This document shows positions 1-64,000 of a stretch of DNA of 64,000 bases, piece by piece. The translations under genes and the position numbers were made by a program. The DNA is from Vibrio lentus (GTDB taxonomy: Bacteria; Pseudomonadota; Gammaproteobacteria; Enterobacterales; Vibrionaceae). Location: assembly GCF_030409755.1 (NCBI RefSeq), contig NZ_JAUFQE010000001.1, positions 682,001 to 746,000 on the forward strand, given 5' to 3'. How positions within the stretch are numbered: position 1 is the stretch's first letter; each line of letters opens with the position of its first letter. The notes under the pieces are model-generated. The model worked only from the letters and a program-made list of their open reading frames with translations. It ran no database searches and was not told the origin of the DNA.

Positions 1-872
1 TTCGCTGTCACCTCCACTTCTTCAGTTGCTTCACGAACTTGAAGTATGTCTTTAGTCTGTTGATCTAAAGCATCTGAAACTTGGTAAGAAGTCGCGTTAA
101 GATTGTCGGCTAAATCTTGTAACGGCTTAGCTGAATCCGTCATACGGCCTAACACTGTTCTGATTCGAGCAGACAGCAACTTCAAATGGAAATCGGCGAT
201 AGAGAACTTACTATTACCAGAGTAGACGAGACGACTCACACTATCGAATTTCGACTGCAACTTTTTAAGCTGTAAAGGTGTATCAACAAGCTCTTGTCTG
301 AATAAGAGTGCCAACGCAGAAACAGGAAGTAAGCTTAGTAACCATCGCGACATTTGCCCTACTTCAACGAGGTTTGGAATCAGAGGCGCAGCCAAAGAGC
401 CTAACAACACTGCATAACGAACACTGTCACTGATCTGTAATGACCATTGACGACCCGACTTCTCTGCTTTCAATAAGCTTTGGTAAGCCTTATCCGCGAC
501 TTGTACCCATTCGTTTTTCGGCTTAACACGAACAGACTGATAGCCACTCACCTTTCCGCCATCGTAAATAGGGGTAACGTAAGCATCAACCCAGTAGTAA
601 CCACCGGATTGGGTTTTATTTTTTACGATACCGCGCCAAGCTTTACCTTGCTTTAAGTTAACCCACATATCGGCAAAAGCCGCTTTCGGCATATCGTTAT
701 GCCTGACGATATTGTGGTGTTGCCCTAGCAATTCTTGTTGGCTGTATTCTGCGATGCGACAAAAAGCATCATTACTGTAAGTAATCACGCCTTTAAGGTC
801 TGTAGTGGACACGAGTTGTTCGTTTTCGCTTAGAAGCGTTTCACGAGATTGAGAAGATGAGCTGACAGTCAT
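1..872 (-). CDS. Aer-like PAS chemoreceptor, N-terminal part (cut by window edge)
   Basis: Only the first ~290 residues are inside the window. The start codon is at 872 and the gene continues beyond base 1. The N-terminus (residues ~5-110) is a PAS domain of the Aer type: a segment reading VSTTDLKGVITYSNDAF, then a conserved RHNDMP motif and W-x-G-x-V-K-N. This is followed by a stretch of hydrophobic residues (~150-190) that would anchor the protein, and then a region that should lead into the methyl-accepting signalling hairpin. Aer-family proteins sense redox or oxygen through FAD bound to PAS and signal to CheA. FAD binding is inferred from family. The chemoreceptor signalling domain itself is not visible here. 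The next gene on this side is more than 800 bases away. Confidence 0.85.
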   Translation of the reverse strand, partial: MTVSSSSQSRETLLSENEQLVSTTDLKGVITYSNDAFCRIAEYSQQELLGQHHNIVRHNDMPKAAFADMWVNLKQGKAWRGIVKNKTQSGGYYWVDAYVTPIYDGGKVSGYQSVRVKPKNEWVQVADKAYQSLLKAEKSGRQWSLQISDSVRYAVLLGSLAAPLIPNLVEVGQMSRWLLSLLPVSALALLFRQELVDTPLQLKKLQSKFDSVSRLVYSGNSKFSIADFHLKLLSARIRTVLGRMTDSAKPLQDLADNLNATSYQVSDALDQQTKDILQVREATEEVEVTA

Positions 873-1096
873 TTATATTAACTTTTGTTAATTATTGTTT
901 TAGGCGAGGAATATATACAATTATTAAAGTTATGACAAAATGTGAACGTCACATTTTGTGTAAATGCCTGCTATTTATACAAAAATACGCTCGACACCTC
1001 ACAAAGCTTCACGCATCTTCTCAAATCAACATTTATAAACCATCTAGATTACCTACAGTTTAAATCTCACGGTTCTCATTGAAACAGAGGTATGGA

Positions 1097-1220
1097 ATGT
1101 ACGAATGCTTAAATCTTTGCACAGCACTCACTCAACAAAGTCTTTAGTATGCTTGAATGTCTTAACCGTGGTAATAATCTACTCAACCATAAGCAAATCG
1201 CTCACGAGTACACATACTAA
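1097..1220 (+). other. two tandem mini-ORFs (16 and 23 codons) ahead of a terminator
   Basis: The first ATG at 1097 has a good ribosome-binding site (GAGG, six bases upstream) and gives a 16-residue peptide beginning MYECLNL, with its stop at 1145-1147. The second ATG at 1149 gives a 23-residue peptide beginning MLECLNRG, with its stop at 1218-1220 inside the terminator stem. The two share M-x-E-C-L-N at their starts, so the unit may be a small internal duplication. A short transcript ending at the terminator at 1219-1244 would carry both. It could be a small protein gene, a leader, or a small RNA in which the ORFs are accidental. Confidence 0.3.
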
Positions 1221-1244
1221 AAGAGCCTAAATACGGGCTCTTTT
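1219..1244 (+). terminator. intrinsic terminator
   Basis: The stem AAAAGAGCC pairs with GGCTCTTTT around a short loop, and the right arm ends in a T run. It closes the mini-ORF unit and can also act on the opposite strand. Confidence 0.7.
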
Positions 1245-1686
1245 GGCGTCTGATAATCTCTACTCATTAAGTTATTGCGAAATCCCTTCTCTTAAAGCCA
1301 TCTAAATCGCGCTTAATTGCCTAATTATTGATATTTCGAGTAAAAATAATTTGAGACTGGATATTTACTAAACACTCAATTATTACATGCATTTTTTTAA
1401 CGCCAAGCGCGAAAGATTTATTTTCCTTTTTATAACCCCACACCTTATACAAAGTGCTCTTGAGAATAATAACCACTTCCTAATCACTGTCACTAAATAT
1501 TCAAACTATCAACTATTAATGCATACAACCAAACTAAATAGCTGACAATTAAATAAATAACACCCACTATTTGATATTAACTCTTAATGTTGAAACCGGA
1601 ACGAATAATGACTTGTAATAATTATTCGTTTGATTGGGTGATTTTATAAATATATTTTGTTACATAATAAAAACTGATGGCTTGAT

Positions 1687-1983
1687 ATGAAAATGTCACA
1701 TAAAACAATGGCTTTAATGGTTCTATTTTTTTCCTCACTGTCACAGGCTTCCACCCTTGAGAATGACGAACCGTTGCTAAAGTCATTGATTGAAAGAGGC
1801 ATTATCTGTCCTGACTTGAACTACTCAGACAACCAAGAAGCTTTACGTATCTATCTCAACGCTAAAAAAATCAAAAGTCTCTCGTTTGATATGGAAAAGA
1901 AACAAGAGATAGAGAATAACCATCAGGAAACCAAGACACCAAAAGAGTGTATTAGACCAAATACGGACGGTAGTTCCGAATAA
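1687..1983 (+). CDS. small secreted protein resembling the PrtV propeptide start
   Basis: A 98-residue protein with an N-terminal signal peptide (cleavage probably near SQA at residue ~21). It is not a known enzyme. Its residues ~1-62 align with the first ~67 residues of the metalloprotease encoded directly downstream. Both begin MKM-x-x-KT. Both then have N-(D/E)-(E/D)-x-L-(I/L)-x-x-L-(I/V)-(E/R)-(R/Q)-G and later a D/N-QEAL or QDAL core followed by YL-x-x-K. The tail (residues 65-98) is charged and unrelated, with two Cys in the protein. The gap to the protease gene is 47 bases, so the two are probably co-transcribed. A role as an inhibitor, chaperone or decoy for the protease is inference from this similarity. 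Confidence 0.7.
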   Translation: MKMSHKTMALMVLFFSSLSQASTLENDEPLLKSLIERGIICPDLNYSDNQEALRIYLNAKKIKSLSFDMEKKQEIENNHQETKTPKECIRPNTDGSSE

Positions 1984-2030
1984 GGCTTAGTTGATATTGA
2001 CATCGACATGGAAATATAAAAGGAAATAAA

Positions 2031-4787
2031 ATGAAAATGATGAGAAAAACATTGTTGGCTTCAGCAATGGTTACTCTATTTAGCGTCAGCAGTTATGCTA
2101 AAACACCTATTGATTTAGGTGTCGTTAATGAAGACAAGCTAATTGAAATGCTAGTAAGACAAGGCTTAGTCGATCAAGATGCTACAGATATAACAAAGCA
2201 GGATGCACTTGACCGTTATTTAAAAAATAAGATCAATTCCGGTTTTAAAGGCGACGCTCAATTCGGTAAAAAAGCACTTGAGCAACGAGCGAAAATACTC
2301 AAAGCCATCGAAAAAGGATCTGGCGTTAAAAAGGCCAGCGTCTTTGCTTTGGAAGTCGGCACCAAGCGTACCGACAAAGTACTCGCTCTACTGGTCGATT
2401 TCCCTGATTTAAACTGGGACGACAACAAGCTGACCGAAGAGCACACTCAGATGCTCTACGAGAGCTACAACCCAGAACATTATCAAGAATTACTGTTTTC
2501 AAATTCTGGCTACACAGGACCAAATGGCGAAAACCTAATCTCGATGCGCCAGTATTACCAAAGTGAATCAGGTGACAGTTACAGCGTTGCAGGTCAAGCT
2601 GCAGGTTGGTATCGCGCCTCGAAGCCTGCGTCATTCTACGGTGGCAACTCCCCGACGACCGACAACGATCTCAACGCGCAAGAACTGGTTCGTGAAGCTC
2701 TGAATCAATTGGCTCAAGATCCGAGTATCAACCTAGCCGATTACGATATTGAAGATCGTTACGATTACGACGGTGACGGAAACTTCCGTGAACCGGATGG
2801 TGTGATTGATCATCTAATGGTGTTCCACGCATCTGTTGGCGAAGAAGCCGGTGGTGGCGTATTAGGCCCTGATGCGATTTGGTCTCACCGATTCAACCTT
2901 GGTCGCACACATGTGCTTGAAGGTACCTCTAGCTCTCTTCCTGACCGCTTTGGTGGCCAATACGCTGCATTTGATTACACCATTCAGCCTATTGATGCCG
3001 CAGCTGGTGTATGTGCTCACGAGTATGGCCATGATTTAGGTCTGCCAGACGAGTACGACACGCAATACACAGGCAAGGGTGAACCAGTATCTTACTGGTC
3101 AATCATGTCTTCAGGTAGCTGGGCAGGTAAGATTGGTGGTACACAACCCACAGCATTCAGCTCTTGGGCAAAACATTTTCTACAAAACTCGATTGGCGGT
3201 CGATGGATTAACGATGACCAGATCTCAATTGATGACCTAGAAGACAACCCACAGGTTTATACGCTGTTCCAAACAACGGATAACAACCGTCCGAACATGA
3301 TTAAAGTGGATCTTCCAAAAAAACAGATCGAAGGTTTAAAACCGTTTGCTGGTGAGTATTCGTTCCACTCTCAAAAAGGCGATGACCTGAAAAACAGCAT
3401 GACACGCAAGTTGGTGATTCCAGCCGGCGATTCTGCACTGCTTTCGTTCAAAACTTGGTATGAAATTGAGAAAGACTACGACTTTGCGCGGGTACTGGTG
3501 AATGGACAAGCCATTGCCGGCAACATCACCTCAATGGATGACCCGTATAATACTGGCCTCGTTCCTGCTATTGGCGGCGAATCTGGCGGTTGGATTGACG
3601 CTGAGTTCGACGTTTCACAATGGGCAGGCCAAGAAGTAGAGCTTTCGTTTGAATACATCACCGATGGTGGCTTGGCGATGGAAGGCTTTTATTTGGATAA
3701 TCTAAGCATGGTCGTTGATGGTGAAATCACCTCAATAGACGATGGTGAGAGCAACTCCACCTTCGCCCTAAATGGCTACAAGCTGAGTAATGGATTCCAC
3801 CAAGCGCAGCACTACTACCTGCTGCAATGGCGCAGCCACATGGACGTTGATGAAGGTCTAGCCAACATCAAACGCATGGGTCAACTGATCTCATTCGATC
3901 CGGGTTTAATCATTTGGTACGTAGACGAGTCGTTGACTGATAATTGGGTAGGCAAACACCCAGGTGAAGGTTGGTTAGGTGTGGTCGATGCAGACCAAAA
4001 TGCCATGACTTGGGAGAAATCCGGTGAAGTCGCTCAAACTCGTTACCAAGTTCGTGATGCGGCGTTTTCACTCAAAGATCATACCCCAATGCGTCTTGTG
4101 AACAGCGACAATGATGTACTTGAAGACACCAGTTTGCTTGGCAACGCTAGCTTCTCTGACGACCAAGATTACACATCTCCACAAGCGCCTGATTCAGGAC
4201 GTATCCTGACGGAGTTTGGCTTAGCCGTTGATATTTTAAATCAGAGTAATGACAACGAATACGGTGTGGTGCGCTTATCTAAAGTAAGCCAACACAACGT
4301 CGCTCCTACTGCGAACTTCGAACTCAATGTTACTGGCCTGAACGTGTCTGCACGTAACTTCAGTTCTGACCAAGATGGCGAGATCACCAGTTATCTATGG
4401 AACTTTGGCAACGGCACAACAAGCAACGAAGTGGCACCAACTTGGTCTTACGAGCAAGCCGGTGAATACACGGTGAGCTTGACTGTTGTTGACGACAAAG
4501 GTGCTACCGATTCATTCAGCTCCGTAGTGAGTGTTGAATCTCCAAACGCTATACCAGAGGCAAGTGCGAAGTACATTCACTTGGGCCGTTGGGTGACCAT
4601 GTGGTCAACAAGTTCAGACAGTGATGGTCGTATTGTTGATACCGAGTGGACACTTCCAAACGGAAAGGTGAAACGAGGTCGTACATTCACTTCGATCTTC
4701 CCTTCATACGGAAAACACGAGGTGACACTGAAAATAATCGATGACCAAGGCGGGATTACGACGAAGACTATTACTGTCGACCTGTAA
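2031..4787 (+). CDS. prtV: M6-family secreted metalloprotease, PrtV/immune inhibitor A type
   Basis: A 918-residue exported zinc protease, the same length I recall for Vibrio cholerae PrtV. Order: signal peptide (1-23), propeptide (~24-105), M6 catalytic domain with the zinc motif H-E-Y-G-H at residues 330-334 followed by DLGLPDEYD, an all-beta region, and two C-terminal PKD-like domains (~757-838 and ~839-918; the first contains WNFGNGTTS, the second is more divergent). The family degrades host proteins and kills bacterivores in V. cholerae. PKD domains and propeptide are removed during maturation there. The start is supported by AAAGGAAATAAA before ATG. The upstream small gene encodes a protein resembling the propeptide. 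Confidence 0.93.
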   Translation: MKMMRKTLLASAMVTLFSVSSYAKTPIDLGVVNEDKLIEMLVRQGLVDQDATDITKQDALDRYLKNKINSGFKGDAQFGKKALEQRAKILKAIEKGSGVKKASVFALEVGTKRTDKVLALLVDFPDLNWDDNKLTEEHTQMLYESYNPEHYQELLFSNSGYTGPNGENLISMRQYYQSESGDSYSVAGQAAGWYRASKPASFYGGNSPTTDNDLNAQELVREALNQLAQDPSINLADYDIEDRYDYDGDGNFREPDGVIDHLMVFHASVGEEAGGGVLGPDAIWSHRFNLGRTHVLEGTSSSLPDRFGGQYAAFDYTIQPIDAAAGVCAHEYGHDLGLPDEYDTQYTGKGEPVSYWSIMSSGSWAGKIGGTQPTAFSSWAKHFLQNSIGGRWINDDQISIDDLEDNPQVYTLFQTTDNNRPNMIKVDLPKKQIEGLKPFAGEYSFHSQKGDDLKNSMTRKLVIPAGDSALLSFKTWYEIEKDYDFARVLVNGQAIAGNITSMDDPYNTGLVPAIGGESGGWIDAEFDVSQWAGQEVELSFEYITDGGLAMEGFYLDNLSMVVDGEITSIDDGESNSTFALNGYKLSNGFHQAQHYYLLQWRSHMDVDEGLANIKRMGQLISFDPGLIIWYVDESLTDNWVGKHPGEGWLGVVDADQNAMTWEKSGEVAQTRYQVRDAAFSLKDHTPMRLVNSDNDVLEDTSLLGNASFSDDQDYTSPQAPDSGRILTEFGLAVDILNQSNDNEYGVVRLSKVSQHNVAPTANFELNVTGLNVSARNFSSDQDGEITSYLWNFGNGTTSNEVAPTWSYEQAGEYTVSLTVVDDKGATDSFSSVVSVESPNAIPEASAKYIHLGRWVTMWSTSSDSDGRIVDTEWTLPNGKVKRGRTFTSIFPSYGKHEVTLKIIDDQGGITTKTITVDL

Positions 4788-4925
4788 GTCGCTCCAACCT
4801 CAAGTCATTGAAATAAGTTCGTAGCCAATAAGGTGCGTACTGATAAACCCAGCTTAAGTACTGTTGTCACAGGATATAAGCCAAGACAGCAGTTTTAAGA
4901 AAACGTTATTATTTAAGCCATAAGC

Positions 4926-4960
4926 AAAAGCCCTACCAATTTGGTAGGGCTTTTTATTTT
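4926..4960 (+). terminator. intrinsic terminator after prtV
   Basis: A near-perfect stem of AGCCCTACCAA against TTGGTAGGGCT with a one-base loop region, followed by TTTTTATTTTT. It would also serve the convergent MFS gene. Confidence 0.85.
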
Positions 4961-5027
4961 TAGCAGTTCGAGATAATAGCGCTTTAATTCCGGTAACGGA
5001 TTTGCTGAACCACCATCCTATGAACCA

Positions 5028-6203
5028 TTACACAGGCTGCTTGTGAATTCGTGATTTACGCGCACTGAATGCAAACAATAAAATTACGGCCAAAACGAAC
5101 GGTAAAACGTAAACATTAAGGTTTTGCCAGCCTACTGTTGACTCCAACCAACCAGACAGTAGCGCCGTGACAGTCACACAACCAAACACAACAAATTCAT
5201 TGAACGCTTGTGCCTTGGCTTTGTTTTGAGCTTGATACGACTGGCTGAATAAACCTGTTGCAGCGATGAACATAAAGTTCCAGCCCACACCAAGCACGAC
5301 CAAAGCCGCCCTGAAGTGCCAAATTGATACACCATGGATATTGATGGCAATACTCACCACAAATAACACACCACCCGCAAGGATCATCATCCTTGAGCCG
5401 AACTTCTCGATGAGGGAGCCCGTAAAGAATGCAGGAACAAACATACCCAACACGTGCCACTCAATCACACCAGCAGCTTTAGTAAAATCGAATCCGCAAC
5501 CAATCATCGCCAAAGGTGTTGCCGTCATCAAAATGTTCATTACGGCGTAAGCAACCATGGCCGCAAACACAGCACCAATAAAGTTCGGTGCTTTAACGAT
5601 CACACTTAAAGGATCGGCTTTGGGAGCCTGACTATTAAAAGAGACCTTAGGAAACTGAATTGTTTGTAACAAGGCTAAAGCTAAGATGTTTAGGCCGATC
5701 AGCGAAGCAAAAGCACCGATGTACAAGCCATCTGCTGACCATTGCTGAGACATGATCGCTAAGTTAGGCCCGAGTACCGCCGCCAAGACTCCACCAGCCA
5801 TTGATATTGAAATCGCACGGTGGCGGGCATTTTCGTCACACACTTCGATAGCCGCGAAACGATAAAGCGTACCAAAACCAATACCTATCCCAAGCAAAAA
5901 CGTGGCGAAACAAAACAGATAGAAATGTTGCTGAGATAAAGCGTAAGTTGCAAGACTTGCTCCGGTAATGCCAACCACATTACCGATACTAAACCCTCGT
6001 TTTCGTCCTAATTTTCCTGAAATTAAAGACGCAGGAATAGTGGCCGCCATTAAGCCTAAAAACTGCAACGCAACCGGTAAAGTAATCATGCTGACACTGG
6101 GTGCAATCTGTTTGCCTATCAAGCCAATCACCGAAATCAGTAATATGTTGCCCGTCATCAACAAGGCCTGACACAGTGAGAGCAGCCAAACATTTCTATT
6201 CAT
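5028..6203 (-). CDS. MFS transporter
   Basis: A 391-residue inner-membrane protein of about 12 hydrophobic helices, of the major facilitator type. After the second predicted helix comes a basic loop, SGKLGRKRGFSIGN, which matches the MFS loop 2-3 signature; a central loop lies near residue 190. I place the start at the ATG at 6203, giving MNRNVWLLSL, because it has AGGA seven bases upstream; a start 51 bases further upstream would add 17 polar residues with no ribosome site. Substrate is unknown. The gene is divergent from a LysR regulator, a common arrangement for a regulated exporter. Two inverted repeats lie 47-89 bases upstream of its start. Confidence 0.85.
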   Translation of the reverse strand: MNRNVWLLSLCQALLMTGNILLISVIGLIGKQIAPSVSMITLPVALQFLGLMAATIPASLISGKLGRKRGFSIGNVVGITGASLATYALSQQHFYLFCFATFLLGIGIGFGTLYRFAAIEVCDENARHRAISISMAGGVLAAVLGPNLAIMSQQWSADGLYIGAFASLIGLNILALALLQTIQFPKVSFNSQAPKADPLSVIVKAPNFIGAVFAAMVAYAVMNILMTATPLAMIGCGFDFTKAAGVIEWHVLGMFVPAFFTGSLIEKFGSRMMILAGGVLFVVSIAINIHGVSIWHFRAALVVLGVGWNFMFIAATGLFSQSYQAQNKAKAQAFNEFVVFGCVTVTALLSGWLESTVGWQNLNVYVLPFVLAVILLFAFSARKSRIHKQPV

Positions 6204-6249
6204 CTTCGTTCCTAAATATGAGCACAGTTGGTCACTAGACCAAAAATCC

Positions 6250-6292
6250 AACAAAGTCGCAACACTTTGTTACGTGTGATGAACTCACGTAA
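6250..6292. promoter_or_regulatory. pair of abutting inverted repeats upstream of the MFS gene
   Basis: Two palindromes lie end to end: AACAAAGT/ACTTTGTT (6250-6271, 6-base spacer) and TTACGTG/CACGTAA (6270-6292, 9-base spacer). Both have perfect arms. They sit between the divergent MFS and LysR genes and are plausible operators. Confidence 0.45.
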
Positions 6293-6394
6293 ATGACCAT
6301 TATCTTAATACCTCGAACAATATTCCACCAAAGGTGCTTTGATCTCAGTCGCTTTACGCTCTAGAGTTGAAATTATCATTACTTGAGATAATAA

Positions 6395-6490
6395 TAATTT
6401 TTTGTTATTCATAAGCTTTGTTGTTTATAGGCTTTGTTATTTAGAGGCTCTGTTACTTATAAGCCTTTTTATCCATAGGCGTTAGCATTT
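6395..6490 (+). repeat. degenerate 16-bp tandem repeat, about six copies
   Basis: Successive 16-base units with consensus ATAGGCTTTGTTATTT begin at 6411, 6427, 6443, 6459 and 6475. A weaker unit lies at 6395. The array ends 4-10 bases before the LysR start codon, so it makes up its leader and the region of the ribosome site. Confidence 0.7.
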
Positions 6491-6500
6491 AAAGGTGAGT

Positions 6501-7391
6501 ATGATTAATCCACTTTGGCTCAATACATTTAAGACTCTGGTTGAAGTTGGTCATTTCACCCAAACCGCAGAAAAGCTGTATATGACGCAGCCTGGCGTCA
6601 GCCAACACATCAAAAAGCTTGAGCAAGCTTGTAATTGTGACCTACTCTCTCGGGAAAATAAGAGCTTCGAACTGACCGAACAAGGTCGGATTATGTATAG
6701 CTATGCACTGAAGCTAGAAAAAGACCAAGAAGATTTATTCGAATCGCTGAGTTTCGACAACCCTTATTCTGGGCAATGTCATCTATCCTGTTCGGGTTCA
6801 CTCTCTTTGCGTCTGTATCCCAAGCTTCTTGAACTGCAGCAGCAACATCAAGACCTGAGCATCAACCTAGAAGCGGCACCGAACAAAAAGATATTGAACG
6901 ACCTAATCCAAGGCACCACCGATATTGGGATCGTCAGACATTCACCCAATGACAGCTATTATCAGAGCCAAGTTATTGGTAATGAGGCGCTGTGCTTAAT
7001 CGTCCATCATAGTCTTGCTGACTTAGAGATTACCGATGAAGCGCTGCACAATATCGGCCTCATAGCCCATCCAGACTCTGCTCACTACCTGTCTTTGTAT
7101 TTTGACCTATGCGGAGATAAAGACTTAGCGAACATCAACATCAATGAGATCCCGAAGTCTGGCTACATTAATCAACTTCACCAAATTCTATTACCCGTAT
7201 CAAAAGGGCTTGGGTTCACCGTGTTACCTGCAGGGGCTGTCGAAAACTTTCCAGACAGAGATAAGCTGCACGTTGTGACACCTAAAGTGAAGGTTGAAGA
7301 AACACTGTATTTGGTTCAGAAAAGAAATCGAAAACTGCCGCACAGATACAACACCCTTATCGATCTAATCAAACAACACGTCAGTAATTAA
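6501..7391 (+). CDS. LysR-family transcriptional regulator
   Basis: A 296-residue protein with an N-terminal winged helix-turn-helix typical of LysR regulators (FKTLVEVGHFTQTAEKLYMT, then QPGVSQHIKKLE, residues ~9-45) and a C-terminal effector-binding domain (~90-295) with the two-lobed substrate-binding fold. An alternative GTG start at 6495 adds two residues; AAAGG just upstream could serve either. It is divergent from the MFS gene and probably controls it, itself, or both. The inducer is unknown. The tandem repeat directly upstream is unusual and could affect its expression. Confidence 0.88.
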   Translation: MINPLWLNTFKTLVEVGHFTQTAEKLYMTQPGVSQHIKKLEQACNCDLLSRENKSFELTEQGRIMYSYALKLEKDQEDLFESLSFDNPYSGQCHLSCSGSLSLRLYPKLLELQQQHQDLSINLEAAPNKKILNDLIQGTTDIGIVRHSPNDSYYQSQVIGNEALCLIVHHSLADLEITDEALHNIGLIAHPDSAHYLSLYFDLCGDKDLANININEIPKSGYINQLHQILLPVSKGLGFTVLPAGAVENFPDRDKLHVVTPKVKVEETLYLVQKRNRKLPHRYNTLIDLIKQHVSN

Positions 7392-7410
7392 TCCTAGACA
7401 CAGAAAGAAT

Positions 7411-7463
7411 TAAAGCCTTTAGCTAGCTCGTTATTTCGCAGCAAGAGCTAAAGGCTTTAATGT
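7411..7463. terminator. bidirectional terminator
   Basis: A perfect 16-base inverted repeat (ATTAAAGCCTTTAGCT at 7411-7426 and its complement at 7448-7463) with a 21-base loop. It lies between the convergent LysR and hybrid-kinase genes. Confidence 0.65.
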
Positions 7464-7485
7464 TGGAGTGATGTTCAAAAGACAA

Positions 7486-10400
7486 CTACTCAGAAGTGCT
7501 CAGAACCTCTTTGGCTCGTTCAAAGTCGTAATTATCTAATGCACTTCGAACATCTTTAAGAACTGCTGAATGTGGATACTGTGCCAGTAATTCAGTCACG
7601 CATTGGGTTGCATCGTTGTCATAAGCATCCAACAGCGAATACAACTGAGTACGCTGCTCTTGAGTGATATTAGGCGAATTCGATGCATCAGCGCTTCTCA
7701 CCTCAGTTTCTTGAGTACATGGCGTTTCAACGCTTTCAGCACCAGACTCATCAAAGCTGCTCTCTACCGCTTTAATCAATTCGATTAACCCAAGCTCAGC
7801 TTGTTTAAGATCCTGCTCATCACACGCCTTGTTGTGAGCTTTGTTTTCTAGACCACCGAGTTGTTCAGCTAGTTGCAACCCGCCAATAGAAGCCGCCATG
7901 CTTTTTAACGTATGTAGATTCCGCTCTAATGTCGCCCATTCATCTTTCACTAGGTTGTCGAAGGTTTCCGACATAATGTCAGGCGCCCCTTGGTAGAATC
8001 TACCAAGCATCTTCTCTTGCAGTTTCACATCATGATGAGTCAGCTGACCGAACCTTGGCAATGAGAAAACAGGGAGAATCATCAGAGCATCAGAGCTTAA
8101 TGTCGAACTATTAGAGCTGCTATCTTGCATCCTACCTGAAGGCGACTCTGACGACGCTTTACCTTCAACCAAAACCTCTGGCACGATGTATTTAGTAATC
8201 AAAGAAGTGGCTTTATCGATGATAATTGGCTTATCCAAGAAGTCCGTGACTCCAGCCTCTCGCGCTCGCTGTTTCGCATCAGCAAACACATTGGCCGACA
8301 TCGCAATAATTGGTACATCTTTATCAAACTCACGAATCAAACGTGTAGCTTCGAAACCATCCATGATCGGCATTTGCAGATCCATAAAGATCATCTCGTA
8401 TTTGTTACTTTGAGCTAACTCCAGTGCCTCCTTTCCATTCTCTGCCAAGTCGGCATTCAGATTAGAGCGGGTGAAGAATGCCAAAGCTAAATCTTGATTT
8501 AACTCATTATCTTCGACGAGCAATACCCTTTGACCTTTGAACTCTATCTGGTAATCCAGTTGCAGCTCTTGGGCTTTAAACTCTGCCAATTCTTCAACAC
8601 TTGATCTTGGCAATGTTAGAACAAACGAAAACTCGCTGCCTTGCCCGAAAACACTCTCAACACTAATTTGGCCACCCATTGCACGAACCAATTTCTGGCT
8701 AATATTGAGTCCTAACCCTGTGCCACCGAATCGACGCGTAGTTGTACTATCGGCTTGGCTAAATGCTTCAAAGAGCTTGTGTAGATTCTCATCAGAAACT
8801 CCTATGCCAGTATCGGCCACCATCACCTTCATAGTCAGGCTGTTATTATCTGATTCAACAAGGGCTACAGTTAGCGAGACACTACCAGTTTCCGTAAACT
8901 TAATCGCATTACCAACAAGGTTAAGTATTACTTGGAACAGCCTTAATGGATCGCCGCGCAGAGGAGTGTCTAACGCGGGGTCAACCGACATCGACAAGTT
9001 GAGTTGCTTTTCAACTGCTTTGGACTCCATAAGATCAATCACATCTTGGAAGGTCGCTAACGAATTGAATGGAATACTATCGATAAACAACTGCCCTGCT
9101 TCAATCTTAGAAAAATCGAGGATGTCGTTGATGATGCTTAATAGTGAATGCCCAGAGCGATGCACTTTTTCGACATAGTTTTTCGCAACCGGGTTCGCTA
9201 TTTCTCCGATAGCGAGATAAGACAGGCCAATAATCGCATTCATCGGCGTTCTAATTTCGTGGCTCATGTTAGCCAAGAATTCAGACTTCGCTTGGCTTGC
9301 GAGATCGGCTCTCTGTTTCTCTTCTTCAAGTTGCTCGTTAAGACGCTTCATTTCAGAAATATCGAATGCCCAGAACAGCGTGGCTATCTCGCCATCTAGC
9401 TCAAACAAATAGTAACTGACTAGAGCGACAAACCGTGTTCCATCAGACCTTCTCAGCACCAGCTCTTTGTTAACGACCTTTCCATTGAGTTTAAGCTCTC
9501 TATGTAATTCATCACGAGCAGATAAAGAATCATGAATGGCAGCCACGTCAATGGAAGAAAGTTCCTTGTCTTCCACCCCAAACAGGCGTTTCGCGGTGTC
9601 GTTGGCATAACGAACCTGTTCCTCAAACACCACAGCTGCGGCAATCGGGGAGCTATTGAGCATGTTGTAGAGCTGATCCTGAGCCTTCTTAAGTGCTTCT
9701 GTCGCATCATTGGCAATACTTATCTGCTTGGCGAGTTTTCGATTCCAGAAAACGATAAGTAGAACGATCACCAAAGCAAAGCCTGAAATGGTATAAACCA
9801 ATTCATAATCGACTCTTTCTATCGCTTTTGGCGCCGCCCACTTCGCCGATATCTTTTGATGTTCTTCAGCAGAAATACTCTCTATCGCCTTATTCACAAT
9901 GGAATAAAGCAAAGGTTCAGACTTGATGACATGTAAGGTGGGTGAAAGGAAAAAATCGAGTCGTCCGACAATTCCAATCTCTCGATGACCAAATGAATCA
10001 ATGAGGTAATTGAGGACATCAACAGTGTCGATCATGCCGTCTAAGACCCCATCATCTAGCCTGTTCAGCCCATCAGCCGTTGAATCAACCAGCACCCACT
10101 CAACGTTTGGGTATTTCTCTACTATCGCATCAGTGTTTGCGGCATTTTTCAAAATACCAATTTTCCATCCAACCGCTTCTTCTAATACTAAGCTAGTGAC
10201 ATCTCGCCTTGATGCGATCGCCAAGCGGCTCGAAAACAAGCTTTGTGCTGCTCTAACGCTTTCTCCGAATGAGTGGTTTTCTTGAGCTGCAGAAACCAGG
10301 TCAACCTCTTGATGATCAACTAAGCTTCGGGTTTCAGACCAACTTGCGACATCTACATGATTAATACTTAGCCCTGTTTTCTGCTCAATGAGCGTTAGGT

Positions 10401-12456
10401 AATCGTCAATCATCCCGATGTATTCACCGGTATTAGATACCGCTTCATAAGGCAGCGAGTTAGGGTCGATACCTATCCGCACATCCGGGTTGTCTTTAAT
10501 CCACAGCCTCTCTTTTTGGCTTAGGTTTAAGATCTCTCCAGTCAGATTATTCATTTGGTAAACATCAGCGATATAGCGTTTCGCCGCATCACCGAATGAA
10601 CTAAATTGTTCGACGGATGGAAAGTAAACATGATTTCGGTCTAACGACTTAATATCAAAGTAGAAAGTCATAGAACCAGAGTTCGTACTTCCGCCTTTGG
10701 TCCGGTAGTTCGCTACCTTGGTCACCGACGAAAAGTGAGAGGTGTTCTTCTTCTCTCCATATTCATCAACTAGGTTACCGATATACCAAGATTTGATCGG
10801 GCGATTATTGTTATCTGCTTGTGCAGTGATCACCTGAAACGACCTGTCCGTATCGAAAATTTCAAAAACTCCCGTCAAATCTTCAAGGCGATCACTGACG
10901 ATAAAATACGCAGATATTTGCGCGATTATATTCGCTTTTTTAAGGACTTGGCTTAAATCACTCTGAACCTGTATCTCGATAATTTGATTTAAACCATCAT
11001 CGGCCTGTTTAAGCTTTTTAATCGCGGCATTGAAGCTGTCTCTGATTTCTTCATTCTTAAAGTCAACATAGATCGGATACTCAGCCTTATACTCGTCATG
11101 TAACGTTAGCTCTGCCATTTCGATAAAACGAGTATTGGTGATAAACCACTCCAGCACTCTGCGTTCAACCATTAACAGGTCAATGTTTTGAGCCCTCAAT
11201 TGTGAGAATGCCGATTCGAGACCTTCATAATCTTCGACACGCTCGATGTCTAACTTACCCTTCAGTATTTCAACAGAATTTTTGATTGGAGAGGTCTCGT
11301 CAAAGAGTAACGCCCCTAGTGACAAGTCTTTCTGGGACTTGAGGTTAAGTTTGCGGCGAGTCAGCGAAACCGGAACAAACTCAGCATTAAGAACGTTATC
11401 ACTTAAAAAGTGCGTATTGGGGTCATCAAACTGAACGCCAGAAACAAAGGCAATAGAATTGTTATTATCTATGGCTTTGCGAGCTGCGCTAGGAGGAAGA
11501 GTGACAACGTCACCCAACTTGTATCCCATATCATTAAGAGCACGCTGAAGAATGTCGTGTTCTAGCCCGACCGCAGTGCTGTCTGGGTACATATACGGAG
11601 GGTTACCAAAACCGAACACGCCTTTTAATGGCACTCGATAAGGAGAGCTATCTAGCCACTTTGATAGAATTTGGTTCTTGTTGTTAACGTCGAAGGTTTC
11701 AACCTGTTTGTTGATTAGCGTCAACAGCTCTGGTTCATCGGTACGAATCACCATTGATGCTTCTAACCTTTTCCAATGCTCCAAAACATAATTGACCGCG
11801 AGATCATGCACGCCAATTTTTTTCGCAAGATCCATGGTAGTGATCGGCTCACCGACTATGCCTTCGACATCGCCAGCCCCTAACGCACGTACTGCATCAA
11901 TAACGTTATCAAAATCCACTCGCTCAATAGCGCTCAATTGGACACCGGCTCGCTCCAAGTCGATATTTTCATTAACCATCGCGATGCGGCGCTTTTGAGT
12001 TTGGTCGATGTTGGTATCTATTTTGTTGTCGATGGGAACAATCACTGCGACCTGATAAGGAATATAGGGATCACTCGCAAGAAAACGGCCACCTTCACTT
12101 GGGTCAAACTGTTGGAATGGGAATACATCGCCTCGCCCGTCGACTAACGCGGCTTTAGCTTCGACACGCGAGTTAACTGTGACAAACCGAACATGAACAC
12201 CAAAACGCTGTTCAAGATCCAATGTCCAATCTTTGATGATCCCAGAAACCTGCCCATCATCATCGATGAATGAGTAAGGATAATGGTTGGCCAAGACAAC
12301 AAAAGTTACCGTTGGTTGATTTCCCAACCACTGATTTAACTCAATATCTGTTACCTCAGCAGCATTCGTAGGTCGCATTAACAGCGGCCACACCACAAGT
12401 GTAATGACCAGAAAAACAACCAAACGATTTAGCGACGACATGAAGCGATCACTCAT
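7486..12456 (-). CDS. hybrid sensor kinase with three periplasmic binding-protein domains (BvgS/EvgS-like)
   Basis: A 1656-residue membrane sensor. Order: N-terminal membrane segment (~10-32), three SBP_bac_3-like periplasmic domains (~45-265, ~270-500, ~650-870), a membrane helix (~888-910), a PAS domain (~930-1050), the histidine-kinase dimerisation domain with SHEIRTPMN (phospho-acceptor His1066), the ATPase domain with a [12 protein letters not shown]-box, a receiver domain with phospho-acceptor Asp1359 in FMDLQMP, and an HPt domain with His1515 in [10 protein letters not shown]. Phosphate should therefore run His1066-Asp1359-His1515 and then to a separate receiver. The adjacent HD-GYP regulator is the obvious target, since its stop and this start overlap by 8 bases. 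The periplasmic ligand is unknown. BvgS and EvgS normally have two binding-protein domains, so three is unusual. Confidence 0.92.
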
Positions 12457-13474
12457 CTTTAAATTGCTCTTTAATACTTAAGATTTGAGATAGGTTTTCA
12501 AACAGTAACTCTACAATTTTGGGGTCAAAGTGTTTGCCTTTTTGTTCTTCAAACAAGCTCAGTGCCTCATCAACACTCCACGCTTTTTTGTACGGTCTCT
12601 CTGCTGTGAGAGCATCAAACACATCAGCAACCGCGGCAATACGCCCTACCAAAGGAATGTCTTCTCCCGCGATCTGGTTTGGGTAACCACTGCCATCCCA
12701 TTTTTCATGATGATACTGCGCTACCTGAATCGCCATACGCATCAATTTGGAGTCACTCTGCCTACCGAGGATTTCAACACCATACTCGACATGCTTTTGC
12801 ATAATTGCCCACTCGTCGGCGTCCAATTTACCCGGCTTGAGTAACACGCTATCGGGAATACCAATCTTGCCAATATCATGCATCGGAGCCGCGTCACGCA
12901 GAGTTTCAGCGTCTTCGTCTGTCATGCCTAACGCCTTGGCTAAAATTTCGCAATAATGGCTCATACGCATCACGTGCATACCCGTTTCATTATCTTTGAA
13001 TTCAGCCGCCCTACCCAATATGTTTAACGTCTCTAATTTGCCGAGATTGATCTCTTGGGTTTTCTCTTTTACCTGACTAAACAACGCGCGTTGTTGGTCA
13101 TAAAGTGCGATATGCGTTTTCACACGCTGGAGTGCAATTGCAGGGGTTATCGGCTTGGTTAGGTAATCGACAGCCCCCAAGGAGAGCCCTTTTACTTCGG
13201 CTTCAGGTCCAATTTTGGCAGTCACGAAGATAATGGGAATATGCGCGGTATTGGGCTGTTCTTTGAGCTGTCTGCAAACTTCATAACCATCAATATCTGG
13301 CATCATGATATCGAGGAGAATGAGGTCTGGCTGAGGCACCATCTTGGCTATCTTGATGCCAATGGTACCGTTAATTGCGACTTTGACTTGATAGGTATCT
13401 TTAAGTATTGCAGTCAACACATCCAAATTGCTTGGAGTGTCATCTACGACTAACACTATGGGTTTACGACTCAT
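12449..13474 (-). CDS. response regulator with HD-GYP cyclic-di-GMP phosphodiesterase domain
   Basis: A 341-residue cytoplasmic regulator of the RpfG type. The N-terminal receiver (~5-120) has its phospho-acceptor at Asp55 in LLDIMMPD. The C-terminal HD-GYP domain (~150-330) has the catalytic HD pair at 199-200 (MHDIGKIG), a later HHE and the GSGYP loop. The family hydrolyses cyclic di-GMP, so this protein should lower the messenger, favouring motility over biofilm, when phosphorylated. It is the first gene of a two-gene operon with the large hybrid kinase, whose HPt domain likely phosphorylates it. All catalytic motifs are present. Confidence 0.93.
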   Translation of the reverse strand: MSRKPIVLVVDDTPSNLDVLTAILKDTYQVKVAINGTIGIKIAKMVPQPDLILLDIMMPDIDGYEVCRQLKEQPNTAHIPIIFVTAKIGPEAEVKGLSLGAVDYLTKPITPAIALQRVKTHIALYDQQRALFSQVKEKTQEINLGKLETLNILGRAAEFKDNETGMHVMRMSHYCEILAKALGMTDEDAETLRDAAPMHDIGKIGIPDSVLLKPGKLDADEWAIMQKHVEYGVEILGRQSDSKLMRMAIQVAQYHHEKWDGSGYPNQIAGEDIPLVGRIAAVADVFDALTAERPYKKAWSVDEALSLFEEQKGKHFDPKIVELLFENLSQILSIKEQFKDE

Positions 13475-13793
13475 TGATACCTCGTATAAAAATCAAACAG
13501 TTATAACCATAGTGTAGAACGATTTTTAGAGGTTAATCAGAAAAAATAGCAATTGTTTTTTGAAAGTGAAGAGTAGATCTTCGAGTGACATCAAACCAAC
13601 ACTTATCGAAGTATGACCAGTCAATATTACGTCGATTAAGTCATTATAATACAAAGGAAATTATACAGATTACTTTTGAAGCCAGACCTTTTATTAACAA
13701 AATACAAACTGGCAAAAACAAAAAGAGCTCCTCACTTGGGTGCTCTTTTCACTTAAGTCATTAGAGAATCAAATCGCCTAGCGAACCAGCACC
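13475..13793. other. intergenic region between two minus-strand operons
   Basis: About 320 bases. It should carry the promoter of the HD-GYP/kinase operon at its right-hand gene's upstream side and holds the terminator of the vct operon (13721-13749). I see no gene in it. Confidence 0.5.
13721..13749 (-). terminator. intrinsic terminator of the vct operon
   Basis: The stem AAAAGAGC/GCTCTTTT with a 13-base loop. On the minus strand it is followed by T-rich sequence (TTTTTGTTTTTG). It lies 45 bases after the stop of the ATP-binding subunit gene. Confidence 0.75.
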
Positions 13794-14558
13794 CTAACGA
13801 CCAGAATAATACATACAGATTCGAACACCATCGAACTCACGAATCTCAAATGGGATCTCGTAGATCGATTCCATCACTGATTTTTCAACCACTTCCGAAA
13901 CCTTACCCGACTTAACCACTTGGCCTTTTTTCATCGCAACAATGTTATCTGAATAGCAAGAAGCGAAGTTGATGTCGTGAATTACGATAACGACCGCCTT
14001 ATTAAACTCATGCGCCAGACGGCGGAGCGTCTGCATGATTTCTACAGAGTGTTTAATATCTAGGTTGTTTAGTGGCTCATCCAAGAACACATAGTCGGTA
14101 TCTTGTGCCACAACCATTGCAATAAACGCCATCTGACGCTGACCACCACTCAACTCATCAAGGTATTTGTTTTGGATATCGGTAATACCAAGGTGTTCTA
14201 ACGCTGTATCGACGATCTTATGATCTTCGTCTTTCAAGCGGCCTTGGGAATGCGGAAAACGCCCAAAACAGACCAGCTCACGGATCGTAAATCGCATATT
14301 GATGTTGTTTGATTGTCTTAAGACGGCAAGGTGCTTCGCCAGCTCTTTGGTATCCCATTCAGCCAGTAATTTATCGCCAATAACGACCTCGCCCGCATCA
14401 CTTTCGGTTAAGCGACTCGCCATAGAAAGCAGCGTACTTTTACCCGCACCATTTGGGCCAATGATAGAAGTCACTTCCCCTTTCGGGAACATGGCACTGG
14501 CATCATCCACCACAAGTGTCTTGCCATACTTCTTACTCAAACCTGTTAATTTAATCAC
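13794..14558 (-). CDS. vctC: ferric-siderophore ABC transporter, ATP-binding protein (VctC-like)
   Basis: A 254-residue ABC ATPase of the FepC/FecE class. It has Walker A GPNGAGKST near residues 34-42, the signature ELSGGQRQM near 138, Walker B YVFLDEPLNN, and the switch His in VIVIHDINF. It should sit on the cytoplasmic face of the two permeases encoded just upstream and power import of a ferric catecholate. The gene is the last of four in the order binding protein, permease, permease, ATPase, the order of vctPDGC in V. cholerae. The gap to the preceding gene is 12 bases. The symbol is assigned from family and order only, and the real siderophore could differ. Confidence 0.85.
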   Translation of the reverse strand: MIKLTGLSKKYGKTLVVDDASAMFPKGEVTSIIGPNGAGKSTLLSMASRLTESDAGEVVIGDKLLAEWDTKELAKHLAVLRQSNNINMRFTIRELVCFGRFPHSQGRLKDEDHKIVDTALEHLGITDIQNKYLDELSGGQRQMAFIAMVVAQDTDYVFLDEPLNNLDIKHSVEIMQTLRRLAHEFNKAVVIVIHDINFASCYSDNIVAMKKGQVVKSGKVSEVVEKSVMESIYEIPFEIREFDGVRICMYYSGR

Positions 14559-14570
14559 TACTTACTACCT

Positions 14571-15521
14571 TTACTGAATTCTGGTGCGTAACAACAAGAA
14601 CATAAAATACAAACCGCCGACCAAGTTAATGATCACGCTCACAGTGGTTTCAAACGCCATTACTTTTTCGATAAACCATTGGCCTGAAACTAATAGAACG
14701 ACCGCTAACAAACTGCTCGCGATGATAAGCACGCGATGTTGATAAGATTTGAATATCTGACGCGCTAAGCTCACGGTGATCAAACCAAAGAACAGCACAG
14801 GGCCAACCAAAGCCGTCGATACCGCGACCATCACTGACACAATCACCAAGGTAATTTGAGTCAGTCGCTTGGTGTTCACGCCCAAGCTTGTTGCGTTATC
14901 GACACCAAGCCAAAGCACATCAAGCTTGGGAGCCAACAACCACAAGCCAAGTAAGCTCAAACCCAATGGAATAAGGCTGAGATAAACCAGTTCACCTTTC
15001 ACGTTATTGAAGCTTGCGAACATCACATTCTGCAGTACCGCGAACTCGTTCGGATCAATCAACATCGCTAAGAAGTTCGCTAAGCTTGAGAATACGCTGC
15101 CGCACACAATACCAATCAACAACAGTGTAAATACGTTGTTTCGCTTACTCTTGAAGTAAAAATGGAACAGCGCAAACGAGAACAAGATCATCACAGTCAC
15201 AGACAATGAAAAGTTCGCGATTGCATCAATTACCCAAAAGCTAGTACCACCAAACACAAACAGAAGCACTGTCTGCACCAGCATGTACAAACTGTCAAAA
15301 CCCAAAATTGAAGGGGTTAGAATTCGATTATTGGTGATGGTTTGAAAAACCAATGACGATGCAGAAATCGCCACCGCCGCCAACACAATCGACAGCAGTT
15401 TTGGTAGTCGCAGAGACAAGAAGAACTCGTAGTTATCCCACGTAAGTCCCTGCCCCACAAATACTGCCGCCATCCCCAAAGACGCGATAGCCAGAATCGC
15501 AATTTTTACTGAATCACGCAT
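14571..15521 (-). CDS. vctG: ferric-siderophore ABC transporter permease (VctG-like)
   Basis: A 316-residue FecCD-family permease with about nine or ten hydrophobic helices. It carries the family feature of a conserved Gly-rich, Pro-containing segment (TALVGPVLFFGLITVSLARQ) before the cytoplasmic helix that contacts the ATPase. Its start overlaps the end of the preceding permease gene by 8 bases, which suggests translational coupling and a heterodimeric channel. Import of ferric siderophore across the inner membrane is the family role. Confidence 0.85.
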   Translation of the reverse strand: MRDSVKIAILAIASLGMAAVFVGQGLTWDNYEFFLSLRLPKLLSIVLAAVAISASSLVFQTITNNRILTPSILGFDSLYMLVQTVLLFVFGGTSFWVIDAIANFSLSVTVMILFSFALFHFYFKSKRNNVFTLLLIGIVCGSVFSSLANFLAMLIDPNEFAVLQNVMFASFNNVKGELVYLSLIPLGLSLLGLWLLAPKLDVLWLGVDNATSLGVNTKRLTQITLVIVSVMVAVSTALVGPVLFFGLITVSLARQIFKSYQHRVLIIASSLLAVVLLVSGQWFIEKVMAFETTVSVIINLVGGLYFMFLLLRTRIQ

Positions 15522-16467
15522 TCGACTTGTCTCTCATGATTAGGTAGATAAAAATCAAGCCGCCAAAGACACTGATTACCATCGAGATTGGAATCTCATA
15601 AGGGAAGATAATGACTCTCGCTAATAAGTCGCAGGCCAATACCAAGATCACGCCCCAGTAGGCTGTCCAAGGCAGAATTTTCTTCATGTTATCGCCCATC
15701 ATCAACGACACGATATTCGGCACGATAAGGCCAAGGAATGGGATAACACCAACAATCATCACCACCGAAGAAGCACAGATCGCGACAAGAGCAACACCAA
15801 TGAAAACGATCTTCTGATAATTGAGACCGATGTTTTTTGCGAAGCTTTCACCAATACTTGCCGCACTGAACTGACTCGCAAAGTAATAAGCCAACACACA
15901 TGCAGGAACCGCGAGGTAAAGGATTTCATAGCTACCTTGCAATACACTCGCAAAGTTCGCCATCGTCCATGCCGACATGGTTTGTACTAAATCGTATTTG
16001 TAAGCAATAAAGGTTGTTAGAGATGAGACAACGTTGCCATACATGATGCCAATTAAAGGCACCAGCACCGCATTCTTGAACTTGAGATGTTGTAAGAAGC
16101 GAACCAACAACATGGTGCCTAACACCGCAAACGCAAAGATAAAGCCTAAGTAACTCCATTGAGCGGCATTACCCAGCACCAGAATACCGACGATGTAACC
16201 CAACATGGCACAATCAATCGTGCCCATCGTAGAAGGTGCAGCGAACTTGTTCTGAACAATCTGTTGCATGATAAGGCCAGAAACACTTAAACCCGCCCCA
16301 GCTAGCACGATCGCGAACAGTCGAGGTATCCGACTAACAACATAAATGGAATTGGCGTGTTGGTTGCCATTGAAGAAGTCACTAAAACTGATTTCAGCGA
16401 CCCCAATCATCAACGACATAACGCATAACACAACAAGAAATACAGCAGCGGCAATGGGTTTCAACAT
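15514..16467 (-). CDS. vctD: ferric-siderophore ABC transporter permease (VctD-like)
   Basis: A 317-residue FecCD-family permease. The first helix is residues ~5-22, and the family segment SRIPRLFAIVLAGAGLSVSG is near residues 45-64. The contact segment GVIPFLGLIVPNIVSL lies at ~235-250. It pairs with the overlapping downstream permease. About 100 bases separate it from the binding-protein gene, and that gap contains a strong hairpin at 16519-16546 which could reduce read-through into the permeases. The ribosome site before the ATG is weak. Confidence 0.85.
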   Translation of the reverse strand: MLKPIAAAVFLVVLCVMSLMIGVAEISFSDFFNGNQHANSIYVVSRIPRLFAIVLAGAGLSVSGLIMQQIVQNKFAAPSTMGTIDCAMLGYIVGILVLGNAAQWSYLGFIFAFAVLGTMLLVRFLQHLKFKNAVLVPLIGIMYGNVVSSLTTFIAYKYDLVQTMSAWTMANFASVLQGSYEILYLAVPACVLAYYFASQFSAASIGESFAKNIGLNYQKIVFIGVALVAICASSVVMIVGVIPFLGLIVPNIVSLMMGDNMKKILPWTAYWGVILVLACDLLARVIIFPYEIPISMVISVFGGLIFIYLIMRDKSNA

Positions 16468-16513
16468 AGAAATAATACTAAAGGTAGGTCTCTTTGAGTC
16501 CGTATGAAAAGTG

Positions 16514-16546
16514 AAAAAGGGCTTATAAGAACATTCTTATAAGCCC
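16514..16546 (-). terminator. attenuator-like hairpin between vctP and vctD
   Basis: A perfect 13-base inverted repeat (GGGCTTATAAGAA and its complement) with a two-base loop, followed on the minus strand by TTTTT. It lies just after the vctP stop, so it probably lets the binding protein be made in excess over the permeases. Confidence 0.75.
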
Positions 16547-16566
16547 GAAAATCTGATGATTGGTGA

Positions 16567-17499
16567 CTATTGAACCGTGCGTTCAATATCACCCAACATT
16601 CTGTGAATCGCTGTCACGCCACCACCCGCTAAATACCAAGCACTTGAATCAAGGTAAACGATGTTGCCTTGCTGCGCTGCAGGTGTCGCCGCAACTAATG
16701 GGTTATCAAACAGCTGTTGTGCGCGACCTTCTGACTTACCAATCGCTTTTTCACGGTCGAGAACATAAAGTACTTCAGGTTTTGCATCGGCAATGTATTC
16801 GAACGAGATTAGGTTACCGTGTGTCCCTTTAATTGGCGCTACTGTCGCACTCTTTGATTCAACGTATCCGAAGTCATCAAAGATGATTGAGAAGCGGCTA
16901 CCTTTGTTGAACATCGCAATGTTATTACCGTTGTTCATCAGCATCATCGCAGTGGTTTCGCCAGACGTTACTTTGTCGTTTACCGCTGCAATAGAATCTT
17001 GAGTCTCTGCGATGATCGCTTCAACTTCTGCTTGTTTATCAAACAGCTGACCGAGTGCGCGCCAGTTTTGTTGAGCATCAGCCCAGTACTTGTCACCCTC
17101 AATAGAGAACATGATGGTTGGAGCAATTTGCGCCAACTTGTCGTAAACCTTAAGCATACGGTTTTCTGCGATGATCACATCAGGCTTCAACATGTAGATA
17201 GCTTCAAAATCAGGTTCGCTCAACGAGCCAGTGTTTGCTGTCGTTTCTTTGTATGACGTAAGGTAATCAGGCATTAAGCTGTGAGGCGCGCCTACTGGTT
17301 TCACACCAATTTTATCCAGCACATCCAAGCTACCAAAACCCAGAACCACAACTCGTTGTGGCACTTCATCAAACTGTGCAGTGCCCTTTACGTGCTCAAT
17401 AGTCACGGTTTCCGCTTGAGCGGTCATCATCAAAGACGATGCAAGTACGATGGCAAGTCCGCTCAATAACTGGCGAACTGAATTAATAGTTTTCTTCAT
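16567..17499 (-). CDS. vctP: periplasmic ferric-siderophore binding protein (VctP-like)
   Basis: A 310-residue periplasmic binding protein of the FepB/FatB class (helical-backbone fold). The signal peptide is residues 1-30, ending at TAQA. The mature part starts VTIEHVKGTAQF and has RVVVLGFGSLDVLDKIG, the usual first strand-helix of the family. I choose the ATG at 17499 because AAGGAAG lies six bases upstream; a start at 17532 would put 11 polar residues before the signal peptide. It should bind ferric siderophore delivered by a TonB-dependent receptor, which is not in this window, and hand it to VctDG. It is the first gene of the operon, with a Fur-like palindrome 145 bases upstream. Confidence 0.88.
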   Translation of the reverse strand: MKKTINSVRQLLSGLAIVLASSLMMTAQAETVTIEHVKGTAQFDEVPQRVVVLGFGSLDVLDKIGVKPVGAPHSLMPDYLTSYKETTANTGSLSEPDFEAIYMLKPDVIIAENRMLKVYDKLAQIAPTIMFSIEGDKYWADAQQNWRALGQLFDKQAEVEAIIAETQDSIAAVNDKVTSGETTAMMLMNNGNNIAMFNKGSRFSIIFDDFGYVESKSATVAPIKGTHGNLISFEYIADAKPEVLYVLDREKAIGKSEGRAQQLFDNPLVAATPAAQQGNIVYLDSSAWYLAGGGVTAIHRMLGDIERTVQ

Positions 17500-18416
17500 G
17501 TTTCTTCCTTTGCCATTGAGATAAACCACCACTCATGACAATAAAAGTCACACTACTCATAGATGAGCATGGGGAGTACACAACTGCTAAATAACGATAA
17601 TTTAAAGTTTGCCATGGAATTGACAACAAACTTGTAACGCAAGTGATAATTATTATCAATTATATTTGCGATAAAATTGAGGCACAACTATTTTGTTATT
17701 CAGAAACGTAAAAGTGGGTATTCATGTTTTGCGTAGTCGGGAGAGAATTGAGAGTGACTCAAAAATGACAAAGGCAGCGAAGGGAAAAATGATCACAAGT
17801 TAGAGAGGAAAAAAGATGGTAAAAACAAACTAAACCGTAGAGCAGGTAAAAAGCAAACACGACTAATATGTGTATAAGCATTAAGTGTAAACACACACCA
17901 TAGCCCCTGAAGTCACTAGACTTCAGCCAAAATTTCGAATTACAATTTACAATGTAAAGATGCTATATAACAGCCACTTAAGAATCTACAAATTTGCCGT
18001 TAAATTGACATTACTCATTGTAAAGAATACGACTAGATGCAAAATCACAGATGGGTTAAAAACACATGACTCATCACACCCCCTTCGTTCACTCATCCTC
18101 AACAGATGATGATAAATCAATCAAAAATATTTTTAAAATTAATTGAAAATAGGGTTGTAATTTAAAAAACTAGGCGTATAGTTCGCCTCCTGGCTCTAAT
18201 CTATAGAGCTGTTAATGCTAAAGTAAGTCCAAGTTCCACAAAGACAGTTCTCGATTCCTCGTTACACCATCTCTGCGTCAGCTTTCACCTAGATAGTCAT
18301 TCAATAGCTTTTAAATCAGATCCCACTACCGTTCTATTCATCATTTGCTTTCTTTTTAGCGAATTCAAAATAGATCGACTACTTAAATATAAATGTAATA
18401 AACACAAGGCACAGTT
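17500..18416. other. long intergenic region with iron box and leader
   Basis: About 900 bases. The left part is the vctP promoter region with the Fur-like site at 17644-17658. The middle, AT-rich part (17700-18150) shows nothing I can support. The right part (~18170-18416) would be a long 5' leader of the small-gene pair at 18417-18706, with a possible promoter around 18150-18180. Confidence 0.4.
17644..17658. promoter_or_regulatory. Fur-box-like palindrome upstream of vctP
   Basis: The sequence TGATAATTATTATCA is a perfect 7-1-7 inverted repeat and closely follows the Fur consensus built of GATAAT/ATTATC units. It is 145 bases upstream of the vctP start. Repression by iron-loaded Fur is the expected effect. 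Confidence 0.7.
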
Positions 18417-18515
18417 ATGTCACGCAGAACAACACGACAAACCCATTGGTACCAACTATCACGCGAAAAAACAGTCAATAAACTAAAAGGTAATAAATGC
18501 TCAAGATTAAAATAG
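18417..18515 (+). CDS. possible 32-residue basic peptide overlapping the next ORF
   Basis: The ATG at 18417 has an AAGGCA ribosome site eight bases upstream and opens a 32-codon frame, rich in Arg, Lys and Thr, that begins MSRRTTRQTHW. It overlaps the following 69-codon frame by 19 bases in another frame. The better ribosome site belongs to this ORF, so translation of the second may be coupled to it. No family is recognised. It could be a leader peptide, a small basic protein, or chance. Confidence 0.35.
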   Translation: MSRRTTRQTHWYQLSREKTVNKLKGNKCSRLK

Positions 18516-18706
18516 ACTTACACAAAGAAGAGATTTCATGGGTCACAGAGATTCGACAGCTCAATAGCGATATACTCCACCGCCACATATTGCCCAAGCT
18601 ACAACATCACAGTTATCTCATCGACTTTGAATTTAATGAACGAGAAAGCATCGGAACTATCGTTTCAGGCAACGGAAACACCCTAGGACATTTCACACTC
18701 CTATAG
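18497..18706 (+). CDS. hypothetical 69-residue protein
   Basis: A short protein, MLKIKIDLHK at its start, with a hydrophilic helix-prone first half and a beta-like second half ending in GNGNTLGHFTLL. It has no signal peptide or membrane segment. TAAAAGG lies eight or so bases before the ATG. It follows, and overlaps, a 32-residue frame and has a possible long leader of ~200 bases. I do not recognise the family. The clean start site and coding-like composition support a real gene, but its length keeps confidence moderate. Confidence 0.5.
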   Translation: MLKIKIDLHKEEISWVTEIRQLNSDILHRHILPKLQHHSYLIDFEFNERESIGTIVSGNGNTLGHFTLL

Positions 18707-18806
18707 CATTTCCCATAGGCTACAGAAAGAAACACCGTCTAGTTCGACAGATATAAAAAAAGTCAAAGATGTCACCCTCAATTCGCTCTAGCAGAACAAA
18801 ATAGAG

Positions 18807-18885
18807 TAGAAGTAAAACAGATTAGAAACCTAGCCCTTTTTGCATTTCACACGCGGCTAACGCTAGCTAGGTTATCGTACTTCTA
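18807..18885. repeat. nested inverted repeat
   Basis: TAGAAGTA (18807-18814) pairs with TACTTCTA (18878-18885), and inside it AACCTAGC (18827-18834) pairs with GCTAGGTT (18866-18873). The region between the two convergent genes could fold into a branched RNA or act as a weak terminator. Confidence 0.4.
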
Positions 18886-18946
18886 TTGAAACCAACTTAT
18901 ATCAAACTCTGAATCACCAATGAGTCATTATCATTGCGTTCATAGA

Positions 18947-19540
18947 CTAATAAGTTAACGGCATCGACCTTAGCTTTTGATCAAGAGTATATAAGTGTTC
19001 TGCAGCTTGCATGTGTTGAGGGTAATCACTGAACTTCTCACGATTCTCCTCATTCATCTTACATGTCTCATCCACCAGCATTAACTTCCAATACAGCTTT
19101 GTTGTATGCAGCATCGCCAGTAAAGGTTTGAACACCTCTTTCTCATAAGCTTGAATCAGCTCTTCAATCAATTCGTCACGCTCGTCTTCACTTGCGATTG
19201 AACCATTGGTTGCCGACAATACTTTTTGATATTTCAGATTGAGTTGCAGCTTATCCATCACCGTTTGGTTATCTTCCGCCAGTTCGACCAGCTTCGATTT
19301 AATAATACTCAACCAGTTTTCTTGGCTAAGAACCGCTCCATCAACACTCGAAAAATCTTCGCGGATTTGACGTTCAACGTCTTTTTGAGCTTTCTTTAAA
19401 ACGCCACGAACCTTTTGGAAAGGCAGCTGATATTCCTTACTTAGCTCGATAATCAGTTTATGAAAACCACCATTTGGAAGGTGTAAGTTTTCCTTAAACG
19501 TCGCCATTGCAGCTTCTTGCTGCTCTGTAAGGTTAGTCAT
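18947..19540 (-). CDS. hypothetical 197-residue helical protein
   Basis: A soluble, acidic and probably all-helical protein without signal peptide, membrane segment or cysteine-rich motif. It is rich in Glu, Lys, Leu and Gln, with heptad-like stretches around residues 40-70 (FQKVRGVLKKAQKDVERQIRED) and 100-150. The start at 19540 has an AGGAAAGAG ribosome site. The gene stands alone between convergent and divergent neighbours. I do not recognise the family, and no function can be supported. Confidence 0.75.
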   Translation of the reverse strand: MTNLTEQQEAAMATFKENLHLPNGGFHKLIIELSKEYQLPFQKVRGVLKKAQKDVERQIREDFSSVDGAVLSQENWLSIIKSKLVELAEDNQTVMDKLQLNLKYQKVLSATNGSIASEDERDELIEELIQAYEKEVFKPLLAMLHTTKLYWKLMLVDETCKMNEENREKFSDYPQHMQAAEHLYTLDQKLRSMPLTY

Positions 19541-19686
19541 TCTCTTTCCTATTCTTGATAACTCACGGTGCTGAGCCCGCGATCATACCACTATTATCCA
19601 CGATTTCTCGGTAACTTCATGAGTTACACCTAGGTATGTTCTTAAATTATCTCAACGTCTTCTCTTTCGGCTAACTTTCAATCTAT

Positions 19687-19703
19687 ATGGCATTAAATGG
19701 TAA
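19687..19703 (+). promoter_or_regulatory. 17-base element shared with the next gene's upstream region
   Basis: ATGGCATTAAATGGTAA here matches 16 of 17 bases of the element at 20089-20105. Each copy lies 70-100 bases before a start codon on the same strand, as expected of a shared regulator site or promoter part. Confidence 0.4.
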
Positions 19704-19799
19704 GTCTCAACCGGCGAATATTCGTACATTAGTCGCACAGGGTATAGAGCCAGACAGGAGTCATTACTTACTTATGAAAGATAACAATGAGAAATAACC

Positions 19800-19961
19800 A
19801 TGACCTATTCTGAATACAAAGATTCTGACTTACATAAATGCATGAGCATTGCTGCAGAAGCAATGGTTGCCATCACCAAGTTTACTGTTAAAGCCACAAC
19901 CCTTTTATTCCGATTTTTCCGCTGGCTTGCGGTGAAGACTTATACCTATGTCATGAAGTAG
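19800..19961 (+). CDS. small amphipathic 53-residue protein
   Basis: The frame encodes 53 residues: a polar start (MTYSEYKDSDLHKCMS), then a hydrophobic and basic stretch (VAITKFTVKATTLLFRFFRW) that could lie on or span a membrane once. The ribosome site is weak (a GAGA about ten bases upstream), and a seven-codon frame, MKDNNEK, ends just before it. A strong terminator follows 38 bases after the stop, and a repeated 17-base element lies about 100 bases upstream. That layout suggests a real, separately transcribed small gene of unknown function. Confidence 0.5.
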   Translation: MTYSEYKDSDLHKCMSIAAEAMVAITKFTVKATTLLFRFFRWLAVKTYTYVMK

Positions 19962-19998
19962 CCGTTGTTATTAGCACGACACTCCTTTAAAAAACATG

Positions 19999-20028
19999 AA
20001 GCGCGCCCTTTTAGGTCGCGCTTTTTTT
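19999..20028 (+). terminator. intrinsic terminator after the 53-residue gene
   Basis: AAGCGCG pairs with CGCGCTT with an inner CCT/AGG extension and is followed by seven T residues. Confidence 0.85.
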
Positions 20029-20088
20029 ATACCCAACGTTTTATACCTGGCTTTTGGTGTCTAAAGTCGAATCCATTTTATATCGCCG

Positions 20089-20105
20089 ATGGCGTTAAAT
20101 GGTAA
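20089..20105 (+). promoter_or_regulatory. 17-base element upstream of the DUF3332 gene
   Basis: ATGGCGTTAAATGGTAA, differing by one base from the copy at 19687-19703. It lies 73 bases upstream of the lipoprotein start. Confidence 0.4.
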
Positions 20106-20178
20106 AACTGATCATCGATTAAAATCCATACTACACCTGTTCCAACAAAACAGACTTCTAACTTATACAGGTACTTAA

Positions 20179-20718
20179 ATGAAAAAGATTGCACTTAAAA
20201 TTGTAGGACTAACGGTTTTGGCTTCTGCGCTAACTGGTTGTATCGGTAGTAACGCCGTAACAGGGAAAGTGATGAAATTTAACGTCGAAGTTGTCGACAA
20301 CCGTTATGCTCGTGCTGGTGTGAACTTCTTATTAGCGCCTGTATACGGTATTACTACCGCGGCCGATTATGTGGTATTCAACTCATTGGAGTTCTGGACG
20401 GGTAAAAACCCAATCAGTGGTTCGCCACACATCTTTGATACCAAAACAGATACCCACTTCAAAGTGAATGATGAGCTTGATCCAAGCCTCAAAGAAGCGC
20501 CTGTAGGGCCGATTTCAAACAATCGTGCCATTGAGACTGGTGAGATGATCAAAATCGACGAAAACACCATTCAAATGGACATTGTCTACACAAGTGGCGA
20601 AACCGCGACGCTAACTGGAATCAAAGATGGTCAGAACGTGAGCTATTACATGGATGGTCAGCTTGTGTCACAAACGACTATCGCTGAATTAGAGAAGATT
20701 CAAGGCACTGAAGCTTAA
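20179..20718 (+). CDS. DUF3332-type lipoprotein
   Basis: A 179-residue lipoprotein. The N-terminal signal ends in the lipobox LTGC (Cys21), so it should be lipidated and held in the outer membrane or at the inner membrane surface. The mature part has the pattern NRYARAGVNFLLAPVYGITTAADYVVFNSLEFWTG typical of DUF3332 proteins of Vibrio, with a hydrophobic central segment. The function of the family is not known to me. AGGT lies about nine bases before the ATG. It is a single-gene unit with its own terminator downstream. Confidence 0.8.
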   Translation: MKKIALKIVGLTVLASALTGCIGSNAVTGKVMKFNVEVVDNRYARAGVNFLLAPVYGITTAADYVVFNSLEFWTGKNPISGSPHIFDTKTDTHFKVNDELDPSLKEAPVGPISNNRAIETGEMIKIDENTIQMDIVYTSGETATLTGIKDGQNVSYYMDGQLVSQTTIAELEKIQGTEA

Positions 20719-20780
20719 GATTCGTAGCTCATAGGGAGTTCAACCTGAAAGCTACGTTTGACTTTGAAAAACGTAAAACA

Positions 20781-20813
20781 AAAAAAAGCCCGGCTACTGC
20801 TGGGCTTTTTTGT
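20781..20813. terminator. bidirectional terminator
   Basis: AAAAAAGCCCGGC pairs with GCTGGGCTTTTTT (one G-T wobble) around a four-base loop. It separates the convergent DUF3332 and channel genes. Confidence 0.85.
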
Positions 20814-20820
20814 ATGTGTT

Positions 20821-21480
20821 CTATTGAGATTGAGACTGTGCAAGCCGGATACTCACCAAGCTCGCCACCATGATGGCTAAATAAAAACTGCCAATAATGG
20901 ATTCCATAAACACAAAGAACTGTGCGACGGGCAAAGCCGGTGAAATGTCACCATATCCAACAGTAGTTAGCGTGATAAAACTAAAGTACAGCGCATTAAA
21001 CAGATTCGTCAGCCAAATTTTTTCTTCCAAACCATTAAATGCATTAGGCAAAATTTCCAGAATCAACAAGTAGATGGTCGCCCAAGCCAGCCCTATCAGT
21101 AAGTAAATACAGATAGAACCAATAATGTGATTGGGCGTGACCTTCGTGGCTTGCATCACCTGTTTAAGAGCAGAATATATATGTGAGAACAGAAACACCG
21201 CCAATGCCGTTAACGTCACTATCGAAAGGTTATAGTCCTCCAAAAACGAGAATACCCCCGACACCGTAGCGGTTATCAATAGCAGACCATACCAAGAGCG
21301 ATACAAGGCTCGCTCTTTATGGATGCCCACAATCGAAACAGCCAAAGTAATAATGATCAAAAACAGAATGGTCTTTTGACCTTGCGGATAAAACTGTTGC
21401 ATCACTGCACAGCCAAAAAACAGCACTAACAATGCATAAAATAAGAAGTAGAAGTTGTCGTCTTTAGAGACTGGCTTCAT
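20821..21480 (-). CDS. potassium-channel family membrane protein
   Basis: A 219-residue membrane protein with about six hydrophobic helices and a re-entrant pore loop before the last, carrying the selectivity filter TVGYGD (FNALYFSFITLTTVGYGDIS). This marks the ion_trans_2 family, which conducts K+ as tetramers. No cytoplasmic RCK domain follows, since the chain ends soon after the last helix. Helix 4 lacks the regular Arg series of a voltage sensor. The start codon follows the AI-2E gene's stop directly (GAGG ribosome site inside that gene's end), so the two are co-transcribed. Confidence 0.87.
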   Translation of the reverse strand: MKPVSKDDNFYFLFYALLVLFFGCAVMQQFYPQGQKTILFLIIITLAVSIVGIHKERALYRSWYGLLLITATVSGVFSFLEDYNLSIVTLTALAVFLFSHIYSALKQVMQATKVTPNHIIGSICIYLLIGLAWATIYLLILEILPNAFNGLEEKIWLTNLFNALYFSFITLTTVGYGDISPALPVAQFFVFMESIIGSFYLAIMVASLVSIRLAQSQSQ

Positions 21481-22581
21481 CTATTTTTCCTCAACCTCTG
21501 CAGTTTTTTTCTCAGTTTCTTCTTGGTTTTTCTCTTCAAGTCCAAGCCACGCCATCATCAGCTCATAGCTTAAACTCAGTATCACAGCACCGACAAACAA
21601 ACCGACAATGCCCGACATCGCCATGCCACCTAATGCGCCCAACAGAATCACCAACATTGGAATATGAGAGCCACGGCTTAGCAATACCGGCTTCAAAATA
21701 GCATCACTACCACTGACCAAAATACACCACACTAAGAACAAGCTCGCCGCTAACGTCGATTCAACGCTGAACATGTAAATGATCGCAGGTAATAGAGCAA
21801 GAATCGGTGGAAGTTGGATGATTGCAATGAGCAGCACAGCTAGCGCCCAAAATGCAGCGGCAGGAACGCCTGCAATCACCAAACCGATTGCCGACATCAT
21901 GGATTGAATCACAGCAACACCGATAACGCCTTGCACAACACTGCGCACGGTCGACTTAGACAGCTGAACCAATTCTTCACCTTTGCCGTCCGTTAAACGC
22001 GCAACTAAATGAGTGACTCCTGTTTGGCATTTATCGGCATTACTCATGAACGCGCCAGCAATAATGGTCGAGATAATAAATTGAATGAAACCACCACCTA
22101 GTGAGCCTAAAACTGAGGCCACTTTTGAAGCGAATATCTTGAGTTCTTCAGCATACTTAATGAACACCCCCTCGATATTGTTCGAGGCATGAACCAAAGT
22201 TGCATAGACCTTTTCACCAATCAAAGGGATGTCTTGCAAAGATTCTTTCGGTTTAGGCAGTGACAAAGTTCCATCTTGTAGCCCCGCCATCAAATCGGAT
22301 GCGCTGGTGTAGATACCTGAAGAAAGCGCAACCAATGGAATCAACAGCAATAACACGCCGATGAAACTCAGTAATGCACTGGCTTTGCCTTTCGACATCC
22401 CGGTTTTATTTGAAATTGCGACCGCCACTGGATACAACGCAGTCGCAATGATCGCGCCCCATATCACCAAAAGAATGAATGGGCGCAAAATCGAAAAACA
22501 CCAATAGACGAGCATAGCAATGGCAGCAATCTTAATTGCGGCATCAATCGCCTGTTTAGAAAAATCATCGGTTAACTTCAT
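21481..22581 (-). CDS. AI-2E/YdiK-PerM family permease
   Basis: A 366-residue inner-membrane protein of the AI-2E transporter family: two helices near the N-terminus, a long soluble segment (~85-150), then five or six helices, with the family motif around PAAAFWALAVLLIAIIQLPP. I start it at the ATG at 22581 (AAGGAC upstream), giving MKLTDDFSK. An upstream alternative would run into the preceding gene's end. The charged C-terminus is rich in Glu and Lys. Members export autoinducer-2 or other small molecules, or exchange Na+ and H+; which applies here cannot be told. It sits between a DUF2955 gene and a K+ channel gene. Confidence 0.85.
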   Translation of the reverse strand: MKLTDDFSKQAIDAAIKIAAIAMLVYWCFSILRPFILLVIWGAIIATALYPVAVAISNKTGMSKGKASALLSFIGVLLLLIPLVALSSGIYTSASDLMAGLQDGTLSLPKPKESLQDIPLIGEKVYATLVHASNNIEGVFIKYAEELKIFASKVASVLGSLGGGFIQFIISTIIAGAFMSNADKCQTGVTHLVARLTDGKGEELVQLSKSTVRSVVQGVIGVAVIQSMMSAIGLVIAGVPAAAFWALAVLLIAIIQLPPILALLPAIIYMFSVESTLAASLFLVWCILVSGSDAILKPVLLSRGSHIPMLVILLGALGGMAMSGIVGLFVGAVILSLSYELMMAWLGLEEKNQEETEKKTAEVEEK

Positions 22582-22604
22582 GAGACGTCCTTGTAAGGGC
22601 AAAA

Positions 22605-23624
22605 TTAAGGCTGATTTTGTAGAAACTTCCAATTCCTGGTTTCAAGGAAGAGTGAAGCCAAAATCATGTATATACCAATTAACACTAATTGGAATATGCG
22701 TATGAATGTGTTGCTATCGATGTCACCGGAGCTCATCAATGTGCTACCAACCAGTACCAGTAAGGTACTAAATGCAGTGGCGAAAATAGGTGCTTTTTCA
22801 GGAACCGTGTAGATCTTGGTAGCCATAAGAATGGCAATAAGTCCTATAAACAAAGAATAGAAGACAATGTTGGGTACTATAGAAAGAATTGAAAAAGCAG
22901 CAATCGCCAGCAATCCCCCGATACCGTTACTTATCACCAGAAAAGCGCTCAACTTTATCGACTTCTCTGACGTAATCATCAACGATAGCAAGGCAATGAA
23001 CATCATTGTCAGTAAAGCTTCAGATATTTGAAAAATAAAGAAAAAACAAACGACTGGATAGGAGATAATCATCGCCCTAAAGGCCGCATACCAACGCTGT
23101 TTCTTTTCTAGGGGAGCAGCGGCGAACCCTGAGAATTCAGATTTAGGCTCCGGAAAAAAGAAATGTACGAGTGCAAAAATCGTCACCGAAACCACACCTG
23201 AGGTTGCCAAGCCCGATGCTAATAATACGGAAACACCCGGATTAGAAATGGCCATGAACGGCAACATGAGCACTGCGATCAACAGAATCGTCGCGAACAA
23301 GTTCCATTTAGGGTCAACGAATAAGTAGTAACCCCAAAGCATCATCAAGCCCACTAAAATCAAAAGAGGAACTGGGTAGTGTGTGATACCACGAGATAAC
23401 AACAAGCCCAACCCCATGGTCACCACCACGGCCAATAACAGCTCGTAGACGGTTTCTTTATGGAGATCTGGCTTATCGATTAAGAACTTGGCTGTGAATA
23501 CAGGAGCCACAAATGCCAATGGCCAATTGATCCACGCCGCCAAAAATACAGCCAACGTGACCCCGACGGTGTAACGCAGGATCCGTTGCTGTGTTTGTTG
23601 GTCGAGAATGGGCTTATCGGACAT
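22605..23624 (-). CDS. DUF2955 inner-membrane protein (FUSC-like efflux partner)
   Basis: A 339-residue protein with about ten hydrophobic helices in two groups, of the DUF2955 type, which resembles the membrane half of FUSC/AaeB aromatic-acid exporters. Its start overlaps the end of the upstream HlyD-like gene by 11 bases. That pairing, an adaptor with a FUSC-like permease, matches efflux pumps such as AaeAB. It likely exports a small aromatic or toxic compound together with that adaptor. No outer-membrane channel is encoded nearby. Confidence 0.8.
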   Translation of the reverse strand: MSDKPILDQQTQQRILRYTVGVTLAVFLAAWINWPLAFVAPVFTAKFLIDKPDLHKETVYELLLAVVVTMGLGLLLSRGITHYPVPLLILVGLMMLWGYYLFVDPKWNLFATILLIAVLMLPFMAISNPGVSVLLASGLATSGVVSVTIFALVHFFFPEPKSEFSGFAAAPLEKKQRWYAAFRAMIISYPVVCFFFIFQISEALLTMMFIALLSLMITSEKSIKLSAFLVISNGIGGLLAIAAFSILSIVPNIVFYSLFIGLIAILMATKIYTVPEKAPIFATAFSTLLVLVGSTLMSSGDIDSNTFIRIFQLVLIGIYMILASLFLETRNWKFLQNQP

Positions 23625-24735
23625 AAGACAATACGCTTATAAATCGAATCCACAGTTTACCTATCGCATTGAAAACAAAGTTATCACCGCTGTAAACAAT
23701 CACGTCCGCTTGCCCACCAACTCTCAACATTCCTTGCATATCATCGCGTTCAAATTCAATCATGATAGGAAGCATCTGAGTTTGACGTAACCAGCCTGTT
23801 TGCTGACTCGCTTGAGCAAGTTTCCCCGCTTGATCATTTTGCCCCCAGTCCACACCCCAATCGATGCTGCTCACTCGGCCTTTAACGATTTGCCCCGGAG
23901 CAAAATCGAGAGCGACTTCCACTTCATCACCAACGGTGACATTACCCAGGCTGTTTTCACGGAAGTAGGCTTCAATCCAAATATCTTCAGTAGAAACAAA
24001 CGTCATAATGGCTTGCCCTGCAGATGCATAGAAACCTTCTGACAAACTGAAATTAGACACACCACCTTGAGTCGGCGCTTTAATAACCGTACGTTCTAGG
24101 TTTAATTGAGCTTGCTCCAACGCCAATAATGCGGCTTTCACTTGGCTGTTTTCTTCACCTTCTTTACCCATTTGTTGTTTCGCGCCTTCAAGATCCGCCT
24201 CTGCATTGACAACAGCCGCTCGAGAAGTTGCTAGAGCGGCCCTAGCTTTGTCTGCATCAGATTTAGAGACCACACCTTTGTCGGCCATCTCCAATACACG
24301 TTTAGCTTGCAACTTGGTGTTCTGTCTTTCAACAATCGCTGACGTTAGCTTTGCCTGTGCAGAAGCAATACTCGCTGTTTGTGCGCCAACATTTTGCCCA
24401 GCAATTTCAAGGTTTTGTTCAGCTTGTGCAACGGCAATTCGGTAATCCGATTCATCAAGAATGGCGAGCGTATCACCTTGATTAACCAATTGATTCGGTT
24501 GGACTAAAATATCCAAAACTTTGCCCGACACCTCTGGTTTAATCGGGACGATATAACCCTTCACGCGTGCATTATCAGTGATTGGAATAATACGATCAGC
24601 GATTACACTGAATAGCAGTGTAAATGCCACAAAAAATAGGAGGTAGTTCGTGACCTTTCTTACCCTGTCTTTTCCGTTTTTTGGTTGAGTAACTTCTTCA
24701 CTATCGTCTTGCTTGTTCCCTGTGACTTCAGACAT
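23614..24735 (-). CDS. HlyD-family membrane fusion protein
   Basis: A 373-residue periplasmic adaptor: a cytoplasmic polar N-terminus, one membrane helix (~32-50), the first lipoyl half (ARVKGYIVPIKPEVSGKVLDI), a coiled-coil hairpin (~95-205, rich in Ala, Gln and Lys), the second lipoyl half (RTVIKAPTQGGVSNF), then a beta-barrel. It belongs with EmrA and AaeA. It should link the DUF2955 pump to an outer-membrane channel. The gene is divergent from an AraC regulator, about 160 bases away, which is the likely controller. GGGAG gives a clear ribosome site. Confidence 0.87.
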   Translation of the reverse strand: MSEVTGNKQDDSEEVTQPKNGKDRVRKVTNYLLFFVAFTLLFSVIADRIIPITDNARVKGYIVPIKPEVSGKVLDILVQPNQLVNQGDTLAILDESDYRIAVAQAEQNLEIAGQNVGAQTASIASAQAKLTSAIVERQNTKLQAKRVLEMADKGVVSKSDADKARAALATSRAAVVNAEADLEGAKQQMGKEGEENSQVKAALLALEQAQLNLERTVIKAPTQGGVSNFSLSEGFYASAGQAIMTFVSTEDIWIEAYFRENSLGNVTVGDEVEVALDFAPGQIVKGRVSSIDWGVDWGQNDQAGKLAQASQQTGWLRQTQMLPIMIEFERDDMQGMLRVGGQADVIVYSGDNFVFNAIGKLWIRFISVLSYVR

Positions 24736-24894
24736 GGGACTCCCTTCTAAATAACTAACATCAACAAAATTAATACCTTAAAAATAAACCCGACCATGGA
24801 AAACTCAAGTAAATAGGGTTAGATTTATTAAACTAAACACGCTAAATGATACGCGTGTCTAAATAATGCAATTGCATACAAGGACTGTTGAAAT

Positions 24895-25890
24895 ATGGTT
24901 GACGCCACTTACCAAGTGCCTGTAATTCAAACCAATTACGCAAAAATACTCGTTCAAGTTTTTACTGACTACGGACTTGATCTACATAAATTGCTAAAGG
25001 ATTCGGGTTTGCCGCCTGATCTTATCGAGTCTGAAAGCGACTTTGTGCCATCAGAATCGATTAAACGACTGATTTATCTAACGTCGTCACAACTTGGCGT
25101 ATCTCGCTTTACAGACCTACTCGCCCTCGCCTTTAAACAAAGAATCATCCCATACGTATTGCATCAATTTACCGAGTTCGAAACGATTGAAGATTCGTTA
25201 AAACACATCAACACGATTTTCACCTACGATTCTCCCGGCAGCAGAGTCGATTTTATCCAAGAGCATGGGCAAAGTTGGTTTTGTCGAACCGCCCCTGAAG
25301 ATAGTTCTCCGATGTTCCAATGGGGTGAAGTTTTCGCTATCACCTATATCATTGAACTAATAACCATTTTATCTAAATCACGTTGGCTACCAACCAAAGT
25401 CCGCTTACAAGGACATAACACAGACATCGTTAAAACACTGCTTTCAAGTCACTGCCAACTGTTTATCGACCATAGCTCTACAGCCATTATGATCCCTGAC
25501 GAGATCTTACAAATCCCTATTCGTCTCACGGCCAAAGATTTGAGTAACAAGCCTGCGATTGTTGAGTGGCACACGAGCTTTACTGACAGCGTTTATGAGC
25601 TACTCAAGCCTTACATGAAAGAACAAGACCTTTCACTTGAAGAAGCGGCTGAACTGCTCAACTTCTCTGTGCGAACGTTTCAACGCAAACTCAAAAATGA
25701 AAATACGACCTATCGAAAGATCAAAGAAAACCTAATGTTTTCAGTCGCATGTGAGCTTATGGAAGAAGGACACACGCTGACCTACATTTCGAGCCAGTTG
25801 GGATACACCAACATTTCTCATTTTTCGCGAGCCTTCAAACGTGTTTCAGGCCTCACGCCCAAGATTTACCAACGCTCGATCTCGGCTTAG
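24895..25890 (+). CDS. AraC-family regulator
   Basis: A 331-residue regulator of the OruR/ArgR-like subclass: an N-terminal Arabinose_bd-type domain (~20-205) and a C-terminal AraC domain with two helix-turn-helices (SLEEAAELLNFSVRTFQRKL at ~245-265 and TYISSQLGYTNISHFSRAFKR at ~297-317). The end is TPKIYQ, usual for the family. It is transcribed away from the HlyD/DUF2955 operon, so it probably controls that efflux system. The inducing compound is not known. AAGGA precedes the ATG by ten bases. Confidence 0.88.
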   Translation: MVDATYQVPVIQTNYAKILVQVFTDYGLDLHKLLKDSGLPPDLIESESDFVPSESIKRLIYLTSSQLGVSRFTDLLALAFKQRIIPYVLHQFTEFETIEDSLKHINTIFTYDSPGSRVDFIQEHGQSWFCRTAPEDSSPMFQWGEVFAITYIIELITILSKSRWLPTKVRLQGHNTDIVKTLLSSHCQLFIDHSSTAIMIPDEILQIPIRLTAKDLSNKPAIVEWHTSFTDSVYELLKPYMKEQDLSLEEAAELLNFSVRTFQRKLKNENTTYRKIKENLMFSVACELMEEGHTLTYISSQLGYTNISHFSRAFKRVSGLTPKIYQRSISA

Positions 25891-25926
25891 ATGCAGATCT
25901 AACCAATTAGCCAGAGCGACACACGC

Positions 25927-26994
25927 CTAACTAAGGACGATTGGTGTCGCGTAACCTGAGCTAAAACTAGAGCTACACACCCTATTTCGCCCGTTATCTT
26001 TGGCGCAATAAAGCGCCTTGTCCGCACTGCGATAAGTCGCTTCGGCTTGTGCCTGTATTTCAGACACACCACTGCTCACGGTTAAATTCAAACTTGTGCC
26101 TTTGGCTATCACTTCTTTCAATCGATACATCGCCTCAAACGCTTCTGCCAAGTTAGTTTCTGGCATTAAGATAGCGAACTCCTCACCGCCAACTCGCGCT
26201 ACGATGTCAGTGTCTCGGCTGTTATTTCTCAACAGTTCAGCGACCTCTTTAAGTGCCGCGTCACCTTGGTCATGGCCGTGGTTATCGTTAATGGATTTAA
26301 AGTGATCCAAGTCGATTAGCGCCAAACAAGAGTGCGTATAACCATAACGTTCAGCTAAGTTTGAATAATGGTTGAGATCTTTATCAAAACGGCGACGGTT
26401 CCAACACCCTGTTAGGGAATCGGTGTCCACCAGCATTCTTAATCGACGCTCTAATACTTTGCGTCGGCTAATATCCGTAAAGGTCACAACGTATTTATTA
26501 TTGTGCGGCAGTATTTCAGTTAACTTTTCCACCACTACATTGACAGTAAACTGCTCGCCGAGTCGACTGACCCCACTCAACTCACCTTTCCACCTATGAT
26601 TTTCCTTAAGTGAACGAGTGATAGTCGATATCAAACTGCTGTTATTCATGAAGCAGAGAGCAGAAATCGGGCGAGACTCGACTTGGTCAAAGGCATAGCC
26701 TGAAACTCGAGAGAACTGTTGATTGACTTGTATTACCCTCAATTGACTGTCGAGGATGATAAAACCAGCGACGCCATCAATAATCGCTTCAGACAAGCTA
26801 TTCTTGCTTTGAGCCATTTCATGTCGATATAGGCGTGCAGTAATGAGGCTGCTGAGCACAAATAAAGCGCACACAGAAAAAGCCATGACTGCCGAAGAAA
26901 CCACACTCAGTAACCACAGGCTAACGGCCATATTGAGGGCAAGTGTAGACACCACGTATAGCGGAATTTTTCGGTCAAAACTTAACTTGTTCAT
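25927..26994 (-). CDS. PAS-GGDEF diguanylate cyclase
   Basis: A 355-residue inner-membrane protein. Two hydrophobic helices (~11-50) are followed by a PAS domain (~65-185) and a GGDEF domain (~190-345). The active-site loop reads GGEEF, which is a functional variant, and is preceded by the DHFKSINDNHGHDQGD nucleotide-binding region. The protein should make cyclic di-GMP from GTP. There is no EAL domain. It opposes the activity predicted for the HD-GYP protein elsewhere in the window. The ribosome site before the ATG is weak. Confidence 0.9.
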   Translation of the reverse strand: MNKLSFDRKIPLYVVSTLALNMAVSLWLLSVVSSAVMAFSVCALFVLSSLITARLYRHEMAQSKNSLSEAIIDGVAGFIILDSQLRVIQVNQQFSRVSGYAFDQVESRPISALCFMNNSSLISTITRSLKENHRWKGELSGVSRLGEQFTVNVVVEKLTEILPHNNKYVVTFTDISRRKVLERRLRMLVDTDSLTGCWNRRRFDKDLNHYSNLAERYGYTHSCLALIDLDHFKSINDNHGHDQGDAALKEVAELLRNNSRDTDIVARVGGEEFAILMPETNLAEAFEAMYRLKEVIAKGTSLNLTVSSGVSEIQAQAEATYRSADKALYCAKDNGRNRVCSSSFSSGYATPIVLS

Positions 26995-27112
26995 AGTTTG
27001 CTCTGGTGATGGGCGAATCGCTATGATGGCTAAGTTTCCACTAAGATATTTACCATTTTACGACACATACAAATTCAAATTATATGCGTACTTTTAAGAT
27101 CAAAGGCTTATG

Positions 27113-28117
27113 CTAATTATTGAGTAAAAAGAGTAAGCTACCGCCACTCAATGAACTTCCGTAATTGAAGTTGATTCCGACACCAAAGTTATCAAAGAAA
27201 TAAGAATCGTAAGGGACATCAAATACCAAACCAGCCCCAAATTCGTAGTAATAATGGGTGTCAAAAGGATCTTCGAGATCACCCGCGATATCGATTCGTC
27301 TGAAGTTATAGTGAACCTGTGGGTTATTTAGGGAAAGTGACTCCCACTTTACGTTTTGTCTGAATTCAATCTCATTAATAAACCGGAAACCTTCAGGGTT
27401 ACCGATATCACCGTCGTTGGCTTCTCCCCACCCTGTCCCATAAAAATAACGAGCTCTAGAAGATACGTTCCAGCTTCCCCAGTTAGTCGGCTTTAAATAC
27501 TGCAACTTAACGGAAGGCTCGCCGATTAATGCCCATGCTGACGTGTTCAACGCATAACCATCGAGTTGCGATTGAAAGGTTCTGGTGTAACTGTTTTTGT
27601 ATTCGTATTTATTGCGGTAATAGAGTGTGTGGACACCTAAGCCATAACCGATAGACCAATGTCGATCTAACTGGTTTTGAAGCCCCATAAAGCCATACAG
27701 GCCCAACACGGTGTCTTTATTTGGATTCAGACGACGATCAGAAGTCACGTCGGTTGAGAACTCAATGTCTTGTTCTGACAACACATAAGATGCGCGCACA
27801 GACCAAATCACATCGAGATCAGGATTGTCGGTTTTGATGGTCGACGAATAAGGAATGGAACCAACGCTCACCTGGCTACGGGTATCAATGGTTTTGTCAG
27901 AACCAAAACCGTTGTCATTGAGATTAATAAACGAGTTCGGATCAAAATCAACAAAGCCAATCGAAACAGCGTCACTGTCTGTAAGGGCAATCGATGCGGC
28001 GAATATCTTCTCTAAACGATCCTTTATCGCTTCATTTGAAGCATACGCAGTCGAAGACATGAAGCTACCAAGAATAAGGGGAATTAAGGTGTGACATAAC
28101 GTGCGGGGTGAAAGCAT
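27113..28117 (-). CDS. outer-membrane beta-barrel protein
   Basis: A 334-residue exported protein. I start it at the ATG at 28117 because GGAG lies eight bases upstream. The signal peptide ends near AYA. The mature part is rich in aromatic residues and alternates polar and hydrophobic residues in strands (for example WSIGYGLGVHTLYYRNKYEY), as in outer-membrane barrels. It may belong to the solitary autotransporter-barrel family (Omp_AT) seen in Vibrio, but that is a recollection from overall appearance, not a proof. There is no passenger domain and no plug. Function is unknown. Confidence 0.65.
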   Translation of the reverse strand: MLSPRTLCHTLIPLILGSFMSSTAYASNEAIKDRLEKIFAASIALTDSDAVSIGFVDFDPNSFINLNDNGFGSDKTIDTRSQVSVGSIPYSSTIKTDNPDLDVIWSVRASYVLSEQDIEFSTDVTSDRRLNPNKDTVLGLYGFMGLQNQLDRHWSIGYGLGVHTLYYRNKYEYKNSYTRTFQSQLDGYALNTSAWALIGEPSVKLQYLKPTNWGSWNVSSRARYFYGTGWGEANDGDIGNPEGFRFINEIEFRQNVKWESLSLNNPQVHYNFRRIDIAGDLEDPFDTHYYYEFGAGLVFDVPYDSYFFDNFGVGINFNYGSSLSGGSLLFLLNN

Positions 28118-28460
28118 TAAGTTGACTCCATTCAAACTTATGCTTCAAGTGTAATTGGTAATATCACTATTTCAATCAGATAGTTAATGCAGGCGTTGAT
28201 ATCCCTCTAAGTTCCAGTTGTAAGAGTGTCGCTAAATCTATCGCGCCCCAAAGCTCTTCTACGTCTTGTATCCTAAAATAAATAATCATACGTACTCCTC
28301 TTTAAGTCGAAGTACCATCTTGGATCAATCTCGACAGGGATACTTACCATAATACGCCACACCCGGTTTAAGAGCTGTTTCGCATATAAAAGAATAAGCG
28401 TTTGAAAATTATAAGTTTATCTCCTAAGTTTTTTATAACCCTTTACTCAGGAAGATGTAG
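28118..28460. other. intergenic region holding a possible 37-residue gene
   Basis: About 340 bases between the barrel gene and the 155-residue membrane protein gene. Apart from the small minus-strand frame at 28176-28289, I see no gene or strong hairpin. Confidence 0.4.
28176..28289 (-). CDS. possible 37-residue protein with a strong ribosome site
   Basis: The frame starts MIIYFRIQDVEELWG and is preceded by GAGGAG five bases before the ATG, the best match to the anti-ribosome-binding sequence in this neighbourhood. It is mildly acidic with a leucine-rich middle (LATLLQLELRGIS). It lies upstream of the outer-membrane barrel gene on the same strand, 58 bases away, so it could share its transcript. 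No family is recognised. Confidence 0.4.
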   Translation of the reverse strand: MIIYFRIQDVEELWGAIDLATLLQLELRGISTPALTI

Positions 28461-28928
28461 ATGAGCAATATAGAAAAAGTATATGGATTTAATACGCCCC
28501 AACGGCTCTTTGTCGGTTACACACTCGCCGTACTCGTTGATTTAACCGTTCTCAATTTTTTTGATGAATACTGGGACTTCGTCAATATCGAGTCTTTCAC
28601 CATTTCATTTGCTGCCGCGATTTTGCTACAGCTGTTGCTCAAGTTATCCATCGGCTTAGAACATAAGCTCGCGGATTACTTCAAGTCGAAACCCGGCACT
28701 GCCCCTAAGATCTACAGAGGCCTGTCGAGCTACGTGATTCTCGTCGGTTCAAAGTTCGTTACGCTTGAAGCGATCAACATTCTATTTGGTGACAAAGTCG
28801 ATTTCACAGGCCCTTGGAACGGTGTCATCGCCTTCTTTGCTGTGGTCTTTACCATTCTGGTTGCCGAAGTGATTGTTTCTAAAATCTACTTTGCACTGGA
28901 TGACACGCAGAAAACCGAAAAAGCCTAA
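28461..28928 (+). CDS. hypothetical membrane protein (four helices)
   Basis: A 155-residue protein with four likely membrane helices (about 17-35, 45-65, 88-108 and 118-142) and short polar ends. The start MSNIEKVYGFN follows AGGAAG. It is followed by a strong terminator, so it is a single-gene unit. I do not recognise the family with certainty, and no catalytic motif is visible. Confidence 0.75.
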   Translation: MSNIEKVYGFNTPQRLFVGYTLAVLVDLTVLNFFDEYWDFVNIESFTISFAAAILLQLLLKLSIGLEHKLADYFKSKPGTAPKIYRGLSSYVILVGSKFVTLEAINILFGDKVDFTGPWNGVIAFFAVVFTILVAEVIVSKIYFALDDTQKTEKA

Positions 28929-28965
28929 GCGCTCGAATAGATTAGGTTTAATCGAACGAGAAACA

Positions 28966-28995
28966 AAAAAGTGAGCCACTAAGGGCTCACTTTTT
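28966..28995. terminator. bidirectional terminator
   Basis: AAAAAGTGAGCC pairs with GGCTCACTTTTT. It separates the convergent membrane-protein and porin genes. Confidence 0.88.
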
Positions 28996-29036
28996 ACGTT
29001 TAGCTTTAAGTCTAAACAAGATAACGTTTAGCGAAA

Positions 29037-30284
29037 TTAGATAAACACTCTCGCTCTAATACCGAATACCCAAGCGCTGCTTTCACTAGAGAACGCAGGA
29101 TCTTTGATGTACTGAATATCTGGCGTAACTTGAAGGTGCTCACCAAACTGCATGTTGTAGTAGATTTCAGCTGTCCACTGCTCTGTACCACCACTTATCG
29201 CTTTCGCATCAGCTTCAAAAGAATCACCGTTCACTTCAGCCCAGTTCAGCGCGACACCTAGGTTATTGGTTGGTTTTCCTAACCCGAAATAGCCCATACC
29301 AACGGAAATTGATTTATCGTAAAGGGCAACATCCCCTTCAGAGAAACCACCACGAACAAACGGCATCACTTGAGGAGTCATAAACTGACTCCATGAAAAA
29401 TTAACCCCTGAACCACCTTCCGTTGCAAGGCTATTACTATGACGAGTATCGTCGCCAAAATCCCAGAAGGTCACGTGGAAGTTATCGGTATAGATCTGCT
29501 CTTGCGAAGCCGTCCAACCTAACTCCAATGTTGTAAAGTAAGATGCATCGCTACCAAAAGCGGTGTCAAAGCCATCAAAGATATCATCTGACTGACCATT
29601 TGCATCGGCGATACCACCGACCACATAAAAATTCTCGCCGAGCATATGACCCGCAGAAAGCGCAAGCACACCATCATCCGGCAAGCCCATGGCACCTGAA
29701 CCTGTCGAGAATGCTAAATTCGTAAAACCAGACCACGGGCTTGCTAAAGCGTAAACATCGGCATAGTTCGTCACATCTTGCCAGCCAACAATAATGGTGC
29801 CTTTACCATCGTTGATTTTTTTCTTCCAATTTAAGTCAGTAACTCGAAAACCTTGGTCACTGAAAGCTGGAGCGATCAAGCCTACATATCCAATTTGGTC
29901 TGAACCTATAAAGCCAAACTCTTTTGGTGAAGTATTGCCATAGGCATGCCTATGTTCGACCTTCCATACCAAGCTACCTGAGTTCTGCGTGCCGTTCCCT
30001 AGTAGGTGCCATGAACCGTACAGTCGCGCCACACCCGATGAGGCATCTACACTATCGCCACCAACCCCATCTCCAGAGGTAAGGCCTAAAGCAAAGTAAT
30101 CCGCACCAAATGTAAAGCCATCTGCGGCAAGCTTTTCGCGCCAATTCAGCTGCTGATCTTTTTGTTGTGCAATGGTATTTTCAACAGAGTCTGGACCTTC
30201 AAAGTTCGCGCTATAAACCGCAGGACTCAATGAGGTTACCGCCACCATCACTGCCATACTTACTTTAGATAATCTTGAATTCAT
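29037..30284 (-). CDS. OprB-type carbohydrate-selective porin
   Basis: A 415-residue outer-membrane porin with a signal peptide ending near VYSA. The mature part resembles the OprB family: an early segment (NWREKLAADGFTFGADYFAL), many short amphipathic strands, repeated WxxE or WxxA turns, and a C-terminal residue pattern (FGIRARVFI) typical of proteins inserted by Bam. It should let sugars or other small solutes through. The ATG at 30284 is used because GGTGAC lies close upstream; a TTG 12 bases earlier is unlikely. It follows the DUF3299 and amidohydrolase genes on the same strand. A short palindrome lies 58-74 bases upstream. Confidence 0.82.
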   Translation of the reverse strand: MNSRLSKVSMAVMVAVTSLSPAVYSANFEGPDSVENTIAQQKDQQLNWREKLAADGFTFGADYFALGLTSGDGVGGDSVDASSGVARLYGSWHLLGNGTQNSGSLVWKVEHRHAYGNTSPKEFGFIGSDQIGYVGLIAPAFSDQGFRVTDLNWKKKINDGKGTIIVGWQDVTNYADVYALASPWSGFTNLAFSTGSGAMGLPDDGVLALSAGHMLGENFYVVGGIADANGQSDDIFDGFDTAFGSDASYFTTLELGWTASQEQIYTDNFHVTFWDFGDDTRHSNSLATEGGSGVNFSWSQFMTPQVMPFVRGGFSEGDVALYDKSISVGMGYFGLGKPTNNLGVALNWAEVNGDSFEADAKAISGGTEQWTAEIYYNMQFGEHLQVTPDIQYIKDPAFSSESSAWVFGIRARVFI

Positions 30285-30341
30285 CTTTGTCACCAATGCT
30301 TTTTAAGTTCGTTCTATTTTATTCATTGCTCACATCGAAAA

Positions 30342-30358
30342 TTGTCATTTGATGACAA
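30342..30358. promoter_or_regulatory. palindrome upstream of the porin gene
   Basis: TTGTCAT-TTG-ATGACAA is a perfect 7-base inverted repeat. Its right part, CATTTGATGACA, recurs at 32647-32658 upstream of the amidohydrolase gene. Confidence 0.4.
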
Positions 30359-30361
30359 CCA

Positions 30362-31021
30362 TTAATTTTCTTTCTCGTAATAGTCTTCAATCATTGAAGC
30401 ATTCATTTCATAGCCCATAGTGAGGTTGCTTTTCCCATCAACGAGATAAACCTCTTCGGTCACTTTGTTCGAGCTAAAGTCACCTTCTACCCATACTGGA
30501 TACTGAACGTTCTGTACCTGAAAGCCTTCAGGGAAAGACACACGCACAATCTGGTTTGCAGGTGGTGGTGGCATGTGGATACACGCTCCTGCCACGGGAA
30601 CTAATAAGAATTCTGTTGCTGTCATTCCTTCAGAGAACTCTAAAGGAACAATAAAACCGGGTACTCGAACCTTCTTGCCATCAAACTCAGTGGTGATCGC
30701 TTCAGCGCTCGCTTTCATGGTTTGCATATACTCATCACGAAGTGCGATCACTTCATCTGCGTTGATGCCTTGCTCTTTTAACGTTTCTTTGAATTCCACA
30801 GCCTGTTGTTGCACTTGTTCTTCCTTTGATGCACTCATCGCTATCACACCTTGTAATAGGCGCATTTGTTGATCGGTCAGATCAGGCATTTCGAGTGTCA
30901 CTTCCTGTGCAGCAGAATTAAGGTCTTGCCACTCAAGAGCAACGGCCGTATTGGCATAAGTGGGTAGAGAGACGGTAGTAAGTGATAACACTGACAAGAC
31001 AAGAGAAAGTGTTTTTTGCAT
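30362..31021 (-). CDS. DUF3299-type exported protein
   Basis: A 219-residue protein with a signal peptide (cleavage near TYA, residue ~23), a helical middle rich in Gln and Glu (~40-95) and a C-terminal DUF3299-like domain beginning about VRVPGFIVPLEF and containing the characteristic GACIHMPPPPANQ with its Cys-x-His and Pro run. The family's function is unknown to me; the Cys-His may bind a metal. I start at 31021 (AAGGTG upstream). It lies between the amidohydrolase and porin genes, with short gaps, so probably belongs to the same unit. Confidence 0.8.
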   Translation of the reverse strand: MQKTLSLVLSVLSLTTVSLPTYANTAVALEWQDLNSAAQEVTLEMPDLTDQQMRLLQGVIAMSASKEEQVQQQAVEFKETLKEQGINADEVIALRDEYMQTMKASAEAITTEFDGKKVRVPGFIVPLEFSEGMTATEFLLVPVAGACIHMPPPPANQIVRVSFPEGFQVQNVQYPVWVEGDFSSNKVTEEVYLVDGKSNLTMGYEMNASMIEDYYEKEN

Positions 31022-31075
31022 GATGTGCACCTTGAAGAAAGAGGCCTACCGGAGCAGGCCATCAATTAAACGAAG

Positions 31076-32455
31076 TTAAAGTGTATTCTTGTAGACTTTG
31101 CCATCTTTCATGATGACTTTGATGGTATCGATTTCAGGGTTGCGTGGCTCTGCATCAAACCATTTCTCGTTTGCCCCAATCACGGATAAGTCTTCAAGTG
31201 GGTTACCTTCTACGATAAGTAGATCGGCGTACGCACCTTCTTCCACCACACCCAATTTACCGTCTGGATACGGGTCCATCACGCCAGATAACTTCATGAT
31301 TTCACCATTTACTGATGTCATGCCTTTCAAGGTGAAGAAGTTACCCAGCTCTTTACCCGCAAGGTAAATCGTGTGGTCGGTTTGTTTAATACAAGAAACC
31401 ATGTCACCAACACAGTCCGTGTGGAAACCCCATTTAGGCTGATACTTGTTTACGTTCGAGATGTAGTCTTTGAATGCTTTAGTTGCAGACTCTGCTTTAC
31501 GCTTAGAGGCTGGGTTAGAGTTGATCGCTTCTATCTGAGTTAAATATGGTGAGAACGCGGTCATATTGGTGGTGATATACGCGCCTTTGTCTTCCATTTT
31601 GTCGGCAATATCGCCATCAAACATAAAGCCATGCTCAATGGTTTTAACCCCTGCATCGAGGTTACGCATAATCGCTTTTTTACTGTAGGCATGCGACATA
31701 ACATAAGAGCCATAAGCATCTGCGACTTCAACTGCAGCTTCAATTTCTTCCGCTGACATCGCATTTAGCTGCCACGGGTCAAAAGATGATGCAACACCGC
31801 CCGATGACATGATCTTTATCTGACTGTTACCTTGCTTAAAGTTCTGACGTGCCGCCGCTTTAATTTCAGTAATACCATCCGCATTAAAGCTCACGCTATT
31901 GCGAGCCATACTGGTTGTTGAACCAAAGAAATGTTGGTTAGCCGTGGTTAGGTTACTAAAATCGGCGTGAGATCCTGTTGGGCCAATAAAGGCACCCGAC
32001 GTGTAAAGACGTGGCCCCGTTATCATCCCAGAATCGATCGTTTTACGCAGGCCTGTATTCAAACCACCAGCATCACGCCAAGTAGTAAAGCCCGATTGGA
32101 ATGCTGCGTTTGCGTTAACCGTTGAACGCGCCGCTAGCTCTTCGATAGTACGGTTGTTTTCATGATCGCTCAGGTTTCCGCCGTTCAGCAATAAGTGCCC
32201 GTGGCCTTCAATCAAGCCTGGCATCAAGGTTTTCCCTTCACCATCAATCACGACAGCCTCGCCTGCTTCAATAGGGCTTGCTGAGATCTGTTTGATCAGA
32301 TTGTCTTCAACGAGAACATGATGGTTTTCATAAAGCTTGTTTTCTGTGCCGTTGAAGATATCAACATTCGTAAAAAGCGTTGATGCCGCGTTTGCCGAGA
32401 GAGCAAATGAGCAAGAAAGCGCTACCATAGAAAGCTTTAAGCCTGCATTTTTCAT
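31076..32455 (-). CDS. exported metal-dependent amidohydrolase
   Basis: A 459-residue protein with a signal peptide ending near SANA. The mature chain has the composite domain and TIM barrel of the amidohydrolase superfamily: the first metal ligands in LIEGHGHLL, further His residues in VMSHAYS and IEHGFMF, and the terminal domain with KLGVVEEGAYADLLIVEGNPLEDL. Relatives are periplasmic imidazolonepropionase-like or prolidase-like enzymes, often acting on dipeptides or cyclic amides; the substrate cannot be told. It is first in a minus-strand unit with DUF3299 and porin. The ATG at 32455 has AAGGTG upstream. Confidence 0.85.
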   Translation of the reverse strand: MKNAGLKLSMVALSCSFALSANAASTLFTNVDIFNGTENKLYENHHVLVEDNLIKQISASPIEAGEAVVIDGEGKTLMPGLIEGHGHLLLNGGNLSDHENNRTIEELAARSTVNANAAFQSGFTTWRDAGGLNTGLRKTIDSGMITGPRLYTSGAFIGPTGSHADFSNLTTANQHFFGSTTSMARNSVSFNADGITEIKAAARQNFKQGNSQIKIMSSGGVASSFDPWQLNAMSAEEIEAAVEVADAYGSYVMSHAYSKKAIMRNLDAGVKTIEHGFMFDGDIADKMEDKGAYITTNMTAFSPYLTQIEAINSNPASKRKAESATKAFKDYISNVNKYQPKWGFHTDCVGDMVSCIKQTDHTIYLAGKELGNFFTLKGMTSVNGEIMKLSGVMDPYPDGKLGVVEEGAYADLLIVEGNPLEDLSVIGANEKWFDAEPRNPEIDTIKVIMKDGKVYKNTL

Positions 32456-32646
32456 TTTCACACCTTGTTATCCGTAAATGAGTGGAATCCATTTCCCATA
32501 ACGAGTCCATAACTACGATTGAGTGTCATGAGGTTTCAAAGGTGTTTTTAGGAATTACGACAAGCGTAAACGACAGCACTAAAACATCTCATCAACATTC
32601 AATAACTTAGTAGTGATATTGACACTCTTCAAGGTTGAAAAACGGC

Positions 32647-32658
32647 CATTTGATGACA
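32647..32658. promoter_or_regulatory. 12-base motif shared with the porin upstream region
   Basis: CATTTGATGACA, identical to bases 30346-30357. It lies about 190 bases upstream of the amidohydrolase start and just beyond the AraC gene's stop. A common regulator is possible. Confidence 0.3.
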
Positions 32659-32688
32659 CAGGGGAATTCTAAGAAGATTGTGTGATGC

Positions 32689-33711
32689 TCAGCAGTATGA
32701 TTTCCGGTATTGTCTAGGTGTCATGTTCATTTGGCGTTTGAAAGCGCGTGTGAAGTGAGATGAGTCAGAATACCCCATCTTAGAACCGATACTGGTAATG
32801 GAAAGGTCAGAGTACTTTAGCAACTCTAAGGTCTGCTCTAGCACCATATCTTCAATGAGCTTTTTATAGGTGACACCTTCCCTATCAAGTCGTCTTTGAA
32901 TAGTACGAACATGAATATTGAGAATGTCAGAGGCTAAACTTATTGGAAGTTTACCCATTGATAGGTAAGGTTTTATCGCCAAACAAAATGATGGGACAAA
33001 CGTGTTGGGAAAAGCCGAGTTACTTTTAGCGTCATCCTCTGCTTTGGGACGAGCCTGGGCTTGCCTCGCCAAAACTATCGGCGACAACATCATTGCTTCA
33101 GGAATACAAAAGGCCGTCACAGGCCTTCCACTGAAAAGCTGAGCCGGCCCCATTTGCGGTAAACATTGAAAGCTTTCTATATCATCCCCTTGAATGCCCA
33201 CTTCGGTTGGAGCCCACTGCCCTTGTGTCAATTTCAGTAGCAATTCATTCATGAACACCACGGCAAACAGTTCTGAAAAATGAGCCCAAACACTGTCGTT
33301 GTGTTGCTTCTCACGAACAAACCACCACTTTCCGCCCGATTGAGTCACATACATATTGGCGTCACTGGATTGCAGCTTTATCTGCTCACAAAACTGCTCT
33401 AAAGCCGATTTCAATGAACTTTCTTGGGAGAGTTGAGCGACAAACCTTGGAACATAAACCTGTTTACAAAAATTCCAAATATACAGGGCAAATTCTTCTT
33501 TGGACGAAGCGCGACCCATAAGATCCAGCACGTTCTTGATCGTGGTTTCTGGAAGATATTGATAGTGCTGACGATTGGTTAATATATCGTTAGGGATTTT
33601 CGCATCGCGGAGCAAAGAATAGATATCACCATCTAGGTGTTGGAATAACCCAAGAAAGAGTTCAACTTCTTCTTTGCTCACTATCGCAAGTGATTGGTGA
33701 CTCATTGGCAT
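32689..33711 (-). CDS. AraC-family regulator
   Basis: A 340-residue regulator of the same subclass as the one at 24895, with an N-terminal Arabinose_bd-like domain (~10-220) and a C-terminal AraC domain (~245-338). The second helix-turn-helix is ITSIGSKMGYSDSSHFTRAFKR, and the chain ends TPRQYRKSYC. It lies directly upstream of the amidohydrolase/DUF3299/porin genes in the same direction, with ~230 bases between, so it is a likely regulator of them. The start has AGAGGA just upstream, and MPMS gives two possible Met starts two codons apart. Confidence 0.87.
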   Translation of the reverse strand: MPMSHQSLAIVSKEEVELFLGLFQHLDGDIYSLLRDAKIPNDILTNRQHYQYLPETTIKNVLDLMGRASSKEEFALYIWNFCKQVYVPRFVAQLSQESSLKSALEQFCEQIKLQSSDANMYVTQSGGKWWFVREKQHNDSVWAHFSELFAVVFMNELLLKLTQGQWAPTEVGIQGDDIESFQCLPQMGPAQLFSGRPVTAFCIPEAMMLSPIVLARQAQARPKAEDDAKSNSAFPNTFVPSFCLAIKPYLSMGKLPISLASDILNIHVRTIQRRLDREGVTYKKLIEDMVLEQTLELLKYSDLSITSIGSKMGYSDSSHFTRAFKRQMNMTPRQYRKSYC

Positions 33712-33856
33712 CCGTTCCTCTAAAGCAATCCATGAAAAGTAATTCAGCTTACGTTACAAGATAGCAGACTTTATCACGACTAACGGAGGCATAATTTCGA
33801 CCGGAACCTTGATACACCCCGTATTTTCTCGCGAGCCGCTAGCTAACACTCAACGT

Positions 33857-33905
33857 TAATCACCAATCACTAATCACTAATCACTAATCACTAATCACTA
33901 ATCAC
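33857..33905. repeat. heptanucleotide tandem repeat, seven copies
   Basis: Seven consecutive copies of TAATCAC (the second reads CAATCAC). On the minus strand the array begins at the stop codon of the PACE pump gene. Such short arrays are prone to slippage, but this one is after the stop codon, so it cannot switch the protein's frame. Confidence 0.9.
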
Positions 33906-34333
33906 TAAAGTAAAACTAACTCGCGTCTTCTCACCAAGAAGGCTCTCACATGATCGTAAATCAGATTAAACACAAACGCGTAAATGGTAATAAAAATGGT
34001 CACGCCGATATCCATTAAGAATGCCTGCCAAATCCCCACATTAAGCAAGAAAGCCATCACTGGGATCGTCGCTATCAACAAGCCTGCTTCAAACAAAACC
34101 ACATGGAATATTCTCAGCTTAAGTGAACGCTGAGATTTTTCACCCGTAAAGTAGCGATCAAAAATGCGGTTAAAGCAGTAATTCCAAATCATAGCGATTG
34201 TCGCGACAACTATCATGGTTCCTGATAAGGCATTCACATCATGATCGGTAAATATCGCCAAGCCCATAATTGAAAGTGTTACGGCCAAAACTTCGAATAA
34301 CACTGAGTGGAACACTCTTTCTAACGTACTCAT
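33905..34333 (-). CDS. PACE-family efflux pump (AceI-like)
   Basis: A 142-residue inner-membrane protein with four helices in two repeats. Both PACE signatures are present: RVFHSVLFE in helix 1 with the key Glu14, WNYCFNRIFD in helix 2, then FHVVLFEAG and FNLIYDHVR in the second half. AceI of Acinetobacter exports chlorhexidine and short diamines using protons and needs the equivalent glutamate. The gene is divergent from a LysR regulator, as in aceI/aceR, with AGAGGA as its ribosome site. Confidence 0.92.
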   Translation of the reverse strand: MSTLERVFHSVLFEVLAVTLSIMGLAIFTDHDVNALSGTMIVVATIAMIWNYCFNRIFDRYFTGEKSQRSLKLRIFHVVLFEAGLLIATIPVMAFLLNVGIWQAFLMDIGVTIFITIYAFVFNLIYDHVRAFLVRRRELVLL

Positions 34334-34471
34334 ACATTCCTCTAAATAATCTAGTCTGTGTTGGATTAGCTCGGATTATGTCATCGAAAATAATAAGAGA
34401 AAGTTAACAGCCATCACGATTAGTGATAGCCTGAGCATTATCATCCCATTTGGTATTGAGCGAGAGGTAAC

Positions 34472-35374
34472 ATGTACAGTTTTGAGCAACTAAAAGTCTT
34501 CGTCACCGTGTGTGAAAGTGGCTCTTTTTCTGCTGCAGCACGCAAGCTGAAACGCGCTCAGTCTGGTGTCAGCCAATCGATCGCCAATCTCGAAATAGCT
34601 ATCGACCAAGAGTTGTTTAACCGCGAGAAAAACATCCCCGTTTTGACCAACACAGGTAAAGCGTTATTGCCTGTCGCTAAGTCGATTCTCGACCAACAAA
34701 AGTACTTCGACCAAAAAGTAGAATCGCTGACCCAAGAAGATGAACACGAACTGATCATTGCCATTGATGAGAGCATCATAGATAAGAATTTCATTAAGAT
34801 AATCAGCTCACTAGCCGATCAGTTTCCAATCACACACTTCGATATTATTACCACCTCAACCTTCGATGTTGAAGACTTAGTCAGACGCGGAAAAGCGCAG
34901 ATTGGCATCATCTATGCGGACGGTGAACTTAAGGTAGATATGGACTTCTTCTTGCTAGGCCAAGCACGCTTTCTCACTGTCAGCTCTGCCACACACGAGC
35001 TGAGCCAAATGTCCGTCGTTCAAGACTCAGACCTAAAGCGCTACCGCCAATGTGTGCATCGTAGCTCGAAGCAGCGCGAATTGTGGTTCACCTATGGCAT
35101 TAGCTCGATGCTTTGGTATGCCAACAACCACAAAACAATCATAGATCTCGTTGAACAGAACGTAGGGTGGGCAAATGTGCCTGAAATGATGGTGATGGAA
35201 GGAATTCAGAAAGGCGATCTCGTTGCACTGCCAGTGGCACACGAACATGGTGGTTGGATTACTCCTGTGGGTTGCTTAGTGTCTCGCAGCCATATCAATG
35301 GCCCAGTGTTAACAAGTTTACTTGAAAAACTAAAAGGCCACTCATTAGAGAACAATCAATGGCAAGCCAACTAA
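34472..35374 (+). CDS. LysR-family regulator, probably of the PACE pump
   Basis: A 300-residue LysR regulator: helix-turn-helix at ~3-60 (FEQLKVFVTVCESGSFSAAA, RAQSGVSQSIANLE) and an effector domain (~90-295). It is divergent from the PACE pump gene with 138 bases between starts, the same arrangement as AceR with AceI. It should activate the pump in response to a substrate. GAGAGG is a good ribosome site. Confidence 0.9.
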   Translation: MYSFEQLKVFVTVCESGSFSAAARKLKRAQSGVSQSIANLEIAIDQELFNREKNIPVLTNTGKALLPVAKSILDQQKYFDQKVESLTQEDEHELIIAIDESIIDKNFIKIISSLADQFPITHFDIITTSTFDVEDLVRRGKAQIGIIYADGELKVDMDFFLLGQARFLTVSSATHELSQMSVVQDSDLKRYRQCVHRSSKQRELWFTYGISSMLWYANNHKTIIDLVEQNVGWANVPEMMVMEGIQKGDLVALPVAHEHGGWITPVGCLVSRSHINGPVLTSLLEKLKGHSLENNQWQAN

Positions 35375-35536
35375 TCTCCCCCAATCCTTGAGTTCACCTA
35401 TTTCAGCAACGGAATCCTAAATCAATGACGGTGGTGTTTTCTCCAGCACTACCTCATTTCCGCTTTTCGTGCCGATAATTTTCTTTGTCGTGTGGATAAA
35501 ACACCCTAGTTGATATCCCAAAGTGACATAACTAGT

Positions 35537-36136
35537 ATGCGATCCCAAAGGGTTTGTCTTATCAAACTGATATCGACAAAACCAAATCGCTCTTTAACAC
35601 CACTGACCCAACTTCAAATCTCCCACATAAGTGCCCCTGCCCTGCAACCACTTGTGAAAGCTTCAAATAGATCACTTTTGAATATTGATTCGCACCCAGT
35701 TTATGAGCCCTCTTCGAGTGCTTTTTTATATCTAAATGAACCTTTTGGAAAATTTGTCGTGAACGTTTTAAGAAATATTTGCCCTGAGAAAATGGGCAAA
35801 GAGCGTAACAAACGAGAGTATGATTTACGCGTACTTAATTGTGTCAGTGAAAGCGAATATGAATCGCGTATGGCAGTTTGGAATAGCTTAACTTTGGTTG
35901 CTACTCCGTCTGTTTCAGAAACAAAAGGCTTCATCGATGAGGCTTTCAACAAACTTCAGCAAGACTTGAAAGAAGCGAGCCGCGAGTTATCGATTAACTA
36001 CACGGACTTCATTGCAATGGCCCATGAAGAACTTAACTACATTAAGGTGTTTGTTGCTGATAAGACCGCACAATACGGCTGGTATGCCGCGATCGTTCTT
36101 ATGATCATCGGTACTGTTGCTTTATGCGCTCAGTAA
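35537..36136 (+). CDS. hypothetical protein with a C-terminal membrane anchor
   Basis: The frame ends with one hydrophobic helix (AAIVLMIIGTVALCA) preceded by an amphipathic helical region (~115-185, FIDEAFNKLQQDLKEASREL), so a tail-anchored protein is likely. The start is uncertain. The ATG at 35537 gives 199 residues but has no ribosome site. An internal ATG at 35792 gives 114 residues, beginning MGKERNKREY, with a weak GAGA before it, and the residues after it look more like a protein than those before. No family is recognised. A perfect inverted repeat after the stop probably ends the transcript. Confidence 0.55.
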   Translation: MRSQRVCLIKLISTKPNRSLTPLTQLQISHISAPALQPLVKASNRSLLNIDSHPVYEPSSSAFLYLNEPFGKFVVNVLRNICPEKMGKERNKREYDLRVLNCVSESEYESRMAVWNSLTLVATPSVSETKGFIDEAFNKLQQDLKEASRELSINYTDFIAMAHEELNYIKVFVADKTAQYGWYAAIVLMIIGTVALCAQ

Positions 36137-36216
36137 ACAAAACTGTGTATTCAATAAATTGTCTTAAAAGCTCAAGCGATAGGCCAATTTAGCCTTTCTA
36201 TGAGCCTGTTCTTTAA

Positions 36217-36252
36217 CTAGAAAACAAATGGTTAACCTCATTTGTTTTCTAG
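36217..36252. terminator. AT-rich inverted repeat between convergent genes
   Basis: CTAGAAAACAAATG (36217-36230) pairs perfectly with its complement (36239-36252) around an 8-base loop. It is AT-rich but has 14 base pairs, so it may act as a terminator for thiE and the gene opposite. Confidence 0.55.
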
Positions 36253-36264
36253 TCTATAACCCCT

Positions 36265-36882
36265 TCACTCCCCCATTAGAGACAACAGATCCCGCGTCGC
36301 TTGTTTTGGATCTTCAGCGTGACATATCGCAGATACCAGTGCTAATCCATGAATACCGCTCTCAACTAACTGCGGGATATTCGATTCGTTAATTCCACCA
36401 ATACCGACAATCGGTAACTTCGTTGTCTCCAACGCCATTTTAATACCGTCATAACCCCAATGTTTCTTAAGATTTGTCTTAGTCGGTGTGACAAAAAGCG
36501 CACTGAGGCCAATGTAATCGATCGGCAGACTATCGGCTTCTTGAAGCTGTTGTTCAGTTTCAATCGACAGACCAAGAATCTTATCTGGACCAATCAACTG
36601 ACGCGCTAACTCAGCCGGCATATCTGACTGTCCTAAATGCAAGCCGTCAGCATCCACAGCCAACGCAACGTCCACTCGGTCATTAATAATCAACGGCACA
36701 TTAGAACCTGCCAAAATCGACTTAACGGCCTGCGCTCGTTCAATGAAAGCTCTCACATCTCCATGCTTCTCTCTTACTTGAACCATAGTGACACCACCAG
36801 CGATTGCTTGTTCAACCACAAACTTAAGCGTTTCTAAATCTTGTTGGTCATCCGTTACTAAGTAGAGCTTATAAGGGTTCAT
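36265..36882 (-). CDS. thiE: thiamin phosphate synthase
   Basis: A 205-residue TIM-barrel enzyme that joins hydroxymethylpyrimidine pyrophosphate with thiazole phosphate to give thiamin phosphate. Visible marks: YLVTDD at the N-terminus, MVQVREK (the phosphate-side motif), PLIINDRVDVALAVDADGLHLGQSD, and the late IGGI loop. The ATG at 36882 (AAAGG five bases upstream) gives the normal family length; a start at 36951 adds 23 unlikely residues. It is separated from thiM by a chemoreceptor gene on the opposite strand and so should have its own promoter in 36883-37142. Confidence 0.93.
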   Translation of the reverse strand: MNPYKLYLVTDDQQDLETLKFVVEQAIAGGVTMVQVREKHGDVRAFIERAQAVKSILAGSNVPLIINDRVDVALAVDADGLHLGQSDMPAELARQLIGPDKILGLSIETEQQLQEADSLPIDYIGLSALFVTPTKTNLKKHWGYDGIKMALETTKLPIVGIGGINESNIPQLVESGIHGLALVSAICHAEDPKQATRDLLSLMGE

Positions 36883-37142
36883 ATTGTGCCTTTGGAGTCG
36901 GAGTCTAAATTGAGTTGCTACCATTTTACCGACAATTCGCATCATGTGCATGGAAGTTAATACTAAATTAGCTCAATTAAGCGCGCACCATTGAATATAC
37001 AACTCGTTGAAAGCATACCGAAAATCCTGAAACTTTTAACGAAAGCGTTACTTATTACACAAACTATTCACTTAAGCCTGCCCGGAACGCTGTTTTATGG
37101 AATACTTCGCTATGAAGGAATCAGGTAAATATAGGGATAGTT

Positions 37143-39086
37143 ATGCGCCACCTTTCTATAGCGTTTAAGATCAAGCTGGGTTATGCCATCTGCTTACTCT
37201 TTTTCGTCATTTCAGGCCTTGTGAGTTACAAAGGTATCCAAACCTTGTCGAACGGCTTTAGCCAGTACAGTGAGCTCAGCCACAAGGCGACATTATCAAG
37301 CAACATTCAAGTGCACTTTCTTCAGATGCGTTTAGCCTCTGAACGTTACTTAGAGTCATTGGATGAGCAATACGAAACGAATTATCAATCAAGCAAACTC
37401 GCGATTGATGAACTGCTGAACAACTTAATCCAAACCACCACCAAAACCGATAGCCTAGCTAGCCTGCAATTAGTGCAAGACAGCGTGGCGGCATTTGACA
37501 CGGCTTATGGCTCAATGAAACAGAGCCAGCTGCTCATCGACCAATTGGTGAATGTCGAGATGGTCAAACGAGAAACCAACGCCCTCAAAGCCGCTCAGAG
37601 CTTGTTGTATGAGTCGTACAACAACAACGATCCAAACGCGAGTTTATACGCGGGTATGTTGATGGAAAACTTCCTCGCAGCCAAGATCACTGTATTGACT
37701 TACTCAAACAACAACGACCTAAAAACCTATGAAGCGGGTAAAGATATCTTTGAATACGCGTTGCCGGGTATTGAAGGCGACATTGAGTCTCTCAAATCAT
37801 CCCCTTACCAAAGCGAGCTTATTGAAGACTTCTCTAACCAGCGTGAAGCGTATGCAAAAGGCTTTGAGCAAGTTCATCAACAAATGATCGAGAACACGCA
37901 AAGAACTGCGACTCTTGCCTCGATTGGTGACAGCTTGGCTATCGCGGTAGCGGATGCTCAAAGTATTCTAGAGCAACAGAAACAAGCATTAACGCCAGAA
38001 CTGCAAGCCAGTGAAAAACGTTCAGTTCAAATCATCTTCTTGCTAACGGGTGTGGCTTTGGTGATTGGTATGACGAGCGCTGTGTTGGTGACTCGTTCTA
38101 TTACCAAAGGCATCGCACAGGTTAAACAGATCACCAATGAGCTTTCTCAAGGCAACTTAAATGTTGAAGTGAACATCGAGAGCAAGAACGAGATTGGCGA
38201 ACTGCTGACCAACATGGAGATCACCATCGAGTCGCTGCGTGATATTGTTGGTCAAGTGAACCGTTCTAGTGTGCGTATTGGTGAGATGTCGGAGTCACTC
38301 AATCAAGTGACCAATAACAGCTCCACCAACGCGACACAGTTGAACAATGAAATGATCAATATCTCTTCTGCCGTTGATCAATTGGCTTCGAGCACATCAG
38401 AAATTGCTGCAAGTGCTAACCACGCCTCTCAAGTTGCGAACCAAGCGACCGAGAATGTGGCGATGGGACTGAAAGAAGTAGATAAAACACTGCATGAAAT
38501 TGGCAGCGCCGATGAAAGCATGCAGGTCAGCAGCCAGAAAGTGACTGACCTACATAAAGAGTCGATGAACATTGGTGCCATTCTTGAAGTCATCAAAGGC
38601 GTTTCTGAGCAAACTAACCTGTTGGCATTGAACGCTGCTATCGAAGCTGCTCGTGCGGGTGAACAAGGTCGTGGATTTGCAGTCGTAGCCGATGAAGTGA
38701 GAACGCTCGCTAAGCGTACCCAAGATTCAGCTAGCCAAATTGATGAGCTCATCACCTCGTTACAACGTGGCGCTAAAGATGCGTTAGAGTCGATCAAAGA
38801 GAGCCACAGCACGGTTTCAGATGCTTCAACTCAGGCACAACAAGCTTCTCAGAATTTGCATGTGATTAACCAACACATCCAAGATCTGAATCAGGCCAAC
38901 AGCCAGATCGCAGTATCTGTTGACGAACAAGATTGCTTAACCAAGTCGTTGGGTGAAAACGCGCAAGGTGCAAATACCATCGCGCAGAGCAACCAAGAAT
39001 CTGTCAGCAGCATTTCAGGTGCCGCGAGCGACTTAACCGAAGTTGCTCATCACTTAGAAAGCCAAGTGAATCGATTTAGAACCTAA
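37143..39086 (+). CDS. methyl-accepting chemotaxis protein, probably HBM sensor type
   Basis: A 647-residue chemoreceptor. The first membrane helix is residues ~10-30. The periplasmic part (~31-295) is all-helical and about 260 residues long, which matches the helical bimodular (HBM) sensor of McpS rather than the shorter four-helix bundle. The second helix is ~296-318. HAMP follows, then the signalling hairpin with its conserved tip [20 protein letters not shown]. There is no C-terminal pentapeptide for CheR binding. McpS-type sensors bind organic acids, but the ligand here is unknown. The gene sits between thiM and thiE, pointing the other way. Confidence 0.93.
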
Positions 39087-39156
39087 CGAAGCCAATTGCT
39101 CATATAACGAGATAACTAACACGACGACGAGTTAATACGGTTTTGAAGCAATAATA

Positions 39157-39192
39157 GAAAAGCCCTCAACACATATGTGCTGAGGGCTTTTT
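39157..39192. terminator. bidirectional terminator
   Basis: AAAAGCCCTCA pairs with TGAGGGCTTTT, with a CACATATGTG inner palindrome in the loop. It separates the chemoreceptor gene from thiM, which end facing each other. Confidence 0.85.
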
Positions 39193-39223
39193 AATAAGCT
39201 ACGAATACAGATCTAGATTGAAT

Positions 39224-40009
39224 CTACTGAACCTTCAAACGTTGGGTCAGAGTCTCTTCGTCCAATTGATACAGCTCATCAAGTAAGTTCATTTGCAAGC
39301 TACCTGGGCCGCGCGAGTTCTCAGCTGCGATTTCACCAACCACACCTAATACCGCCGCTGCCGCTAAACCACTTTCATCTCCAACAGCAGCAAATGCGCC
39401 CGTCAATGCCGTTAAGGTACAACCCATACCGGTCACATACGGCATCATTGGGTGCCCGTTGTTTAACGTCACCACGCTGTCTTTGGTGACAACGTAATCT
39501 GTCTCACCAGAAATCACCACATTCGCACCATATTCAGCGACTAAGCATTGCGCTGCGCCTAATGCGGCATCACTGCTATCTAGCGCATCAACGCCTTTGC
39601 TCTGCGCTTGCTCGCCCGCTAACGCGATTATCTCTGACGCGTTACCACGAATGATCAACTTGTCAGCTAAGCGTGCAATTTCACGAGAAGTCTCGGTACG
39701 CAGCGTACTAGCACCGCAACCCACAGGGTCAAGAACCACAACCTTGTTGTTCGCATTCGCTTGTTCAACAGCAAGGTACATTCTTGGCGTCCAAACGCTG
39801 TCGAGCGTGCCGATGTTAATCACAAGCGCGCCAGAGAAAGACATCATCTCAGCCAGTTCTTGCTGCGAGTGCGCCATAATAGGCGAAGCGCCAATCGCTA
39901 ATAACGCATTGGCCGTATTGTTCATCACGACGTAGTTTGTGATGTTCACAACCAGTGGCTTTTGCTCTCGTACTGCGCGTAGCGATTGAATGATTTGTTC
40001 AGTTAGCAT
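39224..40009 (-). CDS. thiM: hydroxyethylthiazole kinase
   Basis: A 261-residue ribokinase-like enzyme that phosphorylates the salvaged thiazole alcohol. It has the family's [22 protein letters not shown] near the N-terminus, [10 protein letters not shown] at ~93-102, and [13 protein letters not shown] at ~193-205 with the catalytic Cys. AAGGAT is its ribosome site. It is last in a run of thiamin genes, 29 bases after tenA. Confidence 0.95.
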
Positions 40010-40038
40010 GGGTAAATCCTTATTCGTGAAAGTCGCTT

Positions 40039-40719
40039 TTAAGCCGCTATTGAGTCATTAAGAGCGTTCAGCCCTTGCTGCCAAAAAGCCACTTCCATAC
40101 GCGTTGCGGTTTTGAAAATATGAACGATGTTTTGACCGCGCTCGCTGTTGATATCAATTTCAGCAAGCAGTTGATTGAAGTATTCCGCACCCGTTACTAC
40201 ACCAGACTGGAACTCTTCACCGCCATACAGTTGCAACCAGCTCGCATATGGGTTGCCTTCTAATACAGTATCACTGCTTTCTAACAGCGCTTTACCGATA
40301 ACAGCGTAACCAATTGAACACGGAGCCAACGCCGCATATAAGTCGACAAGATCACCTGTCATCCCCGCATCCAGAACGTAGCGCGTGTAAGCAACTGTAC
40401 CGAAATCCTCGGGCTCGTTTTCTAAATCCGATTCGGTTAAACCCCACTGACCACAGTAAGTCACGTGGTGAGAGATCTCAGAATCTAGCAGCGCATGAAC
40501 ACTTGGCAGTGCACGGCGCATATCAGCCAACGTTTTTGCCTTGTAAATCGCCAATGCATAAGCGCGGGCATACTGTTTTAAGAACAGGAAATCTTGCTTC
40601 AAGTAATGCAGAAAACACGGCTGAGCAAGAGTGCCTTTCGCCAGCGTTTTAACAAAATCATGCTCGGTGTAGTCTTGCCAATCTTGCTGACAGGCTTGGA
40701 TTAAGTCTTGGTATTTCAT
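40039..40719 (-). CDS. tenA: thiaminase II (TenA)
   Basis: A 226-residue helical enzyme of the TenA family, which hydrolyses aminopyrimidine breakdown products to hydroxymethylpyrimidine for reuse. Marks: F(V)[27 protein letters not shown] (the Cys of the catalytic region), the later [10 protein letters not shown] and the Glu near the C-terminus. It lies between the periplasmic binding protein and thiM genes with very short gaps. Confidence 0.93.
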
Positions 40720-40727
40720 GAGATTCC

Positions 40728-41684
40728 TTAGTCAAAAGTCGGTACGTAATCAGCGGCTTTTGGTAGTGATTTGATGATGCCTTTGTCGAACATGAACTGT
40801 GCGTAATCGTCGTAACGCTTCATATCTACAGCAGAAGGGCGAAGTGCAAAGCGAGTCAGTGTGTCGTTCCATGCACGTTGGTTAAGTTCGTTGTTCAACG
40901 TATCTGGTGAATACGCCACAAACTCACTCCATGACTCTTGTGGGTGGTTCACAATGTAAGTGGTTGCTTGTTCAAGTGCTTTGTTGAACGCTTTGATTGC
41001 TTCGTCGTCGTGCTGCTTTGCGTTCGCAACAAAGATAAGCTCGTCGTAAGCGGGCACACCGTGCTCTTCAGGGAAGAATGCCTTAGCTTTAAAACCTTCA
41101 AGTGCTAACTGGTTAGTTTCGAAGTTACGTAAGCCACCCCAGATTGCATCTACCTTGCCTGATGCCAATGAAGATGAAAGTGCCCAACCGACATTGATGG
41201 TTTGCACGTCGGTAAATGCAACATTTTCTTGAGCTAGCATGGTACCGATGGTCGCTTCTTCGTTACCCGCAATCGCAATACCGATCTTTTTGCCTTTCAG
41301 ATCCGCTAGTGAATCGTTCTTGCCATTATCTAAAACCATCAACGTATTCAGTGGCGTTGCGATAAGAGTAGATGCACGAACGAGAGGCAAACCCGCTGCT
41401 ACATCCATGGTTAAACTTGGTTGGTAAGTTACCGCTAGATCGACTTTACCTGCTGCGACCAATTTTGCTGGCGTGCTTGGGTCAGCTGGCTCTTGGATTT
41501 CCACCTCTAAGCCTTGGTCAGCAAAGTAGCCACGCTCTTGAGCAATCACAATCGGGCCGTGGTTCGGGTTCACAAACCAATCCAACATCAGTGTCAGTTT
41601 CTTTTGTTCAGAATCCGCCAATGCATGACCTGAAACTAGCGAAGCAAGCAGTGCCACTGCACCTACCAATTTGGTATTTTTCAT
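40728..41684 (-). CDS. thiY: ThiY-like periplasmic pyrimidine-precursor binding protein
   Basis: A 318-residue periplasmic binding protein of the NMT1/THI5-like class. Signal peptide 1-23 (GHALA). The mature part begins KLTLMLDWFVNPNHGPIVIAQERGYF, typical of formylaminopyrimidine or hydroxymethylpyrimidine binding proteins, with the VDLAVTYQPSL segment. It feeds the ThiX and ThiZ subunits encoded upstream. The gap of ~118 bases to thiX is longer than others in the operon and includes an AT-rich inverted repeat. The exact ligand is inferred. Confidence 0.87.
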   Translation of the reverse strand: MKNTKLVGAVALLASLVSGHALADSEQKKLTLMLDWFVNPNHGPIVIAQERGYFADQGLEVEIQEPADPSTPAKLVAAGKVDLAVTYQPSLTMDVAAGLPLVRASTLIATPLNTLMVLDNGKNDSLADLKGKKIGIAIAGNEEATIGTMLAQENVAFTDVQTINVGWALSSSLASGKVDAIWGGLRNFETNQLALEGFKAKAFFPEEHGVPAYDELIFVANAKQHDDEAIKAFNKALEQATTYIVNHPQESWSEFVAYSPDTLNNELNQRAWNDTLTRFALRPSAVDMKRYDDYAQFMFDKGIIKSLPKAADYVPTFD

Positions 41685-41802
41685 AGTTAACCTTTCCTTT
41701 TGAATATTATTATTGTGTTTCTAGAGCTAATTTTTAACGAGGTTTGTTTAGATAAATAGCGTGAGCGAAGCTTTATTAAACAAAGAGTTATTGAGCGAAC
41801 CA

Positions 41803-42618
41803 TCACTGGTTCTCCCAAGGGATAGCTTTTTTGAGTAATTTGTCTGTGATGAAGTAGAGCGAGATAGACAGCACCGCCAAGATGAATAAGGCCGCAAACA
41901 TCTCATCAATGATCATGCGTGCGTTGGCTTGCAGCATTAGGTAACCCAGCCCTTCACTCGAACCCACCCACTCGCCGACGACTGCACCAATTGGAGCAAT
42001 CACCACAGCGACACGAATGCCAGACGCCAAAGTTGGCAGCGCAGCAGGCAGTTGGATATAACGCAACAATTGCCATTTCGATGCACCCATGGTCTTAGCA
42101 AGATCAAGATAACCAGTCGGTGTATTTCGCAGGCCGTCGTAGCAACAGGTAGTCACAGGGAAGAAGATAATGATCGCCGCCATCACCACTTTTGACGCGA
42201 TGCCATAACCAAGCCACAGCATCAACACTGGCGCAATCGCAAACACAGGGATCGCTTGGCTAGCAATTAAGATAGGCAACAACCAACGTTTCAGCGGTTC
42301 GAACATCAACATCTGTAGGGCGAAAAACAGCCCCATGGATAAACCGAGCAATAGACCAAGTAAGATCTCCTGCGCAGTCACCCAAGTGTGTTTGAGTAGC
42401 ACGTCGTAACGTTCAATTAGCTTGATGAAGACTTCTTCGGGAGCTGGCAGAATGAAGCTTGGCATCTCGAAGATAACCACCACCAGTTGCCATAAACCGA
42501 GAATCACAGCACTACTGATCAGCAAACGCATAACGGGATTCATCTGACGCGGGCGCTTAGTCGTGATCTGTGTGTTAGTTGAACGAGCCACAGCTTCGCT
42601 TCGCGTTAGATCATTCAT
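41803..42618 (-). CDS. thiX: ThiX-like ABC transporter permease
   Basis: A 271-residue BPD_transp_1-type permease with about six helices and the EAA-like loop (LAKTMGASKWQLLRYIQLPAA). It should form the channel for the pyrimidine precursor bound by the ThiY-like protein. The ATG at 42618 follows GGAG by seven bases and overlaps the end of thiZ by 8 bases; the GTG six bases upstream is less likely. Confidence 0.88.
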   Translation of the reverse strand: MNDLTRSEAVARSTNTQITTKRPRQMNPVMRLLISSAVILGLWQLVVVIFEMPSFILPAPEEVFIKLIERYDVLLKHTWVTAQEILLGLLLGLSMGLFFALQMLMFEPLKRWLLPILIASQAIPVFAIAPVLMLWLGYGIASKVVMAAIIIFFPVTTCCYDGLRNTPTGYLDLAKTMGASKWQLLRYIQLPAALPTLASGIRVAVVIAPIGAVVGEWVGSSEGLGYLMLQANARMIIDEMFAALFILAVLSISLYFITDKLLKKAIPWENQ

Positions 42619-43369
42619 AATCACGCTCCAACTGATCTAAGATCGCTTGTTGTAACTCAGCACATTCACCGTCTAACACTCGTGGCGTAGCTGTATTAGG
42701 CACCGACAATGACTGTGCACTCGCAGGTGTGCCTTGCAACACATACAAGTTATCCGCCAAACGCACCGCCTCTTGTGGATCATGAGTGATCAACACAACA
42801 GTTTTATCTCTTAACAGTTCACACGCTAAGCTCTGTAACTTGTGTCTTGTTACCGCATCCAGCGCAGAGAAAGGCTCATCCATCAGCACCACTGGCTTGT
42901 CTTGCATTAAGGTGCGAGCCAAAGCAACACGCTGACGCATACCGCCAGACAATTGATCTGGCATCGCATTCGCGTAATCGACCAAACCAACCGCAGCGAG
43001 CAACTCTAGTGCTTGATTGGTTTGAAGTGCTTTATCAGAAGCTGGATTTTGAAAGCGATGACTCAGGCATACATTGTCGATAACCGACAGCCACGGCAGT
43101 AATAAATCCTGCTGCGCCATGTAAGCGATGCGATCCGTTAAAGGCAGTTCATCGGACGTTGCCAATGTGCCCTGCCACTCCACCTTGTCGTCCAACAAGC
43201 CTGCCAGATAACGTAATACCGTGGTTTTTCCGCAGCCACTTCGACCCAGCAACACCGTCCACTTACCTGCGTTTAAGCTAAGCGACAACCCAGACAAGGT
43301 AGCGTGCTCACTGTCGTTATAACGTAAGGAGGCATTGCTGAGTTGAACACCCACCGTATTAACGGACAT
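42611..43369 (-). CDS. thiZ: ThiZ-like ABC transporter ATP-binding protein
   Basis: A 252-residue ABC ATPase: Walker A GRSGCGKTT at ~42-50, signature LSGGMRQRV, Walker B VVLMDEPFSALD and the switch in VLITHDPQEA. It belongs with nitrate/sulfonate/taurine-type ATPases, as ThiZ does. It overlaps thiD by 11 bases and thiX by 8, so the three are translationally linked. It powers import of the thiamin pyrimidine precursor. Confidence 0.9.
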   Translation of the reverse strand: MSVNTVGVQLSNASLRYNDSEHATLSGLSLSLNAGKWTVLLGRSGCGKTTVLRYLAGLLDDKVEWQGTLATSDELPLTDRIAYMAQQDLLLPWLSVIDNVCLSHRFQNPASDKALQTNQALELLAAVGLVDYANAMPDQLSGGMRQRVALARTLMQDKPVVLMDEPFSALDAVTRHKLQSLACELLRDKTVVLITHDPQEAVRLADNLYVLQGTPASAQSLSVPNTATPRVLDGECAELQQAILDQLERDYE

Positions 43370-44267
43370 TACCGTGCCCAGCGAAGAAGTGATTTACCGG
43401 GCCATGACCTTGGCCAACTTGCAACTCATCAGCATGAGCAATCGCGCGCGAAATGTATTGTTTGCCTAGGTCGACAGCCTCTGAAAGCGTGTTGCCTTGA
43501 GCCAAGAAAGAAGCAATAGCAGAAGAAAGCGTACAGCCCGTGCCATGCGTGTTTTTGGTAGGAAAACGCTTCGCGCTAATCAGAGCAGATGTGGTTGGCA
43601 GAATCAGTAAATCGTTACTGTTCTCATCCTTCTCTAAGTGGCCGCCTTTGAGAAGAACGGCTTTGGCACCCAGTGCACGTAGGTCTTCAATCATGCCCTG
43701 CATTTCGGCTTCGCTTTCAGGGACAGCTTTGCCTGTCAGTGCTGCGCCTTCTGGCAAGTTAGGAGTAATGATGTCTGCGAGCGGAATCAGCTCTTGTTTT
43801 AGCGTGGTGGTAGCCGAGTTTTCTAACAGCAGATCACCACTTGTCGCGACCATTACAGGGTCGATCACTAGGTGTTTAGGTTGGTATTGTTTGATTTTGT
43901 CCGCGACAACTTTGATGATTTGCGAATCGGCCAACATGCCGACTTTCACTGCCACGATATTGAGATCAGTAAAAACCGCATCTAACTGGCTAGCGACATG
44001 GTCGAGTGGAATAGGAAAAATGGCTGACACGCCTTGAGTGTTCTGGGAAGTGATAGCGGTAATCACAGAACAAGCAAAACTACCGGTAGCAGACATGGCT
44101 TTAATATCAGCTTGGATACCGGCACCGCCGCCACTGTCAGAACCCGCGATGGTTAAAACAATCGGAGTATTCGTGCGAATCGTGTCTTCAGCAGAGTGCT
44201 GCTGTGTTGAGGGTTTTGGAGTTGAGGCTTTTGGCGTTAAATCTTTTGAAATAGAACTGTGTGTCAT
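43359..44267 (-). CDS. thiD: hydroxymethylpyrimidine (phosphate) kinase
   Basis: A 302-residue ribokinase-like enzyme that phosphorylates hydroxymethylpyrimidine twice. The catalytic domain starts about residue 35 (VLTIAGSDSGGGAGIQADIK), and carries ITSQNTQGV, VIDPVMVATSGD and NTHGTGCTLSSA with the catalytic Cys. A Thr/Pro/Lys-rich extension of ~34 residues precedes it and is not part of the usual enzyme. The start at 44267 is supported by AGGAGCG right upstream, so the extension is probably real. First gene after the TPP riboswitch. Confidence 0.94.
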   Translation of the reverse strand: MTHSSISKDLTPKASTPKPSTQQHSAEDTIRTNTPIVLTIAGSDSGGGAGIQADIKAMSATGSFACSVITAITSQNTQGVSAIFPIPLDHVASQLDAVFTDLNIVAVKVGMLADSQIIKVVADKIKQYQPKHLVIDPVMVATSGDLLLENSATTTLKQELIPLADIITPNLPEGAALTGKAVPESEAEMQGMIEDLRALGAKAVLLKGGHLEKDENSNDLLILPTTSALISAKRFPTKNTHGTGCTLSSAIASFLAQGNTLSEAVDLGKQYISRAIAHADELQVGQGHGPVNHFFAGHGNVR

Positions 44268-44375
44268 TGTCGCTCCTACTATCTTACAAGACGTAGGAGA
44301 ACGAACACTGATCGAAGGAGAAGTCGCATTAGGCTCATGAAAGTTTTCATGGGTGCAGACGTAGATCGAGTGCTT

Positions 44376-44467
44376 ATAGTTCCCTACGCCAGTGTTAACT
44401 GAATCAGGTTCAACGGGTCTCGATTAACGATCTCAGCAAACACCAAATAAGGTATGTGCCCCCCGAC
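44376..44467 (-). ncRNA. TPP riboswitch (THI element)
   Basis: On the minus strand the conserved core is visible in order: GGGG start, CTGAGA, then ACCCGTTGAACCTGAT and the closing GGCGTAGGGAAC. It lies about 110 bases upstream of thiD in the leader, so thiamin pyrophosphate should shut down the thiD-thiZ-thiX-thiY-tenA-thiM unit. No expression platform is certain. Confidence 0.95.
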
Positions 44468-44574
44468 TATTGATAGCGATAGTAACAGCACTCTCACAAC
44501 TGAGATACTGATTTTATTCAATTATAAGAATTACACATGAAAAAATTTCAATTAGGCTCAAAAAAAACAAATAC

Positions 44575-45492
44575 TTATAACGTTCCTTTAGATGGCTTCG
44601 ACTGTATAAACAAGCACAAAACAATCAGAGACATACCTAGCCAGCCTGTAAAAGGAATAAGCTCACCGACAACACAAACGGCAAGCACCGCTGCGACTAC
44701 TGGTTCAAACAAGGTCAGCAGATTGGCACTGCTCGCGGTGACGTGACGTAAACCAAAACTGAACGCGATATAACCCAAACATTGTGGAATCAGCGTAAGA
44801 TAACTGATGACTAATACGTTGGTCTGTGAGGAAAACAGGTTATCACCAGTAAACCAGAGCGTTGGCAGCAACAGCATCGCACCGAGGCCAAAAATACTGC
44901 CCATCGCCGCTTGTGACTTAATCCCTTTATCGATCAGTGCTTTGGTCGCCCAAGAATAAATGGCGTAACACAACCCAGCGACCAGACCTAAGCCAATACC
45001 TAACAGCTTGAGAGCATCACCGGATTCATTCGCCGATGAAGATTCTGAAAACACCAACAGCCCAATACCTACCACACCAATCGCAAAGCTAGTAAGCCAA
45101 CGTCGGTTGATATTATTCTTTTTGCTAATAAGACACTCTAACAGTGCAGAAAAGAAAGGTGCGGTAGCAATCGAAACCACGGTACCGATCGCCACGCCTG
45201 ATAATTTCATTGAAGAATAGAAAGCTAAAGGATAGACCGCTAAAGCCAAAGCACTCACTGTCAACAGCTTCTTGTTCTGCATAAGTTTGTCGAAAGCGAA
45301 TAGGATTTGTCGATACGCCAAGCCCGCTTGCATTAGACCACCGACGCCCATAGAGAAAGCACCAATCGCTAATGGGCTTAGATCAGGCGCAAAACTTGCG
45401 GCGGTGCCCGTCGTGCCCCATAAAATAGAAGCAAACAAGATGGCCAAAGTGCCCATTTGGAATTCGTTAACGCGATTGATGGCAAGATTCAT
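44575..45492 (-). CDS. EamA/DMT-family transporter
   Basis: A 305-residue inner-membrane protein with ten hydrophobic helices in two EamA halves (~15-140 and ~165-295); the helices near FASILWGTTGTAASFAPDL and GLRHVTASSANLLTLFEPVVA match the family. Such proteins export or import metabolites such as amino acids. The specificity is unknown. An AraC regulator lies immediately upstream on the same strand, which could control it. Confidence 0.88.
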   Translation of the reverse strand: MNLAINRVNEFQMGTLAILFASILWGTTGTAASFAPDLSPLAIGAFSMGVGGLMQAGLAYRQILFAFDKLMQNKKLLTVSALALAVYPLAFYSSMKLSGVAIGTVVSIATAPFFSALLECLISKKNNINRRWLTSFAIGVVGIGLLVFSESSSANESGDALKLLGIGLGLVAGLCYAIYSWATKALIDKGIKSQAAMGSIFGLGAMLLLPTLWFTGDNLFSSQTNVLVISYLTLIPQCLGYIAFSFGLRHVTASSANLLTLFEPVVAAVLAVCVVGELIPFTGWLGMSLIVLCLFIQSKPSKGTL

Positions 45493-45577
45493 TTCTATTA
45501 CCCAATTTTCATTTCTGAAATAGATAATAGTGAAGATTGATATAAGTTAGTTTGCCGAAAGGACGCTATTGTTGTTT

Positions 45578-46306
45578 CTAAAGACTCTCTTTCATCGAAC
45601 CCAAAAACGCCCTTGGAGACATTCCAAAATGCTGAGAGAAGCGACGACTGAAAGCAGACACATCACTATAGCCCACATTTTCAGCGATCAATTGAACGGG
45701 TAGATCGGTATGAGTTAACAAGGCTTGAGCTTTCTCCATACGATATCGAGTGATGTATTTAAGCGCACTGATACCCAAGCACTCTTTGAAGCGTTTTTTG
45801 AATTGAGTGGGACTCAAACAGGCCGTTTCTGCAAGTTGAGATATAGAGAGAGGTTGGGCGTAATTATCCGCTATCAATCTTTGTACCGCACGGATTCTTG
45901 GGTCGATGCTCTTGCTGACTTGTTGTTGCTCTAACAGCAGTGAAAACACATCCAAAACTGATGACTCAATGCCACTATCGACCTGATATTCCAGCTGCTT
46001 CTCAACGAACAGCAAGAAGCTCATTAAAGGCGGTGTGATCGTGAAAACCGAGAGCTCATGCTCTAACAAGTGCTGCGGCAACTCTGCCATATCTGCGACA
46101 ATAAACCGCGCGGCTTCATCCGCCTTAAACGCATGCGCTGTGGTTACCGGAATTACCACACATTCGCCCACGGCCACTTTGCCGACATACCCCACCATCT
46201 CGATGTTAATACTGCCTTGGATCGGCAATACCAATTGATGATGGTCATCATGAGCATGGGTATTAAATTGCTTGGTGTAAGATCGAATGCTTAAGCTAGA
46301 TTTCAT
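45578..46306 (-). CDS. AraC-family regulator with cupin sensor
   Basis: A 242-residue regulator: an N-terminal cupin fold (HAHDDHHQLVLPIQGSINIEMVG, with the His-rich motif) and a C-terminal AraC domain (LSISQLAETACLSPTQFKKRFKE and then ENVGYSDVSAFSRRFSQ). The end is MSPRAFLG. The start is placed at the ATG at 46306; no good ribosome site is visible, and a TTG at 46312 is the alternative. It lies upstream of the EamA gene on the same strand and may regulate it. Confidence 0.87.
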   Translation of the reverse strand: MKSSLSIRSYTKQFNTHAHDDHHQLVLPIQGSINIEMVGYVGKVAVGECVVIPVTTAHAFKADEAARFIVADMAELPQHLLEHELSVFTITPPLMSFLLFVEKQLEYQVDSGIESSVLDVFSLLLEQQQVSKSIDPRIRAVQRLIADNYAQPLSISQLAETACLSPTQFKKRFKECLGISALKYITRYRMEKAQALLTHTDLPVQLIAENVGYSDVSAFSRRFSQHFGMSPRAFLGSMKESL

Positions 46307-46433
46307 GAGCAACGCCGGAATTCAGTTTATTGAAACATGAGTGTTAAAACGAAATTACATGATTTAAGCGAGGGAGTCACATCGGGCTAGTGTTTTTGTC
46401 GTCTCCCCTGTCGAGCCTGTTCTAAGTCGGATC

Positions 46434-46471
46434 AAAAAAGCCGTTTAAGTATTGATACTCAAACGGCTTTT
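46434..46471. terminator. bidirectional terminator
   Basis: AAAAAAGCCGTTT(A)AGTAT pairs with ATACT(C)AAACGGCTTTTT, with T runs on both sides. Confidence 0.85.
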
Positions 46472-46552
46472 TATTGGAGTCAAATTCGCGATCTCAAGAA
46501 CAGTTAACCGAATCGGCTATCACTCCCTAAAAAATCACTCATTCACACTCTA

Positions 46553-46804
46553 CTATTTTTGAAGTTGCTCTTTAGCGGCTTCAACCTTAGAAAAATCTAG
46601 GCCAAGCTCTTCAACTGCTTCTTTGATTAGCGCAGGGTTTTGCATTACCTGACCCATCAGCATTTGAAGCTTATCTTGTGGTAAACCAAGTTGGCTGATT
46701 GTCGCCATTGCTGCAAGAGGGTTCTCAGTCAACGTCTTGAATATCTCGCTGATCTGCTCGTCGCTAATATTGTTCTCTTTCAACATCGCTAAAATCGGGT
46801 TCAT
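46553..46804 (-). CDS. DUF2999-type small protein
   Basis: An 83-residue soluble, helical, acidic protein of the DUF2999 kind found in Vibrio and relatives: it starts MNPILAMLKENNISDEQ, with a repeat of LPQDKLQMLMGQVMQ type helices. No signal or membrane segment, and no known function. Ribosome site AAAGGC is close to the ATG. Confidence 0.8.
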   Translation of the reverse strand: MNPILAMLKENNISDEQISEIFKTLTENPLAAMATISQLGLPQDKLQMLMGQVMQNPALIKEAVEELGLDFSKVEAAKEQLQK

Positions 46805-46934
46805 TTTTTTGCCTTTGAAACACTAAATTAAGTAGGAGCACAGCATACCATCTAGCTGTGCTCGATTGTACTAGCAAGTGAAGCTTTGGTTTAACACGAA
46901 CTGTGCTTTTCCCAAACGCAAATAATGCTTGGGC

Positions 46935-48032
46935 TTAGCGAGACTCTAATGGGTAAGAGCGGTAGCTCCACATACCATACGTTCTCAGTGCATCACGGTA
47001 GATGCCTAGAAGCTCACCACTGCTCGCTTTCTTAAGATCTTCTAGCGGCTTATCTGGGTAAGAAACCGTATCGAAGGTAATGCCCTGAGGGCCCGTTTGC
47101 CAGCTAGCAATTTCAAACAGAGTTTGACCACGACGAACATGGCTTGCCGAGCTAATAATGGTCGCGTGCTTAATATCATGACGAGCAAGCGCATAGCTAC
47201 TGAATAAGGCATTGCCTACCGTGCTGGTCGCGTAGTTCTCTTCAATGATGCGGTCTTTGCTTACCCCTTTTGAGATAAGCCAATCCGCCATTAACTTGCC
47301 TTCAGTCTTATGGTTCTTAGGCACGCCGCCGGTTAACACGATCATCGCGTCTGGGTTAGCTTTCGACATTGCTAATGTCGTTTCAAGACGTTCAATCAAG
47401 ATTTCATGCATAGAACCATCAGGGTTAAGCGCGTAACCCAAAGTGACGATGGCACCGTGGTCGCTCAACAGTCCCTTATCCGCAGACTCTTTAAGAGATG
47501 TTTCTAACACGCGGTCGACCGTTGCAAAAATACGTTTGATGTCTTCTGCTTTGCCTTTATTCAGGCTTTCCAGCTTCTCCATGTGCTTATTCGATTCACT
47601 GTCATTACCTTCAAATCGCTGCCAAACCGCTAGATACGCATGAAGGTCGACATCGTCTGGCGCAACCGTCAGTGCTTGTTCAAACAACTCAATAGCGCGT
47701 TCTGCGTTCTTGTTGTAGATCTGAGCGTTCGCTGCCGAGATCAACAAGTCAGTACGGTAAGGTTCTAGCTGGTAAGCTTCTAACAATCGGTTAGTCACTA
47801 TTTCCATGTTGCTTGGCATTTTAGCCGTGAAGCCCGCGTGAGAAATTCTTGCCGGAGACTTAAACGCCTGCAACGCATCAAGAAGTAATTGGTCGACAAC
47901 TTGTCGCTTAGTCACCAACTGCGCGTAATCGGCAGAAGCTTGTACTGCGCCATCGTTAGCAGCAAAAGAATAAGGTGTTGCGCCAAAAGCGAGCATGCCA
48001 CCAAGAGCGAGGGCGATAATGTTCTTTTTCAT
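46935..48032 (-). CDS. exported YdcF/ElyC-like DUF218 protein with helical N-terminal region
   Basis: A 365-residue protein with a signal peptide ending near SFA. The mature N-terminal half (~65-165) looks like TPR helices (for example RAIELFEQALTVAPDDVDLHAYLA). The C-terminal half is a DUF218 domain, with VTLGYALNPDGSMHEIL, IVLTGGVPKNHKTEG and ISSASHVRRG, seen in ElyC, SanA and YdcF. ElyC and SanA affect peptidoglycan and envelope integrity in E. coli. Here a similar envelope role is inferred. AGGAT is the ribosome site. Confidence 0.8.
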   Translation of the reverse strand: MKKNIIALALGGMLAFGATPYSFAANDGAVQASADYAQLVTKRQVVDQLLLDALQAFKSPARISHAGFTAKMPSNMEIVTNRLLEAYQLEPYRTDLLISAANAQIYNKNAERAIELFEQALTVAPDDVDLHAYLAVWQRFEGNDSESNKHMEKLESLNKGKAEDIKRIFATVDRVLETSLKESADKGLLSDHGAIVTLGYALNPDGSMHEILIERLETTLAMSKANPDAMIVLTGGVPKNHKTEGKLMADWLISKGVSKDRIIEENYATSTVGNALFSSYALARHDIKHATIISSASHVRRGQTLFEIASWQTGPQGITFDTVSYPDKPLEDLKKASSGELLGIYRDALRTYGMWSYRSYPLESR

Positions 48033-48154
48033 GGAAAGATCCTGTGTCGTTAAGTGTTCACATCAGATTTGCTCCCCAATGTAAGTCCCTAAGATTAAAA
48101 AACTGTGAACCACACCAGAATATCCGAGGTTAATATTCATTTGTTGCATAAGGT

Positions 48155-48409
48155 GTGGCAACAGATCACGATTTTGAACTTACCAATAAGCCTGCGCATC
48201 GAGATAATTTTGGTTTAAAGGGGAATTCACCGATCATTTTGGAATATCTGACTGAGGATTACATACGCCCTATTCCACCGAAAACCATCCATCACAAATC
48301 CAAACTCCGCAGAAAACAACACGCCCAAACAGCAACTTTAAGCTCATTTTTTCAACAACTTAAAATCCAACACACCGAATTGTTAGATGTTGATCCTCCC
48401 CACAGATAA
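48155..48409 (+). CDS. doubtful 84-residue protein
   Basis: The frame starts with GTG at 48155 and gives a basic, polar protein with His-rich and Lys/Arg-rich stretches, ending DVDPPHR. The candidate ribosome site AAGG overlaps too closely with the start codon. No signal, no membrane helix and no recognised motif. It may be real but could be chance. Confidence 0.25.
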   Translation: MATDHDFELTNKPAHRDNFGLKGNSPIILEYLTEDYIRPIPPKTIHHKSKLRRKQHAQTATLSSFFQQLKIQHTELLDVDPPHR

Positions 48410-48475
48410 CGAAGCTCTAAACATATGGCCGCTAAATGCGAATCGACGTATTTTAAAATAATTCAAAATCAACTA

Positions 48476-48491
48476 TTGAACGATCGTTCAA
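48476..48491. promoter_or_regulatory. operator-like palindrome upstream of the GST gene
   Basis: TTGAACGATCGTTCAA is a perfect 16-base palindrome 40 bases before the GST start. It resembles TetR-family operators. No TetR gene lies nearby, so a regulator encoded elsewhere would be needed. Confidence 0.55.
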
Positions 48492-48530
48492 GTGGTGCTT
48501 TAATGGATTATCAATACAAGGAGTTACCCC

Positions 48531-49205
48531 ATGCTTAAGTTCTATTTTCACCAAACACCCAACCCAATGAAGATCGCTCTGTTTCTAGAAGAGACAGGCC
48601 TAGATTTTGAACTTGTTCCTGTTGATACCTTAAAGGGCGAGCAACACACGCCGGAATATCGTTTGATTAACCCAAACGGTAAAACACCAGCCATTGAAGA
48701 CGATGGACAGCGCGTGTTCGATTCTAACGCTATCCTTTTGTACCTATCAGAGAAGACTGGCGAGCTTGGGGGACAACCAGAAGACAGAGCTGAACTGCTC
48801 TCTTGGATGATGTTTATCGCGAGCGGTCTTGGTCCTTATTCAGGTCAATCGGTACACTTTCGCCATGCAGCGCCAGCAGGCCTAGATTACGCTGTGAACC
48901 GTTACCTACGTGAAGCACAACGTCATTACGAAGTGTTAGAAAAGCACATGGAAGGTCGTGAATTTATCGTCGGAAATGAGTACACCATTGTCGATGTCGC
49001 TGCATGGGGTTGGATTGATAAAGCGCCTGTCGTGCTTGGTGAAGAAGGCTTAGAACCTTACCCGAATTTGAAGCGTTGGTTTAACGCAATCAACACTCGC
49101 CCAGCTGCAATTCGCGCTCGCGAGATTGGTAAAGGCGTTGAATTTAAAACCGAACGTGATGAAGAAGCGAAACGAGCACTGTTTCCTTCGAATTATGCGA
49201 AGTAG
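48531..49205 (+). CDS. glutathione S-transferase
   Basis: A 224-residue soluble enzyme with an N-terminal thioredoxin-like domain (residues 1-~80, FYFHQTPNPMKIALFLEE, then NPNGKTPAIED and the DSNAILLYL glutathione-binding segment) and an all-helical C-terminal domain (~90-215). It is close to the YfcG/Ure2-like subgroup, which act as disulfide reductases with glutathione. AGGAG six or so bases upstream gives a clear start. A 16-base palindrome in its upstream region suggests inducible control by a TetR-type repressor. Confidence 0.92.
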   Translation: MLKFYFHQTPNPMKIALFLEETGLDFELVPVDTLKGEQHTPEYRLINPNGKTPAIEDDGQRVFDSNAILLYLSEKTGELGGQPEDRAELLSWMMFIASGLGPYSGQSVHFRHAAPAGLDYAVNRYLREAQRHYEVLEKHMEGREFIVGNEYTIVDVAAWGWIDKAPVVLGEEGLEPYPNLKRWFNAINTRPAAIRAREIGKGVEFKTERDEEAKRALFPSNYAK

Positions 49206-49218
49206 AGTCTGACAATGA

Positions 49219-49242
49219 GGCCCAATAGCAATTTCCTGGGCC
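49219..49242 (+). terminator. weak terminator after the GST gene
   Basis: GGCCCA pairs with TGGGCC around a 12-base loop. The following T-rich stretch is short, so it is weak. It marks the left edge of the accessory region. Confidence 0.5.
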
Positions 49243-49469
49243 GTTTACTTCACCTTGATTACTCCAAGATAACCGACCCACCCATCCTGACTCCATCACA
49301 CTAACCTGCGTATTGAATAAGTAACCTCAAATTCGTAAGTAACTGTTGCAAGTCATAAAATACAGATTTAGAGCTACTTGATATGAGATCATAATGATAT
49401 TCTATATGTCATAAAACATTTCATAGGCTTTTAAACGAGCCTTTAAGTCCATCTGAGCGTGGTTTGTAT

Positions 49470-49697
49470 ATGATGTGCACCAAGCACAATGAAACTAGAT
49501 TCATTGTCGATAAAGAAGTTCACCAAGCATTAAGCGGCCAGCACCTAGTAGATATGGACGGCCTACTTTCTCAAAATAATATCCAGCATTTACCTGGTAA
49601 AAAACTTGCGATCAAATTTAGTCGCTCAACTCCAACAGTCGAAAAAGGTGAGGTGAAAGTTATTGGTAGAGTTGCGTTTGTGATGGAGAAGAAGTGA
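49470..49697 (+). CDS. hypothetical small protein, first gene of the accessory operon
   Basis: A 75-residue protein starting MMCTKHNETRF, with a beta-like core (KKLAIKFSRS and KGEVKVIGRVAFVM) and no membrane helix. The start could be the ATG at 49470 or at 49473, and the ribosome site is weak. It overlaps the next gene's start by one base (TGATG), a sign of translational coupling. It is not recognised. As the first gene of the six-gene accessory operon it could be a regulator or a system subunit. Composition is more AT-rich than the flanking core genes. Confidence 0.6.
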   Translation: MMCTKHNETRFIVDKEVHQALSGQHLVDMDGLLSQNNIQHLPGKKLAIKFSRSTPTVEKGEVKVIGRVAFVMEKK

Positions 49698-50071
49698 TGG
49701 ATTCATTCAAATTAGTATTAGACCTAGCGCTTCTTGGTGACGCTACGAACCAAAGTTATACTGTTATAACTTTTGGACTCGCATCTGCACTTTTCGGTCT
49801 ACTTATTGTAATCCTTGATTTTTGCACGTCTAAATCTACTGAGAAGAATAGTTACCTAAAACTTTCATATACTGGTTTTAAAGGCATCGGCGTATTCTTG
49901 ATGTGGGGTATTGGCGCAGGAATTGCGGGTATGGTTGGTGCTGCTGCAGATATTTTTGAAATCAGTCGCACTGCTAGCGTATTTGTTGGTGCTGGTTGGC
50001 CTGTAGTACTGCCACGATTACTTGTCAAGAACTATCTTCAGAAAAAGTCCCTACGGAGTAAGTCATGTTAA
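49697..50071 (+). CDS. small membrane protein with three or four helices
   Basis: A 124-residue protein with hydrophobic helices at about residues 20-42, 58-75 and 85-105, the second and third rich in Gly and Ala (GIGVFLMWGIGAGIAGMVGA). The last ~15 residues are basic. GGAG lies eight bases before the ATG at 49697, and the gene overlaps the previous stop by one base and the next start by seven. It is not recognised. Gly-rich small membrane proteins in defence operons sometimes act as membrane-disrupting effectors, but that is an inference here. Confidence 0.75.
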   Translation: MDSFKLVLDLALLGDATNQSYTVITFGLASALFGLLIVILDFCTSKSTEKNSYLKLSYTGFKGIGVFLMWGIGAGIAGMVGAAADIFEISRTASVFVGAGWPVVLPRLLVKNYLQKKSLRSKSC

Positions 50072-50496
50072 ATTTTCTATTAGGTCGCTCAAGCTTTAGC
50101 AAGAAAGAGCAAGTTATCGAATCAATCCGTAGCTTCGAAAAGTTCAATAATAACGAAAATATTGAAGATGCAGATACACTGCTTCTTTTCAAAAGTGACA
50201 CTCAACAGTGTTGGTTAGTTTTCACCAACTTACGCATGTACTTTGTCCTCAATGACACAGAAAAATCATTATTAAAACCTATGTGGGCAAGAGACAAGGA
50301 CAAAATGGTCTTAAATGGTCGTATTAACTTACATCTGAAAGACGAACGTCACTCTAACGAAACGGGTAAACTCAACTTTGGAAATATGAACAACGGTATG
50401 CTCTACACTTATTCACTTTTCAATGGAACTAGCCCTGCAGGCATCATCCTCACCTTAGCAAACAAGCACTTTTTGTCTGAAGAACTCGGAGCTTAA
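50065..50496 (+). CDS. hypothetical protein with a possible bacterial PH-like fold
   Basis: A 143-residue soluble protein. The middle (~40-130) looks like alternating beta strands ending in a helix, with a CWLVFTNLRMYFVLND stretch that resembles the hydrophobic-TN-x-R-hydrophobic pattern of bacterial PH or GRAM-like domains. That match is a pattern impression only. ACGGAG lies six bases before the start. It is coupled to the small membrane protein upstream (7-base overlap) and to the large ATPase downstream (3-base gap), so it may tie the system to a membrane or to the neighbouring proteins. Confidence 0.7.
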   Translation: MLNFLLGRSSFSKKEQVIESIRSFEKFNNNENIEDADTLLLFKSDTQQCWLVFTNLRMYFVLNDTEKSLLKPMWARDKDKMVLNGRINLHLKDERHSNETGKLNFGNMNNGMLYTYSLFNGTSPAGIILTLANKHFLSEELGA

Positions 50497-50499
50497 ATC

Positions 50500-52950
50500 G
50501 TGATAGAGAAAAGAGACTTAAAAACCAAATCACTCACCTTCGACGTAGATGCTCAGCTCATTCGAGAACTAGGTGAAAGACTAGTTAGTAGAAACCATAT
50601 TGGTATTTCAGAAATAATAAAGAATGCTTACGATGCGGATAGCCCGAGTGTCGACGTATCTCTAGCCAACATCAATGACGATGATCTAGGTCAATCGGAG
50701 TTAATTATTTCAGACCATGGTTTAGGTATGAGTTTCGATACCGTGAAAAACCATTGGATGACCATTGGCACAAGTAACAAACGATTGAACCCCGTTAGCA
50801 AGCTCTACGGACGCCCTGTCACAGGTAATAAAGGCATTGGCCGCTTTGCCTGCCAGCGTTTGGCAGAGCACCTAGAACTAACAACATGCGCTAAGGTATC
50901 TGACGGTTATGAACATACAACGGTTCAATTTGACTGGGAGGATTTCAAGGCAGGAAAACGCCTGTCAAATGTCCATTGTAAATACCAAAGCTACCAATCA
51001 AGTGAAGGAACTGTAGGCACAACTTTAAAACTCAAACGGCTGCGTGAACGAGTTACTGAGCGTGACTTCAAAATGATCCTAAAGAGCATCACACTTATTT
51101 CAATCACCATTCCTGTTAAACGAGAACGTTTTGAAGAAGATCCTGGTTTTGAAGCTAGTATTCGTGCTCCTGAATTTAAAGAGCTCATTGGCAGCGCATC
51201 ATTTAAAGCTGATGAAAAGCTTTTGACCTCTGGTTGGGGAACTGTTAACGGTATAATCAATGAAAATGGTTCTATTTCATTCGAACTCGAGAGCAAAGAC
51301 TCAGAAAAACAAACTTATTCATACGATGGTGAACAGTTTATTCCACTTAGTGGGGTTTCTTTTACAATTCACATAGTCCCATTAAAAAGCAGGGACGGCA
51401 TCGAATACCGAAGGGATTCTACTCTTTTAACTCGTTCAGTATTAAAGGATGTCACTGAAATTCATGCCGGTATCAAACTTTACCTAAATGGATTTAGAGT
51501 TTATCCATATGGTGATGTAAACGAAGGTGATGACTGGCTACGCATTGCTCACGATATTTCGCGTCGCCGTGGTCCTAGTGACTTCCTCGATCTACAGGAT
51601 CTAGCTGGGAAGTTGGGCATTGAGAGTCCTAATCGCGCTATGCTTAATCACCCAGGTACACGATCACTCATCGGTGAAGTAACTATCCAAGGGAAGGCAG
51701 TTGAAGCATTGCAAGTAAAAATGGACCGTGAAGGTCTTGTTGAAAACGATAACTTTAAAAGCTTAAGAAAAGCAATACGAATATCACTAGATTGGGCAAC
51801 TATCAACTACGAAGCGTGGCTAATTCGTTCACGTAAAAAACGTCACGAATCTGTTGTCCAAGCTTTCGAAGAGTCTGTAGGGAACAAGTACGAAAGTACT
51901 GAGAGTAGAATAACCAAAGCGATTAATACTCTATGGTCTTCAGAAGCGGCCGTTGATAGCGAAATAGATGCAATTACGGAATGGGAATCAAGCGACCCTA
52001 ATAAAAACAATAAAAATCCAGTTTCAGAGTTTCAATCAACACCTGAAGCTAAAGTTCCGGTTCCACCAAACCCAGTTGAGCCTGAAGCTCCTTCTATAGA
52101 AAATATCATATCAAAGGAAAACGTTGAGCAAAAAAATACCGCCCAAGCATTTCTACTTTCTCAATATAAAGAACTCGAAGCTGAGTCTGAGCTGCTGCGA
52201 GCTGTTTCTGCCACTGCACCGTTACTTTTTGTATTTGCCCATGAAGTTAAAGGTATTGCACAGACATTAACTAGCCAATCGGCTCAACTCAAATTGATCG
52301 CAGATAAGATTGATAATCAAGACATAAAATTAGAGCTATTATCGATGGCACAAAGTGCCAGTGATTATCAAAAATCTTTTGATGATTTATTTGAACTATT
52401 TGAAATATTTTCTGATTCAACTGGTAAATCTAATAAAAAAATCACTTATCATAATTTGTTCAAGCGCATCGAAACAGGATTTAGTTTCTTCTTGAAACAA
52501 TACGATATCAAATTGGAATTTGAAAAGGTCAAGCCCTTTTTAGGTGTCCCAAAACTTAATCAGGCAGAAGCCTATTCCGTGCTCATCAACCTCATCTCTA
52601 ATAGCATAAAATCACTTATTGCAAGCGACTCAGAAGAACGTTTTATTCATGTTTCAGTAATAAGAGAGGATGAAGGGCTTCACTACATTACTGTAAAAGA
52701 TAACGGTATTGGGCTTAAAAAAGAGCATTGGGATAGAGTATTTGAAGCAAAAACTTATGACCCGGAAGGAAAATTATATAGTTCAGTTTCATCCAAAATA
52801 AGTGATGACAAAATTAGCAACCTTGGTAAGGGTTCTGGACTCGGCCTCAACATTGTTCAGAATATTCTTAGGAAGTACAAAGGAAATGCAAAATTTGTCG
52901 AACCATCGGCTCATTGGAATGCCGAAGTGCAGATAACAATTGGAAACTAA
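50500..52950 (+). CDS. fused MORC/Hsp90-like ATPase and histidine-kinase transmitter
   Basis: An 816-residue protein with two GHKL ATPase modules. The N-terminal one has E38-x3-N42 (ISEIIKNAYDADS), D72-x-G74-x-G76 (ISDHGLGMS) and GNKGIGRFA at 109-117, with a transducer-like region after it (~150-480), as in MORC and Hsp90 families. A linker (~490-560) is followed by a dimerisation region with an H-box (FAHEVKGIAQTL, His581) and a canonical kinase ATPase with N701, DNGIGL (734-739) and GKGSGLGL (776-783). It starts with GTG at 50500, eight bases after GGAG. The receiver gene downstream begins at its stop. It likely senses a trigger in its first module and passes phosphate from the second. Confidence 0.88.
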   Translation: MIEKRDLKTKSLTFDVDAQLIRELGERLVSRNHIGISEIIKNAYDADSPSVDVSLANINDDDLGQSELIISDHGLGMSFDTVKNHWMTIGTSNKRLNPVSKLYGRPVTGNKGIGRFACQRLAEHLELTTCAKVSDGYEHTTVQFDWEDFKAGKRLSNVHCKYQSYQSSEGTVGTTLKLKRLRERVTERDFKMILKSITLISITIPVKRERFEEDPGFEASIRAPEFKELIGSASFKADEKLLTSGWGTVNGIINENGSISFELESKDSEKQTYSYDGEQFIPLSGVSFTIHIVPLKSRDGIEYRRDSTLLTRSVLKDVTEIHAGIKLYLNGFRVYPYGDVNEGDDWLRIAHDISRRRGPSDFLDLQDLAGKLGIESPNRAMLNHPGTRSLIGEVTIQGKAVEALQVKMDREGLVENDNFKSLRKAIRISLDWATINYEAWLIRSRKKRHESVVQAFEESVGNKYESTESRITKAINTLWSSEAAVDSEIDAITEWESSDPNKNNKNPVSEFQSTPEAKVPVPPNPVEPEAPSIENIISKENVEQKNTAQAFLLSQYKELEAESELLRAVSATAPLLFVFAHEVKGIAQTLTSQSAQLKLIADKIDNQDIKLELLSMAQSASDYQKSFDDLFELFEIFSDSTGKSNKKITYHNLFKRIETGFSFFLKQYDIKLEFEKVKPFLGVPKLNQAEAYSVLINLISNSIKSLIASDSEERFIHVSVIREDEGLHYITVKDNGIGLKKEHWDRVFEAKTYDPEGKLYSSVSSKISDDKISNLGKGSGLGLNIVQNILRKYKGNAKFVEPSAHWNAEVQITIGN

Positions 52951-52951
52951 C

Positions 52952-53965
52952 ATGAAAATTCTAGTTATTGATGATAAGGCTAAAGAGACTGATCATCCAC
53001 GATCAAACCTTTTGAAGGTATTGGAAGAAAGAGAGGGCATTACTTATGATCTTATTATGCCCGATGCAACACAACTAAAAAGAAAGCTGGCAAAAAGTGA
53101 AACTGGTGAATACGATCTAATAATTGTTGACTACATGTTCGATAAACCTACGTCGCTATTTAAAACAGGAACATCACTGTATTCTGTTATTCGCTCGTAT
53201 ACAGAGAATACTCCTATTTACTTAATTTCAGTCAAGAGATCACCGACCAATCAAATTGGCGATTTCGAGTTATTTATCGGTAACAAGTTCCTTGAGAACC
53301 ACACCGCGTGTAAAGCCGATATCGAAAGCCATACTGCGCTAAAAATGTGCAGATCTGTTGAAGGTTTTTTGAGACTGATTCAATGCCCAGAAGACATCAA
53401 GGAAGATATTGAAATATTGATTAAACCAACACTATCAAAGTCAGATCTTGGTGAGGTTGTAAACGGCGATCACATTCCTCCGCGAGAGCTTAATAATAGC
53501 CTTAACCTTAGGTTATTCTCATGGTTGGCACGCTCCCTATTGAGAAAAGAAGGCCCTTTAGTCAGTAGTTCAGGCGCTGCTGCACTATTAGGAGTAAGCC
53601 TAGAATACTTCGAAAGAATTTCTGGTGAGTTTAACGATGCTTTATATAAAGGCATTTTCAATCAATCATTTGATAAGCGTTGGTGGAGCATATCACTAGA
53701 GGACAATATTTATACAAGAAATGACCCTGAAAAATATCTAGAAAACCGACCTTTTAAAGAAGCTGCGGCTAAATTACTGCATGCAAAAGAAGATGACTTA
53801 TCAAGTTGCGCTGTATGTGATCAACACTACCCTGATAGCTTAGGCATTGTTGCAGGAGAAGCACAACATGAACTTCACCCAGTACATGTTACATGCTCAT
53901 TGTTTGATGACACTCTGCCAAAAGAACCTTTTTTCAGAAATCCACGAATTATTGAGATAAGTTAG
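52952..53965 (+). CDS. receiver-domain protein with C-terminal zinc-knuckle-like motif
   Basis: A 337-residue protein. The N-terminus (1-~125) is a receiver-like domain: acidic pair D7-D8 (LVIDD), phospho-acceptor Asp60 in LIIVDYM, then a segment with a Ser and Lys (LISVKRS) that may fill the switch positions. The C-terminal part is not a standard output domain. It has a helical stretch (~195-230, SGAAALLGVSLEYFERI, HTH-like) and then C286-x2-C289 with H312 and C315, a possible zinc site. I start at the ATG at 52952 (GGA seven bases upstream), two bases after the kinase stop. It is the natural phosphate acceptor of the adjacent kinase. Confidence 0.82.
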   Translation: MKILVIDDKAKETDHPRSNLLKVLEEREGITYDLIMPDATQLKRKLAKSETGEYDLIIVDYMFDKPTSLFKTGTSLYSVIRSYTENTPIYLISVKRSPTNQIGDFELFIGNKFLENHTACKADIESHTALKMCRSVEGFLRLIQCPEDIKEDIEILIKPTLSKSDLGEVVNGDHIPPRELNNSLNLRLFSWLARSLLRKEGPLVSSSGAAALLGVSLEYFERISGEFNDALYKGIFNQSFDKRWWSISLEDNIYTRNDPEKYLENRPFKEAAAKLLHAKEDDLSSCAVCDQHYPDSLGIVAGEAQHELHPVHVTCSLFDDTLPKEPFFRNPRIIEIS

Positions 53966-53966
53966 T

Positions 53967-54725
53967 ATGTATATCATTGATCGTGACTTTACAAATAACT
54001 ATCTCAAAGTGTTAAACCAGTTTTCGAAACATATACTTGCGCAATCATCCGAATTGCCACGCTCAGAAGAAGATAATTTACATCAATTTTTTAGTAAACT
54101 ACAAAGCACCCTTAGTAGTGCTATTCGTAATAAAAAGGCATGGATCGGCAATATTCCTATCTCACCCAATATTATATTCCAATACAAAAACCCTAAGGGT
54201 GGAAATAGGAAATATTTCATATCAATCGGTGGTGTAATAAAAATTGAAAATAGGACTATTATAGAACAATGCTTGTGTGTAAATCTAATGATTAAACACA
54301 CAGAGTCATGTGATGATATTCCTGAGGAATGGAACAGCTACCCTCTTGAAAATGGCTATCATGTTCTACGCCGTTTTCATTTCGATTTTGACACAAACAA
54401 TGATGATAGAACTCGGCCGAAGTTTCACCTTCAATATGGTGGTAATTTTGAGCCTGAATACTTAAATATTGATGACGATGTTCACTATAAGTTATTCTCT
54501 CCAATTGATCACCCTCGCCTGCCTCAGCAACCATATGACATTATCATGTTATTAGATTATGTTCTAAGGGAGTTCGAACTAGGAGGCTTAAGTGTTATCA
54601 ATGATAGTGGCTGGAAAAAGCATATTATTGATTCTGAAAACATATGGCTCAAACCATATTATGACGCCATTTTAACAAGACTAACCAACACATCTAGATC
54701 AAACACTCTTCATCGCTTGGAATAA
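53967..54725 (+). CDS. hypothetical 252-residue protein, last gene of the accessory operon
   Basis: A soluble protein without signal or membrane segment. It starts two bases after the previous stop, so it belongs to the operon. The middle has a strand-rich region with an aromatic, acidic segment (RFHFDFDTNNDDR, then FHLQYGGNF) and a late PRLPQQPYDIIMLLDYVL helix, which look like conserved motifs, but I cannot name the family. Length and position suggest an effector or adaptor of the system. A strong terminator follows. Confidence 0.75.
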   Translation: MYIIDRDFTNNYLKVLNQFSKHILAQSSELPRSEEDNLHQFFSKLQSTLSSAIRNKKAWIGNIPISPNIIFQYKNPKGGNRKYFISIGGVIKIENRTIIEQCLCVNLMIKHTESCDDIPEEWNSYPLENGYHVLRRFHFDFDTNNDDRTRPKFHLQYGGNFEPEYLNIDDDVHYKLFSPIDHPRLPQQPYDIIMLLDYVLREFELGGLSVINDSGWKKHIIDSENIWLKPYYDAILTRLTNTSRSNTLHRLE

Positions 54726-54726
54726 T

Positions 54727-54759
54727 AAAAAAGGCTAACTTTCGTTAGCCTTTTTTATT
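54727..54759. terminator. bidirectional terminator between the accessory operon and the methyltransferase
   Basis: AAAAAAGGCTAAC pairs with GTTAGCCTTTTTT around a four-base loop, with T runs in both directions. Confidence 0.9.
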
Positions 54760-56437
54760 ATAAATGACTTTTTACACCTTTATAGCGCTCTCTTCGCAAA
54801 AAATAAGCCCCCTTTACCAACTGAATACACTGTTCTTTTGTTACGAGGTTGTTACTTATAAGAATATTATCAACGATAGTTGTAACCTCGTCCATTAAAT
54901 TGTTTTTAATATGCTTTTCTATTTCAGGTACAGCACGTTTAAGGTCACTTACACATTCATCTGTTAACAGGATTTCTATTTTTCTACCTGCACTTGGCTC
55001 GATTTTCAGCACACCAGAACTGTATGCTCTCCCTTCTAGTTCAGCGGAAAGTTGCGAATAACTAGAAAGTAGTGACATAGCAATAGCTAGCTTTTTATCT
55101 GCACTCATATTCTTATCACGAAAGAAGATTTTATGTATTGAGTTGGTACAATTAATTCTTCCTTGGTTGATCACCATTCTTGGGCCAAGATGGATCATAT
55201 AAGACATAAACGCGTCGGAGATTATATTGTCATCAGGAGCAAACCAATGAGGTCGCTTTTTAAATGTGCGATTGTCCTCTATTTCTTTAACTGGAACCTG
55301 TGACAAGTACTGACTTACAGGACTAGATGTGTCCTGCATTTGTTCCGGCGTTGCATGCACCAAGTAAGCCCGCTTATTGTTTCTTTGGATAGCTCTTTGC
55401 CTTGGAACAGAATGTTTCACTCCAATAAATGAAGGGAAACGCCCTACTACCGGCCTCAAGCATTCTTCTGGAAGGTTGTATTTATCTATTGTTTTTTTGT
55501 CTATGACAAAGTACTTATTGGCACCGGTAACCATACCTATTTTTATGTCTAAGTACTGGCTAAGTGGATGTGCGTATCTTTTAAAAGATAAAGATTCATA
55601 CACTTCCTTTACACATTGGGGCAGTAGGTCAAGCTTATACTTTCCGAAGTTAAAAGCAGTATTTGTAACATCTTCAGTCAGACTCAACGTTAACTCTTCT
55701 AATGTATCAACGTAATCGACAGAAACACCGCCATTGTTGATTTTAGCTGAGCTAAAACCATCAGCAATAAGAATAATTGATGTTTCTTTAGCCCCTTCGC
55801 TTCTAAAAAAGCGCTCTGCTAATTTAATAAGCTTTACGCTCTTGAAGTGCTTCTGATGGATATCAATGAGGTTCTTAGCATAATCAGCATGTAGCAAGCT
55901 ACTTGGTAAAACCCAAGCAACTCGACCACCTTCTTTAATAAATGACAGGCTATGCAACAGGAAAAATGCCCATAAGCTTGCATTACGCCCCATAGTTACG
56001 TCAGAAAAAGGAGATGCTTGCAAAATTTTGTCACAAGACTCACGCTGCTCTTTTGTCATATTGTGCATTGAAACATAAGGAGGATTGCCAAGCACAACAT
56101 CAAATTTGTTCGTCAAAAAATCTTCAGGTTGAACTGAAATAAAGTCACTTTTAATAAAGCGCTTTTTTGTATCAACAACGCGCCCAAATTTCTGACTCAA
56201 AATATCAAAAGCGTGTTTATCTATATCAACACCATAAAGCTGTTGATCTGGAGAGCCACAGTTTATGGCCTGCAATCGTTTGATACAGCTATCGAAAAAA
56301 CCACACCCTCCAAAACTAGGCTCTAAAATTGTTTCTTCTGGTCTTGTTATCGCCCAATCTACAAGAATTTGGCTTAGCTCGGGTGGTGTATAGTAAGCTC
56401 CAAGCTCTCTTTTCTTAGGCAATGAGTGCGGATTCAT
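54758..56437 (-). CDS. N6-adenine DNA methyltransferase (TaqI/Eco57I-like)
   Basis: A 559-residue class I SAM methyltransferase. Motifs in order: GAYYTP (13-18), the SAM-binding EPSFGGCGFF (39-48), YGVDID (motif II), and NPPY at 118-121, the catalytic motif of adenine N6-methylases. After residue ~290 comes a target-recognition-like region starting IGMVTGANKYFVI, as in M.TaqI relatives. No nuclease motif is visible, so this is a methyltransferase only, or the protecting half of a split system. It converges on the six-gene operon. AAAGG precedes the ATG. Its target sequence cannot be read from the protein. Confidence 0.9.
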   Translation of the reverse strand: MNPHSLPKKRELGAYYTPPELSQILVDWAITRPEETILEPSFGGCGFFDSCIKRLQAINCGSPDQQLYGVDIDKHAFDILSQKFGRVVDTKKRFIKSDFISVQPEDFLTNKFDVVLGNPPYVSMHNMTKEQRESCDKILQASPFSDVTMGRNASLWAFFLLHSLSFIKEGGRVAWVLPSSLLHADYAKNLIDIHQKHFKSVKLIKLAERFFRSEGAKETSIILIADGFSSAKINNGGVSVDYVDTLEELTLSLTEDVTNTAFNFGKYKLDLLPQCVKEVYESLSFKRYAHPLSQYLDIKIGMVTGANKYFVIDKKTIDKYNLPEECLRPVVGRFPSFIGVKHSVPRQRAIQRNNKRAYLVHATPEQMQDTSSPVSQYLSQVPVKEIEDNRTFKKRPHWFAPDDNIISDAFMSYMIHLGPRMVINQGRINCTNSIHKIFFRDKNMSADKKLAIAMSLLSSYSQLSAELEGRAYSSGVLKIEPSAGRKIEILLTDECVSDLKRAVPEIEKHIKNNLMDEVTTIVDNILISNNLVTKEQCIQLVKGAYFLRRERYKGVKSHL

Positions 56438-56648
56438 TTTTGTTTTTCCTTTACGAACTGGGCTATCCCAAATTCTAATGTTACGCTCATTTTACCTTAT
56501 ATCTTCAACAACTTGAACATATTCCCCATTAATAACTCGAGAACAAAATTAAAACAAAACAATAAAAAACAACAACTTAAAGCATCTGCATTTGAATAAA
56601 ATTTAAAAACAATAAATCATTACTCGATACACAGCCCCATTTACCACA

Positions 56649-56852
56649 TCAAAACAACCCAAACACATTGTTTTTCCCATCTTGTTCAAGGCCTTTAATC
56701 TGATGGTGCTTGGGCTCTCCACCAAACAATAAAATATATAACTTCCGGTCTTGATACGTCCCCACTACATAGTGGTCTTTTTGTATCACGACTCGATAAT
56801 TTCGGCTTCCCATCGGGAAGCCAGTACTTAATAACATCCATGTAAAATCCAA
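56649..56852 (-). pseudogene. possible remnant frame downstream of guaC
   Basis: The frame (up to 67 residues, from a TTG) encodes a basic C-terminal-looking segment, for example GSRNYRVVIQKDHYVVGTYQ, that stays open upstream to the guaC terminator. There is no ribosome site and no ATG at a sensible place. It could be the tail of a gene lost when the region was remodelled. I do not recognise the parent. It could also be chance. Confidence 0.3.
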
Positions 56853-56872
56853 ATTGTTCAGACGTAAATCCC

Positions 56873-56902
56873 AAAAAAAAGAGCCGCTAAAAAGCGGCTC
56901 TT
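56873..56902 (-). terminator. intrinsic terminator of guaC
   Basis: AAGAGCCGC pairs with GCGGCTCTT, followed on the minus strand by eight T residues. Confidence 0.88.
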
Positions 56903-56931
56903 GATTTTCAAACTATTCGAATTCGTTCAGA

Positions 56932-57975
56932 TTACTCTTTACCGAATACGTTGTTCTCTTGCTCTTGTACACGGATGAAAGTAGTACGCTTAGTTAGCTC
57001 TTTAAGCTTTGCTGCGCCTACGTAGGTACAAGTTGAACGTACACCACCAAGGATGTCAGAAATTGTGTTGTGAACTGAACCACGGTATGGAAGTAAAACA
57101 GTTTTACCTTCCGCAGCACGGTACTTAGCAACACCACCTGAGTGCTTGTCCATAGCCGACTGTGAAGACATGCCGTAGAACTTCATGTATTGCTTACCGT
57201 CTTGCTCTACAACTTCACCGCCTGACTCAGAGTGACCTGCTAGCATGCCGCCTAGCATTACGAAGTCAGCACCGCCGCCGAACGCTTTAGATACGTCACC
57301 CGCACATGAACAGCCACCGTCACCGATGATCATACCGCCAAGGCCGTGTGCCGCGTCGCCACACTCGATGATTGCAGAAAGTTGAGGGTAACCTACGCCT
57401 GTTTTAACACGTGTAGTACAAACAGAACCAGGGCCGATACCAACCTTAACAATGTCTGCGCCAGCTAGGATTAGCTCTTCAACCATGTCACCCGTTACAA
57501 CGTTACCCGCAGAGATAACTTTAGTCGGGAATTCAGCACGTACTTTCTGTACGAACTCAACAAGGTGCTCTGAGTAGCCGTTAGCGATATCAATACAGAT
57601 AAATACGAACTCTTCGCTAAGCGCCATGATCTTCTTAACTTTCTCGAACTCAGCTTCAGACGTACCTGTTGATACAAAAACGTTGTTCAGTGTTTTCTTG
57701 TCTGCTGTTTTAGCAAACTCAGCCCACTGCTCTACTGTGTAGTGCTTGTGTACTGCAGTCATAACACCGTGCTCTGCTAGAGCAGCTGCCATTTCAAAGC
57801 TTGCTACCGAATCCATGTTAGCTGCAATTACTGGAGTACCAGACCATTGACGACCGCTATGCTTGAATGTAAAATCGCGGGTTAATTCAACTTGAGAACG
57901 GCTTTTAAGGGTAGAACGCTTCGGACGGAAGAGTACATCTTTGAAACCTAACTTAAGTTCTTGTTCGATACGCAT
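56932..57975 (-). CDS. guaC: GMP reductase
   Basis: A 347-residue TIM-barrel enzyme that reduces GMP to IMP with NADPH. Key features: [20 protein letters not shown] with the catalytic Cys near residue 186, then [23 protein letters not shown] and the YRGSVHNT loop. There are no CBS domains, which separates it from IMP dehydrogenase. AAGGAAA is the ribosome site. The leader is unusual, with two hairpins sharing the same apical sequence. In V. cholerae, I recall, the vchM methyltransferase gene is next to this gene, so the position may be a hotspot for methyltransferases. Confidence 0.96.
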
Positions 57976-58022
57976 GGTGTTTTCCTTGATTCATAAAATT
58001 ATGTGTCTCTCGCGAAATGCGT

Positions 58023-58098
58023 AGTAAAACCGTTGGCAGACGAGTTTACTTTTCTTCGGACACAAAAAAACCGGAGCGTTGGCAGACGCTCCGGTTTT
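58023..58098 (-). promoter_or_regulatory. guaC leader with twin hairpins
   Basis: Two stem-loops lie in the leader. One (58067-58098) has AAAACCGGAG against CTCCGGTTTT followed on the minus strand by T residues, like a terminator. The other (58023-58050) has an AT stem of AGTAAA/TTTACT. Both end in the same 12-base top, CGTCTGCCAACG on the minus strand (58031-58042 and 58077-58088). Confidence 0.6.
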
Positions 58099-58102
58099 CA
58101 GC

Positions 58103-58130
58103 ATTATAGGTCGTGATTTAGTAACAGCAA
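58103..58130 (-). promoter_or_regulatory. candidate guaC promoter
   Basis: On the minus strand, TTGCTG and TATAAT are 16 bases apart. A start about seven bases after TATAAT would put the terminator-like hairpin at the very 5' end of the RNA. Confidence 0.55.
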
Positions 58131-58744
58131 GTCTGATATTTCATTTTTTTTTATGCTATCCTCTCAAAGATTCCATATCCGCTAAAACTCCCCTAGCTAC
58201 ACTTTCCAACTAAATTCTTACTAATTAATAACTTAGCGAACCACTCACGCAAACGCTGTTGGTTTATTGCGCAATCGTTTTCCTCCCTTTTTCGCGTAAT
58301 ATCCCCCTCATAAAGCAATAATGTGAAGAAAGTGCCTCGAAATCACATAAAAAACCCACTTTTCTCCAACAAAAAAATACCTTTTTTCTTAAATAAATTC
58401 GATTTTTTTCTAATTTTTATCTGTTTTTGACCAAATTGGCCAATCTCGTGACGTTTTTATTTTGTGGTCACTTGGAAAAGTAGGGGGATAACGACTCAAT
58501 CTAGAGACCAAGATTCACTTGGGTTTGAGAATTCAGCCCTCGCACTCCATTAAATAATGCTTTCGAGCTCAAACTTTATAAATCCAATTTCTATTAACCC
58601 GTAGCATTGCCGCGTCGAAAGCACGTTCAGTGGCTTCCCGTTCGTTCATGTAACCTGGAATATTGAGTAAAGCGCATAGAAAAAGAAGATTGGTTGACGT
58701 GAAAAGCGAGGGGGAAAATTAGATTTGAAGAATAAAAAGCAAAA

Positions 58745-58780
58745 AAAAATGGCTCAGCTAATTAACCGTAGCCATTTTTA
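58745..58780 (-). terminator. terminator of the PAS/REC-CheC operon
   Basis: AAAAATGGCT pairs with AGCCATTTTT around a 15-base loop, with nine T residues on the minus strand after it. Confidence 0.8.
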
Positions 58781-58842
58781 TTCGTTGATTAGACTGATGC
58801 TAATGCGCGTATAGGAATGCGTTGTTTGGCGAATAGAACAAT

Positions 58843-59280
58843 CTAGTTCTTTTGAGAGACTAACGCTTCAGCGGTCGCATCTTGAATCGACAAGAACAAT
58901 GAGCTGACTTGCCCTGTTGGTGAGCGCATTGGGTTTAGCGTCACGTTCTGATACATAAAGTCGGCTTGTTGGGTTACAGGCCTAACATTACGGCACTTAA
59001 ACAGATAAGGCCTTTGTTGCCATGTAATGAAGCTACGGCAGCCTAAATCGTAGACTGGCTTGGTTTTGAGCCTAAACCACTCTTCAGGGATTTCAGGGAA
59101 CAGTTCAAAGATAGACTTACCGATCGCATCGTGCGATTGCTTACCGCTATGGTGCGTCATGAAGCCATTCCAAACTTGTACCTGAAAGTCACGGTTAATG
59201 ACCACCAGCCCCATATCGACGTTTTGAACCATGTCCACCATCCAGTGGAACTGTTCAAATTCAGCAGGAAGATTCAGCAT
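58843..59280 (-). CDS. stand-alone PAS-domain protein
   Basis: A 145-residue soluble protein that is almost all one PAS domain: MVQNVDMGLVVINRDFQVQVWNGFM, then GKSIFELFPEI, and a late LFLSIQDATAE strand. No output domain follows. GGAGGA lies nine bases before the ATG, and the gene starts one base after the REC-CheC stop, so the two are co-translated. It likely senses a small molecule or redox state and interacts with the partner, which is inference. Confidence 0.87.
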   Translation of the reverse strand: MLNLPAEFEQFHWMVDMVQNVDMGLVVINRDFQVQVWNGFMTHHSGKQSHDAIGKSIFELFPEIPEEWFRLKTKPVYDLGCRSFITWQQRPYLFKCRNVRPVTQQADFMYQNVTLNPMRSPTGQVSSLFLSIQDATAEALVSQKN

Positions 59281-59281
59281 A

Positions 59282-60286
59282 TTAAAACTCCTCCATTAGG
59301 TAGGCCAATTTGTTGTCTAGAAGAGGCAGAGATTCGTCAACGAACATGAACAGAAGATCACAACGGATTGAAGTGCCATCAATGTTGTAGCTGACTTCAA
59401 AGGTCATGGTCTTCTTAAACGAGCCACTGGTATTCTCAATCACGGAATCAATCGAGATGTGTTGCCCGAGCAGCACAGGTGAGCTTTGGAAGAAACGAAC
59501 TTCTGATTGTTCCCCTAACCCATTCAAGAATGAGCCAACTAAGATGTTCGACACATCCATCAGCAGTTCTAGTTCTTCAAGCTGTTCACTTTCGGTTGGC
59601 ACTTTCATGAGCTTCTTAAGATCGCTCACGCTGGAATCACTCAACAAGACTAATGCTTCGCCTGCAATGCCTTCTCCGCTGAAGCCTTGGCAAACACCCG
59701 ACACTTGGTCGTTGTCTGCTAGGTCACGAAGCGCCATATGCAATTCACTTACTTCGAAGATGTTGACGTTCGGCAGTGGTAAGTGCACAAATACATTAAA
59801 GTGACGAGCCAGTGCATCAGCGGCACGGCCTATCGCTACGTTCGCGACTTCCATATAGATATCGCGTCGGCGCAATATTGGAAGTTCGAGAGCAGTAGGC
59901 GTATACAGTTGAGGTTGTTTTGGTGGATCGACGTGCTCACGTAAAATCGCTTTTAACGCTTCTTTATCGATCGGCTTTTGCAAAAACGCTTTAGCGCCGA
60001 GATCCATCACCTTCTGTTGTGCTTTTGGTTGTATGTCACCAGAAACAACGACAACAGGCGTGGTATCACCCAAACGTTGCATCTCTTCCAATGTGCCATA
60101 GCCGTCTAATTCCGGCATGGTGAGGTCGAGGAACATCAATTTAAATTGGTTTTGAGCTAACTCTTCAAGTGCATTAAGCCCATGAACAGCAAAAGTTATA
60201 TCTGCATTTAGAGAACTAGGCAGTGATCGAGCCATCTGCTTCCTTGCTAACGCAGAATCATCACATATAAGAACTGGGAACGACAT
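59282..60286 (-). CDS. receiver-CheC fusion protein
   Basis: A 334-residue protein: an N-terminal receiver (~3-120, LICDDSALARKQM, phospho-acceptor in MFLDLTMPELDG, Lys in FLQKPID) and a C-terminal CheC/CheX-type domain (~135-330). The CheC-like active-site pattern E-x2-N is visible in MEVANVAIG, with a second copy D-x2-N in LMDVSNILVG. CheC family members dephosphorylate CheY-P, so this protein probably resets a response regulator and is itself controlled by phosphorylation. It is the first gene of the two-gene operon with the PAS protein. Confidence 0.88.
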   Translation of the reverse strand: MSFPVLICDDSALARKQMARSLPSSLNADITFAVHGLNALEELAQNQFKLMFLDLTMPELDGYGTLEEMQRLGDTTPVVVVSGDIQPKAQQKVMDLGAKAFLQKPIDKEALKAILREHVDPPKQPQLYTPTALELPILRRRDIYMEVANVAIGRAADALARHFNVFVHLPLPNVNIFEVSELHMALRDLADNDQVSGVCQGFSGEGIAGEALVLLSDSSVSDLKKLMKVPTESEQLEELELLMDVSNILVGSFLNGLGEQSEVRFFQSSPVLLGQHISIDSVIENTSGSFKKTMTFEVSYNIDGTSIRCDLLFMFVDESLPLLDNKLAYLMEEF

Positions 60287-60613
60287 AAATGCACCACCGA
60301 CAAATTAAAGCTAATTCGGTCGAGTGTAACAGAACATTATGGTATCAGGTACGGGGTGAATGGATTTATGTGTAGATTATTAGTAAGAATGATGAAACAA
60401 GCAGGTAAGCTATTATCTGGCATTATTCTTCATGAAAAACAATATGCTACAAAGGTAATAACCGTTCGTCATTATAGAGTAATAGCACTTTTTCATGGAA
60501 CAGCAGCGCTAATTTATGAAATGACAGCCTTAATAAGTGAGTTTATTAAGGCTCAATCTCGTCATGAATGTATCGGTTTTATATGCTCTATATAAAAGAG
60601 CGAATACAAGGGA
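60287..60613. other. intergenic region
   Basis: About 330 bases between the REC-CheC gene and a small membrane-protein gene. An open stretch (60356-60595) lacks a ribosome site and looks like chance. It should contain the REC-CheC promoter. Confidence 0.4.
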
Positions 60614-60859
60614 CTAAAACTGGTATGAAGGCCATAGGATCAGTAATGCGAAACGTATAACCACAGCAAACACCAACAAAGCAATGCCCAAACGATACCA
60701 TTTGTATTCTGCAATATTCATTGGGATACGTTTGTAGAACATCGTAATCACGCCTTTCCAATCGCTACTGCGTCTTCCGTACTGCATCATGCTCGTCAAA
60801 ACAAACAGCGCGCCAAGCACTAACATCCCTTTTTCAGCCCAGAACAATCCAACTTCCAT
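60614..60859 (-). CDS. small membrane protein
   Basis: An 81-residue protein with two hydrophobic helices (about 8-25 and 57-76) and a basic loop between (QYGRRSSDWKG). I start at the ATG at 60859, which has AAGGA eight bases upstream, giving MEVGLFWAEKG; a start at 60889 adds ten residues without support. It stands alone. Family not recognised. Confidence 0.65.
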   Translation of the reverse strand: MEVGLFWAEKGMLVLGALFVLTSMMQYGRRSSDWKGVITMFYKRIPMNIAEYKWYRLGIALLVFAVVIRFALLILWPSYQF

Positions 60860-61084
60860 TTGTGTATTCCTTGATAAAACAGTGAGCAACTCAAATCATT
60901 CTAGTCACCTTTGCCGTAGGTTTCTGTAAGACCAAGGTCTAACCCACTCTCTACTTACTTGAGGTACTTATCTGGACGTACTTAAGTGAACGTAAATCGC
61001 TGAGCACACTTAACTGAACAGCGTGTTCATATCGAGTTCAGCTCCACCATCTATACTCTTGTTTCCACTAACAGGAGAAACTCA

Positions 61085-61522
61085 ATGAAATCACTGAAAA
61101 AGTCGCTTTGTGTATTAACTGCTTCAGCTTTACTCGTTACCGCTCCGTTTGTGAGTGCTTCAACACCACAACAACCGCCACAGCCAGCGCTTAGCCCACT
61201 GCAAATGGTTATTGCTTCTTTGAATCTAACCGAAGAGCAACAAGCGGAAGTATTCTCTCTTGTCCAAGAGTATCAATCCGATAGAACAGAGATTGATATG
61301 GATAAAGCCATAGAGCTTAAGAAGAAACAGATCAGCCTTGTGACTCAACCGGATTTTGATGAAGCCGAAATGGAAAAGGTCATCGACACGGTTCAAGCCA
61401 CTGAGAAGTCGATGGTGATGCAGGAGATGCGTCTTAAAAACAACATCTATAACGTGTTGACTGAACAGCAGAAAGAGCAATTTAAAACCATGATGAAGTC
61501 TGCGATCTCTGGTGGAAAGTAG
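61085..61522 (+). CDS. Spy/CpxP-like periplasmic protein
   Basis: A 145-residue exported protein with a signal peptide ending near VSA. The mature chain is all-helical with two LTxxQ-type motifs (LTEEQQ at ~49-54 and LTEQQKEQF at ~125-133), as in the Spy/CpxP family of periplasmic chaperones. It is slightly acidic and basic in blocks and has no cysteine in the mature part. AGGAG is the ribosome site. A chaperone or stress-sensor role is inferred from the family. Confidence 0.75.
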   Translation: MKSLKKSLCVLTASALLVTAPFVSASTPQQPPQPALSPLQMVIASLNLTEEQQAEVFSLVQEYQSDRTEIDMDKAIELKKKQISLVTQPDFDEAEMEKVIDTVQATEKSMVMQEMRLKNNIYNVLTEQQKEQFKTMMKSAISGGK

Positions 61523-61647
61523 CTTGGTAGAAAATAGTTTGGTAGAAAGTAGTCTGGCAATAAATCGTCAGGCAGAAAATAGCTGCCCCTAATCCTGATA
61601 AGGATTCTTCCCATCTCCCCCAAAAAAGAAGAATCGGAATAGACAAC

Positions 61648-61685
61648 AAAAAAGCCGCAGTCACCTTAATGACTGCGGCTTTTTA
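61648..61685. terminator. bidirectional terminator
   Basis: AAAAAAGCCGCAGTC pairs with GACTGCGGCTTTTT around an 8-base loop. It separates the convergent Spy-like and MATE genes. Confidence 0.88.
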
Positions 61686-61708
61686 GTATTCAGTGCGCAA
61701 TTAGCAAA

Positions 61709-63067
61709 TCACGTATAAGCATGATTCGACAAATCTGGAGATTGGTTGTTCTTTTGAATGACACGCATCAATTGGATAAGTAGCAGAATACCCGTCACAC
61801 CTAAACCAACGCCGATTCCGCCCCAAATCCCTGCAAGCTGGAACTTATGCATCAAATACCAAGCAGCAGGTAGGCCAAATATCCAGTAACCAATGGCTGT
61901 CATCACGGTTGGCATTGAAACAATCTTCATCCCTCTCAATAGGTTAATTGCCAGTAACTGCCAAGCATCAACGATGAAGCACAACGCTACCACCCAGATA
62001 ACAGAAGCTAATAACGAAGTCATCGCACCAGTGCCGTCGTCTAGCTTAAAGAGAGAAGCGATCATTTCAGGCCATATGATAAACACGGCAGACAACGCCA
62101 CGCTCAACACCGACACCGACACCAAGATAAAGCTTAGAACGGATGTTCTTTTGATTCCTTCGTAGTTGCCCGCACCGTAATCACGCCCAACCAAAATAGC
62201 GGCAGCCTGTGAGAAGCCGAAATTGAAGTTCCAAGTGAAACTTAAGCATTGCAAAAGGATTTGGTGCAGAGCTAACGAAGCAATACTGATCGTGCCCGCC
62301 ATTAAGGTGCCGCCGTAAATTAAGCCATGCTCAAGTAAAGCCGCCATTGCAATCGGCAAGCCCATCATCAATAAAGGACTCATCAACTTAATCGAATATT
62401 CTTCAGTATGAAGCCATGGGGCGAATTGCTTGAACTCGTCGCGCTTAAACACCCACACCGTATATCCAAGCATCACGATAAACGCAGCAATAGCGGTTCC
62501 TAAACCTAGACCCGTTAAGCCCATATCGAGCTGGAACGTCAGTAAATAACTCACTGGCACATTCAGAATTACGGTAATAACAGACATCACAAGAATGGAT
62601 CGCACATTACCGAACGCACTGGTTAAGCCACGCAGCACCAATAAGATAAGCGAAGGCAGCATTACCCATTTCAAGGCGTGCACGTATTCCATCGCTAAGG
62701 TGATCACTTCTGGCGGCTGTTTTGCTGCTTCCAATACCAACGGAGCAAACCAGAAGCTCGCCATTAAGGTCACACTCAACACAAATGCCAGCATAGTTGC
62801 GCCTTTCACTGCCAACCTAATTTGTGTATTACCAAACTCTGGGCGAGCTACTCGTTGACCATAAGCAATAGCGATCAGGTTCACGACACAGCCTACGGTG
62901 CTGCTCGCAATAATGAAGATGAAGAAGTAGATAGAGGCACCTAAGCCACCAGCCGCAAGGGCTGACACACTGATTCGCGACATCATCCAAACATCAGTAA
63001 GGACTAAAGCCATGGATATCAGCTGTGAAATGATCAAAGGGAATGCAAGAGTGAGTATTTTTTTCAT
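61709..63067 (-). CDS. MATE-family multidrug efflux transporter
   Basis: A 452-residue inner-membrane protein with twelve hydrophobic helices in two halves (about 8-205 and 225-435). It starts MKKILTLAFPLIISQLISMAL. The family segment VDAWQLLAINLLRGM is visible in the second half. MATE pumps export cationic drugs and dyes with Na+ or H+. GAGGC gives the ribosome site. A divergent LysR gene starts about 100 bases away and is a likely regulator. Confidence 0.9.
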   Translation of the reverse strand: MKKILTLAFPLIISQLISMALVLTDVWMMSRISVSALAAGGLGASIYFFIFIIASSTVGCVVNLIAIAYGQRVARPEFGNTQIRLAVKGATMLAFVLSVTLMASFWFAPLVLEAAKQPPEVITLAMEYVHALKWVMLPSLILLVLRGLTSAFGNVRSILVMSVITVILNVPVSYLLTFQLDMGLTGLGLGTAIAAFIVMLGYTVWVFKRDEFKQFAPWLHTEEYSIKLMSPLLMMGLPIAMAALLEHGLIYGGTLMAGTISIASLALHQILLQCLSFTWNFNFGFSQAAAILVGRDYGAGNYEGIKRTSVLSFILVSVSVLSVALSAVFIIWPEMIASLFKLDDGTGAMTSLLASVIWVVALCFIVDAWQLLAINLLRGMKIVSMPTVMTAIGYWIFGLPAAWYLMHKFQLAGIWGGIGVGLGVTGILLLIQLMRVIQKNNQSPDLSNHAYT

Positions 63068-63167
63068 GAGCGCCTCAGTTAATTCCGCCCAAAATACGAT
63101 CGATGAGGCTGGCGTTCAATTGATAAATTTGCGACTCTAACATTCCATAAACTCATGCGAACGAATT

Positions 63168-64000
63168 ATGACCCCATATCCTAGCTTGCCATCCTCACAT
63201 AATGGCTTAAAAGCCTTCGAAGCGGCGGCAAGGCTGATGAGCTTTACCTTAGCCGCTGATGAACTCAACGTGACACAGAGTGCGATCAGCCGTCAGATCA
63301 AACAGCTTGAAGATGACTTAAACGCATCGTTGGTTATTCGTAAGCATCGAGCGATTGAATTAACAGAACAAGGTCATGATTTGTATGTGGCTTTGCGTGA
63401 TAGCTACGGCAATATCGAATCGGTGATCGCCTCTTGGAGTGAGCCAAAACAGAAGCGGATTGTGATCAAAGCGACCCTCAGTTTTGCAACGCGAGTATTG
63501 ATCTCTAAGGTTCGTGAATTAAACGAACGTTACCCCGACTACGAGATCGTGATTGTTCCTGTGATTGAAGAAGATGAAGCGATCAACAGCAGCGAGTATG
63601 ACTTGTTGATCTTCCACACTCGCTTCAAAAAACGCTATGACAATACACCTGATATCACTTTCTTGCGCGAGGAGTTCATGGCGCCGGTTTGTTCTACTAG
63701 CTTAACGAATTCTGCCAGTTTAACGACGCAAGACACCGACCTCGATTCGATCTTAACCATGCCAAGGCTCCATCCCACCTTAGATCATCATGACTGGAAA
63801 GTATGGCTAGCCGATGTCGAGTTCCCGCCGAAAAAGCCCGTCAGAAACACCAGCTTCTTGTCGTTAGATTTAGCGCTCAGTGCATGTTTATCGGGGGAAG
63901 GTGTCACGGTGACTGATTTGCTTTTGGTATTACAAGAACTTCAACGAGGCTTTTTATACTGCCCTAAAAACGCCAAGATCCAACACAGTGCTTGGACTTA
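63168..64000 (+). CDS. LysR-family regulator (cut by window edge)
   Basis: At least 277 residues of a GcvA-like LysR regulator; the 3' end lies beyond the window. The N-terminal helix-turn-helix reads LKAFEAAARLMSFTLAADEL, then VTQSAISRQIKQLE, and the effector domain follows from ~90. It is divergent from the MATE gene and may control it. I place the start at the ATG at 63168; no strong ribosome site is seen. Confidence 0.85.
   Translation, partial: MTPYPSLPSSHNGLKAFEAAARLMSFTLAADELNVTQSAISRQIKQLEDDLNASLVIRKHRAIELTEQGHDLYVALRDSYGNIESVIASWSEPKQKRIVIKATLSFATRVLISKVRELNERYPDYEIVIVPVIEEDEAINSSEYDLLIFHTRFKKRYDNTPDITFLREEFMAPVCSTSLTNSASLTTQDTDLDSILTMPRLHPTLDHHDWKVWLADVEFPPKKPVRNTSFLSLDLALSACLSGEGVTVTDLLLVLQELQRGFLYCPKNAKIQHSAWT

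Follow-up and report, generated by a model that had tools for sequence, protein, structure and literature searches.

The window, by which we mean the whole stretch of DNA analysed, comprises 64,000 nt of Vibrio lentus (assembly GCF_030409755.1, contig NZ_JAUFQE010000001.1, 682,001-746,000, forward strand). Beside guaC it carries an island with six plus-strand genes and a methyltransferase gene. Four of the products are referred to here as HK (GHKL ATPase/histidine kinase), RR (receiver-like), X (a 252-aa protein) and MT (N6-adenine methyltransferase), and the first three ORFs as o1, o2 and o3. The features are as follows.

49198..56872, no strand: variable island flanked by a GST-like gene and guaC, delimited by blastn against L159, L155 and L156
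49324..49392, minus strand: remnant of a P2-like Cox gene, weakly matched (23 aa, 48%, tblastn E = 4.6e-4) and oriented divergently to the CI remnant
49464..49697, plus strand: o1, fragment of a P2-like CI repressor (C-terminal end; Phage_CI_C 4.7e-9)
49694..50071, plus strand: o2, accessory 125-aa Gly-rich membrane-like protein (no Pfam family above cut-off)
50065..50496, plus strand: o3, accessory 143-aa protein that accompanies o2 (5 of 227 Vibrio genomes, own counted)
50500..52950, plus strand: HK, 816-aa paraMORC-type GHKL ATPase fused to a DHp + CA histidine kinase (HATPase_c_3, HATPase_c)
52240-52242, plus strand: codon of HK H581, a conserved residue and presumed phosphoacceptor
52952..53965, plus strand: RR, receiver-like domain (Response_reg 0.008) and conserved C-terminal region; start taken as the ATG at 52952, with a TTG upstream at 52940
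53129-53131, plus strand: codon of RR D60, a conserved residue and presumed phosphoacceptor
53967..54725, plus strand: X, 252-aa predicted effector (no Pfam family; conserved H138, D140, H154 and R184)
54758..56437, minus strand: MT, Eco57I-type N6-adenine DNA methyltransferase with an NPPY motif (N6_Mtase, Eco57I, M_Eco57I_C)
56652..56789, minus strand: 46-aa scrap matching, at 80% identity, part of an L057 gene adjoining the integrase of a guaC-inserted element (tblastn E = 5e-23)

The six ORFs are tightly packed: the first two junctions overlap by 4 and 7 bases, and the other three leave 3, 1 and 1 between ORFs. MT is convergent with X, the last of them, with 32 bases between, and is adjoined by guaC. 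The G+C content of the 1-kb rows spanning 50001-57000 was 0.347-0.411, compared to mostly 0.40-0.50 in the rest of the window. The packing, the AT-richness against the flanks and the convergent methyltransferase beside guaC had all been described in an initial annotation of this DNA and were confirmed. The same annotation read the locus as a six-gene system next to a lone methyltransferase, and this did not hold. The core consists of four genes, HK, RR, X and MT, with MT a member of the module, o1 a scrap of a CI repressor, and o2 and o3 clade-specific extras.

In blastn of the window against three related Vibrio (L159, L155 and L156), identity ended at 49197-49206 and restarted at 56870-56873. 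These relatives have no cassette at the guaC site and carry other DNA instead, about 1.3 kb in L159 and several genes in L155 and L156; the comparison of guaC neighbourhoods proposed in the initial annotation found a variable site. The first small ORF, o1, had been taken for a partner in the system. Its alignment covers residues 135-207 of the 208-aa full-length CI of L055, which has full CI domains; from this and the Phage_CI_C match we read o1 as left over from a prophage rather than as a partner. Homologues of o2 were found in L051/L072, L053/L073 and L069, and o2 and o3 together accompany only close relatives of the cassette, plus one cassette-free case (L069). P2-like elements occupy the guaC site in L055 and L060, and the island retains P2-like remnants, namely the CI scrap, the weak Cox scrap and an integrase-side scrap; the integrase scrap itself was not found at the island. 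To judge from gene sequences, P2-like and Tn7-like elements carry the cassette in relatives. A P2-like prophage, now decayed, apparently delivered the cassette to guaC and left behind the CI scrap and short fragments close to either end, and the sequence comparison supports a view of the island as a variable, modification-linked cassette.

The same site also displays a natural swap. A fourth related Vibrio, L054, has the flanks of the window, the CI scrap and an MT of 95% identity, but its HK, RR and X are 25, 18 and 18% identical to those of the window and are inverted relative to MT. Because L054 keeps the surroundings and carries a divergent, inverted HK-RR-X, these three genes move as a unit. 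At guaC in G165 (L056), an orphan MT persists.

In Pfam, HK matched HATPase_c_3 at its N end (1.9e-19) and HATPase_c at its C end (1.5e-17), which bears out the initial call of a MORC-like ATPase fused to a histidine kinase. Its profile matched the structures of the HK853 kinase core (2c2a, 4.5e-14) and, at the N end, MutL (4.7e-5). Throughout an alignment of 51 rows the GHKL ATP motifs were intact, with E38, N42, D72, G74, G76, G112 and G114 invariant, and so were H581, the candidate phosphoacceptor in a DHp-like helix, and E582. The N-terminal GHKL ATPase in an R-M context that is a feature of paraMORCs is present in HK, and in the PADLOC scan the GHKL part alone partially matched REase_II models.

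RR had been called a receiver-domain protein. Its receiver-like character stood, with D60 conserved in 69/69 homologues and, as an acidic pair, D8 in 68/69 and D7 in 58/69, but its match to Response_reg (E = 0.008) fell under the cut-off of Pfam. Among the RR proteins of eight relatives tested, that of L061 had a Pfam receiver domain, and none was found in those of L053, L054, L055, L057, L060, L062 and L119. The receiver-type conserved Lys was absent among the invariant columns of A2. The predicted structure of RR is weak and includes helices at 206-212 and 217-230; its single PADLOC match was also weak (PDC-M60C, 0.026).

X matched no Pfam family and nothing in the PADLOC scan. Over 52 rows H154 and R184 were invariant, and H138 and D140 occurred in at least 90%. 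Because comparison of its predicted model (mean pLDDT 78.8) with the PDB gave no significant match, the label of effector rests on gene position and these residues; Pfam recognised no nuclease domain in the cassette proteins of the window. MT matched N6_Mtase (2.2e-17), Eco57I (2.3e-16) and M_Eco57I_C, the C-terminal domain of M.Eco57I (3.6e-13), as well as MTase_II of PADLOC (6e-84), and is thus a methyltransferase of the kind that belongs to Type II R-M systems. The PADLOC check put forward in the initial annotation yielded no system match for the cassette proteins.

We surveyed 80 loci, the best by score of at least 571 and not a random draw; some search seeds were derived from these same loci. 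Among these best 80 of at least 571, a modification gene lay within six genes of HK in 70, comprising 65 with methyltransferases (58 N6, 2 N6 and C5, 5 C5) and 5 with SspBCD. The remaining 10 included 5 that run to a contig end and 5 with room on both sides (L082, L100, L126, L130 and L146), although L130 has a motif-only candidate. Loci with X lacked a modification gene in 3 of 48 cases (L126, L146 and L148). The 63 N6 genes in the best 80 of at least 571 loci stood mostly at two places relative to HK, 20 at -1 and 35 at +3. Across 53 guaC regions, none of the 618 genes present matched the same set. In L119, SspB (2.8e-109), SspC (E = 0) and SspD (2.3e-90) occupy the place of MT. Across 42 loci, the identities of HK, RR and X co-varied with one another at 0.80-0.88 and less with MT, at 0.31-0.43. 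A search starting from X found it in 6/226 Vibrio and 3/369 class genomes (own in both, 8 distinct), and HK, RR and MT were present in all eight. In other branches an HNH-like (weak) or metallo-beta-lactamase gene takes the place of X behind RR. The association of HK, RR, X and methyltransferase exceeds chance, and the set recurs across bacteria and archaea, which agrees with the co-occurrence in unrelated hosts anticipated by the initial annotation. That annotation had named a fixed core locus, a match to a known non-defence system and a lack of co-occurrence as outcomes that would speak against a defence island, and none of them came up within our searches.

With moderate confidence, we favor the reading of an R-M-like defence cassette, in which a phosphorelay arm, HK-RR-X, would replace the usual endonuclease and MT would mark self. 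MT, in which methyltransferase domains were observed, would presumably recognise a motif and methylate host DNA as the self mark. HK, with its paraMORC/MutL-like ATPase and histidine kinase, would monitor DNA or the modification complex, and unmodified or invading DNA would lead to autophosphorylation at H581. Judging from the conserved residues, the phosphoryl group would pass from H581 to D60 of RR, and RR would in turn activate X as the effector, which would probably cleave DNA or nucleotides via its H-x-D...H...R residues. In normal restriction the enzymes themselves recognise and cut DNA. The occurrence of HK-RR-X with methyltransferases and phosphorothioation genes suggests that bacteria may achieve self/non-self DNA recognition via a two-component phosphorelay with an exchangeable effector slot, in which case X would represent a family of effectors that lacks annotation. 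A more tentative idea, which we hold to be possible, is that HK-RR-X is a portable restriction arm independent of mark chemistry, in which a true His-Asp phosphorelay would read whether DNA carries the correct modification, adenine methylation or phosphorothioation, and would then trigger an effector that can be exchanged (X, HNH or metallo-beta-lactamase). Specificity would then reside in the modification partner, and therefore one arm could pair with different marks. Where specificity lies is directly testable, because the swap at guaC joins the same methyltransferase to a very different HK-RR-X.

Alternatively, HK-RR could be a cytosolic two-component regulator of MT and X transcription, with an orphan methyltransferase and no DNA restriction of its own. 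RR could be a transcription factor, given a stretch at about residues 204-230 that resembles an HTH, and control of R-M systems was suggested by Bellieny-Rabelo et al. in the text of PMC8011034 for the sister family, HEF_HK/Response_reg_2. However, HK-RR-X is constant while the modification chemistry varies (MT or SspBCD), its orientation to MT is flipped between the window and L054, and the gene after RR may be HNH-like or a metallo-beta-lactamase, so we consider this explanation unlikely. A guard or abortive-infection module, in which HK-RR-X watches the modification machinery (for inhibition or unmarked host DNA) and X brings about cell death or arrest, also seems unlikely to us. Because its partners are different MT lineages and SspBCD, HK-RR-X may respond to the condition of the machinery rather than to a single DNA site, and the survival of an orphan MT in G165 also fits a guard. 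Nevertheless, direct restriction accounts equally well for these observations, and a lone surviving MT is also expected from ordinary R-M decay. Prophage islands do gather unrelated cargo, such as the phage scrap o1 and the separable pair o2-o3, but the recurrence of the core genes together across bacteria and archaea, the co-variation of HK, RR and X and the linkage in 8/8 genomes found from X make chance neighbours without joint function hardly credible.

As a proposed R-M-like defence cassette, the locus may be set beside Detocs, in which histidine kinase and receiver proteins are proposed to act in phage defence. The domain make-up of Detocs differs from that of the window cassette, and to our knowledge it has no DNA-modification partner; the PADLOC scan (2023 copy, possibly without a Detocs model) gave no Detocs-named match. 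For BREX/MADS, MT alone gave mad2/PglX-type matches, under the NCBIfam cut-offs, and the other cassette genes gave none. GHKL restriction enzymes of the BbrUII/HgiDII type (NCBIfam NF050001) have an N-terminus related to HK residues 13-192 (7.9e-20), but the score was 70.9 bits against a cut-off of 550 and the C-terminal half of HK is a histidine kinase. Of the phosphorothioate systems (SspBCD/PbeABCD), SspBCD adjoins HK-RR-X in 5 of the 80 relatives (best 80 of at least 571), with PbeA-like and PbeC-like PADLOC matches in L102 and L119, respectively, whereas the cassette of the window contains a methyltransferase but none of the Ssp genes.

The MORC/paraMORC GHKL ATPases of R-M systems (Iyer, Abhiman and Aravind 2008, PMC2292703) share the MutL-like N-terminal GHKL, the R-M neighbourhood and mobility. 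In the text of that paper, paraMORCs have GHKL and S5, sometimes with a nuclease or TIR domain; HK continues into a full DHp + CA kinase core, and a separate RR comes after it. HEF_HK/Response_reg_2 two-component-like elements beside R-M genes were described in 2021 by Bellieny-Rabelo et al. (PMC8011034). Thus paraMORC-type HK/RR pairs beside R-M genes are already known, and the initial view that the gene set resembled no nameable system was not supported. As described there, these elements share with the window cassette an N-terminal HATPase_c_3 and a C-terminal kinase ATPase, an adjoining receiver gene, a methyltransferase neighbour and Vsr/HNH genes in the vicinity, and the cassette likewise pairs a kinase gene with a receiver gene next to it and has R-M genes as neighbours. 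At E <= 1, HK did not match PF19191 (HEF_HK), nor RR PF19192 (Response_reg_2), and their own genome had no match to either at E <= 0.001. Among 17 cassette genomes tested, four (G130, G116, G019 and G173) have members of both models next to each other at loci other than the cassette. Neither Eco57I nor phosphorothio- appears as a term in the main text of PMC8011034, and searches of open-licence PMC papers turned up no account of HK-RR-X together with either an Eco57I-type methyltransferase or SspBCD. The 2021 paper emphasises C5 methylases, whereas the HK-RR-X loci mostly combine an N6 methylase with X, and sometimes SspBCD.

The six plus-strand ORFs of the initial annotation, with their tight spacing and the convergent methyltransferase adjoining guaC, are present as it stated, and the operon lies in a stretch with reduced G+C, as it had also claimed. 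Domain scans assigned the first small ORF (o1) to Phage_CI_C and gave no match above the cut-off for the next two (o2 and o3). The cassette core consists of HK, an 816-aa paraMORC-type histidine kinase with two GHKL ATPase modules, RR, a receiver-like partner, X, a 252-aa protein to which the scans assigned no family, and MT, an Eco57I-type N6-adenine methyltransferase. In the PADLOC run that had been proposed as a check, MT matched methyltransferase-type models of 54 families (best MTase_II, 6e-84), HK gave partial REase_II matches in its GHKL part only (3.3e-11 and 7.4e-9), and RR had a single match, weak and partial (0.026).

This gene set is linked and mobile, keeps its key residues and has exchanged its modification partner. 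A profile of HK built from 51 sequences matched HK853 (2c2a) in the kinase core at 4.5e-14 and MutL at the N end at 4.7e-5, and a search of the named genome collection with it found at least 571 relatives. The best 80 of these were taken as the locus sample; they include, with phyla assigned by us from the record titles, Pseudomonadota, Bacteroidota, Actinomycetota, Chloroflexota, Planctomycetota and archaea. Within six called genes of HK, 58 of the 80 loci had an N6 gene, two N6 and C5 genes, five C5 and five SspB/SspC, and ten had no modification gene, the contig end being reached in five of these ten. To build the modification-gene sets, phmmer searches were started from seed sequences that in part came from the same 80 loci. 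Domain models (Pfam or PADLOC) verified the methyltransferase calls in L098 and L103 as well as a C5 domain in L143, and the remaining assignments are by similarity. The N6 gene stood at position -1 relative to HK in 20 of 63 cases and at +3, usually directly behind X, in 35, and as background none of the 618 genes of 53 guaC regions matched the 63 N6 sequences. With the window, L053, L054 and L055 counted in, the RR family took up 69 of 78 candidates and the X family 57 of 69, the latter placing X in 53 of the 80 loci. Stricter phmmer sets held 65 RR and 48 X genes among these best 80 loci; 40 of the X genes were in loci with N6 genes, five with Ssp genes and three without a modification gene (L126, L146, L148).

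The linkage was also seen from the side of X. An X profile (A4; 52 rows, the window and the 53 loci less L140 and L147; E <= 1e-5) found 6 of 226 Vibrio genomes, which are the six cassette genomes, and 3 of 369 in the class-level set, namely the own genome and two others with HK-RR-X-MT side by side; the class-level X genome G263 shares its gene set with L121 and is not independent of the 80 loci. The full set was present in all eight distinct genomes found by X alone. However, the three X loci lacking any modification gene, of which one is at a contig end, count against this linkage. With an E-value limit of 0.001, HK matched 120 of the 227 Vibrio genomes, in many cases through the kinase part only, and we inspected the genes around HK in the 16 top-scoring genomes besides the own one (E = 2.6e-14 or better). 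A DNA methyltransferase-type gene stood beside HK or RR in 16 of 16 (in G011 on a second contig), recognised in five by resemblance to the window MT, in two by Pfam (L057, L060) and in nine by motif or by-eye similarity (L058, L059, L061-L067); each of the 16 also has a receiver-like gene next to HK, judged mostly by eye. Two of the sampled loci, from V. anguillarum (L072, genome G011) and V. penaeicida (L073, genome G116), are also in this survey.

Across 42 loci, identities correlated at 0.88 for HK-RR and 0.80 for both HK-X and RR-X, whereas those of MT with HK, RR and X reached 0.31-0.43 (maxima of 300 permutations, 0.33 and 0.15, respectively). Shared species history partly raises these values, and the telling point is the contrast of X and RR with MT. 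Genome G019 (L054) shares with the window the guaC site, a CI scrap and a methyltransferase at 95% identity. Window positions 49707-54767 are DNA without counterpart in L054, which instead holds X, RR and HK, inverted in order and orientation, plus a 165-aa gene; aligned identities are 25% for HK and 18% for both RR and X. Against G130, the window HK is 75% identical and MT just 58%. Re-pairing of MT with HK-RR-X has thus taken place.

The methyltransferase sets had no match in five Bacteroidota loci (L096, L102, L119, L128, L147), where the neighbours are SspB, SspC and SspD. PADLOC identified SspB (2.8e-109), SspC (E = 0), SspD (2.3e-90) and a PbeC-like gene (2.4e-29) in L119 and PbeA (E = 0) in one gene of L102; in the other four loci, the Ssp genes were identified by their resemblance to those of L119. 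Since SspBCD replaces the methyltransferase there, the HK-RR-X arm pairs with two unrelated DNA marks. HK-RR-X lies directly behind SspBCD in all five (L119:4793-14091 and L102:2682-14356 among them), some with PbeA/PbeC-like genes, and we regard these loci as a candidate phosphorothioate-linked phosphorelay defence.

We suggest that DNA modification would protect, that HK would act as the sensor of DNA or of the modification complex, that phosphate would pass from H581 to D60 and that X would act as effector. H581-E582 and the GHKL motif residues of HK are kept in 51 of 51 rows, and all 69 RR-family proteins have D60 and 68 of them D8. However, a Pfam receiver domain was found in just one (L061) of eight relatives' RR proteins examined, the receiver-typical conserved Lys was not seen among the invariant columns, and RR contains an HTH-like stretch. 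RR may instead be a transcription regulator. In X, which has no recognised fold, H154 and R184 occur in 52 of 52 rows and H138, D140, P151, P183 and P189 in 90% or more; in the predicted structure the two His lie on strands 131-142 and 153-158. We call X an effector mainly because it takes the same position behind RR as genes of other branches that are HNH-like in L057 (0.0025) and L058 (0.00067), both below the Pfam cut-off, and metallo-beta-lactamases in L113 (1.8e-16) and L116 (4.9e-12). Pfam gave no family for the post-RR genes of L114, L127, L132, L143 and L145. Proteins of 208-232 aa with a PIN-like acidic motif stand in for X in the actinobacterial loci L114, L124, L127 and L134. X may also be an abortive-infection protein.

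Identity to three related Vibrio genomes (L159, L155, L156) ends at 49197-49206 and returns at 56870-56873, and thus the 7.7 kb that separate guaC from a GST-like gene are variable. The site is never bare in these three, L159 holding about 1.3 kb and L155 and L156 other genes. guaC was found in 58 of 61 sampled Vibrio genomes, and 53 of these regions were fetched, 52 being readable (L180 ends 0.4 kb beyond guaC). Eight of the 52 (L166, L170, L174, L184, L186, L187, L196, L202) have, among the few genes nearest to guaC, integrases or integrase pieces akin to those of L055 and L060. The 3' side of guaC (window 56438-57975 and the 53 fetched regions) is an insertion hotspot in Vibrio, and the site hosts three different kinds of MT-HK-RR cassette (L055, L057, L060). 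L055 and L060 are P2-like elements at this site with the cassette between integrase and CI (the CI of L055 is a Pfam call; Cox, CII, the integrase and the replication genes were recognised by eye). In the window, a C-terminal scrap of CI remains, together with a weak Cox remnant and a fragment of a gene from the integrase side; no piece of an integrase was found there. Because of these scraps and the elements in L055 and L060, the window island is most likely a decayed P2-like prophage with its cargo left behind. Relatives are carried on Tn7-like elements in L051 and L066 and adjoin transposition genes in L053, the transposition genes of all three having been recognised by eye.

Several neighbouring arrangements were also noted. 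In the guaC elements, a gene of 164-165 aa adjoins CI (L054:6258-6755, L055:13242-13736); its weak SduA_C (0.011) or ABC-3C MC4 (0.051) match makes it a possible additional defence gene. In G165, an orphan MT, 71% identical, lies at guaC without HK-RR-X (L056:8969-10654) and may be what was left when the restriction arm was lost. In the stretch read of G122 (L069:6918-7803), o2 and o3 are present but HK, RR, X and MT are not, and the pair may be a small separate module. In the P2-like coliphage record of Escherichia phage PhiR44_1 (PV340563.1; L070:8980-12028), a gene labelled ParaMORC3 is convergent with a Dcm gene, the pair being placed between portal and replication genes.

In the open-licence PMC literature searched, we found no description of X, of the SspBCD pairing or of the natural swap. 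The general idea of a paraMORC-like kinase and a receiver adjoining restriction-modification genes is already published (PMC8011034). A separate HEF_HK/Response_reg_2 pair, the family of that paper, occurs elsewhere in 4 of 17 cassette genomes examined (G130, G116, G019, G173), and therefore the two families coexist and differ. In contrast to the members of that family (PF19191/PF19192; PMC8011034), HK and RR of the window fall outside its models.
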